Shown piece by piece: positions 1 to 64,000 of a DNA stretch of 64,000 nt. Where the stretch lies: contig CAMDLP010000006.1 of NCBI GenBank assembly GCA_945901795.1, positions 1 to 64,000 on the forward strand, read 5' to 3'. A program made the position numbers and the translations under genes. Source of the DNA: Akkermansia muciniphila. Lineage in GTDB: Bacteria > Verrucomicrobiota > Verrucomicrobiia > Verrucomicrobiales > Akkermansiaceae. The first letter of the stretch is position 1; each line of letters begins with the position of its first letter. The notes under the pieces are model-generated. The model made no database searches, had not been told where the DNA came from, and was given only the letters and a program-made list of their open reading frames with translations.

Positions 1-1
1 C

Positions 2-1006
2 ATCAATCTTGGTGGCACGCCACCGGATGTTCCGCTGCCGGTGATGGAACTCAAGACTCTCGACGGCAAGACGCTCCGGGTTCCCGATGACACCAACGGA
101 AAATTGACGCTGCTGGTATTTGTCGAGCCGCCCGCGGTGATCGAGACGGCACCGGAACTCGATGCCAATGGCAAGCCCAAGCCCAGGACCCCGAACTTTG
201 TCATGGCCCGTGCCCTCGAATTGGCCGAGCGCCATGTGAACAAGGACCTCGAAGTCGTCGCCGCCTTTCTCTGCGACGACCCGGCCAAGGCCCAGGCCAT
301 GATGAAAGTGGAGGGATGGACATGCCGGGCGGCGATGGTGCCCGGCGGGCTCGCCAACCCCATGGTGCGGCAGCTCGGGATCCTGTCGGCCGATCGCATC
401 CCGAATGTCTTCCTGCTCCGCCGTGACGGCACCATCGCGTGGGATGCGAGGGGGCTCGAATACATGGGCGGTGGGGATCTATTCGCGACACTCCTTGCCA
501 TGAAGGTGCAGATCGAGACATGCGAGGTGGAGCATGCGTGCAAGTCCCTGGAAAAGGGCGATTTCAAAGAGGCTGCCCGCGTCTTCGGCGGCCCCTATCT
601 TCCCTGGAGCCCCGATCGCTTCGGCTGGCGGCCTCCGCAATATCATGGCCAGGCGCTGGCCTACATCGGCATGCAGGACTGGAAAGCCGCGCTCGAGTCC
701 ATCGAGATGGCGGTCGACGCCCAGAAATTGCGCTACTTCTCGGGCAGACGCGACGACGGGGATACCGTCCGGTGGCGAGAGATGGCTGCCACGGTCACGG
801 TCGTGCCCTCGGATGAAATTCTGGTGGAACTATGGACCACCAAGGCCGGGATTCTCGACAAGCTCGGCCGCAAGGACGAGGCGGCTCAAATGCGCAAGCT
901 CGCCGCAGAGCCAGCCAAGCCGGATGCTCCGAGTATCTATAAATCGACCCACGAGAGATTGAAAGACTGGTTGAAGAAGCACCAAATGGAGACGCCGAAA
1001 CCATGA
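2..1006 (+). CDS. Thioredoxin-like (TlpA/AhpC-type) protein, 5' end outside window
   Basis: The reading frame is open from base 2, so the gene begins before the window. GTG at 41 and ATG at 44 are internal. The visible part has a strand followed by an LTLLVFVEPP segment where TlpA proteins carry the catalytic CxxC, but no CxxC is present. A cis-proline-like RIPNVFLLRRDGTI segment, typical of the end of a thioredoxin fold, follows. The C-terminal third is helical and repeat-like (resembling TPR), rich in Lys and Ala. It is probably an exported redox-fold protein without thiol-disulfide activity. The upstream text PPDVPLPVMELKTLDGK fits the usual linker before a TlpA domain. The specific role is unknown. 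Confidence 0.6.
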   Translation: MNLGGTPPDVPLPVMELKTLDGKTLRVPDDTNGKLTLLVFVEPPAVIETAPELDANGKPKPRTPNFVMARALELAERHVNKDLEVVAAFLCDDPAKAQAMMKVEGWTCRAAMVPGGLANPMVRQLGILSADRIPNVFLLRRDGTIAWDARGLEYMGGGDLFATLLAMKVQIETCEVEHACKSLEKGDFKEAARVFGGPYLPWSPDRFGWRPPQYHGQALAYIGMQDWKAALESIEMAVDAQKLRYFSGRRDDGDTVRWREMAATVTVVPSDEILVELWTTKAGILDKLGRKDEAAQMRKLAAEPAKPDAPSIYKSTHERLKDWLKKHQMETPKP

Positions 1007-1085
1007 AGACACGAACAATGCCCGGCGGGTTTCGCCGGTTCCGGCGATCATGATATAATATTCACAACATAAATCGCATTATGAT

Positions 1086-1304
1086 ATGAAACAGAATCAG
1101 AAAAACTACGACGCCATCATCATTGGTGGCGGGCATAACGGATTGGTGGCCGCCAGCTATCTTGCGAAGGCGGGAAAATCCGTGCTCCTGCTCGAAGCGC
1201 ATGACGAACTCGGTGGTACCACCACCAGCGGTCGAGGAGTCTCGAACCTTTGCTTGCGAAGTGCTGCCGATCGGATCACCCTCCGCGCACTATGCAGGCC
1301 GTGA
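1086..1304 (+). pseudogene. Truncated FAD-dependent oxidoreductase (phytoene desaturase type)
   Basis: The first 45 or so residues are a clear FAD-binding Rossmann start: DAIIIGGGHNGLVAASYLAKAGK, with a GxGxxG-type loop, then LLLEAHDELGGTTTS. Family members run to about 500 residues. Here the similarity stops near base 1230 and the frame ends at 1304, inside khpA. The remaining about 450 residues are absent from the window. It is best read as a 5' remnant joined to unrelated sequence, by deletion or by misassembly. Confidence 0.7.
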
Positions 1305-1588
1305 CCGATCGATTGAAGAATTTCCTCCAATACGTGGCCGTCAACTTGATCGACGAGCCCAGCCAGGCGCAGCTCAAGGTGGCGGAGTTGGGGCCCAAGC
1401 GGCTGCGGTTCAAGCTGGTTCTCGCCAAGCCGGACGTGGCGATGCTGATCGGCAGGAACGGCTTCACCGCATCGGCGATCCGGAGCATTTTGAAAGCCGC
1501 CGCCGAGCGGGAAGGGGTGCAGGTTTCGCTGCAAATTCATTCGCAGGAGGAGGAAGCGGAGCTGCTGGCTAAAGAAGGCGAGCATTGA
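1292..1588 (+). CDS. khpA: KH-domain RNA-binding protein KhpA
   Basis: A 98-residue single KH domain protein. The opening MQAVTDRLKNFLQYVAVNLID is the usual KhpA N-terminus. The RNA-contacting GxxG loop is GRNG at residues 54-57, inside VAMLIGRNGFTASAIRS. I place the start at ATG 1292 because the 14 codons further upstream look unlike the family. The acidic tail (EEEAELLAKEGEH) is slightly longer than usual. KhpA proteins bind many RNAs, often with KhpB, and usually sit beside rpsP. Here the upstream neighbour is a broken oxidoreductase, which supports a rearrangement just before this gene. Confidence 0.85.
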   Translation: MQAVTDRLKNFLQYVAVNLIDEPSQAQLKVAELGPKRLRFKLVLAKPDVAMLIGRNGFTASAIRSILKAAAEREGVQVSLQIHSQEEEAELLAKEGEH

Positions 1589-1594
1589 AAGTTT

Positions 1595-2575
<981 letters not shown>

Positions 2576-2621
2576 GACGCGCGGACTTTCGCCGCTGCGG
2601 GAAAAAGTGCAAGCGCGCGGC

Positions 2622-2953
2622 TCACCGCTGGATCAGCCGTTCCTCGATCCAGCCGGCGACGTCGGGAAAAGCGCCGTTTTCCAAGGGCCGGCCGATGCCG
2701 AGTGCCAGCGCTCGTCTAGCAGTGCCCGCGCCGTTTTGCAAAGCGCCCACAAGCGCTCTAGCCCGAAGGCTTCCTCATGCGCCGCGATCTACAGCACGCT
2801 GTCCGCGCTGGTGTAGAGTATCGGCTTGCCGGTCCGCAGGTGTTCCTCGCCGAGTTGGACCAGGATTTCCGCGCCCGCGTCGCCGTATGCCGCCGCGTCC
2901 GGCGCATTGCCACAACCCACTGAATCCAGGACGATGCACAGGACGCGCTTCAT
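2622..2953 (-). pseudogene. deoB: Phosphopentomutase DeoB remnant (internal deletion plus nonsense codon)
   Basis: Reading from ATG 2951-2953, the first 24 residues ([19 protein letters not shown]...) match the DeoB metal-binding N-terminus. The text then jumps to the [21 protein letters not shown] segment, which lies well over 100 residues later in intact enzymes. Directly after it, a TAG at 2789-2791 replaces the expected glutamine codon of SVLQIAAHEE. Similarity ends near 2710. From there one frame stops at 2633 and another continues as LGIGRPLENGAFPDVAGW..., apparently the tail of a different gene. The ATG overlaps the fdhD stop (ATGA), so the original gene was translationally coupled. 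No functional enzyme can be made. Confidence 0.8.
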
Positions 2954-3726
2954 GCGGTGGGTGAGTAGCGGTTGAAAACCGGCGGGCGCAGGAAGCCGAT
3001 CAGCGTCTGCCCTGATTTTCTAGCAAACTCCACCGCCAGCGAGCTCGGCGCGGAAATGGCCGCCACCGCCGGAATCCGTGCGGCCAGCGCTTTCTGCATG
3101 ATTTCGAATGACAACCTGCCGGAAACTAGCATCAGCGTGGATTTAAGGTCGATGCCGTGCAACAGCGCGTGGCCGATCACCTTGTCCACCGCGTTGTGGC
3201 GGCCAATGTCCTCGCGGAGAACGAGCAGCTCGCCATCAGCGGAAAAAACGCCCGCCGCGTGCAGTCCGCCGGTCGTTTCGAAGGTCGCCTGCGCCGCGCG
3301 AAGTTTCGCCGGAGCTGCGAGGAGAACGTCGTCGAAAATTTCGATCCCGCGCTCGATCGGCGGGAAGTCGGTGAAAATCGCCTCCAGCGTCGCCTTGCCG
3401 CAAAGCCCGCAGGACGAGCCGGTGAAAAGATGCCGAGTGAGCCGCCCGAGGTCCACCGCCACGCCGTCTGCGAGAAACACCAGCACCCGGTTTTCGTCGG
3501 GCCGCGGCTCGATTTTCCGCAATTGCACCACCGAGGAAATGATGCCCTCAGTCACCAGAAAGCCCGCCGCCAGCTCCTCGTCGTGGCCGGGCGTCCGCAT
3601 CACGACCGCCACCGGATGGCCGTCGAGACGGATTTCCAACGGCTCTTCCACCGCGACTTGGTCGTCGATCGCAGCCGCTCCGGCGGGCCGGTGTTGGATC
3701 AGCGAAATCGTTTGCGAGGCTTGCAT
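2950..3726 (-). CDS. fdhD: Formate dehydrogenase accessory sulfurtransferase FdhD
   Basis: A 258-residue full-length FdhD. The family transfers sulfur from a cysteine desulfurase to the molybdenum cofactor before insertion into FdhF-type enzymes. The CxxC loop is C106-G-L-C109 in [29 protein letters not shown] and [14 protein letters not shown] are further family blocks. The probable client, an FdhF/YdeP-type molybdopterin oxidoreductase, lies at 17041-19350 rather than next door. The stop overlaps the start of the deoB remnant, and icd lies 14 bases upstream, so the minus-strand group icd-fdhD-deoB may share a transcript. Confidence 0.93.
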
Positions 3727-3740
3727 GTTCGCGAGCTTTG

Positions 3741-6681
<2,941 letters not shown>

Positions 6682-7113
6682 ATGGACATCCAAATCGCCA
6701 CCCTTTGTGACTTCGCCGCCGACTACAATGGCAAGCTCGTCATTTCCGGAACCTTCGACACCCTCGCGGCCCGCGCCGTGCCGGTGGTGCACCCGTCGTG
6801 CGCCCTCGCCATGCGTTTCTGCTTCACTCCGGAAGACGCGGGCCGCCACAAGCTCTCGATCAACATCATCAACGAGGACGGCGAATCGCTCGACCCGAAC
6901 AACATGCCGATCGAGCCCGAGTTCGAAGTCGCTCTTCCGAAGAACGTTCCTTTCCTCACCCGCAACATCGTGATGAACCTGCAAGGCCTCCGCTTCGAGG
7001 AAGCCGGCATCTACTCCATCGACATCGGTTGCGACGGCGAGATCCTCGTTCGCCTGCCACTCCGCATCGTCCAGGTCTCGCAAGGACCTAACGGCGAAAC
7101 CCAGGTGGCCTGA
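6682..7113 (+). CDS. DUF6941-like conserved protein
   Basis: A 143-residue protein starting MDIQIATLCDFAADYNGKLVISGTF. I prefer ATG 6682 to the upstream ATG 6637, since the 15 extra residues are basic and unlike the rest. The protein is beta-rich with a FDTL...VPVVHPSCALAMRF core and an INEDG segment. This pattern is known from a short bacterial family, common in Verrucomicrobia and Planctomycetes, annotated as DUF6941. Its function is not established. There is no signal peptide or membrane segment. Its TGA and the stop of the converging ATPase gene lie in one small palindrome (tgatccccggatca, 7111-7124). Confidence 0.6.
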   Translation: MDIQIATLCDFAADYNGKLVISGTFDTLAARAVPVVHPSCALAMRFCFTPEDAGRHKLSINIINEDGESLDPNNMPIEPEFEVALPKNVPFLTRNIVMNLQGLRFEEAGIYSIDIGCDGEILVRLPLRIVQVSQGPNGETQVA

Positions 7114-7121
7114 TCCCCGGA

Positions 7122-9875
7122 TCAATCTTCATTCGATGCGTCACGGATCATCTGATCCGCGGCGCGCTTTTTTATGTTCCGCCGGGCGAACCACTTCCGG
7201 ATTTCCTCGGCCCACAGCACGCTGCTGGCCACCGCGCCGATGAGGAAAAAGTGAGTGGGTGAGATCGGCACCGTGTGAAACAGCCGGTTCATCGGCTCGG
7301 TGTAAACCACGGCGAGCTGGAGCAGGTTCGCGAGCACCAGACCGCCTAGCAGCCAGCGGTTCCGGAGCAGGCCGAGTCGCAGCGCCGAGCGGGTGGCGCT
7401 CTCGCAGTTGAGCGCGTTGAACCACTGGCAGACGGCGAGCAGGGTGAAGGTCTCGGTTTGCACGACGGCGAAGGGCGCGCCGGTCGAGAGCCGCCAGATA
7501 AAATAGCCTAACGTGGCGGCGGCGGAGGTGGGCACCATCACGGCCATGCGGAGCAAGATGGCGCGGGTGATGAGCGGCTCGCTGGTGCGGATGGGCTTGC
7601 GCGTCATTTCATCCCCCTCGGGTTCTTCCATCACGAGGTTGATTGTTAGCGTGCCTTCGGTGATGAGGTTGATCCATAGGATTTGCACGGCGGCGAGCGG
7701 CAGCGGATAGCCGGATAACAGGGCGCCGAGAAGGACGATGACCTCGTCGAGCGAGGTCGCGAACAGGAACAGCAACAGCTTCTGGATGTTGCCATACACG
7801 AGCCGGCCCTGTTCGACGGCGCTCACGATGGTGGCGAAATTATCATCCGTGATCACGATCTTGGCCGCCTCTTTCGCCACCTCGGTACCGGTGATTCCCA
7901 TGGCCACGCCCACATCCGCGCGGGCGAGCGCGGGAGCGTCATTCACCCCGTCGCCGGTCATCGCCACGACGTTGTTGCGTGATTGAAAAGCCTCGACGAT
8001 GCGGAGCTTCTGCGCGGGATGCACTCGCGCGAATACCGCGATGCGGTCCAGTTTAGCGACCAGCTCCGGCTCCGACATTTCCTCCAGCTCGCGCCCGTCG
8101 ACCGCCCGGTCGTGCGCGTCCGCCATGCCGAGCATGCGGGCGATGGCCAGGCCGGTGGCCTTGTGGTCGCCCGTCACCATCACCGGTCGGATGCCGGCGG
8201 CGTGACACGCGGCGACCGCCACTTTCACCTCCTCGCGCGGCGGATCCATTTGGCCGACGAAGCCTAGGAAAACCGCGCGCCCGTCGAACTGCTCAAAGCC
8301 CGCGTCCTCGTCAATCGTCGATGACTCGACCATCGCGACGGCCAGCAAGCGCAACGATTGATCCGCCATTTCCTCGGCGACTGACAGAAACTTCCGGCGC
8401 TTGTTTTCATGGAGCGGCCGCACCTCGTCGCCATGTCGGGCGTGACCGCAGAGCGGCAACAGCATCTCGGGCGCGCCTTTGATAAAAATGCGGTTAGGCC
8501 CGTGCTTGTGGCCATGTTGCGTGGCCATCAGCTTGGCATCGGAGTCGAATGGGATCTCCGCGCGGCGCGGCCATTCATGATGAAGCCGCGCGGGCTCGAC
8601 GCAGCCCTTGAGCGCCACGGTGAGCAACGCCGCTTCCGTGGGATCTCCTAACGCACGCCAGCGGGACTCCTCGGAGGTCGGCGGCACGAGCTGGGAGTCG
8701 TTGCATAGCGCGCCGGCCTCCAGGACGAGGCGCAGCGCGGAGTCTCCCGCGGGCGAGAGCTCATTTCCATCTGAAACCAAGCTGCCTTCCGGCGCATAGC
8801 CGGAGCCGGAAACCTCGATCTCGCGGCCGTCCGGCAGCCACAGCGCGGTGACGGTCATCTCGTTCTTGGTCAGCGTGCCGGTCTTGTCGGTGCAGATGAT
8901 GCTGGTGGCTCCGAGCGTCTCGACCGCGGCTAACCGGCGCACGATGGCGCCCTTCGTGGCGATGCGTTGCATGCCCACGGCGAGGGCGATCGTGAGCGCC
9001 ACCGGCAGGCCTTCCGGCACCAGCGAGACGGTCTGGCTCATGGCGACCATTAGAATTTCCGTCAGCGGCATTCCCCGCAGCATTCCGGCGACGATCACCA
9101 GCGCGAACAAGCCGACGGATGCCAGCACCAGTTGGCGGCCGAACTGGTCCATGCGGATTTCCAGCGGGGTTTTCGGCTCCACGGCGGCGGTGGTGATGGT
9201 GGCGATTTTCCCCACTTCGGTGGCGAGTCCGGTCGCCACCACCAGTGCCTTGCCGCGTCCGGCGGTGATGTGGGTTTCGGAGAAAACCATGTTGCGGCGA
9301 TCCGCTAGCAGGGTGTCTTCCGGCAGGGGATCGGCGTGTTTGACCACCGGCAGCGACTCACCGGTGAGCGCGGCCTCGGAAGATTCGAGCGCGGCGGTTT
9401 CGAGCAGGCGGGCGTCCGCGCCCACGGCATCTCCGGCGGCCAGCACCATCACGTCGCCCGGCACCAGATCGCGCGCCTCGATCAGTCTCGCCTCGCCGTC
9501 CCGCAGGACCCGCACATGCAGTGACGAAAGCCGCCGAAGCGATTCCATCGACCGCTCGGCCCGCCCTTCCTGAAACGCGCCAATCAGCGAATTGACGATG
9601 ACGACCACGAGGATGACTCCCGCGTCCTCGTGTTTGCCCAGCGCGAAGGCCAGCACGGCGGCGGCGAAGAGCACGTAAATCAGCGGGCTGGTGAACTGCC
9701 GCAGAAACACGCGCCACCAGGATTCCCGCTCCTCTTCAGGCAGCGAATTCGCGCCATGCCGCGCGAGGCGCAGCGCGGCCTCCTCGGAAGTGAGGCCCTG
9801 CAGCGGATCGCCGCCGATCTCGCGACAGGCGTCCGCAGCGGGCATCTGATGCCAGGCCAGGGTGGGGGAGTTCAT
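7122..9875 (-). CDS. P2-type cation-transporting ATPase (calcium/monovalent cation pump family)
   Basis: A complete 917-residue P-type ATPase. Actuator motif TGES is at 171-174, the membrane cation-site motif PEGLP at 287-291, the phosphorylated aspartate D330 in DKTGTLT, and the hinge motif TGDGVNDAPAL in the distal half. An N-terminal cation-ATPase domain (EEAALRLARHGANSLPEEE) and a C-terminal cation-ATPase domain with six membrane helices are present. This architecture is that of Ca2+ (SERCA/PMCA-like) or Na+/K+/H+ type pumps, not heavy-metal pumps, since no CPC motif is seen. The ion cannot be named from motifs alone. It converges on the DUF6941-like gene with an 8-bp gap. Confidence 0.92.
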   Translation of the reverse strand: MNSPTLAWHQMPAADACREIGGDPLQGLTSEEAALRLARHGANSLPEEERESWWRVFLRQFTSPLIYVLFAAAVLAFALGKHEDAGVILVVVIVNSLIGAFQEGRAERSMESLRRLSSLHVRVLRDGEARLIEARDLVPGDVMVLAAGDAVGADARLLETAALESSEAALTGESLPVVKHADPLPEDTLLADRRNMVFSETHITAGRGKALVVATGLATEVGKIATITTAAVEPKTPLEIRMDQFGRQLVLASVGLFALVIVAGMLRGMPLTEILMVAMSQTVSLVPEGLPVALTIALAVGMQRIATKGAIVRRLAAVETLGATSIICTDKTGTLTKNEMTVTALWLPDGREIEVSGSGYAPEGSLVSDGNELSPAGDSALRLVLEAGALCNDSQLVPPTSEESRWRALGDPTEAALLTVALKGCVEPARLHHEWPRRAEIPFDSDAKLMATQHGHKHGPNRIFIKGAPEMLLPLCGHARHGDEVRPLHENKRRKFLSVAEEMADQSLRLLAVAMVESSTIDEDAGFEQFDGRAVFLGFVGQMDPPREEVKVAVAACHAAGIRPVMVTGDHKATGLAIARMLGMADAHDRAVDGRELEEMSEPELVAKLDRIAVFARVHPAQKLRIVEAFQSRNNVVAMTGDGVNDAPALARADVGVAMGITGTEVAKEAAKIVITDDNFATIVSAVEQGRLVYGNIQKLLLFLFATSLDEVIVLLGALLSGYPLPLAAVQILWINLITEGTLTINLVMEEPEGDEMTRKPIRTSEPLITRAILLRMAVMVPTSAAATLGYFIWRLSTGAPFAVVQTETFTLLAVCQWFNALNCESATRSALRLGLLRNRWLLGGLVLANLLQLAVVYTEPMNRLFHTVPISPTHFFLIGAVASSVLWAEEIRKWFARRNIKKRAADQMIRDASNED

Positions 9876-10353
9876 CGTCAGCCATGCATCATCGCCGAAT
9901 CTCCAGATGGATGCGAGGCCTGAGTTTCCAATCCGCAGGCATTTCCCGGCAGGAGTGCGGCAAGCTCTGCTGCCGCCTGCGAGGGATGTGAGCTCTGCTC
10001 CATGCGGTGCGGAGCTTCTTTCTCTTCTTCACCGCGCATCGAAGACGCTCTGCCCCGCATCCGGCAGAGCCGGAGCTGCCGTGGGCGCGAGCAGAGCATC
10101 ACGCACTCCGGAGTGCGGCAAAAATCCGCTCAAAGAAATCATCGTTATTCCCAATCCCTAAAGGGTTGAACTACATGCAACGACTCAGCCGAGACGACTG
10201 TGCTTCCGCGCCGTTTTCACAAATCATGATGCGCGACCGCATCGAATGAAGTTGCGACATCAGGGGAACTCGTGCGATGGTGTCAATCCGCGCGTCCTCG
10301 TGAAGAAACGCGGACGATGGTCTTCATGCGTGATTTTCCCCCGACCCCGGCGC
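9876..10353. other. Intergenic region between the divergent ATPase and primase-like genes
   Basis: No gene is recognised in these 478 bases. An open frame reaches back from the downstream gene to ATG 10246, but its 36 extra residues are basic and low in complexity, so it is treated as leader. A small palindrome (cactccggagtg) lies near 10100. The promoters of both flanking genes must be here, but no clear -35/-10 pair can be assigned. Confidence 0.4.
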
Positions 10354-11760
10354 TCCATGGAATCTTTTTATGCCAACCGTTTCGTGAGGAAGCGGCTCTC
10401 GGAATTTCTCGGGGGCGAGTCGCTGGCCCGCGCCACGGCGGTTTACCTGACGCACACCGACGGCTGCCTGTATGACCGGCGGGAATTGCATCCGTGCACC
10501 GAGCTTGACTGGTTCATGGAGCGGGAGATGGACATTTCCCGATCGCTAGCGGATTCGCAGTCCTATCTGCTGCACCTGGATCTGGAGTATGTGAACTTCG
10601 ACTCGCCGGCGGAGGCGTTTGTCGATCCGGCGCGCTGTTTCGAGCTTCAGGAACCGGTGGTGAAGGTGATCGAGGCGCTGCTGCTCGAATGGGGAATCCG
10701 GCCGCTGCATTTGCTCACCGGCCAAGGCCATCATTTCGTCTGGCGGATCGGCCGCGAGTCCGGGGTGGCGGGAAAGCTCAGGGAGTTGAGCCCGGCGCCG
10801 GAGCTGGTAGGCCCGTGCATGGAGCGGTTGCCGGCGATCCTCACCGGGACCATCGAGCCGGTGGACCAGGCGGTTTTCTCGGCGGTGGCGCTGGTGATCG
10901 AATACGTGGCGCACCGGATCAAGGAGGTGGCCGGTCCGCTGTGCCTGCTGCCGGTGGAACTCACGGCCGTGCATGTGCCGCCCACGGTGACGGCACAGCG
11001 CGAGATGGTTTCCATCGACATCTCGGAGTATGGCGACCCCTTGCACACGCGGGTGATCCGGATGCCGTTCACCAACTACCGCAAGCCGTGGGTGACCGGG
11101 CTCTTCCGGTGGCTCGGGCTGGAGGGGGAGATCCCGGAGTTCCGCTCGGTGCCGCTGCATGAGATGGATTTCAGCAAGGCGATCCAGATGCGGCAGAACG
11201 ACGCGGAGGTGCTGGACCTGGCGCAGCGCGCCTGTGTCCGCATTCCCCATCAGGAGGCGGGCACGGTCCGGCTGCTGGACGAGTATCTCGCGTCGCGCTT
11301 GAGGCGGTTTCATGAGTATTACTACTCGACCCGGCATGACCCGAAGGATCAGTGGCCGGAAACCTACGACAAGACGCCCCTGAGCGTCCTGCCGGAATGC
11401 GTCCAGCACTTGTTGGAGTTCCCGAACGACCTGCTGCTCAAGCCCGCGGGCATGCAGATCGTGACGCGCTGCCTGCTTGCGCGGGACTGGCATCCGCGCC
11501 ACATCGCCGGATTGATCCGCTCGAAGTTCGAGAATCCGGCGTTCGGCTGGGGGACCGACTGGAACGACTACGAGGCCGGCACCCGCGCGGATTTTTATAC
11601 CCGCGTCTTCGCATGCCTCTATTTGACAGGGCTTGACCGCTTGGTAGATTTCAACTGCGCCGCCACCCGCGAGAAGCAATTCTGTTGCCGCCGGCAGGAG
11701 GGCGCTTGCGATTTGGAAAACGTGCGGCAAATCCTTTTATCCAAACTTCCCGATGACTGA
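10354..11760 (+). CDS. Archaeo-eukaryotic primase/prim-pol-like protein (putative)
   Basis: A 468-residue protein that matches no named family I can assign with certainty. Three elements recall the archaeo-eukaryotic primase fold in the right order. A hydrophobic strand ends in acidic residues (LLHLDLE, 71-77). A glycine-histidine turn follows (TGQGHHFVW, 121-129). Then comes an acid (D221), followed by HTRVIRMPFTNYRKP (230-244), which resembles the R-hR-P-x-S-x-x-K strand of prim-pols. The C-terminal half is helical and ends with four cysteines (C435, C444, C445, C452) that could bind zinc or an Fe-S cluster. ATG 10354 is chosen because similarity-like text begins at MESFYANRF. Its stop overlaps the next gene by 8 bases, so the two are co-translated. 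No phage or plasmid helicase is adjacent. Confidence 0.45.
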   Translation, partial: SMESFYANRFVRKRLSEFLGGESLARATAVYLTHTDGCLYDRRELHPCTELDWFMEREMDISRSLADSQSYLLHLDLEYVNFDSPAEAFVDPARCFELQEPVVKVIEALLLEWGIRPLHLLTGQGHHFVWRIGRESGVAGKLRELSPAPELVGPCMERLPAILTGTIEPVDQAVFSAVALVIEYVAHRIKEVAGPLCLLPVELTAVHVPPTVTAQREMVSIDISEYGDPLHTRVIRMPFTNYRKPWVTGLFRWLGLEGEIPEFRSVPLHEMDFSKAIQMRQNDAEVLDLAQRACVRIPHQEAGTVRLLDEYLASRLRRFHEYYYSTRHDPKDQWPETYDKTPLSVLPECVQHLLEFPNDLLLKPAGMQIVTRCLLARDWHPRHIAGLIRSKFENPAFGWGTDWNDYEAGTRADFYTRVFACLYLTGLDRLVDFNCAATREKQFCCRRQEGACDLENVRQILLSKLPDD

Positions 11761-12601
11761 ATGGCCCATCGCTCTTTCCACGGGTTGCTTCTACCGCCGG
11801 AGCATTTTCGACGTGCTCGGCGCGGTCCGGGCGGCGGGCTTCCGTCAGATCGAGGTCTGTTCGTCGCCCATGCACCTCGACTTCCACAACGACGCCGACG
11901 TGCGCCGCGCCGGCGAGAAGATGCGCGAGCTCGAAATCACCCCCGCGTCGCTGCACGCGCCTTTCGCCGAGCACATCGACATCACCTCGCTCGACGCCGC
12001 GGTGCGCGAGGCCGCGGTGCAGGAGCTCATCCGCGCCTGTGAGGCCGCCGCGCTGATGGGCTGCGAAAACGTCGTGCTCCACCCCGGCCCGGAGCGGGAA
12101 GGGCGACCGCCGCAGGAGGAGTTTCTCCAGCGGATGCACCACGCCGCCGAGGCGTTGAACCGGGTCGCGGAACGCTGCGGCGCGCTCGGTGTCCACCTGT
12201 TGCTAGAGAACATGCTCGCCCACCTGATGTTCGGCCATGTGCGGGACATGATGTATTTGCTAGGCGAGATCAAAACCAACGATGTCGGCACCTGCCTGGA
12301 CACCGGCCACGCGCATCTGGCCCGTGAAATGGGCGTGGTCATTCAGAAACTTTCAGGGCATTTGAAAATGGTCCACGTCAACGACAACCATGGCGACTGG
12401 GACGCGCACTTGCCGCCGGGTGCGGGCTCGATCGACTGGCCCTGGGTCATTGGCGAGCTGCGGCGCGTCCACTTCCACGGCGTGCTGGTGTTGGAGCTTT
12501 CCAGCGGCGAGCAGGAAACGGTGGAGGCGTTCCTGCGGCGGGCCGTTCACGCCCGTGAATACATGGAATGGCTTTGCCGCAAAGGAGGCGCAATGCGATG
12601 A
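11753..12601 (+). CDS. TIM-barrel protein, sugar phosphate isomerase/epimerase or endonuclease IV family
   Basis: A 282-residue member of the AP_endonuc_2/xylose-isomerase-like TIM-barrel superfamily. Metal-ligand candidates appear in family order: SLHAPF, the VVLHPGP histidine, LLLEN glutamate, CLDTGHAH aspartate and histidine, VHVNDNHGDWDAH, and a late glutamate in LVLELS. Members either isomerise sugars or nick DNA at abasic sites. Motifs do not separate these roles, and the short length and HVNDN text lean towards the isomerase side. It overlaps the primase-like gene by 8 bases, so a DNA-related role cannot be excluded. Confidence 0.8.
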   Translation: MTEWPIALSTGCFYRRSIFDVLGAVRAAGFRQIEVCSSPMHLDFHNDADVRRAGEKMRELEITPASLHAPFAEHIDITSLDAAVREAAVQELIRACEAAALMGCENVVLHPGPEREGRPPQEEFLQRMHHAAEALNRVAERCGALGVHLLLENMLAHLMFGHVRDMMYLLGEIKTNDVGTCLDTGHAHLAREMGVVIQKLSGHLKMVHVNDNHGDWDAHLPPGAGSIDWPWVIGELRRVHFHGVLVLELSSGEQETVEAFLRRAVHAREYMEWLCRKGGAMR

Positions 12602-12645
12602 ACCGGCATGCCATGGAAACATCCTGGCTGGTGAGCGATGAATCA

Positions 12646-12662
12646 GGCGCGGAGGCCGCGCC
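12646..12662. terminator. GC-rich hairpin, weak terminator candidate
   Basis: A 7-bp perfect stem (GGCGCGG / CCGCGCC) with a 3-base loop lies 45 bases after the TIM-barrel gene. Only TT follows, so if it terminates transcription it does so weakly or with Rho. Confidence 0.35.
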
Positions 12663-12775
12663 TTGAAAGTCGGGTTTGCAAGTTGGGCGGGTTAATCCGC
12701 TCGTCCTTGAGGTCCGGATGCTCAGTTCGTGGATTTTACCGCTCGAAAAATCCGCCACGCTTGCCAGATTGCGGC

Positions 12776-14149
12776 GTGGATTTGTTTTCGAAACCCAGGA
12801 CCTCGGAGGAAAAGGCGCTTTCCGTGACGCAGTTGCTGCGGCGGATGAAGAATTTGTTGGAAGTGCAGATCGGCGAGACGTGGGTGGAGGGCGAGGTTTC
12901 GAATTTGCGCAAACAGGGCAGCGGGCATTGGTATTTCTCGCTGAAGGATGCGGGGGCGCAGATCTCGTGCGCGATGTTCGGAGCAAGGAAACGCGAGGGC
13001 GCGGATGCACTGGAAGACGGGGCGTTGGTCCGGGTTTTCGCGGAGGCGAGTGTCTATGAAGCGCGCGGGCAGCTCCAGATCATCGTGCAAAAAGCGGAAC
13101 GCGCGGGCACGGGGGACTTGCAGGCGAAGTTCGAAGCCCTGAAACGCAAACTGCACGCCGAAGGGCTTTTCGACGCGGACCGGAAAATGCCGGTCCCGCC
13201 ATTTCCCCGGGCCATCGGGCTGATCACATCCGGCACCGGGGCGGCGCTGCAGGACATCCTCAACGTGCTCACGCGCCGCGCGCCGTGGGTGCAGCCGGTG
13301 CTTTTCCCGGTGCGCGTGCAGGGCCGGGGGGCGGAGATGGAAATCGCCCAGGCGATCGCGAAGATGGGCGAGCCGGAGAAATTCGGTTATCCACGTTGCG
13401 ATGTGCTCATCGTCGGGCGCGGCGGCGGCTCCATCGAGGATCTGTGGAATTTCAACGAGGAGGTGGTCGCACGCGCGATCGCTGCCTGTCCGATTCCGAT
13501 CATCTCCGCGGTCGGCCACGAAATTGATTTCACCATCGCGGATTTCGTCGCGGATCTGCGGGCACCGACGCCAAGCGCCGCTGCCGAACTGGCCGTGGCG
13601 GATGGAGCGGAATTGTTAGCCAGGCTCGCGCAGATCCGGCGGCGCATGGCCCGCGTCACCCGCGAACGGCTGACACGCTCGCAACTCGCGGTGGACGCCT
13701 TGAAACGCGGGGTGCTCCAACGCGACGGCGAGAAGTTGCTGCGGGAATCGGTCATGCGGCTGGACTCCGCGCGCGGGCAGCTTTTCCGAGCCACCCGCAA
13801 TGCGCTCGACGCGTTAAGCGCCCGGCTGAACGGCGCTCGCGCCCGGCACAAGTCGCATCACCCGGCGAGGGTGCTGGAGCGACGGATGGACACGGTGGCC
13901 GGCCTGCGCCAGCGCTTCGAGCGGTCGGGGAAAGACAATCTGACAGGGCGCGCGGAGCAACTCGTCCGCCTGCGTGGGCTGCTACGGGCGTTAGGTCCGG
14001 AGTCCGCGTTCCAGCGTGGATTCTCGATCACCCTCGGACCTGATGGGAAGATCGTCACTTCGGCCGGGACGCTCAAGCCCGGTGAAATCATGCGCACCAA
14101 GTTTGCGGACGGGGAAACGACGAGTATCGTCCGGGACTCAAAACCATGA
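12776..14149 (+). CDS. xseA: Exodeoxyribonuclease VII large subunit
   Basis: With the GTG start at 12776 (VDLFSKPRTSEEKALSVTQLLRRMK) the protein has 457 residues, the usual XseA length; the open frame upstream adds 46 residues unlike the family. An OB-fold domain comes first (VEGEVSNLRKQGSGHWYFSLKD). The Exonuc_VII_L catalytic domain follows, with GLITSGTGAALQDILNVLTRR, VLIVGRGGGSIEDLWNFNEE and ISAVGHEIDFTIADFVADLRAPTP-type blocks, and then a long coiled-coil helix region. With XseB it degrades single-stranded DNA to oligonucleotides. No xseB gene is recognised in the window. Confidence 0.93.
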   Translation: MDLFSKPRTSEEKALSVTQLLRRMKNLLEVQIGETWVEGEVSNLRKQGSGHWYFSLKDAGAQISCAMFGARKREGADALEDGALVRVFAEASVYEARGQLQIIVQKAERAGTGDLQAKFEALKRKLHAEGLFDADRKMPVPPFPRAIGLITSGTGAALQDILNVLTRRAPWVQPVLFPVRVQGRGAEMEIAQAIAKMGEPEKFGYPRCDVLIVGRGGGSIEDLWNFNEEVVARAIAACPIPIISAVGHEIDFTIADFVADLRAPTPSAAAELAVADGAELLARLAQIRRRMARVTRERLTRSQLAVDALKRGVLQRDGEKLLRESVMRLDSARGQLFRATRNALDALSARLNGARARHKSHHPARVLERRMDTVAGLRQRFERSGKDNLTGRAEQLVRLRGLLRALGPESAFQRGFSITLGPDGKIVTSAGTLKPGEIMRTKFADGETTSIVRDSKP

Positions 14150-14337
14150 TCGAACTCGACCTGCTCACCACCCACACCGACCGCGTTGATCCGGCCGAAG
14201 TAAAACCGGAGCGCGGAAATTATTCCGCCCGAGTCAGTCTTGGGATTTCGAGCGGAATAAATTCCGCGCTCCAGTTATACAATTCTATCACTTCTTTTTC
14301 TTGTCGTCGAGATTCGCCTTCATGTCTTCCTCGCTGA
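14146..14337 (+). CDS. Small ORF coupled to xseA, possible gene remnant
   Basis: The ATG overlaps the xseA stop (ATGA), which suggests a translationally coupled neighbour. The first 21 residues (MIELDLLTTHTDRVDPAEVKP) look protein-like. From residue 22 the frame is made of the inverted repeat at 14208-14272 and then runs into the convergent ThuA gene. It may be a downstream gene cut short by the repeat. No family is recognised. Confidence 0.25.
   Translation: MIELDLLTTHTDRVDPAEVKPERGNYSARVSLGISSGINSALQLYNSITSFSCRRDSPSCLPR
14208..14272. repeat. Long inverted repeat between convergent xseA and thuA-like genes
   Basis: Two 21-base arms (14208-14228 and 14252-14272) are complementary at 20 of 21 positions and separated by 23 bases. 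Each arm also contains its own small hairpin (GCGGAA ... TTCCGC). The element lies in the convergent gap, so it could terminate transcription from both sides. It belongs to a REP-like class, distinct from the GAGAC-loop repeats. Confidence 0.75.
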
Positions 14338-15166
14338 CAGAAGACTGCACGCCGTTAGCAGGCACGTCCATCTTGCAGATCCAGAGCATCGCGTTGAGGG
14401 TGATTTTCCGGAATTCATCGTTGGCCCAGTTCGCGTGGAAATGGCCGCCGGTGAAGCCGACGCCACGGCCGCCGTCGGGGCGCTCGACGCACCACATGAT
14501 GGTCTCCTCCTCGCCTTTTCTCGCCTCGATGTGTGGATAAGGTCCCTTCGGATGAACGTAGGGGCCATCGCGGGTTTCGTCGCTTGGCGTGGCAACTAAC
14601 AAGGATTTCATGCCCGCCATTTCCTTGCGGAAGCGGATGGAGAAATACCACTCGTCTTTGATCTTGAAAGGTTTCATGCCGCGGCAGATCGGATGGTCCG
14701 GGTATTTTTGATAATCCGCGTCCCAGATGAGATTGCAGGAGAAACCGGCCTCATAGGCACCGCCGATCCAGTCGCGGAAGACATCGCCGGATGCTCCCTG
14801 ATCCTTGTCGAGATCCGCACATTGCACGGCGTAGTGCATCATCATCACGCTGCCGCCGCGATCGACGAGCTTCTGGATTTTCTCCTTCCGGCCGGGGATG
14901 GCCAGGACCGGGTGGCCGTTTCCGCCGTCGGCGTAGATGACCACGGCGTCGGCAGTTTCCAGCACCCTTTCGGCGCTGACCCAGTGGTTCGGGTGGACGG
15001 AAACTTCAAGGCCGGGGATGCCGGCGAGGCATTTCTGGAGCAGTAGGCAGCCGGCGTGGAACTCATGCAGGCCGGGGCCGTGGCTGGGTTTGCCGGCGAT
15101 CAGAACGAGTTTTTTCGGGGTTGCAGAAGGGGCCGCGTGTGAAACGAGCGGCCAGCTCGCGGCCAT
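14288..15166 (-). CDS. ThuA-domain protein (trehalose utilisation family), 5' end probably lost
   Basis: A 292-residue ThuA-like protein with the glutamine-amidotransferase-like fold. Blocks are KLVLIAGKPSHGPGLHEF, DAVVIYADGG, GGSVMMMHYAVQ, and FTGGHFHANWANDEFRK near the end. Family members are often exported and adjoin sugar-utilisation genes in this phylum; the reaction is unknown. The N-terminus MAASWPLVSHAAPSA looks like the end of a signal peptide without its basic start. The ATG at 15164-15166 lies exactly where a methyltransferase fragment begins on the other strand, so the true start may have been removed by a deletion. Confidence 0.8.
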   Translation of the reverse strand: MAASWPLVSHAAPSATPKKLVLIAGKPSHGPGLHEFHAGCLLLQKCLAGIPGLEVSVHPNHWVSAERVLETADAVVIYADGGNGHPVLAIPGRKEKIQKLVDRGGSVMMMHYAVQCADLDKDQGASGDVFRDWIGGAYEAGFSCNLIWDADYQKYPDHPICRGMKPFKIKDEWYFSIRFRKEMAGMKSLLVATPSDETRDGPYVHPKGPYPHIEARKGEEETIMWCVERPDGGRGVGFTGGHFHANWANDEFRKITLNAMLWICKMDVPANGVQSSVSEEDMKANLDDKKKK

Positions 15167-15389
15167 GGCGGTTTCCTTCGCGTTTCCCGATGTGATGGAG
15201 ACGGATGACTGGGATCGGCTCGTTGAGGATGCGGCCAGGGTGTTGGTGCCCGGCGGTTATCTGGTTGCCCGGTCGATGCTTCGTGAAGGCTTGGAATCGA
15301 AGTGGGACGGCTCGTTTGTCACGGAGGAGAATCCGGTTGAAGATGCCATCCCGCTTTGTCCGGTCGTTTGGGTTGGAAGGAGATGTTGA
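15165..15389 (+). pseudogene. C-terminal remnant of a class I SAM-dependent methyltransferase
   Basis: The frame VSFAFPDVMETDDWDRLVEDAARVLVPGGYLVARSMLREG resembles the last strands of a Rossmann methyltransferase. There the post-motif region reads as LKPGG-type text (VLVPGGYLV), followed by a short tail to the TGA at 15387-15389. The SAM-binding N-terminal half is missing. The fragment starts abruptly at the ThuA start region and its 3' end overlaps the aroB tail on the other strand. Confidence 0.6.
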
Positions 15390-16497
15390 TTGACTCGAAC
15401 TGATCCGGACGCAGTGAGGCTCGCAGCATTTCAATCGCTTCGCGCAGGTCGTCGGCGGTGACGGTGTTGATGACCTTGGCGCTGCCGAGCGCGTCGAGCA
15501 CCACGAAGCGGATCGCTCCGGCGGAGAACTTTTTGTCGCGCGCGAGCTTTTCCATCACCTTGTCGGTGGTGATGTGTTTCGGGAGCACCAGCGGCAGATG
15601 ATAGTGGTCCAACAGGGCGATGACCTTCTCGCTCGCATCCGGCGAGAGTCCGGCGTGGCGCTCGGATAGAAACAAGGCGGCGCGAATGCCGAGGGCAATC
15701 GCCTCGCCGTGCAGCATCTCGCCGTAGGGCACCGCCGCCTCGATGCCGTGGCCGATGGTGTGGCCGAAATTCAACAACGCGCGGATGTCCTTCGTTTCGT
15801 GTTCGTCGGCCTCCACCACGCGGGCCTTGATGGAGATGTTGCGGGCGATGAGATCCGCCGGGACGTCGCGGCCGGCGGGATCGAAGGCGGCGAGATCGTC
15901 GAGCATCGCGGCGTCGCGGATGGCGGCGTGTTTGATCGCTTCCGCGAAGCCTTCGCGGAATTCGCGGTCGGGAAGAGTGCGCAGGGTTTCCGGGTCGATG
16001 ATGACGAGGCGCGGCTGATGGAAGGATCCTAGCAGGTTTTTCCCTTCGCCGACGTTCACGCCGGTTTTGCCGCCGACCGAGGAATCGACCTGCGCGACGA
16101 TGGTGGTGGGGATTTGCACGAAGGGAATGCCACGGAAGAAGATCGCCGCCACGAAGCCCGCCAGATCGCCGACCACACCGCCGCCGAGCGCGACGACCAT
16201 GGATTTCCGGTCGTGGCCGGCGCGGATCATCTCGCGGCAGAGGGTTTCCGCTTGGGTCATCGATTTCGACGCCTCGCCGGCGGCCACGGTGTGCAGCGTC
16301 GGACGGAAGCCGGCGGCTTCGAGCGAGGCCATCAAGGCACCGGCGTGAAATCGCGCGACCGTGTCATCGCTGATGATGGCGGCCCGCAAGCCGGAGATTC
16401 CGGCGGTTTTCATCGTTTCACCGGCTTGGCTGAGGAGGCCGGGTTCGACGAGGACGTGGTAGGCGCGTTCGGCGAGATCGACATGGACGGAAGGCAT
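15319..16497 (-). CDS. aroB: 3-dehydroquinate synthase
   Basis: A 392-residue AroB, second enzyme of the shikimate pathway, converting DAHP to 3-dehydroquinate with NAD and a divalent metal. Clear blocks are VALGGGVVGDLAGFVAAIFFRG, PTTIVAQVDSSVGGKTGVN, FREGFAEAIKHA, and the metal-ligand region FGHTIGHGIEA. ATG 16497 (MPSVHVDLAERAYHVLVEPG) is preferred to the longer frame. The last 24 residues (after LRASLRPDQ) lie outside the family and are read through the methyltransferase remnant. The natural stop may therefore have been lost at that joint. Confidence 0.94.
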   Translation of the reverse strand: MPSVHVDLAERAYHVLVEPGLLSQAGETMKTAGISGLRAAIISDDTVARFHAGALMASLEAAGFRPTLHTVAAGEASKSMTQAETLCREMIRAGHDRKSMVVALGGGVVGDLAGFVAAIFFRGIPFVQIPTTIVAQVDSSVGGKTGVNVGEGKNLLGSFHQPRLVIIDPETLRTLPDREFREGFAEAIKHAAIRDAAMLDDLAAFDPAGRDVPADLIARNISIKARVVEADEHETKDIRALLNFGHTIGHGIEAAVPYGEMLHGEAIALGIRAALFLSERHAGLSPDASEKVIALLDHYHLPLVLPKHITTDKVMEKLARDKKFSAGAIRFVVLDALGSAKVINTVTADDLREAIEMLRASLRPDQFESINISFQPKRPDKAGWHLQPDSPP

Positions 16498-16568
16498 GGG
16501 CGGGAGCATGAAAGATGCGCTGCGCATGTCCAGTTGATCTCCGGCGGCTTCGGTGATTTCCTCGGCGC

Positions 16569-16922
16569 ATGGAAATCCGCAACCGCGAGCAGCAGGCACC
16601 CTTCACCACCAAGGACGGCTCGACCATCCGCAGCCTGCTGGATCTTTCCAACGCCCCGGTCCGCAACCAGAGCCTCGCCGAAGCCAGCTTGCCAGCCGGC
16701 GCGGAAATTGAGCGGCATTACCACCGGGTGAGCGAGGAATTCTACTATCTCACCGGCGGCCGCGGCCTCATGGAAATCGACGGCGTCGAGCGCGAGGTTT
16801 CGCCCGGCGACGCCATTCTCATCCCGCCGGGTGCTTGGCACCGGATTCGAGCGATCGAGTCATTGCAGTTTCTCTGCTGCTGCGCGCCGCCGTATTCGCA
16901 CGAGGATACCTATTTCGTTTGA
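16569..16922 (+). CDS. Cupin-domain protein
   Basis: A 117-residue single-domain cupin. Motif 1 is EIERHYHRVSEEFYYLTGGRG and motif 2 is PGDAILIPPGAWHRI, giving a 3-His/1-Glu metal site (H, H, E, H). Small cupins of this type act as dioxygenases, isomerases or sugar binders, and the substrate is not evident. It is divergent from aroB with 71 bases between the starts. Confidence 0.85.
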   Translation: MEIRNREQQAPFTTKDGSTIRSLLDLSNAPVRNQSLAEASLPAGAEIERHYHRVSEEFYYLTGGRGLMEIDGVEREVSPGDAILIPPGAWHRIRAIESLQFLCCCAPPYSHEDTYFV

Positions 16923-17040
16923 AAACGAGATTGGCGGCGGATCGTCAGCGGCTAGAGCTACGTCCCCGAGTTTTCCTGCGGGCCGGATCCAGCGAGTTGG
17001 ACCGCGCGTTTACTCTCAGCCCGTGTTTGCGGCTTGAAAG

Positions 17041-19350
17041 ATGATCGGCCCTAGGCTTCTTTGGCGGCAGGTGAACGAGCACGAAGAAATCAAGCTGTCC
17101 GAGCCCAAGCCATGGGCTGCTGGCATCCCCGCTGTTAGCTCGTCGCTCCAGCACATCCTGCGCGAGGCCGGCCCGTTCCGTGGTGCCCGCGGGCTGCTCG
17201 AAATGAACCAGGCCGGCGGCTTCGATTGCCCGAGCTGCGCCTGGCCGGACCCGGACGGCGAACGCTCGGTCGCCGAGTTTTGTGAAAACGGTGCCAAGGC
17301 GCTCGCCTCCGAAGCCACCCGCAAGCTCGCGGACGCCGCCTTCTTTGCCAGCCATTCCATCGACGATCTCGCCGCGCAAAGCGACCTCTGGCACGACCGC
17401 CAGGGCCGCATCGCCACGCCGATGCTGCTGCGTCCCGGTGCCAGCCACTACGAGCCGGTTCCGTGGGATGCCGCGTTTGAAATCATCGCCTCGCATTTGA
17501 AATCCCTTTCCTCGCCCGACGAGGCCGTCTTCTACACCTCCGGCCGCGCCAGCAACGAGGCCGCCTTTCTCTATCAACTCTTCGCCCGCAGCTACGGCAC
17601 CAACAACCTGCCGGACTGCTCGAACATGTGCCACGAGTCCAGCGGGCTTGCGATGAAGGACTCGATCGGCGTCGGCAAGGGCACCGTCACCCTCGATGAT
17701 TTCCTCGACGCCGACACCATTCTCTGCGTCGGCCAGAACCCCGGCACCAACCATCCGCGGATGCTCGGCACGCTTGAGGCCGCCGTGAAAAAGGGTGCGA
17801 AGATCATTTCTATCAACCCGCTCAGGGAGGCGGGGCTGGTCGGCTTCGTGCATCCGCAGCACCCGCTCGCCGCCCTGCTCGGCAGGGCCACCGCGCTCGC
17901 CTCGCAGTTTGTTTCGGTGCGGGTGAATGGCGACCTCGCGCTGTTCCGTGGCGTCGCGAAGGTCCTGTTGGAAAATGAATCTGCCAACGTCGATGCCGGT
18001 TTCATCCGCGATCACACCCGCCAATATTCTGACTACCGGTCACTCGTCGCCGAAACCCCGTGGCCGGAAATCATCCGCATGAGCGGGGTGGGGGAGGATG
18101 AAATCCGGACTCTCGCGGCCACGCTGCTAGGCGGTTCGCGCAAGGTCATCACTTGCTGGGCGATGGGCCTCACCCAGCATCGCAACGCCGTCGCCACCAT
18201 CCGCGAGGTCGTCAACGTCCACCTGCTGCTAGGAGCCATCGGCAGGCCCGGTGCCGGGCTTTGTCCGGTGCGCGGCCACAGCAATGTGCAAGGCGACAGG
18301 ACCATGGGCATCTTCGAGAAAATGCCGGAAAGCTTTCTCGCCGCGCTCGACCGCGAGTGCTGCATTTCATCGCCCCGCACGCATGGCTACGACACCGTCG
18401 CCGCCATCCACGCGATGCACCGCGGCGCGGCCAAGGTCTTTTTTGCCCTTGGCGGAAATTTCCTTCAGGCCTCGCCCGATACGGACTACACCGCCACCGC
18501 CCTGCGGAGCTGCGACCTAACCGTTCACGTCTCCACCAAGCTCAACCGCAGCCACCTCGTCACCGGTCGTAGCGCCCTCATCCTGCCCTGCCTCGGCCGC
18601 AGCGAGCGCGACGGCGAGGGGCAATCCGTTACCTGTGAGAACTCGATGGGCGTCGTCCAGATGTCGCGCGGCGTGCTCGCCCCGGCCTCCCCCGATCTTC
18701 TCAGCGAGGTTGATATCATCGCCCGCCTCGCCGCGGCCGTGGACGGCGGCTTCAGCCCGGTTCCGTGGCGCTGGCTTGCGGAAGACTACGACCGCATCCG
18801 CAACCTCATCGAGCGGGTGATCCCGGGATTTGGAAATTTCAACGAACGTGTCAGCGAGCCCGGTGGGTTCTATCTGCCTAATTCCGCCAAGCAGCGCGTC
18901 TGGGAGACTCCGACCGGCAAGGCCGGTTTCAGCCTTGCCGCCATGGATGTCTTCGAGTCGTCGCCCGGCAGACTCGTCCTGCAAACCCTCCGCAGTCACG
19001 ACCAGTTCAACACCACCATCTACGGCATGGACGACCGCTACCGCGGCATCGCCAACGCCCGCCGCATCATCCTCGTCAATCCCGAGGACCTGCGGGAAGG
19101 GGGAATCCCGCCCTGTTCCCAAGTGGACATCACCAGCATCTGGGGCGACGAGCGCCGCACTGCCAGGTCCTTCACCGCCATTCCCTATGAAATGCCGCGG
19201 GGCAGCGCCGCCGCTTACTTCCCGGAGGCGAACGTGTTAGTCCCCGCGGGTAGCCAGGCCGAGGGCAGCGGCACGCCGACGAGCAAGGCGGTGGAGATAG
19301 AAATAAGGAGTGGCGACCTTACCGTCGCCTCTTCTTCATCCGCCGGGTAG
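17041..19350 (+). CDS. FdhF/YdeP-family molybdopterin oxidoreductase
   Basis: A 769-residue molybdopterin enzyme. The N-terminal GGFDCPSCAWPDPDGE block is diagnostic of the FdhF/YdeP (CbbBc-like) family. Further blocks are FYTSGRASNEAAFLYQLFARSYGTNNLPDCSNMCHES, GQNPGTNHPRML and the C-terminal molybdopterin-dinucleotide domain. No N-terminal 4Fe-4S ferredoxin motif is seen beyond the CxxC. E. coli YdeP takes part in acid resistance, but the natural substrate of the family is uncertain. The FdhD at 2950-3726 is the probable cofactor sulfurase. It converges on recQ. Confidence 0.9.
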   Translation: MIGPRLLWRQVNEHEEIKLSEPKPWAAGIPAVSSSLQHILREAGPFRGARGLLEMNQAGGFDCPSCAWPDPDGERSVAEFCENGAKALASEATRKLADAAFFASHSIDDLAAQSDLWHDRQGRIATPMLLRPGASHYEPVPWDAAFEIIASHLKSLSSPDEAVFYTSGRASNEAAFLYQLFARSYGTNNLPDCSNMCHESSGLAMKDSIGVGKGTVTLDDFLDADTILCVGQNPGTNHPRMLGTLEAAVKKGAKIISINPLREAGLVGFVHPQHPLAALLGRATALASQFVSVRVNGDLALFRGVAKVLLENESANVDAGFIRDHTRQYSDYRSLVAETPWPEIIRMSGVGEDEIRTLAATLLGGSRKVITCWAMGLTQHRNAVATIREVVNVHLLLGAIGRPGAGLCPVRGHSNVQGDRTMGIFEKMPESFLAALDRECCISSPRTHGYDTVAAIHAMHRGAAKVFFALGGNFLQASPDTDYTATALRSCDLTVHVSTKLNRSHLVTGRSALILPCLGRSERDGEGQSVTCENSMGVVQMSRGVLAPASPDLLSEVDIIARLAAAVDGGFSPVPWRWLAEDYDRIRNLIERVIPGFGNFNERVSEPGGFYLPNSAKQRVWETPTGKAGFSLAAMDVFESSPGRLVLQTLRSHDQFNTTIYGMDDRYRGIANARRIILVNPEDLREGGIPPCSQVDITSIWGDERRTARSFTAIPYEMPRGSAAAYFPEANVLVPAGSQAEGSGTPTSKAVEIEIRSGDLTVASSSSAG

Positions 19351-19470
19351 TTGAAGAGGGGGACAACAAGGTCCGAACGCACGGACATGGAATCAGCCAG
19401 TGAAAGGCAGAGTCCCCAAGAGCCGCGAAGAACCATCCGCGCGAGTCGATCTTGTGACCGCCCACCGCTT

Positions 19471-21597
19471 TCAGTGATGCCTTTTCTTCCAGGCGACGAT
19501 GGCGGTGAGAAATGGCTTGGCGTAGCGCTGGACCTTGGCCGCGCCGATGCCGGGGACGTGGAGCGCTTCCTCGGCGGTGACGGGCTGATAGCGGGCGAGG
19601 GCTTCGAGGGTTTTGTTGCCGAAGACGACGTAGGACGGGACGTCCTCGCGCTTGGCGATCTTTTCCCGGATGTCGCGGAGCATCGAGTAGAGCTGGCCGT
19701 CGAAGCCGTGGTCCTTGAGGGCGACTTCCTTGCGGCCAGCCTCGGGAGCGGGCCAGACGAGCTGGAAATTCGCCTCGCCGCGCATGACCTTGTCGCCAAG
19801 CGGGGTTAGCGTTAGAAGCGGGAACTCGCCGGTGACGGTGACGACCAGCCCGGCGTCGGATAGTGAACGCATCAGGCTGTTGAGGTAGCCCGCGCCCTTT
19901 TCCCGGAGGATGCCGTAGGTGGTGAGCTTGTCGAGGCCGCCGCCGATGATTTCCTGGGACTTGCTGCCAGCTAACATCTGGACGATTCGCCCGCGGCCGT
20001 AGCGCGCCTCCCAGCCATCCGCGCTGCGGCGGGACATCCGGGCGACGCCGCTGAGCGCCTTGCGGACGACGGTAGTTTCCTCCGCAGTGGGCGGGCGGTT
20101 CTCGCCGGAGCCTTCGTCGCGGCAGACGTCGCAAGTGCCGCAGACGCCGGCTTCCTCTTCGCCGAAGTAGCTGAGAATCCACTGCTGGCGGCAGGTCCGG
20201 GAATAACACATTTCTACCATCGCCTTGAGCTTCTCGCGGTCGCGGCGGTCTTTTTCCTCGATGGCGTTCTCGTCGAGCTGGAGTGCGCGGGCGAGCACGT
20301 CCGGCTTGAGCAGGCGGGTGCCTTTCATCCGCTTTTTGGGAATGTCGAAACGCTCGACATAGCCGCCGCGGGCGAGGATTGCCATCGCGCTGCCGACGGA
20401 CATCGAGTTCTTCACATCCGCATTCTCGGCGATTTCGTCGAGTGTGCGGTGGACTTCGAAATCCTTGTCCGCCTCGTTGAGCAGGTATTGATAGATCGAG
20501 CGGACGATGGCGGCGGTCGGGTTCGCACCGTCGATAAAAAACTCCTGGGTGCGGGTGTCGGCGTAGTTGAAGAGCATCTCGCAGAAGGCATTCTCGCCAT
20601 CCCGCCCGGCGCGGCCGGCCTCCTGATAGTAGGCCTCCACGCTGCCGGGGATTTCGTAGTGGATCACGAATCGCACGTCCGAGCGGTCGATGCCCATGCC
20701 GAACGCGTTGGTGGCCACGGCGATGCCGACCTTGCGACTGATGAAGATTTCCTGGGCCCGCTCGCGCTCCTGGTCGCCCATGCCGCCGTGATAGGCCACG
20801 CACTTCACGCCCCAGCTGGCGAGCGTTTCGGACACGGAGTCCACTTTCTTGCGGGTGGCGCAGTAGATGATGCCGGTCTTGTGCGCGGCGATGACGGCGC
20901 GCATCCGCTCGTCCTTTTGCGCCGCCTTGTCCACCGAGGAAATGTTCAGTGATAGATTCGGCCGGGAAAACCCGCTGACCTGCTCGAAGGGTGAGCGAAG
21001 GGCCAGCACCTTGGTGATGTCCTCGCGGACGACCGGCGTGGCGGTGGCGGTTAGGGCGACGCATTGCGGGCGGCCGATTTTCTCCAGCGACTTGCCGAGC
21101 CGCAAGTAGTCGGGCCGGAAATCGTGGCCCCACTGGCTGAGGCAGTGCGCCTCGTCCACGGCGAAGAGCGAGATTTCGATGCCGTGGAGGGCGTTGAGGA
21201 AACTTTCCGCGCGGAAGCGTTCGGGCGCGACATAAACGAGCTTCCACTTACCGGCGCGCATCCCGTCGAGGCGTTCTTTTTGCTCCGGCCAGGTGAGCGT
21301 GGAGTTGATCATCGTCGCGTCGATCCCGCGGGCGACGAGTGCGTCCACTTGGTCCTTCATCAGCGCGATGAGCGGCGAAATCACCAACGTCACGCCGCCG
21401 AAGCAGAGCGCGGGGATCTGGAAACAAAGGGATTTCCCGCCGCCGGTCGGCATCACGACCAGCCCGTCGCGGCCGGAGGTGATTTCGTTGATCACTTCCT
21501 CCTGGCCGTCGAGAAACCCGGAAAATCCGAAATACCGCTTGAGCGCCTCGTGCGGCGTCATGATCAGCGGTTTGGATTCGGAGCGTGCGGCGGACAT
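19471..21597 (-). CDS. recQ: ATP-dependent DNA helicase RecQ
   Basis: A 708-residue RecQ with all three domains. The helicase core has Walker A PTGGGKS near residues 50-56, [18 protein letters not shown], and motif VI-type text [10 protein letters not shown]. An RQC domain carries a four-cysteine zinc site (CYSRTC...CGTCDVC). A C-terminal HRDC domain ends in [18 protein letters not shown]. It unwinds recombination intermediates and stalled forks 3' to 5'. A long antisense-frame shadow covers this gene and is not coding. Confidence 0.95.
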
Positions 21598-21707
21598 CGT
21601 GTGGGCAAATGAACAACGCCCGCCGCGCCAAGGTCAATCCCCGAGCAAGCCGCGGATTGGAGGAAATTTGGATTTCCGAACAAAATCCGCCGTGATAATT
21701 TCCGCCC

Positions 21708-22439
21708 GTGCAATCGCTTCGCTGGCTACTCCCTTTCGCAGTGCTGATTTTTGCCTGTCTCCAGTGTGTCCCGATCGGCCCACCCGGCGGCGGGCGGGAT
21801 CAGTATCGTCCGACTAACAGTGTTGTGCCGCAGCAGGGTTCCGGGTCGGGCGGCGGGACCTCGTTGTCGGCGATGCTGCGGCAGGTGAATTTGCAAACCG
21901 ACATGGTCCGGCGCGGCACCCACGGTCGCAAGGTGGTGCGGTCGATGATCCCGCGCTACATCACCATCCACAGCACCCAGAATTACACGGCGGGCGCGGC
22001 CAAGCATTCGCAGGCGCTTAAAAACGGCGCCCTGCGCTCGCCCAAGTCCCGCCATGGAAACCGCATCGGCTATCTGATCTGGCATTTCACCATCGACCAG
22101 GGCGTGGCCATCCAGCACATGCCGACGACCGAGCAGGGCGAGCACGCCGATTTCGCGGGGCCGGGAAACCGGTTGTCGATCGGCATCGAGATGTGCGAGA
22201 ACCGCGGCAACAGCCGCTCCGCCACCACCGAGCGCACCGCCAAACTAACAGCCGTGCTGATGAAGAAGAACCGCATCCCGCTGCAGAACGTGGTGCCTCA
22301 TTATCACTGGCCGCGCCGCGGGAAACATCCTGCTAACAAAAATTGCCCGCATTTTCTGATGGACAACGGCCGCCCCGGCTCGAAATGGCGCGGGTTCCTC
22401 GGGCGGGTGAATTACCACTACCGGCGGCTGGATGGATGA
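21708..22439 (+). CDS. N-acetylmuramoyl-L-alanine amidase (Amidase_2), exported
   Basis: A 243-residue protein from a GTG start. The N-terminus has a hydrophobic stretch ending LIFACLQC, a plausible lipobox, followed by a low-complexity Gly/Ser/Pro linker. The Amidase_2 zinc site is visible as ITIHSTQN, HYHWPRRGKHP and NCPHF. HFTIDQGVAIQH and SIGIEMCEN are typical family text. It would cleave the lactyl-alanine bond of peptidoglycan in the periplasm, for cell-wall turnover. The TGA overlaps the next start (ATGA). Confidence 0.87.
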   Translation: MQSLRWLLPFAVLIFACLQCVPIGPPGGGRDQYRPTNSVVPQQGSGSGGGTSLSAMLRQVNLQTDMVRRGTHGRKVVRSMIPRYITIHSTQNYTAGAAKHSQALKNGALRSPKSRHGNRIGYLIWHFTIDQGVAIQHMPTTEQGEHADFAGPGNRLSIGIEMCENRGNSRSATTERTAKLTAVLMKKNRIPLQNVVPHYHWPRRGKHPANKNCPHFLMDNGRPGSKWRGFLGRVNYHYRRLDG

Positions 22440-22822
22440 TGAGTGAGATTCCGGACAACCACGGCAGCCCAGGAAACCGCGAGGTCACGCTCGAGCCGGA
22501 TGTTCATTACGTCTGCCAGCGCTGCACCGCCTGCTGCAAATGGCCGGGTGACGTGCGGCTTGAGGAGGATGAGATTTTGCCGATCGCGGAGTTCCTCGGT
22601 CTGGCGGAACAGGATTTCCTCGACCGATTCACCCGCCTGCGGACGAACCGGCAGGGACTCTCGCTGATCGAGAAGGAGAACCACGAGTGCGTCATGCTCG
22701 ACGGGAACGCCTGCCGCATCCATCCGGTGAAGCCCGAGCAATGCGCCGGGTTTCCCAACAAGTGGAATTTCCCCGGCTGGCGGCAGGTCTGTGAGGCGAT
22801 CCCGGTGCCGGTTGTGAAGTGA
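22436..22822 (+). CDS. YkgJ-family cysteine-cluster protein
   Basis: About 128 residues from ATG 22436 (or 22439). The YkgJ-type zinc/iron-binding cluster is CQRCTACCKWPGDV near the N-terminus, with later cysteines in CVMLDGNACRIHPVKPEQCAGFP. The family is thought to bind Zn or an Fe-S cluster and its role is not settled. It is coupled to the amidase gene by ATGA overlap. Its stop abuts the stop of the convergent acyltransferase gene (TGATCA, no gap). Confidence 0.85.
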   Translation: MMSEIPDNHGSPGNREVTLEPDVHYVCQRCTACCKWPGDVRLEEDEILPIAEFLGLAEQDFLDRFTRLRTNRQGLSLIEKENHECVMLDGNACRIHPVKPEQCAGFPNKWNFPGWRQVCEAIPVPVVK

Positions 22823-23959
22823 TCAGGAGCCGGTGATCCGCTTCCAGAGCGCACGTGGCGAGGCGGACTTGCACGCCAGCGCCGGCTTCTCGACGAGGTG
22901 CCAGCTCAGCAGCGCCAGTACGAAGGCCCTCGCATAGACCAGCCCCACCGAGCGCAACGAGGTCATTAGTCCGAGCTGGACGAGGACGTTGATGACGATC
23001 GAGTGATAGATATAAATCCCGTAGGAAATATCCGTGCCGCGGAGCACTTGGTTGGATAAGGGGCGCAAGCTGAACGCCCCGGCGATGGTGGCGAGGGTGA
23101 GCAGGGCGCGCGACGGCAGGTAGGCGAGGTAGAACGGCAGCGAGCGGTGTTCGACGCAAGTTCCCAACAGCCACGTGAAGGCGATGAAGCCGAGCAGGTA
23201 GTATAGGAACTTGCCTTCAAGCCAGCTCTTAAGCGCATCAAAGTTCCAATGGATCAGGATGCCTAGCAGGAACATCCACAGGTGCGGGATCAGCGTCACG
23301 TGGAGCAGCTTGAAAAGCATCGGCGCGCCGGTGAAGCCGCCGGGGCCGTTCACCTTGTCGTCGAGGACGCAGTAGCTGGCGAACGAGACGAGGAACAACA
23401 CCGCGATGATGGATCTGGCAGACTTCTTTTCACGGCCGAGGAAGTGGAGAAGCGGGATGAAGGCATAGAACTGGAGTTCCACGGTGATCGTCCACAAAGC
23501 GCCGTTCGCCACCCCGATGCCGAAGCCGCGGAAGTGCTCGGGATTCCAAAACTGGAAGAAGCTCACTTGTCCCGTTAGCCAGGCGGCGAAGGTTTTGGAG
23601 AAGATGAAATCGGGCTTCAGGAACCCGAAGCTGCCGAGAACCGCCAGGGTCACGAGCAGGCAGACCCACAACGCCGGGAAGATCCGCAGGCCGCGCCGCC
23701 AGAAGTAGCCGCCGAGGTCCGCCGGGTTTCTCTCGTAGGACTTGGTGATGAGAAATCCGCTGATCACGAAGAAAATCGGCACGCCGGGAACCAGCATCAG
23801 CGCGTCGAAGACCTGCTTGCCCCATGCGGGAAGTTGCTTGGCCAGACCCGTGTGGCCGATGGCGTGGGCGACCACCACCTGCGCCGCCGCCAGCAGACGG
23901 ATGAGGTCGAAGTTGTTCTGCCGGTGCGGTGAAATCATCGTGGGGGTGCGAAACGGCAT
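22823..23959 (-). CDS. Acyltransferase 3 family membrane protein (OafA/YrhL type)
   Basis: A 378-residue polytopic membrane protein with about ten helices. The family start is visible: NNFDLIRLLAAAQVVVAHA, containing the conserved R and catalytic-type H. GVPIFFVISGFLITKSY and FWRRGLRIFPALW follow. Such enzymes move acetyl or other acyl groups onto surface polysaccharides, O-antigen or peptidoglycan. ATG 23938 would give a start 7 residues shorter and is equally possible. It lies 15 bases after the glycerate kinase stop in the same direction. Confidence 0.9.
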   Translation of the reverse strand: MPFRTPTMISPHRQNNFDLIRLLAAAQVVVAHAIGHTGLAKQLPAWGKQVFDALMLVPGVPIFFVISGFLITKSYERNPADLGGYFWRRGLRIFPALWVCLLVTLAVLGSFGFLKPDFIFSKTFAAWLTGQVSFFQFWNPEHFRGFGIGVANGALWTITVELQFYAFIPLLHFLGREKKSARSIIAVLFLVSFASYCVLDDKVNGPGGFTGAPMLFKLLHVTLIPHLWMFLLGILIHWNFDALKSWLEGKFLYYLLGFIAFTWLLGTCVEHRSLPFYLAYLPSRALLTLATIAGAFSLRPLSNQVLRGTDISYGIYIYHSIVINVLVQLGLMTSLRSVGLVYARAFVLALLSWHLVEKPALACKSASPRALWKRITGS

Positions 23960-23974
23960 AGTTTCTCATTCCCC

Positions 23975-25093
23975 TCAAGGCGAGCCTAATCCGGCTTCCA
24001 CTACCCGCTCCGTGAGAAGCGGGCCGGCTCGGGCGATGAGGGTTTCCAGCGGGAGTCCGCTATCAGCCAGCGCGTGGAGGGACTGGAAAATGCCGCTGGC
24101 GCGCACCGCGTCATCGGCCTGTCCGCAGAAGCCGGTGACGGGGACGGCTAAGCGGTTGGCGAGGCGGGCGAGGGCGACCGGGCCTTTGCCGCCGAGGCTT
24201 TGGCGGTCGAGCGAGCCTTCGCCGGTGATGACGTGATCGGCCGCTTGGATCCGGGTTTCCAAATCCAGCAACTTCGCCAGCAGGTCGAAGCCGGAAATCA
24301 GTTTTGCATCGGTGAAATGCAGCAAGCCGAAGCCCAAGCCCCCGGCGGCGCCGGCTCCGGGAACGACCGCTGCGGCTTCATCGCCGCCGCTGATAGAAAT
24401 GAGGTGGCCGAGCGCGGCTTCCAGCGCGGTTTGATTTTCGGGCGTCGCGCCTTTTTGTTCCGAAAAAACCGCGGTGGCTCCGCGCGGGCCTAGTAGTGGA
24501 TTGCCCACATCACAGGCGGCGACGATTGCCGGGAGGGCGATGCGGTGTTTGAAATCCACGCGCCGGAGCTGCAGCAGATTGGCCGGGATCGGGTCAATTA
24601 TTTCGTCGTTCGCATCGAGGAAATCGATCCCGAGCGCGGCCGCCATTCCGCAGCCTCCGTCGTTGGTCGCGCTGCCGCCGAGGCCGAGGATGACGCGGGT
24701 GACCGCATGCTCGGAAATGGCGTGGACGATTTGCGTCCCAACGCCGCGGGTCGTGGCATGCACCGGATCGCGCTCGTCCGGCGTGAGTCGCCACAATCCA
24801 GCAGTCTCCGCCATTTCAAGAATCGCCGTGGGGCCATCGCGCGTGTCGGCTAACATATATCGGCTCGTGATGCTTCGTCCGAGCGCATCGACTGCCTGGC
24901 AGGTGATCCATTTCCCGTGAAGAGTGGAAATCAAGGTTTCCATAAACCCCTCGCCGCCGTCGGCGATCGGGCAGAGATCAAGTTCCGCATCCGGTTCGAT
25001 CCGGCGGATGCCTGCAGCGATGGCCTCGGCGGCTTCAAGCGCGGTGAGCGAGCCTTTGAACTTATCCGGGGCGATGAGGAAACGGCGGGGCAT
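23975..25093 (-). CDS. Glycerate kinase (GarK/GlxK family)
   Basis: A 372-residue class II-type glycerate kinase. LIAPDKFKGSLTALEAAEAIA at the N-terminus, CPIADGGEGFMETL, and GLGGSATNDGGCGMAAALG are the signature blocks. DHVITGEGSLDRQSLGGKGPVALA follows. It phosphorylates D-glycerate, usually to 2-phosphoglycerate, feeding glycolysis from glyoxylate or glucarate routes. It starts two bases after the tex stop codon, so the two are translated from one transcript. Confidence 0.92.
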   Translation of the reverse strand: MPRRFLIAPDKFKGSLTALEAAEAIAAGIRRIEPDAELDLCPIADGGEGFMETLISTLHGKWITCQAVDALGRSITSRYMLADTRDGPTAILEMAETAGLWRLTPDERDPVHATTRGVGTQIVHAISEHAVTRVILGLGGSATNDGGCGMAAALGIDFLDANDEIIDPIPANLLQLRRVDFKHRIALPAIVAACDVGNPLLGPRGATAVFSEQKGATPENQTALEAALGHLISISGGDEAAAVVPGAGAAGGLGFGLLHFTDAKLISGFDLLAKLLDLETRIQAADHVITGEGSLDRQSLGGKGPVALARLANRLAVPVTGFCGQADDAVRASGIFQSLHALADSGLPLETLIARAGPLLTERVVEAGLGSP

Positions 25094-25095
25094 GG

Positions 25096-27381
25096 CTATT
25101 TCTTCTTCGCCTGACTGAGGGCTTGGGAAAACCAGTCGTTGTTCTGGGCGGCACCGGGTTTGAAATCCGCCGTCCGGCCTTGCGGGCGCGGGCGGTTTTG
25201 CTGCGGACCGCGGTCGCCGGACTCGGAGCGACGGTTGTCGAGATCTACTTTGCTCTTCATGGAGAGCGCGATGCGGTTGCGCTTGAGATCGACTTCGACG
25301 ACGGTGACCTGGACTTTCTGGCCGACTTTGACGACTTCCGAGGCGTCGCGGATGAAGTGGTCTGCTAGCTGCGAGACGTGGACGAGTCCGTCCTGATGGA
25401 CACCGACATCGACGAAGGCTCCGAACGCGGTGACATTGGTGACGATGCCGGGAAGCTTCATCCCGATCTGGAGGTCGGACGGCTTCTCGACGCCTTCGAC
25501 AAACGAGAAGAGCTCGAACTGTTTCCGCGGGTCGCGGCCGGGTTTGGCGAGCTCGGCGACGATGTCCTTGAGCGTCGGCAGGCCGACTTGGTCATCGACG
25601 TATTTCGTCAGATCGATCTTCTTGCGGGCGGCTTCGTTGCCTAGCAACTCCTCGACCTTGCAGCCGGCGTCCGCAGCCATTTTCTCGACGAGCGGATAGC
25701 GTTCCGGGTGGACGGCGGATGAATCCAGCGGGTGCGCGCCACCGCGCACGCGGAGGAATCCCGCGGCTTGCTCGAAGGCTTTCTCGCCGAGGCGCGGGAC
25801 TTTCTTCAACTGCTCGCGCGAGGTGAAAGCGCCGTTTTCATTGCGCCACGCGACGATGTTTTCGGCGAGCGAGGCGTTGAGGCCGGAGACGTAGGAGAGC
25901 AGTTGCTTGGAGGCGGTGTTGATCTCGACGCCGACGGCGTTGACGCAGCTAACCACGGTGTCGTCGAGGCTGGCCTTGAGCGCGCGTTGGTCGACGTCGT
26001 GCTGGTATTGGCCGACGCCGATGGCTTTCGCGTCGAGCTTCACGAGCTCGGCGAGCGGGTCCATCAGGCGGCGGCCGATGCTGACGGCGCCACGGACGGT
26101 GACGTCCTCGTTAGGGAATTCCTCGCGGGCGACATCGGAGGCGGAGTAGATGGACGCGCCGCTTTCATTGACCATCACGACGGGGATGGAGGAGGGGAGC
26201 TTGAGCTTTTTGATAAAGGCTTCAGTCTCGCGCGACGCCGTTCCATTGCCGATGGCGATGGCTTCGATGTCGTGCTTTTTGATCAGCCCCATCACTTCGA
26301 CGGCGGCTTCGTAAGCTTGGTTTTGCGAGCTGGCGGTGGCGTGGAGCACGGTGTGATGGAGTAGCTTGCCGGAGCGGTCGAGCACGACGGTCTTGCAACC
26401 GGAGCGGAAGCCGGGGTCGATGGCTAACAAGCGCTTTTCACCCAGCGGCGAGGCGAGCAGGAGTTCGCGGAAATTGTCGGCAAAGACAGTGATGGCAGTT
26501 TCGTCAGCGCGTTTTTTTGCCATTAGACGGGCCTCGGTTTCCATCGACGGCATGAGCAGGCGCTTGCAGCCGTCTTCGACGGCTTGGGCGACGTGTTTGG
26601 CGGCGGGGCCGTTGGATTTCACCCAGTCCGGCAGGGCGGTGGCGGTCACTTTTTCGAGCGGCACTTCCACGCGCATCAGCAGGAATCCTTCCTTTTCGCC
26701 GCGGCGGATGGCGAGCGTGCGGTGCGATGGGATGGAGTTGAACGGCTCGCTCCACTCGAAGTAGTCGCGGAATTTCTGCGCGTCCGCTTCCTCTTCTTTT
26801 CCATACATGATCTTCGAGGAAACGGTCGCGTCCTCTTCGTAGATCTTCCGCACGCGGCCACGCAGCGGGGCGTCGTCGGCGACGCGTTCGGCGATGATGT
26901 CGCGGGCTCCTGCTAGAGATTCCACAATGGTGGGCACTTCCATTTCCGGGTTGAGGAACTTGGCGGCTTCCTCCTCGGGATCGGCGGCTTGGTTTTCGAA
27001 AATGAAATCGGCGAGCGGGGTGAGGCCGCGCTCGATCGCCTTCGTCGCGCGGGTCTGGCGCTTCGGGCGGTAAGGTGCGAAAATGTCCTCGACGGTGGCG
27101 AGGGTGAGCGCGGCTTCGAGTTTCTTCTTCAATTCGGGAGTGAGCAGCGAGCGCTCTTCCAGCGATTTGAGAACCGCGCTGCGGCGGGAGTCGAGCTCGG
27201 CAAGTTGCAGCATCCGGTCGCGGATGGTGGTGATCTGGACCTCGTCGAGCGAGCCAGTCTGCTCCTTGCGGTAGCGGGAAAGGAAGGGGACCGTGCCGCC
27301 CTCGGCGAGCAGCTTGGCGGTGGTGGTGACGGAGGAGAGGGAGATACCGGTTTCGCGGGCGATTGCTTCGAGGTGAGTCAT
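25096..27381 (-). CDS. tex: Tex-family RNA-binding transcription accessory protein
   Basis: 761 residues from ATG 27381 (MTHLEAIARETGISLSSVTTTAKLL). Domains in order: Tex N-terminal helix-turn-helix and DVEDIFAPYRPKRQTRATKA-type region, a YqgF/RNase H-like domain (LLAIDPGFRSGCKTVVLD), helix-hairpin-helix segments (YVSGLNASLAENIVAWRNENG), and an S1 domain (GIVTNVTAFGAFVDVGVHQDGLVHVSQLAD). A Gln/Arg-rich low-complexity tail follows. Tex binds RNA and affects transcription of virulence or stress genes in other bacteria. The start 13 codons upstream is less family-like. Confidence 0.94.
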   Translation of the reverse strand: MTHLEAIARETGISLSSVTTTAKLLAEGGTVPFLSRYRKEQTGSLDEVQITTIRDRMLQLAELDSRRSAVLKSLEERSLLTPELKKKLEAALTLATVEDIFAPYRPKRQTRATKAIERGLTPLADFIFENQAADPEEEAAKFLNPEMEVPTIVESLAGARDIIAERVADDAPLRGRVRKIYEEDATVSSKIMYGKEEEADAQKFRDYFEWSEPFNSIPSHRTLAIRRGEKEGFLLMRVEVPLEKVTATALPDWVKSNGPAAKHVAQAVEDGCKRLLMPSMETEARLMAKKRADETAITVFADNFRELLLASPLGEKRLLAIDPGFRSGCKTVVLDRSGKLLHHTVLHATASSQNQAYEAAVEVMGLIKKHDIEAIAIGNGTASRETEAFIKKLKLPSSIPVVMVNESGASIYSASDVAREEFPNEDVTVRGAVSIGRRLMDPLAELVKLDAKAIGVGQYQHDVDQRALKASLDDTVVSCVNAVGVEINTASKQLLSYVSGLNASLAENIVAWRNENGAFTSREQLKKVPRLGEKAFEQAAGFLRVRGGAHPLDSSAVHPERYPLVEKMAADAGCKVEELLGNEAARKKIDLTKYVDDQVGLPTLKDIVAELAKPGRDPRKQFELFSFVEGVEKPSDLQIGMKLPGIVTNVTAFGAFVDVGVHQDGLVHVSQLADHFIRDASEVVKVGQKVQVTVVEVDLKRNRIALSMKSKVDLDNRRSESGDRGPQQNRPRPQGRTADFKPGAAQNNDWFSQALSQAKKK

Positions 27382-27442
27382 GCTGGCGGCCGTTTTAGGG
27401 GGGGCATGGGGCGTGGGCAAGAAATTGGAGGGGGGAATTCAT

Positions 27443-28534
<1,092 letters not shown>

Positions 28535-28610
28535 GGCCGCCAGTGTAGGTTTCCTGCATAGCGAGGCAAGCCACTGGATCGGGCCAGTCATCCCGGCACT
28601 TCGATCTTGC

Positions 28611-29855
28611 TCAGTCTCCGAATCGTCCGGCCACCCAGCTCCAGCCCAGTGCACCCACGCATGCCAGGATCAACACGATGCTCACCCAGCCGGCAGCCCG
28701 TGTCCACTGCCCGGATCGTGAGGTGCCGGAAATCGACGCGCTACTGGCCAATAATTGCAGCGCGATCACATGCAGCGGCAGCACCACCGCATTCACCACC
28801 TGGGTGGCATAAATCAGCGGGATCAGCGGCAATGAAGGCAGCGAGACCACGCTCACCGCCATGATCGTCAATCCGATGAACGCCGCATAGAACCACTGGA
28901 AATGCCGCGAATCCAGATCCAGCGATGCCGGTTCCCCCACACCCTCGGCGATCGAATAGGCCGTTGCGATCGGGACGACGGCCGCCGCCAACAGCGCCGC
29001 ACCCAGCAGGCCCGCGCCGAAGAGGAGTGTCGCGAACCGGCCTGCCAACGGTTGCAGCGCCTTCGCCGCGTCTCCGGCATCGGCGATGTGGACACCCGCC
29101 CTGTGCAGCGTCGCCGCGCAGGCCACCGCGATCGACAGGCCGATCACTCCCGTTAGCACCGAGCCGATGATTACGTCGGCCCGCGCCCAATGCAGGGATT
29201 CCAACGAAATCTTCTTATCCACCGCGTAGGACTGGATGAATGCCAGACCCCACGGGGCCAGTGTCGTGCCCAGTGCCGCGGCGATCGCGATCCATCCGGC
29301 CGGGTTCGTCGGCAGATGCGGGACCAGCGAGTGATGCCACACCGCGCTCCAGTCCGGCCCAGCCAGCAGCCCGTCCACGATGTAAAGCGCCAGCGTCGCC
29401 GAGATGATCAGAAGCACCCGCTCCACCCGGTGGAACGAGCCGAGCACCACCACCAAGGAAATCAACACCCCCGCCATCGGGGCACTGATCCACGATGGGA
29501 TGCCCACCAGCCCGCATGCCGCCGAGATTCCGGCATACTCCGCACAGATCGTTCCGAAGTTGGCAAAAAGCAGCCCGCCCACCGCGAAGTAGCCCGCCCC
29601 GCGTCCCCATTTCTCCCGGATGAGGCCTACGAATCCCTTACCCGTCGCCGCTCCCAGTCGCACCGCCATGAGGTGAAATTGCACCAACAACACCGTCGAG
29701 GCCGGGATGATCCAGAGCAGCGTGTAGCCGAAATCCGCACCCAGCACCGAGTAAGTCGTGATGCCCGCCGGATCATCGTCGGAAAGCCCGGCCAGCAGTC
29801 CCGGACCCAGCACCGCGAGAAACGCAATCCACGTCCCGCGTCCAGACTCACGCAT
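28611..29855 (-). CDS. Nramp-family (COG1914) divalent metal transporter, DDDPAG subgroup
   Basis: A 414-residue, eleven-helix membrane protein from ATG 29855 (MRESGRGTWIAFLAVLGPG); a longer frame to 29963 adds a basic, unlikely leader. The helix-1 metal motif, DPGN in classic MntH, is DDDPAGITTYS. The helix-6 MPH motif is replaced by APWG in GTTLAPWGLAFIQSYAV. This pattern marks a large bacterial subgroup annotated as Nramp-like whose ion preference may differ from Mn2+. Metal choice is left open. It lies upstream of corA on the same strand. Confidence 0.88.
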   Translation of the reverse strand: MRESGRGTWIAFLAVLGPGLLAGLSDDDPAGITTYSVLGADFGYTLLWIIPASTVLLVQFHLMAVRLGAATGKGFVGLIREKWGRGAGYFAVGGLLFANFGTICAEYAGISAACGLVGIPSWISAPMAGVLISLVVVLGSFHRVERVLLIISATLALYIVDGLLAGPDWSAVWHHSLVPHLPTNPAGWIAIAAALGTTLAPWGLAFIQSYAVDKKISLESLHWARADVIIGSVLTGVIGLSIAVACAATLHRAGVHIADAGDAAKALQPLAGRFATLLFGAGLLGAALLAAAVVPIATAYSIAEGVGEPASLDLDSRHFQWFYAAFIGLTIMAVSVVSLPSLPLIPLIYATQVVNAVVLPLHVIALQLLASSASISGTSRSGQWTRAAGWVSIVLILACVGALGWSWVAGRFGD

Positions 29856-30304
29856 CCGGCCGAATCTCTGCCAGACGCCGCGCTGGTGGTGTGCCACCGC
29901 ATGTGGCGGCGAGCCCCGTCTCAACCGCCTTTTCCGGGCGGCGTGCCATGCCGTCTTAGGCATCCCCAGCCCTCCTTTTGAGCTTTGGGTATCTCGAATG
30001 ATGCTGCCACATCGCGCGAGCTTGCCGCCCGGAATTCGATCACGCGAGAAGAAACAAGCGGTGGCAACAGGGGGTAATGTCGCCTCGTTTTCACCGGCTC
30101 CTCAGAGAAGGCGATGGAGCGGTGGCGGATTTCGTTCCAGGAGAGCATGAGGTGGCTGAAAGCTAGGAAATGGGAGGGAGGCGGGGCGAGGGAAATTTCA
30201 GATCGAGTCGGAGCGAGACGCTCCGACAACGGTCTGGCGCGAGACGCGCCAGCCACTTTGGAGGTGGAAGTCGCGACAGGAATGTCGCTCCTATTTATTT
30301 CGTC
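29856..30304. other. Intergenic region carrying hairpin repeats
   Basis: No gene is recognised between the Nramp-like start and the dehydrogenase stop. The part near 29856-29963 could be translated leader of the transporter. The rest is dominated by the hairpin repeats at 30207-30288, which lie downstream of no plus-strand gene and upstream of the Nramp-like transcript. Confidence 0.5.
30207..30288. repeat. GAGAC-loop hairpin dimer plus a third hairpin
   Basis: Hairpin one (30207-30227) has 8-bp arms GTCGGAGC / GCTCCGAC around GAGAC. Hairpin two (30234-30252) has 7-bp arms CTGGCGC / GCGCCAG around GAGAC. The loops start 26 bases apart, joined by the text ACAACGGTCTGG and followed by AGCCACTT. 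A third hairpin of another type follows at 30273-30288 (GCGACA ggaa TGTCGC). This is the clearest intergenic copy of the dimer family. Confidence 0.85.
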
Positions 30305-31309
30305 TCAGTTCTTCAAATCGAGTTTCACCAGATTCGGGCAAACGCGGCCGGCATCGAAGTCCGCTAGATTGGCGAGCGTCGTTTTCGAAATGTTTTCCAT
30401 CGCCTCGCGGGTGAAGAACGCCTGATGGCCGGTGACCAGGACGTTGGGAAAGGTGGTCAGGCGCATGAAGACGTCGTCCTGGATGATGCGGAAGGAAAGG
30501 TCTTCGAAGAACAGCTCGGATTCCTCTTCATAGACATCGAGCGCGAGGCCTCCGATGCGGCCGGACTTGATGGCGGTGATGGCGGCTTCCGTATCGATGA
30601 GCGCGCCACGGCTGGTGTTGACGATGAAGACGCCGTCGCGCATCCGGGCGAGGGTCTTCTCCTCGATGAGGTGGAGGGTCTGCGGCATCAGCGGGCAATG
30701 CAGGCTGATCGCGTGCGAGCGGGCGAACAGCTCGTCGAGGCTGACGTAGCTGACACCGGATTTCACGCAATCCGGATTCGGATGCACGTCATAGGCCAGC
30801 ACTTCGCAGCCGAATCCCGTCATGATGCGGGCGAAAATACTGCCGATGATGCCAGTGCCGATCACTCCGACGGTCTTGCCGTGGACATCGGAGCCCATCA
30901 GTCCGTCGATTGAGAAATTCCCCTCCCGCACGCGGTTGTAGGCCTTGTGGATGCGGCGGTTGAGGCAGAGCAGCAGGGCGACGGCGTGCTCGGCGACGGC
31001 GTGTGGAGAATAGGCCGGGACGCGGGCGACTTGCAGGCCGAGCGCCTTCGCGGCTGCCAGATCGACGTTGTTGAATCCGGCGCAGCGCATGGCGATGAAG
31101 CGGGTACCGCCGCGGGCGAGATTTTCTAACGTATCGGCGTCAAGTACGTCATTCACGAAGGCGCAGACTGCCAGCGAATCCTCGGCGAGTAGCGCGGTTT
31201 CGGGTTTCAGCCGGTTCTCGATGAATACCAGCTGGTGGCCGAAGGGCGCGTTGAACTCCGTGAGGAATTGCTCGTCGTAGGGCTTGGTGCTGAAGACGGT
31301 GACTTTCAT
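30305..31309 (-). CDS. D-2-hydroxyacid dehydrogenase (D-lactate dehydrogenase LdhA type)
   Basis: 334 residues from ATG 31309 (MKVTVFSTKPYDEQFLTEFN). It carries the NAD-binding loop VGVIGTGIIGSIFARIM, the arginine block VFIVNTSRGALIDT, and the catalytic histidine in NVLVTGHQAFFTREAM. VFSTKPYD and the phenylalanine pair before the C-terminus are typical of fermentative LdhA, which reduces pyruvate to D-lactate. Related dehydrogenases act on other 2-oxoacids, so the substrate is inferred. The lipoprotein hydrolase gene ends 7 bases upstream on the same strand. Confidence 0.9.
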   Translation of the reverse strand: MKVTVFSTKPYDEQFLTEFNAPFGHQLVFIENRLKPETALLAEDSLAVCAFVNDVLDADTLENLARGGTRFIAMRCAGFNNVDLAAAKALGLQVARVPAYSPHAVAEHAVALLLCLNRRIHKAYNRVREGNFSIDGLMGSDVHGKTVGVIGTGIIGSIFARIMTGFGCEVLAYDVHPNPDCVKSGVSYVSLDELFARSHAISLHCPLMPQTLHLIEEKTLARMRDGVFIVNTSRGALIDTEAAITAIKSGRIGGLALDVYEEESELFFEDLSFRIIQDDVFMRLTTFPNVLVTGHQAFFTREAMENISKTTLANLADFDAGRVCPNLVKLDLKN

Positions 31310-31316
31310 GATTCTG

Positions 31317-32966
31317 CTAGTTCGTGATTCCTGCGTTGAGCAGTAGGATGCGGCGCAGCTCGAGAATCGCCTGCGGGTCATCGTAGGCGCCATGGCTGTC
31401 CGGCACGATCTTCTCGGACTCTGCGGTGCTGAGGCGGGAGCTCCAGTAAGGCACCACGCCGTCGCTGCTGTGCGGCGTGTCGCCGCGGCCGCGGTCGCCG
31501 ATGATGGAGTGGTGCGGCACTTGGATCGGGATTTGATCGAGCTCCTTGTAGAGCGGATTGGAAGGCGAGAGTCCGGAGACGCTGTTGAGCGTGCCTTGGG
31601 AAACGAGATTGCCGGGAAGATCGATCAAGGCGCTGGTGATGGTGGTGGGCAGGGAGAGAATCTTGATGAACCACGAGGTGAGTGAAAGGTCGGCGAGGCC
31701 GCTACCGCGTTGCGGAGTGCAGATGTAGATTTGTCGGCCGATGTGGGGATTGGCGGAGAACAGAGCCATCCGCTTGGTTAGATGGTTCGGCGGCAGCGTG
31801 GCGTCGAGTCTATCCGCCTCCTTGCCGAAGCGCGCGTCCCAGAGTTTCCGGCCCGGTGAAATGACCTGCATCCGGGAAAGCAGTCCGCCCATGCTGTGGC
31901 CGACGAGGACCATCTTCTTCGGGTGGCCGAAGAGATCTTCAAATGCAGCCAACTCGTCGCGCAAGCGCATCGAGGAGTAGGCGATGGGCCAGCCGGTGGG
32001 GTAATAGAAAAGCAAGAACTGATAGCGTCCGCGTAGCTTGGGATCAGCCCGTAGATCGTTAATGACATCCCGCCACATCCGCGGGTGGGAGTTGAGTCCG
32101 TGGACGAGCAGCACGGGAATCCGCTCGGGATCGTAAGGCTCCATTAACATCAGTCTGGCATCCAGCGCGCCGGGGTGGATGAGTCCGGTGAGGGCGAGTT
32201 TGAACTCCTTGATATCGGCGGTTAGCTCGACGATTGGCGCGGTGAAATCCGCAGCGAGCGGGTACTCGGTGAGCCCGAGATTCACCCGGGAAACGGCGGT
32301 GGGGTCGTAGCCGGTGAGCGAGGCTTGGCGCGGGACTCCGGGCTTGGCAGGACCGCTGAAATCAAGCACTCCGGTGATCGGTTCCAAATAGCTGCGACTA
32401 CTCACGAACCGCTGCACTTTCGGATCGGACGGGCGTTTCCAAACCGGGGCGAACGCCGCACCCACGCCATCTTCGGTGTGCCAGTTTTCACAGAGCGTGC
32501 GTTTGACCTTGTGGGCGGGCTTCGCCGAACTCAGGCGGGCAAGCGGATAGACGCCTGGCTTCGGCGCTCTCGTCGCGCTGATCCGGTAGCTGTAGCCGGC
32601 GTAGCTGAATTGTTTCTCGGGCTGGTAGTTCGCCCCGATGAAATGCATGGCGACGCCCTCGGTGGCGGTGGCGATGACTCGCAGCGCGTGCTGCCGCGGT
32701 TCGCTCAGGTGTTTGATGTCAGTGATGCTGCCGCCGTCAGTGTCCAGCACGTCCCACGCGATCTCGGCGGCGCGCATTTGATAGACGACGCCTGCCTCGT
32801 CGTTGTTGGAGATTCCTCGCGCCTTTTTCAGCAAGGCATCGGCGGAGGCGAGGGTGTCGCCCCGCAGCTCGATGTTGGCTTGCTCGGCAGGCGGCAGAAC
32901 GGTCGCGCAGGATACCAACAGGCATGAGGCGAGTCCGGCGGCGAGGCGGAAATTTGAAAGGCGCAT
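31317..32966 (-). CDS. Lipoprotein alpha/beta hydrolase (lipase/esterase-like)
   Basis: 549 residues from ATG 32966. A signal peptide with lipobox LLVSC places it in a membrane as a lipoprotein. After a large N-terminal region of unknown fold comes an alpha/beta hydrolase domain. It has the oxyanion region IPVLLVHGLNSHPRMW, the nucleophile elbow GHSMGGLL, and a C-terminal DGVVPYWSS...SHGAYDDP region with candidate acid and histidine. The substrate is unknown; lipase or thioesterase-like activity on envelope lipids is a reasonable guess. Confidence 0.8.
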   Translation of the reverse strand: MRLSNFRLAAGLASCLLVSCATVLPPAEQANIELRGDTLASADALLKKARGISNNDEAGVVYQMRAAEIAWDVLDTDGGSITDIKHLSEPRQHALRVIATATEGVAMHFIGANYQPEKQFSYAGYSYRISATRAPKPGVYPLARLSSAKPAHKVKRTLCENWHTEDGVGAAFAPVWKRPSDPKVQRFVSSRSYLEPITGVLDFSGPAKPGVPRQASLTGYDPTAVSRVNLGLTEYPLAADFTAPIVELTADIKEFKLALTGLIHPGALDARLMLMEPYDPERIPVLLVHGLNSHPRMWRDVINDLRADPKLRGRYQFLLFYYPTGWPIAYSSMRLRDELAAFEDLFGHPKKMVLVGHSMGGLLSRMQVISPGRKLWDARFGKEADRLDATLPPNHLTKRMALFSANPHIGRQIYICTPQRGSGLADLSLTSWFIKILSLPTTITSALIDLPGNLVSQGTLNSVSGLSPSNPLYKELDQIPIQVPHHSIIGDRGRGDTPHSSDGVVPYWSSRLSTAESEKIVPDSHGAYDDPQAILELRRILLLNAGITN

Positions 32967-33009
32967 GAACAAGGGGCGGGCGGGTCTGGCAGGGATTTCC
33001 GAAAAAGGA

Positions 33010-33159
33010 TCACGGCATCGCGCCGTCCCTGATGAATGACTTGGTGACGACGAGGCGGACGCGTTCACCGGGCTGGCCGCGGACGGGGCCGAAGGTGATC
33101 CCGGCGGAGGCGGAGGAAACGAGTGCTAGCAGCGTGGCCGCAAATTGGAGGGGTTTCAT
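33010..33159 (-). pseudogene. Signal-peptide-bearing 49-residue ORF, probable truncated gene
   Basis: The frame begins MKPLQFAATLLALVSSASA, a textbook Sec signal peptide, followed by GITFGPVRGQPGERVRLVVT. It then stops at 33010-33012 after 49 codons. The mature part is too short for an independent domain and breaks off in what looks like the first beta strands. It is either a very small exported protein or the 5' scrap of a longer one. Confidence 0.45.
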
Positions 33160-33291
33160 GCTGCGGCAGGCTCCAGTGGAGGGCATGCCCGGTCAATCCA
33201 AAACCTCGGGGTGCCGGCGCATGTCCAGGCTGTTTCTTCGGGGATGGCTAAAGGCCGTTGCTGTCGGCCTATACCGGCTTTTTGACTCCCC

Positions 33292-33495
33292 GTGCACCGG
33301 AAGGACTTCATCCAGTCCCTCCATGATCTTTATAACAGCGAGCATGCGCGACTGATAACAGCCCACCAAGGCCGCGAAAAAGCCCGCATCGAAAATGAGG
33401 CATACCTCAAAGCTAACCCGCCGCAACCCAAAGACATCACCCTCAATTACTGGCGCACCGAACGCCCAGCCCCCGCCAAAGGATTTGCCCGATGA
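33292..33495 (+). CDS. Small hypothetical protein coupled to the Rhs-like remnant
   Basis: A 67-residue charged, helical protein from GTG 33292 (HRKDFIQSLHDLYNSEHARLIT). It has no signal peptide or membrane segment. Its stop overlaps the ATG of the next frame (ATGA), which supports real translation. No family is recognised. In context it may be a small partner of the secreted protein that followed before truncation. Confidence 0.45.
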   Translation: MHRKDFIQSLHDLYNSEHARLITAHQGREKARIENEAYLKANPPQPKDITLNYWRTERPAPAKGFAR

Positions 33496-33932
33496 GACTC
33501 ACGCGCAAGCGTAGCTGGAGCATCCTGCTCCAGACCGTGACCGGAGCGTCTCGCTCCGTCTTCATCCTCTTCATCTTCCTAACCACATCCGCCCACGCTA
33601 TTGTTGACACTAACAACAACGGCCTCTCCGATCTCTGGGAGAAACACGTCAACAACGGCAATCTCCTACCCAACCTCGACCCACAAGCCGATCCCGACGG
33701 CGACGGCTGGACTAACCAACAGGAAGCCAGCGCCGGAACCCATCTCCTCGATTCCAATCCTCCCGACGGCATCCCGGATGATTTTGAACGCTATCTCGCC
33801 TGGCATAAACCAACGAAAGTAGACGGAAAGGGGGCCAATTCCCTTCTTTCCCTGCCAGTCTCCCCTAAAAGGCGCACACGGCCGCCGCATGCGGGAAGCT
33901 TCAGCGCTGGGAGACCACGGGCTGGCCCTTGA
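33492..33932 (+). pseudogene. 5' remnant of a secreted protein with thrombospondin-type-3-like calcium repeats
   Basis: A signal-peptide-like start ends in FLTTSAHA. The mature part DTNNNGLSDLWE ... DPDGDGWTNQQEA shows acidic Dx(D/N)xDG calcium-binding repeats. Such a front end is common on long Rhs/YD-repeat or surface proteins in this phylum. Similarity stops near base 33840, after which the frame is Pro/Arg-rich readthrough into the prc region. The first 22 or so codons are built from the hairpin dimer at 33515-33558, giving the text LLQTVTGASRSV. Confidence 0.6.
33515..33558. repeat. Hairpin dimer (reverse orientation) inside a signal-peptide coding region
   Basis: The first hairpin (33515-33533) has 7-bp arms CTGGAGC / GCTCCAG with loop ATCCT. 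The second (33542-33558) has arms CGGAGC / GCTCCG with loop GTCTC, the complement of GAGAC. The loops start 26 bases apart, the same spacing as in the copies at 30207 and 50860. On the minus strand the linker GGTCACGGTCTGG resembles ACAACGGTCTGG of the intergenic copy. Confidence 0.8.
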
Positions 33933-36084
33933 GTAGATTGCTGTAATCTACCAGGATGTTCTGTGCCTCGTGGAGAATGATGTCTTCGGCCGGGGCCGGG
34001 GCTGCGGCGGCGGTTTCATCGTCGGTTTCCGGGTCGGGATCGATTTCGGGTTGCTTTGGTTTCACCGGATCGCCGAGGCCGGGCTTGGTGACGTTTTTGA
34101 GGGTGACCTCGTAGGCGGCGGGTGGCTTGGAGGCACGGGCGAGTCGTTCCTTTTTGAGAGTCTCGGCGCGGGCTTTGAGCTCGTCTTTTTCCTTCTGGCG
34201 CTGGGCTTCGTTGAGCGAGACGGATTTGTCCGCGCGGAGCTTGCGGAAGCGCTCGATCTCGGACTTCAGTTCGATGAAATCCTGGGTCTTCGCGACGCGC
34301 TTTTCGGAGTGGGTGCGAAGGGCGGCGAGCGACGGGTTCACGCGGTTGGCTTCCGTGAATTTCGCGGCGGGGACGGTGTCCCACGGCAGAGGGTTGTCGA
34401 GGTCGGACTCGCCAATTTCCGGCAGGTCGGTGAGCGAGGGGATGACGACGTCCGCCTTGACGCCTTCAAGCTGGGTGGACTTGCCGCTGGGGCGATAGAA
34501 TTTGCTGATCGTCACCTTCAACGCGCCGGGGTCGGAGCCGGGAACGATGCCTTCGCTTTGCATGATCCGGTCGAGCGGGATGATCGTTTGCACGGTGCCT
34601 TTACCGAAAGTCGAGGTGTCGCCGACGATGACCGCGCGGCCGTAGTCTTGCAAGGCGCCGGCGACGATCTCGGAGGCGGATGCGCTAAAGCGGCTGGTGA
34701 GAACGACGAGCGGGCCGTCATAGGCGACATCGCCATCGCGGTCTCTGCCGATTTCCACGCGGCCCTCGAGGTTGCGCGTTTGCACGACCGGGCCGGAGGG
34801 GATGAAGAGCCCGGTTAGGTCGATGGCTTCCTGGAGCGAGCCGCCACCGTTGAGCCGGAGGTCGAGGATGATGCCGGTAACGTTTTCCTGTTTCAGCTTG
34901 CTGATAATGCGGGTGACGTCCGCAGTGGCGGAAGTCGGAGCTCCCTTGCCGTCGCCTTCACCGGCGTAGAAAGCGGGTAGATTGATGACGCCGATCCGCT
35001 GGGTCTTGTCGCCGTCAGGCACGTCGATGATCTGCGCCTTGGCCTGCTGGTCTTCGAGTTTAATTTCCTCGCGGACGATGGTGATGGTCTTGCGGGCGCT
35101 GTCGTCGGTGGCGGCCGCGGGGATGATGTTGAGAAAAACCGAGGTGCCTTTCTTGCCGCGGATGAGTTCGACGGCTTGCGAAAGCGGCAGGTCGATGAGG
35201 TCGGTGAACTCACCGTCCTGTTTCTGGGAGACGCCGACGATGCGGTCGCCGTTCACGAGCAGTCCGCTGCGGGCGGCGGGACCACCGGGTAAGAGCTCCT
35301 TGATCTTGCAATAGCCGTCTTCAGATTGGAGCGTGGCGCCGATACCGGTGAGCGAGAGGTTCATACCGATTTCAAAGCTCTTGAGCTGTTCGGGTCCCAT
35401 GTAGTCCGAGTGCGGGTCGTAGATCTGGGCGAGCGAGTTCAGATAGATTTCCAGCACGGCTTTGTCACTCAGCTTGCGCATCGTCTCGGCGATCCGGCCA
35501 GGGCGGCGGCTGAGTGTTTTGACGATGTCCTCCTCCTTTTTTCCGGCGAGTTTTTCCTGGAGGTATTCGTAGCGCAGTTGCTGGCGCCAGAGGGCTTGCG
35601 CGGCTTCGATGTCGGCCGGGTGGGGCGCGTCCTTGCGGTCGTAGGAATAGGTTTCTTCGGCGGTGAAATCGAATTTGGCGTCCTTCAATTCGGCGGCGAT
35701 GAAGGCGACGCGTTGGTCGAGGCGCTGGAGGTAGCGCTTGAAGATGAGGTGCGCGAGACCGGTGTCTCCTTGCTTGCGGGTGGCATCGGCGAGCGACTTG
35801 CGGGAGCCCGCGAATTCATCGAGATCGCTTTTCAGGAAAACCATGTGGCTGGCGTCGAGCGTGTCGAGATAGCGGTCGAGAAACTTGCCGGCCAGTTCGT
35901 CGTCAAGCTGTTGATGGGCGAACTGGGATTGCTCCAGGATCTGCGTGGTGAGGACGGTCACGGCGGCATCGGTCGCCTTGGCGTCGAGCGGGTCCGCGCC
36001 GCGGAAACCGAACGCCGCGGCGAGGGCGATCAGGCTGGCGCTGACCGCGCAAACGGGAAGGAGGGATTTGAAATGAGGTTTCAT
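33901..36084 (-). CDS. prc: Carboxy-terminal processing protease (tail-specific, S41 family)
   Basis: 727 residues from ATG 36084 (MKPHFKSLLPVCAVSASLIALAAAFGF, signal peptide or anchor). An N-terminal Prc domain (DPHSDYMGPEQLKSFEIGM) is followed by a PDZ domain (IGATLQSEDGYCKIKELLPGGPAARSG). The S41 catalytic domain follows: LDLRLNGGGSLQEAI, the serine in SRFSASASEIVAGAL and the lysine in DTSTFGKGTVQ. The C-terminal DUF3340-like helical part ends in an acidic Pro/Ala tail. It cleaves C-termini of periplasmic substrates. The long tail lengthens it slightly compared with E. coli Prc (682). Confidence 0.93.
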   Translation of the reverse strand: MKPHFKSLLPVCAVSASLIALAAAFGFRGADPLDAKATDAAVTVLTTQILEQSQFAHQQLDDELAGKFLDRYLDTLDASHMVFLKSDLDEFAGSRKSLADATRKQGDTGLAHLIFKRYLQRLDQRVAFIAAELKDAKFDFTAEETYSYDRKDAPHPADIEAAQALWRQQLRYEYLQEKLAGKKEEDIVKTLSRRPGRIAETMRKLSDKAVLEIYLNSLAQIYDPHSDYMGPEQLKSFEIGMNLSLTGIGATLQSEDGYCKIKELLPGGPAARSGLLVNGDRIVGVSQKQDGEFTDLIDLPLSQAVELIRGKKGTSVFLNIIPAAATDDSARKTITIVREEIKLEDQQAKAQIIDVPDGDKTQRIGVINLPAFYAGEGDGKGAPTSATADVTRIISKLKQENVTGIILDLRLNGGGSLQEAIDLTGLFIPSGPVVQTRNLEGRVEIGRDRDGDVAYDGPLVVLTSRFSASASEIVAGALQDYGRAVIVGDTSTFGKGTVQTIIPLDRIMQSEGIVPGSDPGALKVTISKFYRPSGKSTQLEGVKADVVIPSLTDLPEIGESDLDNPLPWDTVPAAKFTEANRVNPSLAALRTHSEKRVAKTQDFIELKSEIERFRKLRADKSVSLNEAQRQKEKDELKARAETLKKERLARASKPPAAYEVTLKNVTKPGLGDPVKPKQPEIDPDPETDDETAAAAPAPAEDIILHEAQNILVDYSNLLKGQPVVSQR

Positions 36085-36151
36085 GAGGTGGAAAATGTCA
36101 GGGAGTCTTGTCCCTATACAACGGCGCGATGCGCGGGAACTGTCTTGGATG

Positions 36152-37078
36152 TTACGCACGCTGGGGGAATTCGCTTTTCCAGCGGACCAGCGCGCTGCGG
36201 ATTTCCGCGGCTTCGCGGGTGGGGCTGAGTTCCCAGATGAGCGGGCAGCCAGCGGGGAAAAATTTCAACAGGGCGGCGTAATCCAGCGTCCCGCTGAACG
36301 GCGTGCGGTGGTCTCTAGCGGGCCATTGCACGTCGTGGACGTGGCCGCCTATCAGGTGCGGGGAGATTTTTTCAAGCCACTCCTCGTGATCGAGCAGGCC
36401 GAGGTTGTGCTTGAGTTGGACGTGGCCGAAATCATGCCAGTAGCCGACCCACGGGTTATCCGCGAAATGCGTTTGCAGCGCGATCATCTCGCGCTCCGTC
36501 GGCATGTCCTCGAAGCGCGAGCGGGACTCAATCGCCAGCTTCACGCCGACTTCCGCGGCCCGCTCGGCGAGGGTCGTGAGCGCCTCCATGGCGCGGTGGA
36601 AATACAGCGGGCCGATTTTCTCCCGCTTCTTCACGAACGCCAGTTTCGGTTTGATATAGGCCGCGCTGTGCTGGCCGCCTTCGGCGACGATCGTGGTCAG
36701 CGGGCGGGTCCATTTTTTCGGGCTCATCGGCACCGAGCCCATGTGGAGGACGAGGTAGCGTGCCTTGAACTCGGCGGCGATGTCGAGCGTGCGGAAGGTC
36801 ATGTCCATCGCCCGCTGGCGGTCGAAGGGCCGGTGCGAGGTGAACTCGTAGGCGTCCGGCGCGTCGATCATTACCTCGACGGGCGAGGGGAAATAGTTGT
36901 GCACTCCGGAGCACGTGAACAGCCCGCGCTCGTAGGCTTTCTTGATGCCCGGCAGCTTGGCGATGGTCATGCCGTGCGAGAGCTCGATGTTGGAAAACCC
37001 GAGCTCGACGATTTCCTCGATCATCGTCTCGCCGTCGGTGTGACGGCTGTTATTCCAACATGAAGAAAAGGCGAGCAT
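36152..37078 (-). CDS. Sugar phosphate isomerase/epimerase family TIM barrel
   Basis: 308 residues from ATG 37078 (MLAFSSCWNNSRHTDGETMIEEI). It is a TIM-barrel member of the xylose-isomerase-like superfamily. ELGFSNIELSHG opens the barrel, and YLVLHMGSV, VKLAIESRS, VGYWHDFGHVQL and GGHVHDVQ supply the metal-ligand histidines, aspartate and glutamate. The substrate is unknown. It is separate in sequence from the TIM barrel at 11753. Prc lies downstream on the same strand after 67 bases. Confidence 0.82.
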   Translation of the reverse strand: MLAFSSCWNNSRHTDGETMIEEIVELGFSNIELSHGMTIAKLPGIKKAYERGLFTCSGVHNYFPSPVEVMIDAPDAYEFTSHRPFDRQRAMDMTFRTLDIAAEFKARYLVLHMGSVPMSPKKWTRPLTTIVAEGGQHSAAYIKPKLAFVKKREKIGPLYFHRAMEALTTLAERAAEVGVKLAIESRSRFEDMPTEREMIALQTHFADNPWVGYWHDFGHVQLKHNLGLLDHEEWLEKISPHLIGGHVHDVQWPARDHRTPFSGTLDYAALLKFFPAGCPLIWELSPTREAAEIRSALVRWKSEFPQRA

Positions 37079-37269
37079 GGCTGGGGGAACTCTGGAGAAA
37101 CCTGCGGGAAGCACCAGTCTTGTGTCATCAAATCGAGGAAGTCACGCGCGAGAAAATGGAAAAGACTTCCTCGTGAGGGAGCCTTTTCGCCGGGGTGGAA
37201 GTCCTGGCTGAAGGTCTTGGGACGCCCGCTCCCCCTTGGATCAGGAAGAGCGGGTGTCACAAGACGTCG

Positions 37270-37653
37270 TCAGATTCGGAACTGCCAGAGCGCCTCGGTC
37301 TCGCGGTCACGCCATGCGGGGCGGCGGGACATCGGGTCTTGCAGCGTGCGAATCACCTTGCGGCCGCCTGTCGCGATGAAGCTCTCGCAATCGACGGTGA
37401 TCACGTCGAGCCCCATGTAATAGGTGCCATACAGGGTGGTGACGGCTTCCTCGCCGAATGACTCGGCGAGATGATTTCTTAACAGGAGCGACTCTTTTCT
37501 CCCCAGGAAGAGGAAGGCGGGAGTTTCTCCGTGGTCGCACTTGGAGCGAATCAATTCCGATACGGCCTCGCCGTCCCAGCTGTCTTCGAAGGACAACTCG
37601 GACGGCACGGTAGAGACGTCGGGGTAGGGTCTGCGTGGTTCTGTGGTGTTCAT
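37270..37653 (-). CDS. Hypothetical protein
   Basis: 127 residues from ATG 37653 (MNTTEPRRPYPDVSTVPSEL). The core LIRSKCDHGETPAFLFLGRKESLLLRNHLAESFGEE and TYYMGLDVITVDCESFIATGGRKVIRTL reads as an alpha/beta domain with no family I can name. The composition is ordinary for the region and there is no signal peptide. It stands alone between the TIM-barrel gene and a possible broken ORF. Confidence 0.55.
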   Translation of the reverse strand: MNTTEPRRPYPDVSTVPSELSFEDSWDGEAVSELIRSKCDHGETPAFLFLGRKESLLLRNHLAESFGEEAVTTLYGTYYMGLDVITVDCESFIATGGRKVIRTLQDPMSRRPAWRDRETEALWQFRI

Positions 37654-37713
37654 TGGGGATGTTCTCACAGTCCGTTCCCGTTGCCATAAGCGAAGCAATG
37701 CCAATGGGGCGAA

Positions 37714-37896
37714 CTACTTAAGCACACTGAACCATTCGCCTTCTTGCGGCAAACGGCGGATGGTGACGTTTTTGAAACATTCGGTGGTCTCCTCAGTCAT
37801 TCGACGACCGGTCAGGCGGAAAAACGCCGGGAATTCCCGCTGGAATCAGGGTGCCCGACTGGCTTTTTCCAAGATTTCGGTGATTGTCTTTGCCAT
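37714..37896 (-). pseudogene. 60-codon ORF interrupted by an in-frame UGA
   Basis: From ATG 37894-37896 the frame reads MAKTITEILEKASRAP, then TGA at 37846-37848. It continues in the same frame as FQREFPAFFRLTGRR and TECFKNVTIRRLPQEGEW to a TAG at 37714-37716. Both halves look protein-like, so the simplest reading is one small gene with a Trp-to-stop mutation. Selenocysteine is unlikely without a visible SECIS-type hairpin. No family is recognised. Confidence 0.35.
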
Positions 37897-37983
37897 GAAT
37901 GGAAATTTTTGTCATCCCCGCGCCAGAGGTTTGTTAACATTTCCGTATTATCGGGATGGTTAATCCAGCCTATCTCATCAAGA

Positions 37984-39711
37984 ATGTCTCACGATAAAGT
38001 CCAAATCATCCGCCTCACGTGGAAGCGCCTTCGCAGCGCTTTGCGGATGTTGGTGCGCTCGGAGCAGGGACCGAAGGCGGTGATGTTTGCTGTGACTTTG
38101 ATGCTGCTGATGATGGCAATCAACGGTTTGAACGTCCTTAACAGCTACGTCGGCCGGGATTTCATGTCGGCGATCGAGAACCGCAATATGGACGTTTTCA
38201 AGCAGCAGGCGCTGTTTTACGTGGGGGTTTTCCTCGTCTCGACGGTGGTGTTGGTTTTCTTCAGATTCACCGAGGAGCGGTTGGGAATTCTCTGGCGCGA
38301 GCAACTGACACGGCGCCTCACGGATGCTTATCTCAAGGATCGCACGTATTACCGCTTGGATTCGGCCACCGGTGTCGCCAATCCGGACCAGCGGATTTCT
38401 GACGATGTGCGCGCGTTCACGACCACGACGCTTTCCTTCATCCTGCTCATCGTCAATGGGACTCTAACGGCAATTTCGTTCTCCGGCGTCTTGTGGACCA
38501 TCAGTCCGCTTCTGTTTGCCGTCGCGGTGGTCTATGCGCTGTGCGGTTCGGCGATGACGATTTTCCTCGGCAAGCCTCTGATCCGGCTGAATTACAACCA
38601 GCTCGACATGGAGGCGAATTTCCGTTCGGACCTGATCCACGTGCGGGAAAACTCCGAGTCGATCGCGCTGGCCCATCGGGAAGGTCGTTTTAAGGCGCGC
38701 TTGAACAAGCGGCTCGACGCCCTGACCGCCAATTTCCGTCGATTGATCCGGATCAACCGCAACCTTGGGTTTTTCACGAACGGCTACAACTATTTCATCC
38801 AGATCATCCCGGCATTGATCATCGCGCCGATGTTCATCTGGGGCGACAGTGAGTTCGGGGTGATCACCCAGTCCACGATGGCGTTCGCCACCTTGCTCGG
38901 TGCGTTTTCCCTGATCGTGACGCAGTTCCAATCGATCTCGGCGTTCACCGCGGTCATCGCTCGGTTGCACACGCTCAGCGATGCGATTGAAAACGCGCAG
39001 CGGACATCACCTTGCACCATCGCGATCGAGGAATCGCCGGACCGGGTCGCCTATCAGAATGTGACGCTGCGCTCGGCGGACAAGACCCGCCTGTTGGTTT
39101 CCAACCTGAATCTTGAGATCGCCCGTGGCTCGCGCTGGCTGGTGATCGGAAAGGACGACGCGCCGAAACTGGCGTTGTTCCGCGCGACCGCGGGCGTGTG
39201 GGAATGCGGCGGCGGACACATCATCCGGCCGGGCCTGGATGATATTCTGTTTCTGCCGGAGCGGCCCTATCTGCCGCCGGGAACCTTGCGCGAGGCCTTG
39301 CTGCGGACGGGAATGGAGTTGGTCACTCCGGATTCCGTGATCATGGACGTGCTGGTGAAGTTGGGCCTCCAAGACGTGGTGAAGCACGCGAACGGCCTCG
39401 ATACCGATCACGATTGGGACAACCTGCTCTCGATCGGCGAGCAGCACCTGCTCTCCGTGTCGCGGATTTTCCTCGCGAAACCCGCGTTCGTCTTTCTCGA
39501 TCGTCCGGGCAGCGCGCTTCCCAAGAGCCAGATTTCAAAGATCCTCGATATGCTCACGGAGCAGGGGATCGGTGCGGTGATCTTGTCCAAGAACGGCGAG
39601 TCACGCCTGCGTTACGACGCCGTCCTGGAAATCAAGGCCGACGGCGTGTGGGAAGTGCGCCATGAAGCGCCTGCGGATTCCCACAAGGAATTACACGACC
39701 TAAGTTGCTAA
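37984..39711 (+). CDS. ABC-transporter-like membrane protein (SbmA/BacA-YddA type) with degenerate ATPase domain
   Basis: 575 residues from ATG 37984. Residues 1-340 are an ABC_membrane_2-type domain of about six helices (NVLNSYVGRDFMSAIENRN, DQRISDDVRAF, RENSESIALAHREGRFK). The rest aligns by eye to the matching ATPase domain, but its key positions are changed. Walker A is GKDDAPKL (389-396) where GPSGSGKS is expected. The Q-loop reads LPERPYLPPGTLRE with Glu for Gln. Walker B is FVFLDRPGSAL with Arg for the catalytic Glu, and the H-switch is SKNGES. Only the signature LSIGEQ (482-487) is intact. It is probably unable to hydrolyse ATP. The family exports or imports peptides, fatty acids or cobalamin. 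Confidence 0.82.
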   Translation: MSHDKVQIIRLTWKRLRSALRMLVRSEQGPKAVMFAVTLMLLMMAINGLNVLNSYVGRDFMSAIENRNMDVFKQQALFYVGVFLVSTVVLVFFRFTEERLGILWREQLTRRLTDAYLKDRTYYRLDSATGVANPDQRISDDVRAFTTTTLSFILLIVNGTLTAISFSGVLWTISPLLFAVAVVYALCGSAMTIFLGKPLIRLNYNQLDMEANFRSDLIHVRENSESIALAHREGRFKARLNKRLDALTANFRRLIRINRNLGFFTNGYNYFIQIIPALIIAPMFIWGDSEFGVITQSTMAFATLLGAFSLIVTQFQSISAFTAVIARLHTLSDAIENAQRTSPCTIAIEESPDRVAYQNVTLRSADKTRLLVSNLNLEIARGSRWLVIGKDDAPKLALFRATAGVWECGGGHIIRPGLDDILFLPERPYLPPGTLREALLRTGMELVTPDSVIMDVLVKLGLQDVVKHANGLDTDHDWDNLLSIGEQHLLSVSRIFLAKPAFVFLDRPGSALPKSQISKILDMLTEQGIGAVILSKNGESRLRYDAVLEIKADGVWEVRHEAPADSHKELHDLSC

Positions 39712-39716
39712 CCGTT

Positions 39717-42700
39717 TCATGCCAGGGTGGGGGAGCCGGATGGGCCGAGAAACAGCGTGGCGGTGACGGGAAGATTTTCGATGATGACGGACATTCCGTC
39801 CGCATCGACCGCCAGCGGATGTCCGCTGGAGCTGAGCGCGTGGCGGATTTGTTGACCGTGCGGAATCGGCGGCGCGACGGATAGCCCGCCGGGTGGCAGC
39901 GAGATGCGGTCGCCGATTTCGATGGCGATGCAGTCGGTTTCGCTGATGGCAATTTTGAAATCGAGCGGACCGTAGCGGGTCATCAACCCGCGCACGGCGA
40001 AGCCGTTTTCCTCGGAAATCCACGACCACGGCAGGCCGGAGGCGAGGATCATCTTCCGCGAAGCCTCGCGCTCGCTGGCGACCATCGAAGCGAGCGCCAG
40101 CATGTATTCTGCGGCGATCCAGGTGTGCGGCACGTCGCCGAGATGGCCCGGCGAGCGCGGGTCGCGCCAGGTGATTTCCGGCCACTGGTTCCACTCCATC
40201 GGCCGCCGGTCTGAGAGGAAAAAGTCTAGCAGTTCGTGCGCTTTGTCGCGCTTTCCGACCCGCACGAACGCGCCGATGATCCGGATTTCGTAGGCGGTGT
40301 AGTTGAGCCACGGTATTTCGCCCCGGTGTTTTTTGCGGAACCCTTCGAGATAGGTATCGAGCATCTGATGGAGCGGAACCGCCGGAAGATCGTCGGCGAA
40401 GTCGAGCTGGGCGATCGCGTTGGAGGTGGCTGTGGGATCGAAATCCGCCCACTCGACGGAGCCCGGGATGTAGGCGATTTTCCGCTCCGCGATTACCTGG
40501 TCGATGGAGCGCAGCACGTCTGCCAGAAAGTCTTTCATCTCATTTTGCCAGCGCGTGGCTTCATCTCCATGACCCAGTGCGCTGGCGATTTCAGCAGCGG
40601 CGGCGAGCCCGCGGATTCCCCAGAAATCATCCCAATACGAATGGACCGGATGGGCCAGGTAACCTTCATGGCTCGCCGATTCTGGCAGGAGTCCGTAACG
40701 GTTCGAGAGTGCGGGTTCACGGTATTCTGGAGTCATTCGTTCCGCGCGCAACCGTCGAAGATGATCCGCAGCAAGACTAACGGGCTGCCACATCGACTCG
40801 AGGAAATTTAAATCCGCCTCGTTCCGGAAAACCTCGCAGATTCCCCAGATCAGTTGGCCGTGGCTGTCATTTTCCACCAGCCAGTCCACGCCGTCCCGGT
40901 CCACGACGCAAGGCACGTAGCCATCTTCTCGCTGGAATTTCACATACCAGAGCAGGAAATCTCGCAGCACGTTCGGGCGGCTCGCCTTGGCCATCGCCGC
41001 GCCCATGATCACGCAATCGCGCACCCACGAGCGGGTGTAGCGGCGGGGGCCGGGCTGGAACGCGGGGCCGTCACGGTTGATTAGAATATGGCTCGCCGCC
41101 GTGCGGAAACACTCAACCGCGTTTCTTGCAATCGATGGAACCTGCCACTCGACCGGAGCGAGGATTTCGCGCCAGCGGGCGATGGCACTTTCAAGCCCGT
41201 GTTTCGCAGGTTCGGTTGCATCTTTGAAAAACGGAACTGAGATCGTGACCTGAAATAGACCGTCCCCGACTGGCACGTTCCAAGCCATCGCCGCAGATGC
41301 GAGACCGGATTCGTCGTTCACAGCATCCCGCGTCGGGACCTCGCCGCGCGCGAGGGATTCCATCACGCCGCCTTCCTCGAAGGAAGCCGCGCCGTGTGCA
41401 TCTGCTAGTCGATTCGTTTGCACTTGGCGGCCATCCACATTCATTCCCCCGGCGCTGCAGGTGATCCGCTGGATCGGGCTGCGACCACCGAGATTGCGGA
41501 ATGCCTGCCACGGCGGATTCACTTGGAACGGTCGCACAGTCACTGCCAGCCGCAGGTCCTCGTTGGAATTATTTTCAAGCTGATAGGTCACCCGCAGCAC
41601 CAGGCCGTCGCCCGCGCCATCGACCCATGGACGGACGACTAGCTTCACGCCGCCAGCCAGCCAAGTGACGGCGGGGAACGGCGCGCCATCGTCGGGAAGC
41701 GATAGGCTGATTTCCGCTTCCGCCCAGCTGATTAGATTTCCTCCGTCGATTAGAAACGGCTCCAGTGAAAATCTCGCCTCGTCCACCTCGACCATTCCCT
41801 CCTCGTTGATCAGTCCGCGGCGGCTTCCCTCCGGGCTACCGATCGGCGTCCAGTAGGATTGTTCTCGGTGCCAGTATCGCGGAAACCAGCCGCGCGGGAA
41901 ATCCGCCGCCACCGCGTGGATGAATTCGTTAGGAGTGCTGGAAAACGCGTCGGGCCGCAATTGTAAGGCCGCCAGCGCGGCGCAGTCCGCACGGGCAAAG
42001 TTCACCCGCAGGTAGCGTGCTTCCGCGTCCGGCGCGGGGATGTGGCTGCGCAATCCCAGCGCATGGGAAGCCCGGTGAATCTGCGACCAGGTTTCCCCGT
42101 CTTCTGAAGTCTCAATGCCGTAAACCCGAGGTGGCTCTGGCGAAGGCCAGTCGATGACCAAGCCACCGAAGCGCACCAAGCGTCCGAAGTCCACCGACCA
42201 GCGCGGTGCGGGATCGCCTGCTTCGGCTCGCCAGCAGCCGGGTGATTCCGCCTTGAACACGGACTCCGGCGGGCAGTTAGGAAGATGGCTGGAGGCAGTG
42301 ATTCCCTTGGGCAGATAGAGCGTCTGGTCTTCCAGCGAGATGCCGGAAAACCACACGCTGCCTTTTCCTCCCGGACCCGCTGCGATGACTAACTCAATCG
42401 CGCCGATGGCGGAGGGAGCGCCTCCACCCGCCGGCCCCCAAGCGAAGGGCAGGTCCCGTTCGCGAATCCGGAAGTCCGTCCATGCCTTGGGGAATTCGAA
42501 ATTTTCGCGCAGGCAGCGCCATGCGTTTGAGCCGCCCGGATCGGCGACCTTGCACTCGAAATGATTCGGCGGACCCTCGCCGTGGAGAGAGAATCCGAGC
42601 TCAAAGGTCTCCGGCAGCTCGAGTTGGATTTCCTTTCGCGCCACCACGAAGCCGCCGCCGCCGTGGAAATCGTAGTCGAGCCGCAGCGCCGGTTTTTCGC

Positions 42701-42803
42701 CAGGCCCCTCGGCGAGCGTGAGGCGGCCTTTGGCCTCGCCCGATGCGACAACCAGCCACGAGGTGGGGTCAGCGAAGAAATCAGCAAGTAGTGAGGATTG
42801 CAT
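39717..42803 (-). CDS. Large F5/8-domain glycosidase-like protein (six-hairpin fold)
   Basis: A 1028-residue protein without an obvious signal peptide. The first about 130 residues are a carbohydrate-binding-like beta domain. Next comes an F5/8 type C (discoidin) region (GITASSHLPN ... RWSVDFGRLVRFGGLVIDW ... ARYLRVNFA). Then a beta-sandwich linker precedes an (alpha/alpha)6 barrel (RSWVRDCVIMGAAM, WLVENDSHGQLIWGI, WDDFWGIRGLAAAAEIA, EIPWLNYTAYEIRIIGAF). The barrel type fits bacterial alpha-rhamnosidase/glucoamylase-like glycosidases, but the specific activity is not evident. A short C-terminal beta domain follows. It lies back to back with the ABC-like gene, with 5 bases between the stops. 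Confidence 0.75.
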   Translation of the reverse strand: MQSSLLADFFADPTSWLVVASGEAKGRLTLAEGPGEKPALRLDYDFHGGGGFVVARKEIQLELPETFELGFSLHGEGPPNHFECKVADPGGSNAWRCLRENFEFPKAWTDFRIRERDLPFAWGPAGGGAPSAIGAIELVIAAGPGGKGSVWFSGISLEDQTLYLPKGITASSHLPNCPPESVFKAESPGCWRAEAGDPAPRWSVDFGRLVRFGGLVIDWPSPEPPRVYGIETSEDGETWSQIHRASHALGLRSHIPAPDAEARYLRVNFARADCAALAALQLRPDAFSSTPNEFIHAVAADFPRGWFPRYWHREQSYWTPIGSPEGSRRGLINEEGMVEVDEARFSLEPFLIDGGNLISWAEAEISLSLPDDGAPFPAVTWLAGGVKLVVRPWVDGAGDGLVLRVTYQLENNSNEDLRLAVTVRPFQVNPPWQAFRNLGGRSPIQRITCSAGGMNVDGRQVQTNRLADAHGAASFEEGGVMESLARGEVPTRDAVNDESGLASAAMAWNVPVGDGLFQVTISVPFFKDATEPAKHGLESAIARWREILAPVEWQVPSIARNAVECFRTAASHILINRDGPAFQPGPRRYTRSWVRDCVIMGAAMAKASRPNVLRDFLLWYVKFQREDGYVPCVVDRDGVDWLVENDSHGQLIWGICEVFRNEADLNFLESMWQPVSLAADHLRRLRAERMTPEYREPALSNRYGLLPESASHEGYLAHPVHSYWDDFWGIRGLAAAAEIASALGHGDEATRWQNEMKDFLADVLRSIDQVIAERKIAYIPGSVEWADFDPTATSNAIAQLDFADDLPAVPLHQMLDTYLEGFRKKHRGEIPWLNYTAYEIRIIGAFVRVGKRDKAHELLDFFLSDRRPMEWNQWPEITWRDPRSPGHLGDVPHTWIAAEYMLALASMVASEREASRKMILASGLPWSWISEENGFAVRGLMTRYGPLDFKIAISETDCIAIEIGDRISLPPGGLSVAPPIPHGQQIRHALSSSGHPLAVDADGMSVIIENLPVTATLFLGPSGSPTLA

Positions 42804-42937
42804 GGATTGGAGAGCTTGAAGCGATGTTAAATGTCTGTTCCTCCGAAGCCAGAAAAGACTTTTGTGGGCTCGTTTATTAATCGGCGGAATTCGACCATGA
42901 TCAAGCTAACGAAAATCCTGCTGCTTGCATTGGTTCC

Positions 42938-43025
42938 GTCCTGCTTAACGTCGGACACGCCGGAAAGCGTCGAGCGGATTGAAGCCGTCGGCCGCTGGAT
43001 GGAGGTCAACGGCGAGGCGAATTAC
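42938..43025 (+). pseudogene. Alpha-L-fucosidase (GH29) C-terminal scrap with frameshift
   Basis: The frame VLLNVG at 42938-42955 and, one frame over, PESVERIEAVGRWMEVNGEANY at 42960-43025 are adjacent. Together they match the conserved GH29 region in which LLLNVGPT is followed by SVERLxxVGxWMxxNGEAIY. A frameshift and loss of the intervening residues make it non-functional. The second part is fused upstream to a signal-peptide-like start (MIKLTKILLLALVP, from 42897). It ends abruptly at the aldehyde dehydrogenase gene on the other strand. Confidence 0.65.
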
Positions 43026-43882
43026 GCGCCGATAGGGTGCCAGGTGGTCTTCGCCTCGAGGTGGTCGCGGATTTCGTAGAGGCCCTGGGCGTTTTCGGCG
43101 AACCAGTCGGTGGGTGTTTCACAGGGGATGAGCTTGAGGCGCTTGACGCTCTCAGACGCGCCGATTTGGAGGGCTTTGCGTTCTTCAAGATTTCCGACAG
43201 CGGCGAGTCCGCGCAGGTGCGCGTGGGTGGCGAAGGTGGGGATGAGCTCGCCGCGCTGGCCGGTGAGCAGGTTGACGACTCCGCCGGGCAGGTCGCTGGT
43301 GGCGAGCATCTCGCCTAGCAGGATCGACGGATAGGGCTGGGTGGTGGAGGCGAGCGCGACCACCGTGTTTCCGCTGGTGATGGCGGGCAGGACCAGCGAG
43401 AGTAGGCCTAACAACGGAGCATCGTCCGGCGCGACGATGCCGATGATGCCCATCGGTTCGGTGACGGTGAAATTGAAATGTGAGGATGCGACCGGGTTCA
43501 CGCTGCCGAGCAGGGCTTGGAACTTGTCCGTCCAACCGGCGTAGTGGACGATTCGCTCGATGCTGGCGCGGACTTCGCGGTCGGCGTCCTTATTGGAAAT
43601 GCCGGACAGCGAAATGGCGTCCGACATTTCCGCAGCGCGGGCTTCCAACATCTCGGCGAGGCGATAGAGGATCTGCCCGCGGTTGTAAGCGTTTCGGGCG
43701 GCCCAGCCGGGTCCGGTCTTGGCGGCGGCTTCCACGGCGTTGCGCAAATCCTTGCGGCTGCACAGCGGGATGTTCGCGAAGAACGCGCCGGAGGCGTCGG
43801 TGAGCGGATAGACGCGGCCGCTCTCAGATCGGATGAAACTACCGCCGACGTAGCACTTGGGAGTTTTGGTGATTCTAAGCAT
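43022..43882 (-). CDS. Aldehyde dehydrogenase half-protein lacking the catalytic domain
   Basis: 286 residues covering only the N-terminal coenzyme-binding part of the ALDH fold: YVGGSFIRSESGRVYPLTD, MGIIGIVAPDDAPLLGLLSLVLPAITSGNTVVALAS, LPGGVVNLLTGQRGELIP. The ELGGK glutamate and the catalytic cysteine block are absent. The C-terminus (EAKTTWHPIGA) is clean, and the gene follows the full ALDH by 32 bases in the deoC operon. It is therefore more likely a natural partner or scaffold protein than a fresh truncation. However, its end coincides with a gene scrap, so loss of a 3' part cannot be excluded. Confidence 0.7.
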   Translation of the reverse strand: MLRITKTPKCYVGGSFIRSESGRVYPLTDASGAFFANIPLCSRKDLRNAVEAAAKTGPGWAARNAYNRGQILYRLAEMLEARAAEMSDAISLSGISNKDADREVRASIERIVHYAGWTDKFQALLGSVNPVASSHFNFTVTEPMGIIGIVAPDDAPLLGLLSLVLPAITSGNTVVALASTTQPYPSILLGEMLATSDLPGGVVNLLTGQRGELIPTFATHAHLRGLAAVGNLEERKALQIGASESVKRLKLIPCETPTDWFAENAQGLYEIRDHLEAKTTWHPIGA

Positions 43883-43914
43883 GATGAATATGGGGCTTAT
43901 AGGACCTATGCGAC

Positions 43915-45396
43915 TTATGTCAGATTTGCGTAATCGAGCAGCCCTTGTTTCCCACCTTCGCGGCCGAAGCCGGATTCCTTGTAGCCGCCGAAGGGCGAGG
44001 CGGGGTCGAATTTGTTGAAGGAGTTCGCCCAGACGACGCCGGCTTTGAGCTCGGTGGACATTTTCAAAATGCGCGAGCCCTTGTCGGTCCAGATCCCGGC
44101 GCTCAGGCCGTAACAGGTGTTGTTGGCTTTCTCCACGGCTTCCTCCGGCGTGCGGAAGGTGAGGATGGAAAGCACCGGCCCGAAAATTTCATCGCGGGCG
44201 ATGCGGTGGCTCATGGCGACCTTGGAAAACAGGGTCGGCGGGAAGTAGAAGCCTTTTTTCGGAAGCTCGCAGTCGGGCTGGTAGAGTTCCGCGCCCTCGG
44301 CGATGCCGCAGGCGACGAGTTCGCGGATGCGGTCGAGCTGGGCTTGCGAGTTGATAGCGCCGACGTCGGTGTTCTTGTCGAGCGGGTCGCCGGTGCGGAG
44401 GGATTTCAGGCGGATCTTGAGTTTGGATAGAATCTGCCCGGCGATGGATTCCTGCACGAGCAGCCGCGATCCGGCGCAGCAGACGTGGCCTTGGTTGAAG
44501 AAGATGCCGTTGATGATGCCTTCGACGGCTTGGTCGATGGGGGCGTCTTCGAAGACGATGTTAGCCGCCTTGCCGCCGAGTTCGAGGGTGAGGCGTTTGC
44601 CGGTTCCTGCGAGCGCACGCTGGATGGATTTGCCGACTTCAGTGGAGCCGGTGAAGGCGATTTTCGCGGCGAGCGGGTGATTGACCACTGCGGCTCCGGT
44701 CTCGCCCGCGCCGGTGACGATGTTGACGACGCCCGGCGGTAGGCCGGCATCTTGCAAAATGGAGGCGAACTTGAGGGCGGTGATCGACGTGGTTTCCGCG
44801 GGCTTGAGGACCACGGTGTTGCCGGTGGCGAGGGCCGGTGCGAGTTTCCATGCGAGCATCAGCAGCGGGAAATTCCACGGAATGATCTGGCCGACGACTC
44901 CTAACGGCGCGAGCGGGCGGCCGGGGGTGACGTAGCCGAGCTTGTCCGCCCAGCCGGCGTGATAGAAGAAATGTGCGGCAGCCATCGGCACGTCGAAGTC
45001 GCGGGATTCTTTGATCGGCTTACCGCCGTCGAGCGTCTCGGCGACGGCGAATTCACGGGCGCGGTCTTGGAGCAGGCGGGCGATGCGGAACAGATATTTC
45101 GCACGCTCGGTGCCGGGGAGTTTGCTCCATGATGTGAACGCTGTGGCGGCGGCCTGATAGGCGGCATCGACATCGGCGGCTCCGGCGAGGGCGATTTCTG
45201 ACAGCTTCTCCTCGTTGCGCGGGCTGATGGAGTCGAAGTATTTTTTGGTCTTGGGCGCGACGAATTTGCCGTTGATGAAAAGGCCATAGCGCGGCTCGAT
45301 GAAGGCGGGCGCGGATTCCGGGGCGGGATCGTATTCCCAGAGATCGCCGAAGAGGAGTTCGCGGGCAGCGGGGAGGGTGGTTTTTTTGGCGGGCAT
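43915..45396 (-). CDS. Aldehyde dehydrogenase (NAD-dependent)
   Basis: A full-length 493-residue ALDH. VGQIIPWNFPLLMLAWKLAPALATGNTVVLKPAE and FTGSTEVGKSIQRA bind NAD. LELGGKAANIVFEDA carries the general-base glutamate and FFNQGHVCCAGSRLLV the nucleophilic cysteine. It starts one base before the end of the deoC stop region (a single base separates the two), so it is translationally coupled to deoC. It probably oxidises the acetaldehyde released by DeoC to acetate. Confidence 0.92.
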   Translation of the reverse strand: MPAKKTTLPAARELLFGDLWEYDPAPESAPAFIEPRYGLFINGKFVAPKTKKYFDSISPRNEEKLSEIALAGAADVDAAYQAAATAFTSWSKLPGTERAKYLFRIARLLQDRAREFAVAETLDGGKPIKESRDFDVPMAAAHFFYHAGWADKLGYVTPGRPLAPLGVVGQIIPWNFPLLMLAWKLAPALATGNTVVLKPAETTSITALKFASILQDAGLPPGVVNIVTGAGETGAAVVNHPLAAKIAFTGSTEVGKSIQRALAGTGKRLTLELGGKAANIVFEDAPIDQAVEGIINGIFFNQGHVCCAGSRLLVQESIAGQILSKLKIRLKSLRTGDPLDKNTDVGAINSQAQLDRIRELVACGIAEGAELYQPDCELPKKGFYFPPTLFSKVAMSHRIARDEIFGPVLSILTFRTPEEAVEKANNTCYGLSAGIWTDKGSRILKMSTELKAGVVWANSFNKFDPASPFGGYKESGFGREGGKQGLLDYANLT

Positions 45397-45397
45397 A

Positions 45398-46333
45398 TCA
45401 GTAAGCTGAGGAAGATTCGGAAAAGGTGTAAGGTGCCTGATAGCAGCCGGTTTTCTCCTTCACCAGTTGGCGGACGAGGTCGTTAAGCAGGGCGGAGGCG
45501 CCGAAGCGGTAGCGGGTGTTAGTCAGCCAGGCGTCGCCGAGGGTTTCCTTGACGGCGACGAGGAAATGCAGCGCCTGCTTGGCGGTGCGGATGCCGCCGG
45601 CGGGCTTCATGGCGATCTCGATGCCGGTGGCGAGGAAGTGGTCGCGGATGGCTTCGAGCATCACCTGGTTGTTGCCGAGCGTGGCGTTGAGATTGGTTTT
45701 TCCGGTCGAGGTTTTGATGAAATCGCCGGGGCGAAGGACCCGCATCGCGAGGAATGAGGCGGCGCGGATGTTGTCGTAGGTTTCGAGCTCGCTGGTCTCG
45801 AGGATCACCTTGAGCGTGCGATCGCCGCAGGCTTCGAGCACGGCGGAAATTTCGTCCTGCACGAGCTGGAGTTCCCCGGCGAGGAAGGCACCGCGATTGA
45901 TGACCATGTCGATCTCATCCGCCCCGTCTGCAACAGCGGCGCGAACTTCCGCGAGGCGGGTTTTGAGTGGGGCTTGGCCGGAGGGGAACGCGGTGGCGAC
46001 GGAGGCGATTTTGACCGGCGTCCCTCTCAGGTGTTTTAACGCGTGCCTCACCATCGACGGATAGACGCAAACGGCCGCCGTCGGCGGGATGTCCGTGTCG
46101 TCGTGAGGGCGGAGGGCTTTCTGGCAGAGCGAGGCGACCTTGCCCGGCGTGTCCTTGCCTTCAAGCGTGGTCAAATCGACCATCGCTGTCGCAAGCTTCA
46201 GGCCGAAGACCTTGGCGTGCTTCTTGATGCTGCGGGTGGCGTATTTGGCGACGCGCTCGTCGATGCCGACTTGATCGACCGTTCCGACGTCGTTGAGGAG
46301 GTCCTGCAAGGCTTGGAAGTTCCGCATGGCCAT
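45398..46333 (-). CDS. deoC: Deoxyribose-phosphate aldolase, long (eukaryote-like) type
   Basis: About 311 residues from ATG 46333 (ATG 46327 is also possible). This is longer than the 220-260 residues of most bacterial DeoC and close to the eukaryotic DERA form. Schiff-base lysine text FIKTSTGKTNLNATLG, the second active-site lysine region EIAMKPAGGIRTAKQAL, and DEIDMVINRGAFLAGE are present. It splits 2-deoxyribose-5-phosphate into glyceraldehyde-3-phosphate and acetaldehyde. It leads the operon deoC-ALDH-ALDH half. The phosphopentomutase that would supply its substrate is broken at 2622-2953. Confidence 0.92.
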   Translation of the reverse strand: MAMRNFQALQDLLNDVGTVDQVGIDERVAKYATRSIKKHAKVFGLKLATAMVDLTTLEGKDTPGKVASLCQKALRPHDDTDIPPTAAVCVYPSMVRHALKHLRGTPVKIASVATAFPSGQAPLKTRLAEVRAAVADGADEIDMVINRGAFLAGELQLVQDEISAVLEACGDRTLKVILETSELETYDNIRAASFLAMRVLRPGDFIKTSTGKTNLNATLGNNQVMLEAIRDHFLATGIEIAMKPAGGIRTAKQALHFLVAVKETLGDAWLTNTRYRFGASALLNDLVRQLVKEKTGCYQAPYTFSESSSAY

Positions 46334-46458
46334 CGGCTGGAGGCTCACCGGAAAGCGGCGGGCTGCCAAGGTTCAAGTGGCGGTGCATCGCAAAAAAGCC
46401 TTGGAGAATCCAAGGGAATCGTCTATCGCTCGAACTCGTTTTTAACCATCAAACCGCC

Positions 46459-46881
46459 ATGTTCAAGGAATTCAAAGAATTTGCACTCAAGGGCAACCTC
46501 ATCGACATGGCCGTGGCCTTCGTCATGGGTGCCGCATTCGTCAAACTATCCGGTGCCTTCATCGAGGATCTCATCATGCCCTTGGTGGGAAAACTGTCGG
46601 GAGGGATGGATTACACCAACAAGTTCTTCGCGCTCTCTGACAAGGTCGTCGCCACGAATCTGATTGAGGCGAAGAAGCAGGGAGCCGTGATCGCCTACGG
46701 GAATTTCGTCACCGTCGCCATCAACTTCGTCATTGTGGCGTTCGTGATGTTTCTGGTGGTCAAAGCCATCAGCAAAGCCAAGGCACTGACGGCCAAGGCC
46801 GAGGCCGCAGTTCCCGCTGAGCCGAGTGCTCAGGAAAAGCTCCTCATCGAGATCCGCGATCTGCTCAAGCAGAAGGCTTGA
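46459..46881 (+). CDS. mscL: Large-conductance mechanosensitive channel MscL
   Basis: 140 residues with two membrane helices. FKEFALKGNLIDMAVAFVMGAAFVKL is the N-terminal amphipathic helix and pore helix M1, and YGNFVTVAINFVIVAFVMFLVVKAI is M2. A charged C-terminal bundle (PSAQEKLLIEIRDLLKQK) follows. It opens on hypo-osmotic shock to release solutes. Its stop abuts the stop of the convergent Fe-S protein gene (TGATCA, no gap). Confidence 0.95.
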   Translation: MFKEFKEFALKGNLIDMAVAFVMGAAFVKLSGAFIEDLIMPLVGKLSGGMDYTNKFFALSDKVVATNLIEAKKQGAVIAYGNFVTVAINFVIVAFVMFLVVKAISKAKALTAKAEAAVPAEPSAQEKLLIEIRDLLKQKA

Positions 46882-47556
46882 TCAGGCTTCGGCGGCTTTC
46901 GCCTCGAACTCGGCTTTCGCCGTTTTCCGGCATTCGGCGACGAAGTGGTTGCACGCTTCGCGGCAGAGCAGGGGGATCGCCTCGGATTCGGGCAGTCTGC
47001 CGGGGATGCCGCTGAAGCGGCTCGCCTCGCTGTCGTCGAGCGGAGTGTCCGCGTCGAGCTTCCACAAGATTTTTTTCGCGCACTGGTGGGCGGGTCCGCA
47101 GATTTCCTGGACGAGTTTTTGGGCTCCGGCGTCGCTGACCGAGCGGGCGAAGCGATACATCCCGGTCTGCCGGTTGAGCTTGTCCCGGAGCGTTTCGATT
47201 TCCAGGGTGCCGCCTTGTTGGGCGATAAACAGGCCGACGCAAGCCGGATAAAATTGGTCGAGTGCGAGGAGCAGATCCCGCTCGTTTTCCAACACCATCA
47301 CCCAGCCGCGCTTCAGATTCGTCTGGCCTTTGGTGAAGCGGTAAGTCCCGTCCTCGGCGTATGTCGAGAGCTCGCGGGCGTCGGCCGGATCTTCGTGGAC
47401 TTCCAATCCGCCGAATGCGGACTCGGTGGAAAGCCCGACGTCCGCCAGATGGCAAATCACGTAGGGAAAGCCGCAAACATCCGTTTGAAGCTCAAGTTCG
47501 CCGATGCGGTGGATGCCGGATCGAAGCAAATCGCGGAGCTGGGTGGCTATGGACAT
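46882..47556 (-). CDS. DR2241-type iron-sulfur domain protein
   Basis: 224 residues. The C-terminal half has a cysteine pattern CGPAHQCAKKILWKLD ... LLCREACNHFVAEC, matching my recollection of the 4Fe-4S domain of Deinococcus DR2241. In that protein the domain is fused after a CbiX chelatase. Here the CbiX-like protein is encoded separately, directly upstream with 32 bases between. The N-terminal half (LRDLLRSGIHRIGELELQTD) would be the DR2241 stabilising domain. The pair probably inserts metal into a tetrapyrrole, with the cluster as a redox or structural partner. Confidence 0.72.
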   Translation of the reverse strand: MSIATQLRDLLRSGIHRIGELELQTDVCGFPYVICHLADVGLSTESAFGGLEVHEDPADARELSTYAEDGTYRFTKGQTNLKRGWVMVLENERDLLLALDQFYPACVGLFIAQQGGTLEIETLRDKLNRQTGMYRFARSVSDAGAQKLVQEICGPAHQCAKKILWKLDADTPLDDSEASRFSGIPGRLPESEAIPLLCREACNHFVAECRKTAKAEFEAKAAEA

Positions 47557-47588
47557 GTTTTAATTAAATTTGAATGGTATCGTTTTAT

Positions 47589-48407
47589 TCAGAGCGACTT
47601 GTGGAGTTTGTCGAAGTCCGAGACTTGGTCGAGGATCACGTCTGCCAACAGTCGTTCGGTTCCGATGGCCGAGCTGTAGAAAAGGGTCTTGCCGCGCAGG
47701 TGATGCGGGTTGTGGCGGAACACCTCGCGCTGGCTGGCGGCTGCTCCGACCTCGTCTTCCATGCCCAGAAGCACCGGAATATCCTGATAGGAATGGAGTC
47801 CGTCCGAGATGAAAAACGGCACGACGACCACGTTCGGCGTGGGTGACATTTGGTCCCACTCGGCGATGAAGGGCGGCTCCTCCATGTAGGCGTCGAGCAC
47901 GGCGGCGTAGCCGGCACCGGAGGCGGTGATCAGGTCGGCTTGGTCGCGGATCGCCTTGGTGGAATTCTGGTTCAGGCCGGTGCCGTGACCGGTGATAATG
48001 AGGGTGGTTTGGGCCGGATCGACGCCCGGCGCGACCTCCTTGGCGCGCCTCAGAATCAGTTCGGTCATCGAGCGGTGGACGCCAACGGGCAGGCAGTAGT
48101 GGAAGGTTTTTCCGTGGACAACGGTGCTCGGGCCGGTGAGTTGGAGTTCGCGGGGGATGATGTCTTGGGTGAAATAGCCTTCGCTGATGAAATCGGGGAC
48201 CACGTAGATTTCCTCGGAATCGATCATGTAAATAGCCTCGCGCATCGACGGCTCTTCTTTCCAGAAGCAGCAATGGACCTCGGCGAAGAGGCTGCGGCTG
48301 CGGATTTCATCGGCGTGGTCGAAGTAGGGCGTCGAGGAATCCGGATTCTCGGTGGAACCGTGGCCGACGATGAGAAGGGCGCTGGTTGGCTTGGGCGCGA
48401 TGGACAT
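47589..48407 (-). CDS. CbiX/sirohydrochlorin chelatase-family protein
   Basis: 272 residues from ATG 48407 (MSIAPKPTSALLIVGHGSTENPDSS). There are two CbiX half-domains. The first has LLIVGHGS and the second TLIITGHGTGLNQNS, each with the metal-binding histidine; VVVPFFISDG and YVVPDFISEGYF are the matching second strands. Class I/II CbiX and SirB enzymes insert Co2+, Ni2+ or Fe2+ into sirohydrochlorin. Together with the downstream Fe-S protein it corresponds to a split DR2241. The target tetrapyrrole is not shown by the neighbours. Confidence 0.85.
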   Translation of the reverse strand: MSIAPKPTSALLIVGHGSTENPDSSTPYFDHADEIRSRSLFAEVHCCFWKEEPSMREAIYMIDSEEIYVVPDFISEGYFTQDIIPRELQLTGPSTVVHGKTFHYCLPVGVHRSMTELILRRAKEVAPGVDPAQTTLIITGHGTGLNQNSTKAIRDQADLITASGAGYAAVLDAYMEEPPFIAEWDQMSPTPNVVVVPFFISDGLHSYQDIPVLLGMEDEVGAAASQREVFRHNPHHLRGKTLFYSSAIGTERLLADVILDQVSDFDKLHKSL

Positions 48408-48796
48408 GCGGGGAAATTGGCGAGACTTGGCCGGAATGCAAGGCAGGGAAAGTATCATTCGCGGGCTGTCATGCGGAGCGCATGGAACCTGCTGGAGCAT
48501 CTTGGACAAAAAAAGCGCGCGTTGGAATTCCCCCCGGATTTCTCAACGCGCGCCTTTTTATCTAGCCACCCGCCTGGGCCTGGCTCGGTTGACTTCCCCC
48601 CGGAGATCAATTCGAAACGCTTGGCCCGGCCTTTGATGACCGGAATTTTGACGAGGCGGACCTCGTGCAGAACGAGGGCAAATTACTTAATGATCAGGAG
48701 ATGGAAAGCAATTTTTTCCTAAAATCGGCGGATTTGTCCATTGAGCGGTCAAAACAGGGTTTGGGCGGTGTTGATTGGGTGTCATCGCAGTCGCTG
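48408..48796. other. Intergenic region with a terminator and an unassigned ORF scrap
   Basis: No complete gene is seen in these 389 bases. On the minus strand a start-less frame reads HEVRLVKIPVIKGRAKRFE and LISGGK before passing through the terminator, so it may be the tail of a lost gene. The terminator at 48508-48559 separates the glycosyltransferase-HAD transcript from cbiX. Confidence 0.4.
48508..48559 (-). terminator. Rho-independent terminator (bidirectional)
   Basis: A perfect 10-bp stem (GCGCGCGTTG at 48515-48524 with CAACGCGCGC at 48544-48553) is flanked by seven A on the left and five T on the right. Read on the minus strand it ends in a T7 tract, so it can terminate the transcript of the glycosyltransferase-HAD gene before cbiX. 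The 19-base loop is longer than usual. Confidence 0.8.
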
Positions 48797-51034
48797 TCAG
48801 AACAGGCCGATCAGCTCGGACCAGTTTTGGAAAGTGTGATCGGGTTGGCATTCGCCGGGGCGGCGGGAGTCGGGGTGGCCGGTGAAGAGCGCGGTTTGGA
48901 AACCCGCTGCGGCGGCGGGGACGATGTCTTGAAGCGGGTCGTTGCCGACGAAGAGCGCCTCTGCGGGAGTGATGCCGCGGCCAGCGAGGCGGTCGCTTAG
49001 CATCTGGAACAGCTCGGGCGCGGGCTTGGCGATGCCGTGCTGATAGGAAAGCAGGGTGAGCTCGGGCGCGAAGAGATTGGCGATGCCGCCGAGCGAGGCG
49101 AGGGTGTTGGATTGGGCGTTGGAAAGGAGGCCGAGCGAGATGCCGGAGCGGGAGAGTCGCTGGATGAAATTTTCCGCCCCGGGCATGGGCGTGGCCGGAT
49201 GCCATGCGGCTTCGAGTGCTTCGACGAGCGGGCTGGTGTCGGTGCCCGGTTCGAGTGACAGGATTTCCCGCCAGAGGACGCGGAGATCCACCTCGGGGAA
49301 GGGGACTCCGGCGGCGGCGTGGTGGCGGAGGACGGCGGCGTGGAGATCCGCGCTGGGCGAACCCGGCGGTGCATGGCCTAACTGGCGGAGGATGTCGCGG
49401 AGAACGGGATCGGCGAGGGGATCGGCGAGGGGATCGGGTTTCACGCCGCCGGGTGCCGCGACGAGCAGGGTGCCGTAGATGTCGAAAATGACGGCACGGT
49501 AGGATTTGGGCACCGCGGCGGCGGGTTTTAACGACGAGAGGAGGAAGTGAAACGATCCGGGGGCGAGGTGGTCTGTTAATATTTCACCGGCGGGCAGATG
49601 ACGGACGAGGCCGACTGGCTGGCTGGCGAGCTGGGCATAGAGGGCGGTGAGGGATTTCTGATACTCGGCTGGAGCATAAGGCGCGAGTTGGCCTAGGGTG
49701 GCTGTGGGCGTGCGGTCCGCGACGACGGCGGCGAGCCAGTCCACGGCGGCCTGGGTTTTGCCGTCGATTTCGACTAGCAGAATGCGGCGGTTGGCGGGGT
49801 CGGCGAGGCGCTCGATGATTCCCTGTTGGAGAGGCTCGGGAAGATTGCCGAAGTCGAGGTAGCCGTCGCGGACGAGCGCGGCGAGGGTGGCATCGATGGT
49901 TTCTTGGGAGAGCGGGCGGCGGTAGTCGCGGTAATTTCTCTCCAGATCGGTGGTGAGGTGGTCGCGCAAGATCGGCAGATCGCTCCAATCGACGGGGACT
50001 AGCAGACGATCGTAGAGACGGCCGGCGCGGATGCCGTGTGCGGCGTGTTCCGCAGTGAGGTGCGGGAGGTTCCTGCCGATGAGCGGCTTGCCGAGCGCGG
50101 CGGCTTCGAGGAAGGGCAGGCCGAAACCTTCGGAGACGGAGGTGGTGACGATGTGGCTGGCATGGGCGAGCCATGACTCGAAACTGGTGGCGGCCCCGGC
50201 GGCGGGGCCGAAGCGATCGACGACGTTGAACTCGATGGGTAGTCGGTGCTTGCTGGTGAATTTCCGCCACGTGTCGTGGACGGGCAGCGCGGCGGGATCG
50301 CGTGGCGCGCGGCTGACGGCGAGGCGGGTGCCTGCGGGGGCGAGCGCGGAAAGGAGGACGAGCTCGCCGAGGTTTTTTCGGCGGATGCCGCGGATGGGGG
50401 CGAAGAGGATGGTGGGGGAAGAATTGACCACAGAGGCGCAAAGGTCGCGGAGGGGCGCAGAGGGGAGGGGAATCGGGTTGGGGAGCAGGGTGGCGTCCTC
50501 CGGGGGGAGGCCGGCAGCGGTGAAGATCCGCAGATCGCGGGAATTGAGGAAGGCGTAGCGGATGCAGGGCGAGAATGGATAGAGCGTCCGGCAATTCGCG
50601 ATGAGCTGATAGTTCGCGGGGCGGCCTTGCTCGGCGAGGTCGTGGATTTGGAGGACGAGGCGCTCGTCTTCCCGGGCGAGGCGGGCGATGACGTGGGGGA
50701 TGAGGCAGTTTTTCCCGAGCGAGTGATTGTGAAAATGCCAGATGTCGGGCTGGCCGCCGAGGGCTTCGGTGGCGGCGGCGCGGAGGGACTCGGTTAGGAT
50801 TTCGACGGTGAGCGAGCCGGGCGTCGGGAGGTAGCCGAGGCCGGGGATGTGGCGGTGCTCCGGGCGAGACGCCCGGACAACGGCCTGGGGCGAGACGCCC
50901 CAGCCACTTGGCGGCGTGTCGCCGGTGAGGATCACGTGCCGGATGCCGGCGGTGGTGAGCGCTTGCGAGGCGGCCTCGATCACTTGGGTGACGCCGCCGG
51001 GTCCGAGGTGATAGTGGACGATGGCGACGTTCAT
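48797..51034 (-). CDS. Glycosyltransferase (GT4-like) fused to a HAD-family hydrolase
   Basis: 745 residues. Residues 1 to about 360 are a GT-B glycosyltransferase: MNVAIVHYHLGPGGVTQVIEAAS at the start, TILFAPIRGIRRKNLGELVLL at the second domain, and TTSVSEGFGLPFLEAAALGKPLIG, the nucleotide-sugar E-x7-E block. After a helical linker comes a HAD domain: VIFDIYGTLL, LGLLSNAQ, HGIAKPAPELF and FVGNDPLQDI. This fusion is unusual and may couple sugar transfer to phosphate removal, as in mannosylglycerate-type or sucrose-type synthesis; that role is inference. Residues about 44-58 are encoded by a hairpin dimer, and PLADPLADP reflects a 12-bp tandem duplication near 49410-49440. GNAT lies upstream with a 4-base overlap. 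Confidence 0.8.
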   Translation of the reverse strand: MNVAIVHYHLGPGGVTQVIEAASQALTTAGIRHVILTGDTPPSGWGVSPQAVVRASRPEHRHIPGLGYLPTPGSLTVEILTESLRAAATEALGGQPDIWHFHNHSLGKNCLIPHVIARLAREDERLVLQIHDLAEQGRPANYQLIANCRTLYPFSPCIRYAFLNSRDLRIFTAAGLPPEDATLLPNPIPLPSAPLRDLCASVVNSSPTILFAPIRGIRRKNLGELVLLSALAPAGTRLAVSRAPRDPAALPVHDTWRKFTSKHRLPIEFNVVDRFGPAAGAATSFESWLAHASHIVTTSVSEGFGLPFLEAAALGKPLIGRNLPHLTAEHAAHGIRAGRLYDRLLVPVDWSDLPILRDHLTTDLERNYRDYRRPLSQETIDATLAALVRDGYLDFGNLPEPLQQGIIERLADPANRRILLVEIDGKTQAAVDWLAAVVADRTPTATLGQLAPYAPAEYQKSLTALYAQLASQPVGLVRHLPAGEILTDHLAPGSFHFLLSSLKPAAAVPKSYRAVIFDIYGTLLVAAPGGVKPDPLADPLADPVLRDILRQLGHAPPGSPSADLHAAVLRHHAAAGVPFPEVDLRVLWREILSLEPGTDTSPLVEALEAAWHPATPMPGAENFIQRLSRSGISLGLLSNAQSNTLASLGGIANLFAPELTLLSYQHGIAKPAPELFQMLSDRLAGRGITPAEALFVGNDPLQDIVPAAAAGFQTALFTGHPDSRRPGECQPDHTFQNWSELIGLF
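50860..50903. repeat. GAGAC-loop hairpin dimer inside the glycosyltransferase gene
   Basis: Hairpin one (50860-50876) has arms CCGGGC / GCCCGG. Hairpin two (50885-50903) has arms CTGGGGC / GCCCCAG. Both have loop GAGAC and the loops start 26 bases apart. The linker ACAACGGCCTGG and the trailing AGCCACTTGG match the intergenic copy at 30207 apart from the arms. It lies in frame and encodes about 15 residues (SGWGVSPQAVVRASRPE) near the N-terminus of the enzyme. Confidence 0.85.
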
Positions 51035-51483
51035 GGCGCGGCTTTCCAGTCGCCGACGGGCTTGGCGAAATGGAAGCCCCAGATTTCGAAGCCGAGGCGG
51101 TGATAGAGGCGGTGCGACGGGTGATTCGCAGTGTAGCTGTCAAGCACGATGATGTTGCAATCCCGCTCGCGGGCGAGAGCTTCGAGATGGCGGATGAGCA
51201 GGCTGCCGATGCCCGCGGACCGCTGCGCGGGCGCGACGACGAGGTTGTCGATTTCCAGATAGCGGCCACACCAGATCTTGGTGGCGACCCAGGCGCCGGC
51301 GACGCCGACAAGCGTGCCATCGGCGAACGCGCCGATGAGCTCGTAGTGGGAATAGTCGGCTAACAACGTGTCGAGTCGCGCGGCGATGGTCGCTGAGGGT
51401 GTCTCCGGATTTAGAAATGTGAGTAAGGCCGCCGCGTCTGCCAGATCGGTGGCCTCCAGCGGGCGGATGGTGGTTTTTTCCAT
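51031..51483 (-). CDS. GNAT-family N-acetyltransferase
   Basis: 150 residues from ATG 51483 (MEKTTIRPLEATDLADAAALL). The acetyl-CoA-binding motif A is visible as LEIDNLVVAPAQRSAGIGSLLIRHLEALA, with the Q/R-x-x-G-x-G/A turn as QRSAGIG. VLDSYTANHPSHRLYHRLGFE is motif B. The substrate is unknown. The stop overlaps the start of the glycosyltransferase gene by four bases, so the two are coupled. Confidence 0.9.
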   Translation of the reverse strand: MEKTTIRPLEATDLADAAALLTFLNPETPSATIAARLDTLLADYSHYELIGAFADGTLVGVAGAWVATKIWCGRYLEIDNLVVAPAQRSAGIGSLLIRHLEALARERDCNIIVLDSYTANHPSHRLYHRLGFEIWGFHFAKPVGDWKAAP

Positions 51484-51510
51484 GGGAGGAGTGAGCGACA
51501 AGGGGATGAC

Positions 51511-54444
51511 TCAGTCCGCGGGTTTGATGGAGACGAGCAGGGCGTTTTCCGCCTTGAGGTATTTTTTGGCGAGGGCGTTGATTTCCGCGAGGGTGATCGA
51601 GCGGTAGTCGGCGTCGCGGCCGCGGCCGAGGTCGAGGCGCTTGGGATCGGACTGGGACTGGCTCATGACGGTGCCGAGCCAGTAGTTGTTATCGCGGAGG
51701 GATTTTTCAAGCTGGCCGAGGGTGGGCTTGAGCGCGCGGTCGAGCTCGTCGGCGGTGGCGCCGGTGTTGGCGAAACTATCAGCCAAGTCGCGCATGGTCT
51801 TGAGAAGGAGTTCGAGGTCCTCGGGCTTGCCGATGCTTTGTCCGATGATGTAGCCGACGCCTTCGAGGGCATCCGAGCCGGACGCTCCGGCGTTAGGGCT
51901 GTAGGAGGCACCGAGTTTCTCGCGGATTTCCTCGCGGAGTCGGTCGCCGTAGATGTCGCCGAGGAGGTTGAGGCGGCGGAAATCCTTTTGGTTTCCCCGG
52001 ACGCCGACGGTTTTCCAGAGGGTGGTGGCGACGCCTTGAGGGATTTTCGATTCGTAGGTGAATGTCTTGGCGGCGGGAGCGTTGGGAAAGCGGATCTTGC
52101 GGGCCTCCGGCAGGGCGGGGGCGGCGGCGGTCCGTGACGGCAGCGCGCCGAACGTGGCGAGGAGATCGGGCAGGATCTTGTCGATTTCGAAATCACCGAC
52201 GATGGTCAGTTCGAGGTAGCCCTTGGTGAGCTCGGGGGTGAGCCATTTTTTGGCATCCGCAATGGTGTAGGAGGAGAGCTTCTCGGCGGGGGCGATGGAG
52301 AAGCGTGAGTCGCCGCCATGGAGCCAGGCTTCCATTTCCTGTTGGGGGCCGGCAGTCGTGTGTTTGAGCTGCTGATAGAGCATCGGGACGGCCTTCTGGA
52401 ACTGCCAGAGCGCCTCGTCGCGGTAGCCTGGGTCTGTCAGCGAGGCGCACATGAGCTGGATCTGGGTGGTGAAATCCGCGGGGGTGGTGGTGCCGCCGAG
52501 GGTGAACGCGTCGTCGCCGATGGCGAGCGAGGAGCCGACGTTTCTTCCTGCTAGGATCTGTTGGAGGTCGTCGTTGCTGTGCTTGCCGAGGCCGCCGCCT
52601 TCGAACACCGCGGTGGCGAAGACATCGAGCATGGGCATGTCCTTGGGCTGGGTGAGCTTGCCGGAGCCGACGCGGGCGAGCAGGCGGATTTTGCCTTTTT
52701 CGAAATCCGTCGGTTTGAGATTGATGCGCACTTGGTTGGAAAGCACCAGGTGGATGATGCCGAGATCCTTGACTTCCTTGCGCGAAATCACCTTGCCTGG
52801 CTTGCCGAAGTCCGTGTAACCGAAGGCTTGGATGGCGCGCAGAACGGGCGCTTCGACGGGCTTGCCGCGGGATTCCTCGAACAACGCGGCGAGCTCCTTT
52901 TCGGCGTTCTCCGGCTTCTCCTTGGTGGTTAGGATCAGATGGTGGCCGGAAGCCTCCCAAAATTTCACGAGCGCCTGGTGGCAGGCGGCGAGGTCGATGG
53001 CGTCGAGCGTGCTAGCAGCCAGCTCAAGGTCGGTGGCCGGGTCGGAAAAGACGGTGTTGTCGTTGATGGACTTGGCGAGAACCGTGGCGATACCCTCGGA
53101 TTTGCGGGTGGCTTTTTGCTTTACCTGCTGCTGATAGGCGTTGAGAAGGTTGGACTTGGCCTCGGCGAGCTCGGCGTCGGTGAAGCCGTGATTGATGGCG
53201 CGGCGGAATTCCTGCTCAAGGATCGGCACGGCTTCCTGCCAGCGGTCGTCGGCGGCGGTCACGTCGATGGAGCCGATATCGAGGTAGTTGAAGAGCGTGC
53301 TGTTGGAGGCGGAACCGGAAGTGATGGCGGAGCCCTCGATTTTGGAAAGCCGGTCGAAGCGGCGGCTGATGATCGAGTGGGCGATGTCCAGTGGCATGCG
53401 TTCGGCGCGGGTCGCCGCTGTGTCCGGTTTCTCGACATAGGGCCGGACGAGCACCAGCGAGACGTCGGTGGAGGCGACCTCCTTATCGACGAAAACCCCT
53501 GTTTCAAGGCCTTCCGGCTGTTTGATCGGGCCGAGATTCGGATTTTTTCCGGGATTCCCCGGATTGCTCATGGAGGCGAACGCCTTCTGGATCCTAGCTT
53601 GAATTTCCTTGGGATCGATATCGCCGACAACAATGAAAGTCATGCGCTCCGGCGTATAGAAGCGGGTATAAAGGTCCAGAAACCGTTCGCGCGGCGCGGA
53701 CTTGATCACCTCCTCGGTGCCGATGGGAAAGCGCCGGCTGACGAGTGAATCGGGTAACAGCTCGGCGAACTGCTGTTCCATCAGGCGTGTGTTGATGGAA
53801 TCGCGGCTCATTTTTTCCGACAAAATCACGCCGCGCTCCCTGTCGATTTCCTCGGGGGCGAGCAGCGCCCCGTCGCCGAAATCCCGCATCACAGTGAACC
53901 CGAGTTTCAGCGTGTCCTCCGATAGATCCGGCAGATCGAGCATGTAAACCGTCTCGTCGAACGAGGTGTAGGCATTGGCGTGGGCACCGAAAGAAATGCC
54001 TAACCGCTGCATCTTCGGGATGAGATCGGCGGCCGTGTAATTCTTGGAACCGTTGAAAACCATGTGTTCCAGGAAATGGGCGAGGCCTTGCTGGTCATCC
54101 GCCTCCATCAGCGATCCGGCGGCGATGTGAAGCCGGAGCGAGACCCGTTTCGGCGGCTCGGCATTCGGATAGATGATGTAGCGCAGGCCGTTTTCCAAAG
54201 TCCCGAAGGTGGCGCTGGAATCGGGTGCGATGTCCGAGGACGCCTGCGGCCAAGGGCGTGGTGTCACCTTGACGGCCGCAGTGTCCGGCGGGGTCGGGAG
54301 TGGGGGCGGCGGGGTGGCGGGTGCCGGAGTCGTCTCGACGACCGGCGGCGGGACAGCGACGGGCGGCTTGGGCGAGCGCACCGAAAGGATCCCCGCGGTG
54401 ACAGCGAGGATGAGGACGAGGATAAGCGGCGTGGCTTTCTGCAT
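51511..54444 (-). CDS. M16-family zinc metallopeptidase (insulinase type), membrane-anchored
   Basis: 977 residues from ATG 54444 (MQKATPLILVLILAVTAGI). An N-terminal membrane anchor or signal is followed by a proline-rich linker of about 50 residues. The active half has the inverted zinc motif HFLEH in GLAHFLEHMVFNGS, with the distal glutamate in the DRERGVILSE region. A second M16 half without the motif follows, as in bacterial PqqL-like single-chain enzymes. It would degrade peptides in the periplasm. The longer frame to 54648 runs into the tRNA region and is not used. Confidence 0.92.
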   Translation of the reverse strand: MQKATPLILVLILAVTAGILSVRSPKPPVAVPPPVVETTPAPATPPPPLPTPPDTAAVKVTPRPWPQASSDIAPDSSATFGTLENGLRYIIYPNAEPPKRVSLRLHIAAGSLMEADDQQGLAHFLEHMVFNGSKNYTAADLIPKMQRLGISFGAHANAYTSFDETVYMLDLPDLSEDTLKLGFTVMRDFGDGALLAPEEIDRERGVILSEKMSRDSINTRLMEQQFAELLPDSLVSRRFPIGTEEVIKSAPRERFLDLYTRFYTPERMTFIVVGDIDPKEIQARIQKAFASMSNPGNPGKNPNLGPIKQPEGLETGVFVDKEVASTDVSLVLVRPYVEKPDTAATRAERMPLDIAHSIISRRFDRLSKIEGSAITSGSASNSTLFNYLDIGSIDVTAADDRWQEAVPILEQEFRRAINHGFTDAELAEAKSNLLNAYQQQVKQKATRKSEGIATVLAKSINDNTVFSDPATDLELAASTLDAIDLAACHQALVKFWEASGHHLILTTKEKPENAEKELAALFEESRGKPVEAPVLRAIQAFGYTDFGKPGKVISRKEVKDLGIIHLVLSNQVRINLKPTDFEKGKIRLLARVGSGKLTQPKDMPMLDVFATAVFEGGGLGKHSNDDLQQILAGRNVGSSLAIGDDAFTLGGTTTPADFTTQIQLMCASLTDPGYRDEALWQFQKAVPMLYQQLKHTTAGPQQEMEAWLHGGDSRFSIAPAEKLSSYTIADAKKWLTPELTKGYLELTIVGDFEIDKILPDLLATFGALPSRTAAAPALPEARKIRFPNAPAAKTFTYESKIPQGVATTLWKTVGVRGNQKDFRRLNLLGDIYGDRLREEIREKLGASYSPNAGASGSDALEGVGYIIGQSIGKPEDLELLLKTMRDLADSFANTGATADELDRALKPTLGQLEKSLRDNNYWLGTVMSQSQSDPKRLDLGRGRDADYRSITLAEINALAKKYLKAENALLVSIKPAD

Positions 54445-54595
54445 GCCCGGAAGGTGGTTGACGGCAAGCGGGTTTGGCAACGCCGAAAACCGGGGGAACG
54501 GCATCGATTGGGCGAGGATTTCTAAAACTTTTCGAAAACGGGGTTGCAATCCCGTGAGGCGCATGGTGTTTTTCCCGCCGAGCAATCGATGATGT

Positions 54596-54682
54596 GCGCG
54601 CGTGGCGGAATTGGTAGACGCGCTAGATTCAGGTTCTAGTGGGGGCAACCCTGTTCAGGTTCGAGTCCTGTCGCGCGCACCA
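54596..54682 (+). tRNA. tRNA-Leu (CAG)
   Basis: An 87-base tRNA with CCA encoded. The acceptor stem is GCGCGCG / CGCGCGC. The D-loop has AATTGGTAGAC, and the anticodon stem CTAGA / TCTAG frames the loop TTCAGGT with anticodon CAG. The long class II variable arm (GTGGGGGCAACCCT) marks tRNA-Leu. The T-arm reads GGTTCGAGTCCTG. It reads CUG codons, which are common in this GC-rich genome. Confidence 0.95.
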
Positions 54683-55006
54683 TATTTATCTTCAATGGCT
54701 TACGGAGACGCTTTGGAGGCTGGTTGACACGCCTTCCCACCCCATGAACGAGGCAGGCGAAAAATTGGTGACAAATTAGGAATGCAGCACGTCACCGACA
54801 CGCAAAGCGAAGTCGGCAAAGCCGCCGACGCCGCCTGCGCATCGGTTGACCCGCCGGCCTCCAACCACGCCACTGGAGTTAATATGGTCTATCAGGATGA
54901 TCCGGATTTCCTTCTGCAGGAATAATGTTGGCAGAAAACTGTTTGGCCACGTGGCGCGTATGACCGTGGGCACGAACACAAGCGACCCGAGGTGGTTGGC
55001 GATTGT
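54683..55006. other. 324-bp region downstream of tRNA-Leu without recognised genes
   Basis: Only short frames are present (for example MQHVTDTQSEVGK from 54782 on the plus strand, 48 codons). None resembles a known family. Composition is slightly less GC-rich than the flanks. The 3' side of a tRNA is a common insertion point, so this could be a decayed element. However, no repeat of the tRNA 3' end and no integrase was found. Confidence 0.35.
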
Positions 55007-57208
55007 TCAGGGTTCGCCGGCGGGGAAGATTTCCTCGATGGAGGATTCGCTTTGGTGGTCCATCCAGCGCACGAGCGCGGCTTGCAGGGGGCCGAGGACC
55101 TCGGGGCGAGCCTGGGCGACGTCGGTCTCGCCGTGGGGATCGGTGGTGATATGGAAAAGTCCGAAATGACGGGTGCTTTGCGCGGTGGGTGTGCAGACAA
55201 GTTTCCAATAGCGGGTTCTGAGGCATCGTTGTTTGGCCTCGATGAGGCGGGGGAGGTATTCTCTCTTCAGGACGAACTGATAGTTGTAGTTCGGATCGAT
55301 TTCGGTGCACTCGTCCATCGGCGGCAGGTAGGGGCGCTCGACGCCTTTGACCTTGAACTGGATGAATGGAAACCCGGTCTCGCCGTAAAACGGGCGGAAG
55401 GCGGGGGGCTCGGTTTTGTGGATCCAGCCGGCGAAACTCTTGCCCTGCCAAGTGGGAGATTTATCTTGGCCGGTTAGATCGGCGAGGGTGGGGATGACGT
55501 CGATGAGCCGGACGGTTTCCGGGATGACCTGTGGCGCGGTGCCGGGGACATGGACGATCATCGGGACTTGGTTGGCCTGGAGTCCGCCGTTGAAGGTGAG
55601 GCCGTGACCGAGGGTGACGCCGGGCTCGTAGTGGTCGTCGCCATGGTCGGCGGTGACGATGACGATGGTATTGTCTTCGAGGCCGTTCGCCTTGAGCGAG
55701 GCGAGGATTTTCCCGACGCAGTCGTCGAACTGGCGGGTGCAGCCGTCGTAGAGCGCGCGGATTTGGGCCACTTCATGGGGCGGCAGGGCTTTCCATTTCG
55801 ATTCGAGGTCGGTGCCGCCGATGAAGGAGTCGATGTCGAAGTCCACCTTGTTGCGGTTGACTCCCTGATAGGCGGGATCGGCGAACATGCTGCGGTAGGG
55901 TTCCGCGTTGCCGTAGGGGAGGTGGTTGCAGGAGTAGAAGACGTGCCAGAAGAATGGCTTCTGTTGGGTGGCGGCGGCGGCGAGGCGCTTTTCGACGCGG
56001 GCGGTGACGACTTCCGGGGTGACGAACTGGGCGAAGGCTCCGAGCTGGGGGAAAATTTTGTAGCCCAGCGCGTTGTCGAAATAAAGCGGGACGACGAAGT
56101 GCGCCATCACCACGGCCTGGCTCATGTAGATCTTGAAATTATCAAAACTCGATACCGACAGGCTTTCCATCCCGAGCGGCATGACCTCGTAGTATCCGGC
56201 GCACCAGTCGCCGATGGCGGCGGTGTCGTAGCCGCGCTTGCGGAGCAGGGTGGGGAGGGTCTCGATGCGTTTTTTGGCGGTCTCGACGGTTTCCCGATCC
56301 GGATACATCTGGCGGATGCCGTGGCTTTGCGGATACTGCGAGGCCATCAATTGCACGCCGGACTCCATAGTCGAGGCGATGGAGGTGTAGCAGCGCTCGA
56401 AGCGGGTGGACTTGGCGGAGAGGGCGTCGATCACGGGTGAGACGCCGGCCTGGGCGATGCCGTCGCTGCGCTGCGGTTTGTATCCGGCGCAGCCGAGGCT
56501 ATCGCCGCGCAGGGAGTCTGAGCCGATGATGATGATATTCATCGGCTTGCCGGCGGTGGAGGTTTCGATTTTCCCGCTACCGGTGAAGCGGCTGATACCG
56601 TCTGTTAGTGGAAAGAGGGCGGATGCCGCCAGCGCGACGGTCCAGCCGCGGCGGCCGTGGCGGCGGATCTGCCAGAAAAGCGCGAACGCGACGCAGGCGA
56701 TGGGCAGCACGGTGAAAACCAGCAGCAAGCCCCCCGGTCTGATAGTGTCCGGGAGGATTTCCATGATCCGGTAATACCAGTGCCCGAACTCGTCCTTGTT
56801 GAGGAAGTAGGGCCGAGTGTCCACCAAGCGGACGGTGAAATAGCCATGCACGAGCGCCGTGATTGCAAATCCGCGCAGCATGACCGCGCGGCGGCTCCGG
56901 TATTTCGAGCGCCGGGTCAGCAGCGCGGCGAAGGGCTGGATGAGGATGGCGGCGGCGGCGGCAAGCACGACGTAGGCGACGAGCATCTGCAGGTTCTGCC
57001 AGAAGAGAAATCCCAGATACTTGTCACGGGCGAGGGCGCTGAACTTGTTGGCCATTTCACCCGTGGTGTGCGCGAGCGTCCACAGGGCGACGCCATACTG
57101 GAACGCCAGGAAAAGCGACGCGCCTAGCAGAACGGGCGCGAATCCAGCGGCGGGGGCCGATGGTGGCTTGTCGGCAGACGACTTCAAAGCAGAGGGGTCC
57201 TGGGTCAT
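55007..57208 (-). CDS. Membrane-anchored alkaline-phosphatase-superfamily protein (sulfatase/phosphoglycerol-transferase-like)
   Basis: 733 residues. About five N-terminal membrane helices (to residue 200) are followed by a sulfatase-fold domain. NIIIIGSDSLRGDSLGCAGY is the first metal-binding block, and TADHGDDHYEPG with LGHGLTFNG is the second. The CxPxR formylglycine motif of true sulfatases is missing; the corresponding text is CYTSIASTMESGVQ, where Ser or Thr could be the nucleophile, as in LtaS and phosphoethanolamine transferases. It probably modifies an envelope glycan or lipid in the periplasm. The stop is preceded by a normal sulfatase-like C-terminus. Confidence 0.78.
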   Translation of the reverse strand: MTQDPSALKSSADKPPSAPAAGFAPVLLGASLFLAFQYGVALWTLAHTTGEMANKFSALARDKYLGFLFWQNLQMLVAYVVLAAAAAILIQPFAALLTRRSKYRSRRAVMLRGFAITALVHGYFTVRLVDTRPYFLNKDEFGHWYYRIMEILPDTIRPGGLLLVFTVLPIACVAFALFWQIRRHGRRGWTVALAASALFPLTDGISRFTGSGKIETSTAGKPMNIIIIGSDSLRGDSLGCAGYKPQRSDGIAQAGVSPVIDALSAKSTRFERCYTSIASTMESGVQLMASQYPQSHGIRQMYPDRETVETAKKRIETLPTLLRKRGYDTAAIGDWCAGYYEVMPLGMESLSVSSFDNFKIYMSQAVVMAHFVVPLYFDNALGYKIFPQLGAFAQFVTPEVVTARVEKRLAAAATQQKPFFWHVFYSCNHLPYGNAEPYRSMFADPAYQGVNRNKVDFDIDSFIGGTDLESKWKALPPHEVAQIRALYDGCTRQFDDCVGKILASLKANGLEDNTIVIVTADHGDDHYEPGVTLGHGLTFNGGLQANQVPMIVHVPGTAPQVIPETVRLIDVIPTLADLTGQDKSPTWQGKSFAGWIHKTEPPAFRPFYGETGFPFIQFKVKGVERPYLPPMDECTEIDPNYNYQFVLKREYLPRLIEAKQRCLRTRYWKLVCTPTAQSTRHFGLFHITTDPHGETDVAQARPEVLGPLQAALVRWMDHQSESSIEEIFPAGEP

Positions 57209-57220
57209 TCGGCGGGCGCT

Positions 57221-58330
57221 TCAAGAGCTGGGATCCGGCGGATCGAGGTGGAGCCAGCGGGGGCTCAGCATTTTTTCGATCACCACTCCGCGGCGTGACT
57301 GGAGGCCCTTGGGGATGTTGACGCGGATGATGATGGAGGCCCGATGTCCCGGGCTCAGTTTCAAAATCTCAAAGATGTCGCGGGAGGCTTGCTCTGATTT
57401 TCTGGCGTAACCGAAGAGGGTTTCCTCACTGTCCAGGGCGGTGAGGCGGAAGCAATTCCAGACATTCTGATCGGAGAATTCGTGACTAAAAAAAGAGTCC
57501 TGCTCGGCGCAAACCCGGAAGTCGAGGGTGATGTTCTCCGGGCGCTCGGTGACGAAGGTGTCCCATTTCATCGGCTGATAGCAGACCAGGGTTTCCCAGT
57601 CGATCCGTGGCTCGCCGGAGTCGAGGATTTCGATGAGCAGGTTGCGGGTTTCACGGTTGGCGAGTTCCACGGTCTCCATCCAGAAATTGCCGCGGCTGCC
57701 GAGGGTGACGGGCTGGAGGATCTTGGTCCAGCGAATGCTCTGCGCGGGGATCGCCTTGCCGCCGTAATAGGCGTGCATCAGGGGCGTCACCCGCTCGGGG
57801 TGGCGGACGAGGCGGGAGAGTTCGTTCACGTCGGTGGTGTTGAAAAACTTGCGGGTAGCTGCATCGATCCGGACGATGAGGTCGCCGGCCTCGCGGTCTT
57901 CCCGCGCGTCGTGTCCGACGATGGACTCGGTCGCGACTTGGATTTTCTTGGCGTGGCCATCGGCTTTTTTGACGCCGTTCAAGGACCAGATGACGGCGGC
58001 GGCGAGAAGGGTGCCGAAGATGATGAACCATCCCCAGGGGACGTTTTGACGGTAGAGCGGGTTCTTATCCCAAGCCTGCTCCACCAGGTCGGGATCCGTT
58101 CCGGCCCTGTCGATGAGTTCCTCGATGCCTGGCTGGTGAGTGCGGGATTCGACTTCGTCGCGCGTCGGAACATCGAGGCGTTGGCTCAATCGGGCCGACT
58201 CCGGCATGGCGAGGCGCACGGGTTTTTCCCGCGGTTGGCTCTCCTTGTCTCCAAGCCGGATGACGGGCGCTTGCTCTTCGGCAAGGTCATCCACCGGCTT
58301 CAGCTCCAGTTTTTTTGTCTCGCGGGCCAT
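57221..58330 (-). CDS. Single-pass membrane protein of unknown function
   Basis: 369 residues from ATG 58330 (MARETKKLELKPVDDLAEEQAP). A charged cytoplasmic N-terminus of about 115 residues is followed by one membrane helix (WGWFIIFGTLLAAAVIWSL). A C-terminal domain of about 230 residues is mixed alpha/beta with several Trp and Cys residues. No family is recognised. It lies 12 bases upstream of the membrane phosphatase-like gene on the same strand, so the two may act together at the envelope. Confidence 0.6.
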   Translation of the reverse strand: MARETKKLELKPVDDLAEEQAPVIRLGDKESQPREKPVRLAMPESARLSQRLDVPTRDEVESRTHQPGIEELIDRAGTDPDLVEQAWDKNPLYRQNVPWGWFIIFGTLLAAAVIWSLNGVKKADGHAKKIQVATESIVGHDAREDREAGDLIVRIDAATRKFFNTTDVNELSRLVRHPERVTPLMHAYYGGKAIPAQSIRWTKILQPVTLGSRGNFWMETVELANRETRNLLIEILDSGEPRIDWETLVCYQPMKWDTFVTERPENITLDFRVCAEQDSFFSHEFSDQNVWNCFRLTALDSEETLFGYARKSEQASRDIFEILKLSPGHRASIIIRVNIPKGLQSRRGVVIEKMLSPRWLHLDPPDPSS

Positions 58331-58405
58331 CTGCGGCGGAAACAAAGCTGCAAAACTCAATCGACGCAACGCTACTCTCACTCTAAATCTCCCGCGTCAC
58401 CCGCC

Positions 58406-59509
58406 ATGCCCACACCGCCGCGTATCCTCATCATCACTGCCGCCTTCGGTGAGGGGCATAACAGCGCCGCCCGCAATCTCGCCCTCGCGCTCGATGCCGC
58501 CGGCGCGGTCACCCAGGTCAGCGACCCTTGCATGCTCGGTGCCCCGCGCCTCACCGCCATGGTCAACAGCGGCTATCGCTACGTGACGACCCATTTCCCG
58601 CAGGTCTGGGCGAAAATCTACCGCTCCACCGACCGCTGCGACCTGAGCAAGCAGGACTCGCCGCCGCTGCGGATGGCCCAGTCCGCGCTGGCCGACTTGA
58701 TCGGGAAATTCCAGCCCGACGCCATCGTCAGCACTTACCCGCTCTATCCGTATTTGCTGACTCGCATCTTCGCCGGCCCCGTCGCGAGGACTCCGGTATT
58801 CGTCGTCGTCACCGATTCCATCGAGATCAACGCCGCTTGGCTGCGCGCGGAGTGCAACCGCTGGTTGGTCACCGATCCTGCCACCCGGGAAATGATGACG
58901 CGCACCGGGCTGCCTGCGGAAAAAATCATCGACACCGGTTTTCCCGTGCATCCGGCTTTTTCCAAGCTCGCGCCCGTCGAGTCCGCCGCCGCCTGCGATC
59001 CGTTCCGGATTCTCTACTTTCCCACGGCCAAGCTGCCCTTCGTCCGCCGCCACAGTCGAGCGCTGCTAGACGCGTCGCCCGCCGTCCATCTCACCATCGT
59101 CCTCGGGCGCAATTTCCGGCTGCTCTACTCCCGCGCGCGGGAAATCCAGCAAGCCTATCCGGGCCGCGTCCGCCTCATCGGCTGGACCCGCCGCGTCCCG
59201 CAACTCCTCAACCTGCACCACCTCGTCGTCGGCAAGGCCGGTGGCGCGACCGTCCATGAAGCCATCGCCGCCCGCTGCCCGATGCTCATTCACCATCTCG
59301 TGCCCGGCCAGGAGGAGGGAAATCTCCGGCTCCTTGAAATCATCGGTGCCGGCCAACTCGCCGAGACGCCCGCGGCCCTCACCCGCAGCGTCAGCGACCT
59401 CCTCGCCGACCACGCCGCCGGCTGGCGCGTCATGAAAAATGCCCTCGCCCGCCATGGCCGCAACGCCGGTGCCATCACCGCCGCCAGATTCATCCTCGAT
59501 CAGATTTGA
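58406..59509 (+). CDS. MGDG-synthase/MurG-like GT28-family glycosyltransferase
   Basis: 367 residues from ATG 58406; a longer frame to 57482 is a shadow of the opposite gene. The N-terminal domain opens ILIITAAFGEGHNSAARNLALAL, as in MGDG synthase and UgtP. The C-terminal domain has VVGKAGGATVHEAIAARCPMLIHHLVPGQEEGN, the nucleotide-sugar site. Relatives transfer Glc or Gal to diacylglycerol to make glycolipids, or GlcNAc to lipid I. The lipid role is inferred. The HAD gene follows after 9 bases. Confidence 0.85.
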   Translation: MPTPPRILIITAAFGEGHNSAARNLALALDAAGAVTQVSDPCMLGAPRLTAMVNSGYRYVTTHFPQVWAKIYRSTDRCDLSKQDSPPLRMAQSALADLIGKFQPDAIVSTYPLYPYLLTRIFAGPVARTPVFVVVTDSIEINAAWLRAECNRWLVTDPATREMMTRTGLPAEKIIDTGFPVHPAFSKLAPVESAAACDPFRILYFPTAKLPFVRRHSRALLDASPAVHLTIVLGRNFRLLYSRAREIQQAYPGRVRLIGWTRRVPQLLNLHHLVVGKAGGATVHEAIAARCPMLIHHLVPGQEEGNLRLLEIIGAGQLAETPAALTRSVSDLLADHAAGWRVMKNALARHGRNAGAITAARFILDQI

Positions 59510-59518
59510 AATTCCACC

Positions 59519-60121
59519 ATGACCTTCCTCTTCGACATCGGCCGCGTCCTTCTCGACTTTAATTTCGAGGCATCCCTCTCCCGCCTGTTTACGGACGGCG
59601 ACTCTAACCACGCCGGGCGGATGGAGCGGATGTTGGATCGCAAGGACGAGTTCGAAGCCGGCCGGATCGAGGTGGAAACCTACATCGCCTGGGCCATCGA
59701 GGTGATAGGGAGCCACGTCACGCCCGCCGAATTCCGCGACGCCTGGCAGCAGATCTTCACCCCCAACGAGCCGATGTGGGCCTGCGTCCGCAAGCTCGCC
59801 GCCGATGGTCACCACCTCATCCTCTTCTCCAACACCAACGGGATTCACTGTCCTTGGGTGTTTGAGGAATTCCCCGAGTTCGATCTGTTCGCCGCAGGCG
59901 TGCTCTCCTTCGAGACCGGCTTCATCAAGCCGGAGCCCGAAATCTATCATTACGCCATCGACGAGCACCAGCTCGTCCCCGCGGACACCCTCTACATCGA
60001 CGACCTCCCGCAAAACATCGCCACCGGCCGCGAGCTCGGTTTCCGCTGCTGGCAATACGACCTCAACGACCACGCCTCCTTCGAGGCCTGGCTCGCTGAA
60101 AATCTAAAATTCAAAATCTAA
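59519..60121 (+). CDS. HAD-superfamily hydrolase (subfamily IA)
   Basis: A 200-residue phosphatase-like protein. Motif I is FLFDIGRVLLDF, with the first Asp present and Gly at the second position as in the YihX-like group. Motif II is LILFSNTN, motif III lysine lies in GFIKPEPEIYHYA, and motif IV is YIDDLPQN. The substrate is unknown, with a sugar phosphate likely. It follows the glycosyltransferase by 9 bases and precedes thiG by 18 bases, where a 14-bp tandem repeat covers its end. Confidence 0.88.
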   Translation: MTFLFDIGRVLLDFNFEASLSRLFTDGDSNHAGRMERMLDRKDEFEAGRIEVETYIAWAIEVIGSHVTPAEFRDAWQQIFTPNEPMWACVRKLAADGHHLILFSNTNGIHCPWVFEEFPEFDLFAAGVLSFETGFIKPEPEIYHYAIDEHQLVPADTLYIDDLPQNIATGRELGFRCWQYDLNDHASFEAWLAENLKFKI

Positions 60122-60133
60122 AATTCAAAATCT
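60099..60133. repeat. AT-rich 14-bp tandem repeat at the HAD-thiG boundary
   Basis: The unit aaaatctaaaattc occurs twice (60099-60112 and 60113-60126), followed by a partial third copy. It covers the last codons of the HAD gene (LKFKI) and the thiG leader, and contrasts sharply with the GC-rich surroundings. Confidence 0.8.
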
Positions 60134-60139
60134 CTTCCC

Positions 60140-60916
60140 ATGTCCACCCTCACCATCGCCGGCCGCGAATTCAACTCCCGCCTGTTCCTCGGCACCGGCA
60201 AGTTTCCCTCCAATGAATCCATGCGCGACGCCCTCGCCGCCAGTGGCACCCAGATCGTCACCGTCGCCCTCCGCCGCGCCGATCTCACAGGCAAGCGCGA
60301 CCCCTACGCCAACATCCTCGAATTCATCGACTCCGAAAAATATCTGCTGCTCCCTAACACCAGTGGTGCCATGAACGCCGAGGAAGCCGTCCGCCTCGCC
60401 CGCCTCGCCGCCGCCGCCGGACTGCCCAAGTGGGTCAAACTCGAAATCCACCCGGATCCCACCTACCTCCTCCCCGACCCGATAGAAACCCTCAAGGCTG
60501 CGGAAATCCTCGTCAAGGAAGGCTTCACCGTCCTGCCCTACATCAACGCCGACCCCGTCCTTGCCAAGCGCCTGCAGGAAGTCGGCACCGCCACCGTCAT
60601 GCCGTTAGGCGCGCCCATCGGCTCCAACCGCGGCGTCGTCACCCGCGACCAGATTCGCATCATCATCGAGCAAGCCATCGTCCCGGTCATCGTCGATGCC
60701 GGGCTCGGCGCGCCCAGCCACGCCGCCGAGGCCATGGAGCTCGGCGCCGATGCCGTGCTCATCAACACCGCCATCGCCATCGCCAGCGACCCGGTGCGGA
60801 TGGCCGTCGCCTTCAAGCAAGCCGTCCAAGCCGGCCGCGAAGCCTACGAACTCGGCCTGCCCGAGCCGTCCGAACACGCCCACGCCACCAGCCCGCTGAC
60901 CGGATTTCTCGGATAG
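60140..60916 (+). CDS. thiG: Thiazole synthase ThiG
   Basis: 258 residues. The start [14 protein letters not shown] and ALRRADL are typical. The Schiff-base lysine is K100 in KWVKLEI, and [13 protein letters not shown] and [31 protein letters not shown] are the phosphate and substrate regions. It condenses DXP, glycine-derived imine and ThiS-thiocarboxylate to the thiazole of thiamine. No thiS, thiH/O or thiC gene, and no TPP riboswitch, is seen nearby, so it stands apart from a thi operon. Confidence 0.95.
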
Positions 60917-61198
60917 GTGGAAAGAAAGCGTGCCCCGGTTGTTTTAGCTTGGAGCTGAGCCACCGCTTCCTACTGAGGCAGGCGGAACACATTCCTGCCG
61001 CATCTTCCCGGCCTTTCTGATGAAGCCGTCGCCGCGGCGGAAACCAGCCCTTATTTGATTGACTCGTTATGAGGTGCCAATCGCTTTCGAAATTAAGTTG
61101 ATGAACTACTGAAATTCAATACGGGTGGCGGTCACTGCGTTTGCAGCCTCTTCATTGGCGAACGGCAATTACGCCCCTTCACCAATGACAATGGCACG
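60917..61198. other. Short region after thiG without a recognised gene
   Basis: These 282 bases hold no frame with family-like text except the last part, which is the in-frame extension of the SHD1-like remnant (CVCSLFIGERQLRPF). Nothing else stands out. Confidence 0.4.
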
Positions 61199-61654
61199 GT
61201 GATTCAAGCGGGATTGGTTTCACACAACGGCGAAAAAGTGAAACTCAAACGTGCCGACGGCAAGGAGTTCGAAGTCATCCCGTCGATTTTCAGCGATGAC
61301 GACGAGGCCTACATCAAAAAATGGATGGCCAACAATCCTGCGATCAAGAATTACAAGCTCAGGGTGGGCACTGCAAAAAAGAAAATCGAAGGCAAATCCG
61401 CTCAGAATGCGGAATTGGGCTTCAACCGCACGCTTGAGGTCACGAGCACGCCGGTGCAGATCGAATTAGTCCATTATGACTACGCCGGCCGTTATAAGGA
61501 CGAGCTCAAGGGATGTCTGGTTCGGATCGTAGATCAAGATGACAAAGTCGTTCTCGACTGGGTTTCCCCCGAGGTCTCGATGAAAGGAAAGGACTGGCTG
61601 AATACCAATCCCGCGCCTACTGGTGGCACTACCAGTCCCGCAGTCATTCGCTAG
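61199..61654 (+). pseudogene. SHD1-like (SLA1 homology) domain protein, 5' truncated
   Basis: A 151-residue frame from an internal GTG-type start. The text FTNDNGTVIQAGLVSHNG, KLKRADGKEFEVIPSIFSDDD and EAYIKKW matches the SHD1-like pattern common in Planctomycetes and Verrucomicrobia. Its conserved start (RQLRPFTND) lies upstream of the start codon, and no ATG or signal peptide is open in frame before a stop near 61090. The gene has therefore probably lost its N-terminus. A second beta domain (HYDYAGRYKDELKGCLVRIVD) is intact. Confidence 0.5.
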
Positions 61655-61736
61655 CTGCCTTGTCACTGCCGGGATCTTCCGGATAGATGGATAGGGAAGG
61701 TGGAATGTGTCCCGGCAGTCTCAGCCGGGAGCCCCA

Positions 61737-62378
61737 TCACCGCTGACGGCGGCGGCGCAGCAAGAGCAAGCCGGAAAGAGCCGCCAAGCCGGCCGACGCG
61801 GGCTCCGGCACGACATTCCACGTCACGACATCCTGACGGCCGTCATTTCTCAGATAGGTCAGGCTCACCGGGGTGTAATTCTTGACGTTCGCCAGATACT
61901 GGTTGGCGAGGAATGCCGTGCCTTCACTGGCAGGTTCGATGATTCTGATAGTTCCGTCGAAGAGCGACGCGCTCAAAAGCGCTTCCGTGGTCACTTCCCA
62001 GATCGCCCACTGCACCGCAGCGGCGTCCTGATCCGAACCCGAAGACGTGAGATAGCCACCCACCAGGCGGGCGATCGTATCCGAGTTCGCCAGCGAAAGT
62101 GGGCTTTGAATCTGATAGGTCAGCGTTTCGCCGTAGCTGATGTCCTGCAACGGCTCCACGCAAAACGCGCTGAAGTCCGTATCAGTTGCCACGTCGGTGT
62201 AGTTCATCACTCCAGCGGGATAGTCGTAAACAAAGCCGCCGTCGTTCCAAGTTCCCTGGAGAGTCAGGCCCGGACTGATTCCGTTTAAAGTTGCCGTCAG
62301 ATTCTGTCCTTGAGCTTTCACTGCCGAAAACGCGGCGGTGGCAGCTACGGCACAAATCAATAATTTCGTGGTATTCAT
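61737..62378 (-). CDS. PEP-CTERM sorting-domain protein
   Basis: 213 residues from ATG 62378 (MNTTKLLICAVAATAAFSAVKA, signal peptide). The mature part is a beta-rich exported domain with Asn, Thr and Gly-rich text. The end is a typical PEP-CTERM tail: VPEPASAGLAALSGLLLLRRRRQR, with a PEP motif, a hydrophobic helix and an arginine cluster. Such proteins are processed by an exosortase and sorted to the surface, often with extracellular polysaccharide. The long divergent leader upstream carries stacked hairpins. Confidence 0.88.
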   Translation of the reverse strand: MNTTKLLICAVAATAAFSAVKAQGQNLTATLNGISPGLTLQGTWNDGGFVYDYPAGVMNYTDVATDTDFSAFCVEPLQDISYGETLTYQIQSPLSLANSDTIARLVGGYLTSSGSDQDAAAVQWAIWEVTTEALLSASLFDGTIRIIEPASEGTAFLANQYLANVKNYTPVSLTYLRNDGRQDVVTWNVVPEPASAGLAALSGLLLLRRRRQR

Positions 62379-62791
62379 GGGGGGGGGCGAAGAAGTAGCA
62401 AGCCCTCCCCGTGCGATCAAGAAATCTGAAAGATCATAATTCCGCAGTTTTAGACACCGAAGCAAACCACAAATCATCAATGAGTTGCGACGAAAATAAG
62501 ATTAAATGATCGAGATTTATAATGCTTCCAAGAAATAAGCGATCATTAACGAGAATGCCAAACCCGCAAACGGGCCGACGCTGAATCTGAGCATTGGGGA
62601 TGAAAGCCAAGGGGGGCAACGCACCCGGGTTTTTCCTGAACTGGAAAAACCGGCTGGCTGGCTCCGGAGGGGGAGGACCCGGAGCCTGCCAGCCTGATTT
62701 TGCTGTCATTTGTCACGACAGCGAAATAGTCATACCCCGCCTGTGCGATCCGGCCCATTACGTGATCGCGGGGTAATTTCGCTCACCCTTC
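62379..62791. other. Divergent intergenic region with three stacked hairpins
   Basis: No gene is seen between the PEP-CTERM start and rsmB. Three strong hairpins lie in a row. At 62628-62651 the arms GGTTTTTCC / GGAAAAACC have a 6-base loop. At 62652-62694 the 16-base arms have one mismatch. At 62702-62722 the arms are GCTGTC / GACAGC. The 62379-62570 part is AT-rich and probably holds the PEP-CTERM promoter. The hairpins could be in the 5' UTR of either gene or form a separate RNA. Confidence 0.5.
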
Positions 62792-64000
62792 ATGTCCGCC
62801 AAAAACTTCCACGTCCGCCAAGCCGCCGTCTCAGCCCTCCGCGCTTGGGCCAAAGGCCATGACTACGCCGAAACCTTGATTGAGCGCCACGCCCAGCGCC
62901 GCAAACTTTCCTCCGCGGATCGCGGGTTACTCCAGGCGATTCTCTTCGGAGTGCTGCGCCACCGCCGCTTGCTCGACCACTGGATCGGTAAACTCCGCGA
63001 TGGTAAGGTGGATGCGGAAACCCGCGACATCCTGCGCGTCGGGCTGTGCCAGTTGCTCATCCTCAATCTCCCCGACCACGCCGCCGTCAATGAAACCGTC
63101 GAAGCCGGAAAAGCCAGCGTCCGCAGCCTGATCAACGCCGTGCTCCGCCGCGCCACCGTCGCCCGCAAGCCGTTGCTCGACGAGGTTTCCGACCTTCCCC
63201 AACCGGTCGCCCATTCGCACCCCGACTGGCTTTACAACCGCTGGCGCGCCGCGTTCGGCACCCGCAACGCAATTTCCCTGATGGAATGGGACAACCTGCC
63301 GGCGGTAAATTATTTCCGCGTCAATCCGCTCGTCCCCGCGCCGGAGTCCCTGCCCGGAACGCCGGTGGAAAACGCGCCGGGCTTCTATCAAATCGACGGC
63401 TCGCTGCCAAGTAGCTTACTCGCGTCCGGGGCGGTTTACATCCAGGACCTCGCCACGCGCCACTCGGTCGAACTGCTCGATCCGCAGCCCGGCGAGCGCA
63501 TCCTCGACGCCTGTGCCGCGCCCGGCGGCAAGGCCTTCCTCATCGCCGCCGCGCTCGGTTCCGCCGAGAATCTGGTCTGCACCGATTCCAACGAAAAACG
63601 CCTGCCGCGGCTTGAGGAAAACCTCGAACGTCTCCACGCCGGCAAGGCCACCATCGCCGTCCACGACTGGACCCGGCCCGCTCCTGAAAAATGGCATCAC
63701 AGCTTCGACGGCATCCTGCTCGACGTTCCCTGCTCGAACACCGGTGTGATCCGCCGCCGCGTCGACGTCCGCTGGCGTTTGCAAGCACCCGATATTGAGA
63801 AAATCTCCATCACCCAGCGCAAGATCCTCGAAAACGCCCTCGCCTGCCTCAAGCCCGGCGGCCGCATCGTCTATTCCACCTGCTCGATTGAGCGCGATGA
63901 AAACCTCGGCCTGGTCGAAGCCTTCCTCACCGACCACCCGGAGTTAGAACTCCGCGGAACCCGTGAGGCGCTGCCCTTCCGCGACCACACCGACGGAGCC
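62792..64000 (+). CDS. rsmB: 16S rRNA m5C967 methyltransferase RsmB, 3' end outside window
   Basis: The frame opens at ATG 62792 and stays open to the window edge, giving 403 residues of an expected 430 or so. An N-terminal NusB-like helical domain (RQAAVSALRAWAKGHDYAETL) precedes the RsmB methyltransferase domain. SAM-binding motif I is ILDACAAPGGKAFLIAAAL. The catalytic-cysteine motifs are LLDVPCSNTGVIRRR (motif IV) and YSTCSIERDEN (motif VI). It methylates C967 of 16S rRNA. Confidence 0.93.
   Translation, partial: MSAKNFHVRQAAVSALRAWAKGHDYAETLIERHAQRRKLSSADRGLLQAILFGVLRHRRLLDHWIGKLRDGKVDAETRDILRVGLCQLLILNLPDHAAVNETVEAGKASVRSLINAVLRRATVARKPLLDEVSDLPQPVAHSHPDWLYNRWRAAFGTRNAISLMEWDNLPAVNYFRVNPLVPAPESLPGTPVENAPGFYQIDGSLPSSLLASGAVYIQDLATRHSVELLDPQPGERILDACAAPGGKAFLIAAALGSAENLVCTDSNEKRLPRLEENLERLHAGKATIAVHDWTRPAPEKWHHSFDGILLDVPCSNTGVIRRRVDVRWRLQAPDIEKISITQRKILENALACLKPGGRIVYSTCSIERDENLGLVEAFLTDHPELELRGTREALPFRDHTDGA

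Follow-up and report, generated by a model that had tools for sequence, protein, structure and literature searches.

The DNA analysed here, a stretch of 64,000 nucleotides from Akkermansia muciniphila (the window), carries a forward-strand gene that runs from an ATG at 37984 to a stop codon ending at 39711 and encodes 575 amino acids without interruption. Its product is, by fold and ancestry, an ABCD/YddA-type half-transporter, in which a type IV transmembrane domain (TMD) of the PF06472 family, recognised by both profile and model matches, is followed by a former nucleotide-binding domain (NBD) (Table 1). The TMD scores 151 bits against ABC_membrane_2 (cut-off 24.4) and also matches SbmA_BacA at 55 bits and ABC_membrane at 46 bits; ABC_tran reaches only 18 bits, under its cut-off of 25. 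In the AF2 model of the protein (pLDDT 81), a short single N-terminal helix precedes TM1, which starts at about residue 29, and the model superposes over its full length on ABCD1 (Z 27.0), ABCD4 (25.8) and Rv1819c (25.7). The best matches in a viral structure library were ABC transporters only, mostly from giant viruses. A reading made earlier from the letters of this DNA (the sequence-only reading) had claimed that the four ATP-handling motifs are replaced in the open frame while the signature LSIGEQ is retained, and the residues bear this out: Walker A, the Q-loop Gln, the catalytic Glu and the H-switch His are all gone (4/4), with FVFLDRPGSAL beginning at residue 502. The motif list can be refined at two points, as a lysine (K395) is kept at the Walker A lysine position and the D-loop Asp has also been lost (P513).

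Table 1. Features of the transporter gene and its convergent neighbour (positions in the window).
Feature	Positions	Strand	Evidence or remark
CDS, 575 aa: ABC_membrane_2 TMD fused to pseudo-ATPase (degenerate ABC) domain	37984..39711	+	open frame, Pfam, AF2 model
TMD, residues 29-340, TM1-TM6	38068..39003	+	Pfam, AF2 model, dN/dS 0.05-0.11
Intracellular loop 2 / coupling helix 2, residues 219-236, NBD docking	38638..38691	+	short helix 224-230 in model
Pseudo-ATPase (ex nucleotide-binding) domain, residues 345-560, ~215 residues	39016..39663	+	
Walker A remnant GKDDAPKL (389-396)	39148..39171	+	K395 kept; glycines and Ser/Thr gone
Q-loop LPERPY (424-429)	39253..39270	+	Gln to Glu426; L-P-E = 424-426
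Signature LSIGEQ (482-487)	39427..39444	+	still present in window protein
Walker B / D-loop FVFLDRPGSALP (502-513)	39487..39522	+	catalytic Glu to Arg507; D-loop Asp to Pro513
H-switch region SKNGES (535-540)	39586..39603	+	His gone (K536)
F5/8 type C + (alpha/alpha)6 glycosidase-like gene, 1028 aa	39717..42803	-	convergent, 5 bp from transporter

In all, 98 relatives from five phyla are degenerate in the same way (81 remain when the set is thinned at 93% identity). The cultured isolates Chromatium okenii, Lamprocystis purpurea and Rhizobium mesoamericanum are among them, so that the pattern reflects neither chance nor sequencing error. Scanning GTDB genomes yielded 80 named relatives; the closest kin of the window protein are found in Akkermansiaceae and Luteolibacter MAGs, and further kin in Chromatiaceae, Methylococcaceae, Methyloversatilis, Nevskiaceae, Desulfobacterota, Myxococcota, Binatota and Rhizobiales. 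The position of the catalytic Glu is occupied by Arg, His or Lys in most of the family and that of Glu426 by Glu in 79% (weighted); among the 98 degenerate sequences, the Q-loop Glu is combined with an Arg next to Walker B in 54 and with a His in 18. Some Rhizobiales members still have the Q-loop Gln, and the signature glycine (Gly485) is only 31% conserved family-wide. Every motif, including the Q-loop Gln and the catalytic Glu, is kept in 17 of 17 canonical relatives. Conservation of the ATP-site columns falls from 0.93 to 0.55 (-0.38) as against -0.09 for random NBD columns, none of 5000 draws being as low, and the P-loop residues differ across the family. The well-conserved NBD residues are G411, P416, W478, P500, W556 and the segment ERPYLPPGTLR, and conservation of the coupling region is 0.74 in the family against 0.69 in canonical proteins. 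No published description of the family was found in the literature searched, in which subscription papers were thinly covered.

The gene is under purifying selection, with dN/dS well under 1. In the window's closest clade the NBD gives pairwise values of 0.05-0.09 (0.06-0.09 by NG86 between the window protein and its two closest orthologues), and the TMD gives 0.05-0.06 between the window protein and those two orthologues (NG86). NBD values in other family pairs are mostly 0.05-0.2, while NBDs of canonical paralogues, used as controls, give 0.07-0.15; dS is saturated in several of the distant pairs, and it is therefore the close pairs that bear the dN/dS argument. The sequence-only reading had noted that the membrane domain looks healthy where gradual decay would have damaged it too; the domain is indeed healthy, with a TMD dN/dS of 0.05-0.11. 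It had also named canonical motifs in close orthologues, or a dN/dS near 1, as observations that would speak against it. Both came out in its favour: orthologues at 62-96% identity were recovered from the 73 genus genomes searched, and those read out share the replacements seen in the window.

In a tree built from TMD columns only (support given as bootstrap/SH-aLRT), the degenerate family is a single clade (100/96) with the canonical proteins outside it. Because SbmA and YddA had been flagged for their long branches, a careful tree that leaves both out was built as well. On the single-clade topology, the NBD became a pseudo-ATPase once, in a common ancestor, before or during the spread of the family over several phyla. 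The sister of the family (100/98) is a protein from a Planctomycetota MAG (L116, 4994-6727) in which GPDGIGKT and PQRPY are intact, LDR stands for LDE and the H-switch His is absent; its state suggests that the catalytic residues may have been the first to go. Seven genes lack the NBD altogether (L025, L026, L128-L130, L132 and L156), leaving a core of about 340 aa. All but L156 come from the same genus, and their six products end just past TM6 and nest within the family beside the full-length L137 (100/99); L156, from another Verrucomicrobiota family, was left out of the tree. Forcing the full-length members together without the NBD-less ones is rejected (p 7e-7), as is joining SbmA/BacA with either the whole family (AU p 0.0007) or its NBD-less members (AU p 0.0003), and an origin inside the SbmA/BacA clade is thereby ruled out. 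The tree and these rejections together indicate that the NBD was lost here after it had become inactive, and that this loss of the ATPase is, on the phylogenetic evidence, a second one, independent of that in SbmA/BacA.

The docking site on the TMD follows the fate of the NBD. Within the window clade, coupling helix 2 (219-236) has a mean identity of 87% as against a TMD average of 71%. In the NBD-less proteins, it is only 23% identical to the full-length consensus, compared with 65% for the whole TMD and 72-80% for TM4 and TM5, which flank it, and with 52% for the coupling helix of the canonical proteins, which are far more distant; full-length members adjoining the NBD-less branch are intermediate (49%). 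As judged from these identities, constraint on the docking site vanishes along with the NBD and is kept in the window clade, where the dead NBD stays. Two further loci may be mentioned. At L131 (G010:C19, 2130-3850), the TMD and the pseudo-NBD lie in two overlapping frames with one frameshift near a C-run; the frameshift is possibly an assembly error, and L131 was for that reason not counted as NBD-less. L152 (1330-2379) is a copy on a plasmid of Gloeothece citriformis, a canonical-type relative annotated as SbmA/BacA-like that breaks off after its TMD, next to an IS630 element, apparently a recent NBD truncation in another lineage.

The family is linked to genes for glucan enzymes. The convergent glycosidase-like neighbour has no PDB sequence match, and its fold is only distantly like those of glucodextranase and GH94 phosphorylases (TM about 0.42). 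At 24 loci, distributed over Verrucomicrobiota, Gammaproteobacteria and deltaproteobacterial groups, a homologue of it lies within 500 bp of the transporter gene, in more than one orientation. Also recurrent beside the transporter is a gene for a GH94 protein that carries SOGP domains; this protein is homologous (E 2e-183) to 5h3z, which we take to be the Lachnoclostridium phytofermentans 1,2-beta-oligoglucan phosphorylase. The transporter gene stands upstream of this SOGP-type gene, on the same strand and at a distance of 13-309 bp, in ten full-length cases (L054, L058, L063, L079, L083, L086, L101, G089, G019 and G086) and four NBD-less ones (G022, G015, G073 and G194). Across the genus, the F5/8 gene occurs in 36 of the 38 genomes that hold the transporter and in 1 of the 35 others (P 3e-17), and SOGP in 27/38 as against 0/35 (P 2e-11); canonical paralogues are associated with neither gene (P 0.36-0.37), genome kinship being ignored in all of these tests. 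Neither gene was seen beside canonical loci, some of which have short flanks. SOGP lies on a different contig from the transporter in the window genome and was not detected in 11 of the 38 holders, which makes the substrate assignment an indirect one. In Rhizobium binae, a PF10091 glucoamylase gene adjoins the transporter, PF10091 being presumably the domain of GH144 beta-1,2-glucanases, and an apparent GH1 beta-glucosidase gene is present at six Chromatiaceae loci.

Other neighbours were observed as well. In Rhizobiales (L080, L090, L103-L105, L115 and L117; L145, 7320-9704), a phosphoketolase gene adjoins the transporter, in R. binae in addition to the PF10091 gene. In some Verrucomicrobiota (L051, 7741-11412; L048, 7722-11405; L155), the adjoining gene encodes another GH94 enzyme, with Glyco_hydro_94 and supersandwich domains and without SOGP domains, and the cargo may thus vary by lineage. 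Farther along the window, a half-length aldehyde dehydrogenase of 286 aa (43022-43882, minus strand; positions 5-234 of 461 in the Aldedh profile) lies directly downstream of a complete one (43915-45396) and of a DeoC-like gene (45398-46369), and is a possible second pseudoenzyme in the window.

Among known systems, Rv1819c of M. tuberculosis (BacA-Mt, PDB 6tqe) is the best PDB sequence match (E 1.7e-57), with ABCD proteins next, and the model superposes on it over 548 residues (rmsd 2.8 A, 27% identity). Rv1819c and YddA/BclA-type proteins resemble the window protein in TMD family and domain order, but their canonical members keep the Walker A, Q-loop, catalytic Glu and H-switch that the window family has lost. 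Human ABCD1, ABCD3 and ABCD4 likewise share the fold (Z 25.8-27.0) and sequence similarity over both TMD and NBD; unlike the window protein, they are ATP-driven transporters of fatty-acyl-CoA or cobalamin with intact motifs. The type IV fold is also that of the cyclic beta-1,2-glucan exporter Cgt/NdvA (PDB 7znu, Z 24.7), which belongs to another subfamily (structurally aligned, the two are 14% identical) and exports by means of ATP. As Cgt/NdvA carries a beta-1,2-glucan (PMC11842490), a protein of this fold may plausibly have a glucan as its cargo.

With regard to SbmA/BacA (SLiPT), the sequence-only reading had proposed that the protein may work without ATP, as SbmA/BacA does with the proton gradient. 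SbmA/BacA is likewise an ABC-derived TMD that functions without an ATPase, and the NBD-less family members have the same architecture in outline. The window protein, on the other hand, retains a pseudo-NBD, as do most family members, lacks the two extra N-terminal helices (TM0) of SbmA/BacA and conserves coupling helix 2, whereas SbmA/BacA has neither NBD nor coupling helices. SbmA/BacA is tied to peptides, the window family to glucan enzymes. The glutamate ladder of SbmA consists of E193, E203, E269, E276, E287 and E378 (PMC13316013), and the equivalents in the window protein are D140, L150, N203, E210, R221 and A320. Only the E276 equivalent is acidic throughout the family, with Asp or Glu at the E193 position, and canonical YddA-type ABC proteins also have acids at these two positions. 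With the ladder absent, a proton path of the SbmA type is not supported, and such a ladder is ruled out at the residue level. Thus, of the earlier proposal, the ATP independence stands as likely, given the nested NBD-less kin, while the residue-level mechanism of SbmA falls with the ladder and the AU tests. The five charged TMD residues R58, E97, D208, E210 and R259 never vary among the full-length members, and the NBD-less ones conserve them too; they are better candidates for coupling than the ladder.

Taking these lines of evidence together, we favour, with moderate confidence, an ATP-independent homodimeric transporter that keeps its pseudo-NBD docked as a scaffold and likely carries gluco-oligosaccharides. 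We infer transport without ATP, as well as substrate and direction, from sequence. The homodimer would work by alternating access, driven by the gradient of an ion or a solute or else by facilitated transport. The pseudo-NBD would stay docked through coupling helix 2 and ERPYLPPGTLR as a dimerising and gating scaffold, and the Q-loop Glu and the Arg or His next to Walker B may pair their charges and so hold the empty site, possibly through a salt bridge between E426 and R507. The pseudo-NBD may, on its sequence, nevertheless bind nucleotide in some unusual mode. The cargo, beta-1,2-linked by association, would probably be imported and passed to the cytosolic GH94 phosphorylase.

The sequence-only reading had suggested that the remnant domain may be kept for regulation. 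In this alternative, which we consider rather unlikely, the pseudo-NBD would be the sensor of an ATP-independent transporter and bind cargo or a metabolite, such as a sugar phosphate, in the old nucleotide site. The charge-swapped site (acidic P-loop positions, Q to E, E to R or H) is kept by most family members, and the phosphorylase-type enzymes encoded nearby would yield sugar phosphates. However, the P-loop residues are variable, and the most conserved NBD residues serve the fold and the contacts with the TMD, which a docked scaffold fits better than regulation; the domain is, moreover, deleted in the same operon context and hence dispensable there. There is a smaller chance that the protein does not transport at all, and that a dead ABC transporter has here become a membrane sensor or a scaffold for assembly. 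No energy source is apparent in the sequence and the ladder glutamates are absent, but no part of the protein is more constrained than the TMD (mean top-residue frequency 0.70, compared with 0.60 in canonical relatives), and because of this it probably still transports. The persistence of its five charged residues argues in the same direction, and the catabolic enzymes in the operons suggest uptake.

It is less probable still that the window protein is the degenerate half of a heterodimeric exporter, to which it would give the signature while a canonical partner gives Walker A, Walker B and the H-switch. There are well-known heterodimers in which one of the sites is degenerate (PMC7544095), and LSIGEQ is kept in the window clade. 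In TmrAB, BmrCD and TAP, one NBD also lacks catalytic residues, but the canonical partner keeps one site, whereas all members of the present family are degenerate. The window genome has three other exporters, of the PF00664 family, and no other ABC_membrane_2 (PF06472) protein, which rules out a partner from the same family there. Of the 36 genomes of the genus that encode the degenerate protein, 27 have no canonical family paralogue, no ABC gene is among the most recurrent neighbours, and both the poorly conserved signature Gly and the existence of NBD-less members speak against such a dimer. Finally, a decaying pseudogene, or residues mis-called through sequencing error, has next to no chance of being correct and is ruled out. 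Decay would be expected to erode motifs gradually, and relative G010:C19 does have a frameshift between TMD and NBD, but the pseudo-NBD has a dN/dS of 0.05-0.2 and identical replacements occur in isolates of several phyla.

The ATP-independent transporter that we favour is of wider interest for the evolution of ABC proteins. A 2026 study proposed that SbmA/BacA arose when the TMD of a YddA-like ABC protein parted from its ATPase, arguing from the end points together with a small number of split genes (PMC13316013). The window family preserves, within one clade, what by their sequences are apparent stages of ATPase loss, and probably records an ATP-driven pump turning into an ATP-independent transporter; in Luteolibacter-like bacteria, the same enzyme gene adjoins either a form that carries the dead domain or one that lacks it. 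This makes it testable whether an ABC transporter can switch its energy source, which of the ATP motifs go first and which later, and what purpose a dead NBD serves. We give about even odds to the broader proposal that this is an undescribed, widespread family that would not be driven by ATP, would use its dead ATPase as a mechanical part, would have passed through canonical, half-dead, dead and deleted stages independently of SbmA, and would count beta-1,2-gluco-oligosaccharides among its cargoes. Automatic SbmA/BacA-like labels can mask such a difference in architecture and mechanism; the full-length degenerate member of Rhizobium binae is automatically labelled "SbmA/BacA-like family transporter".
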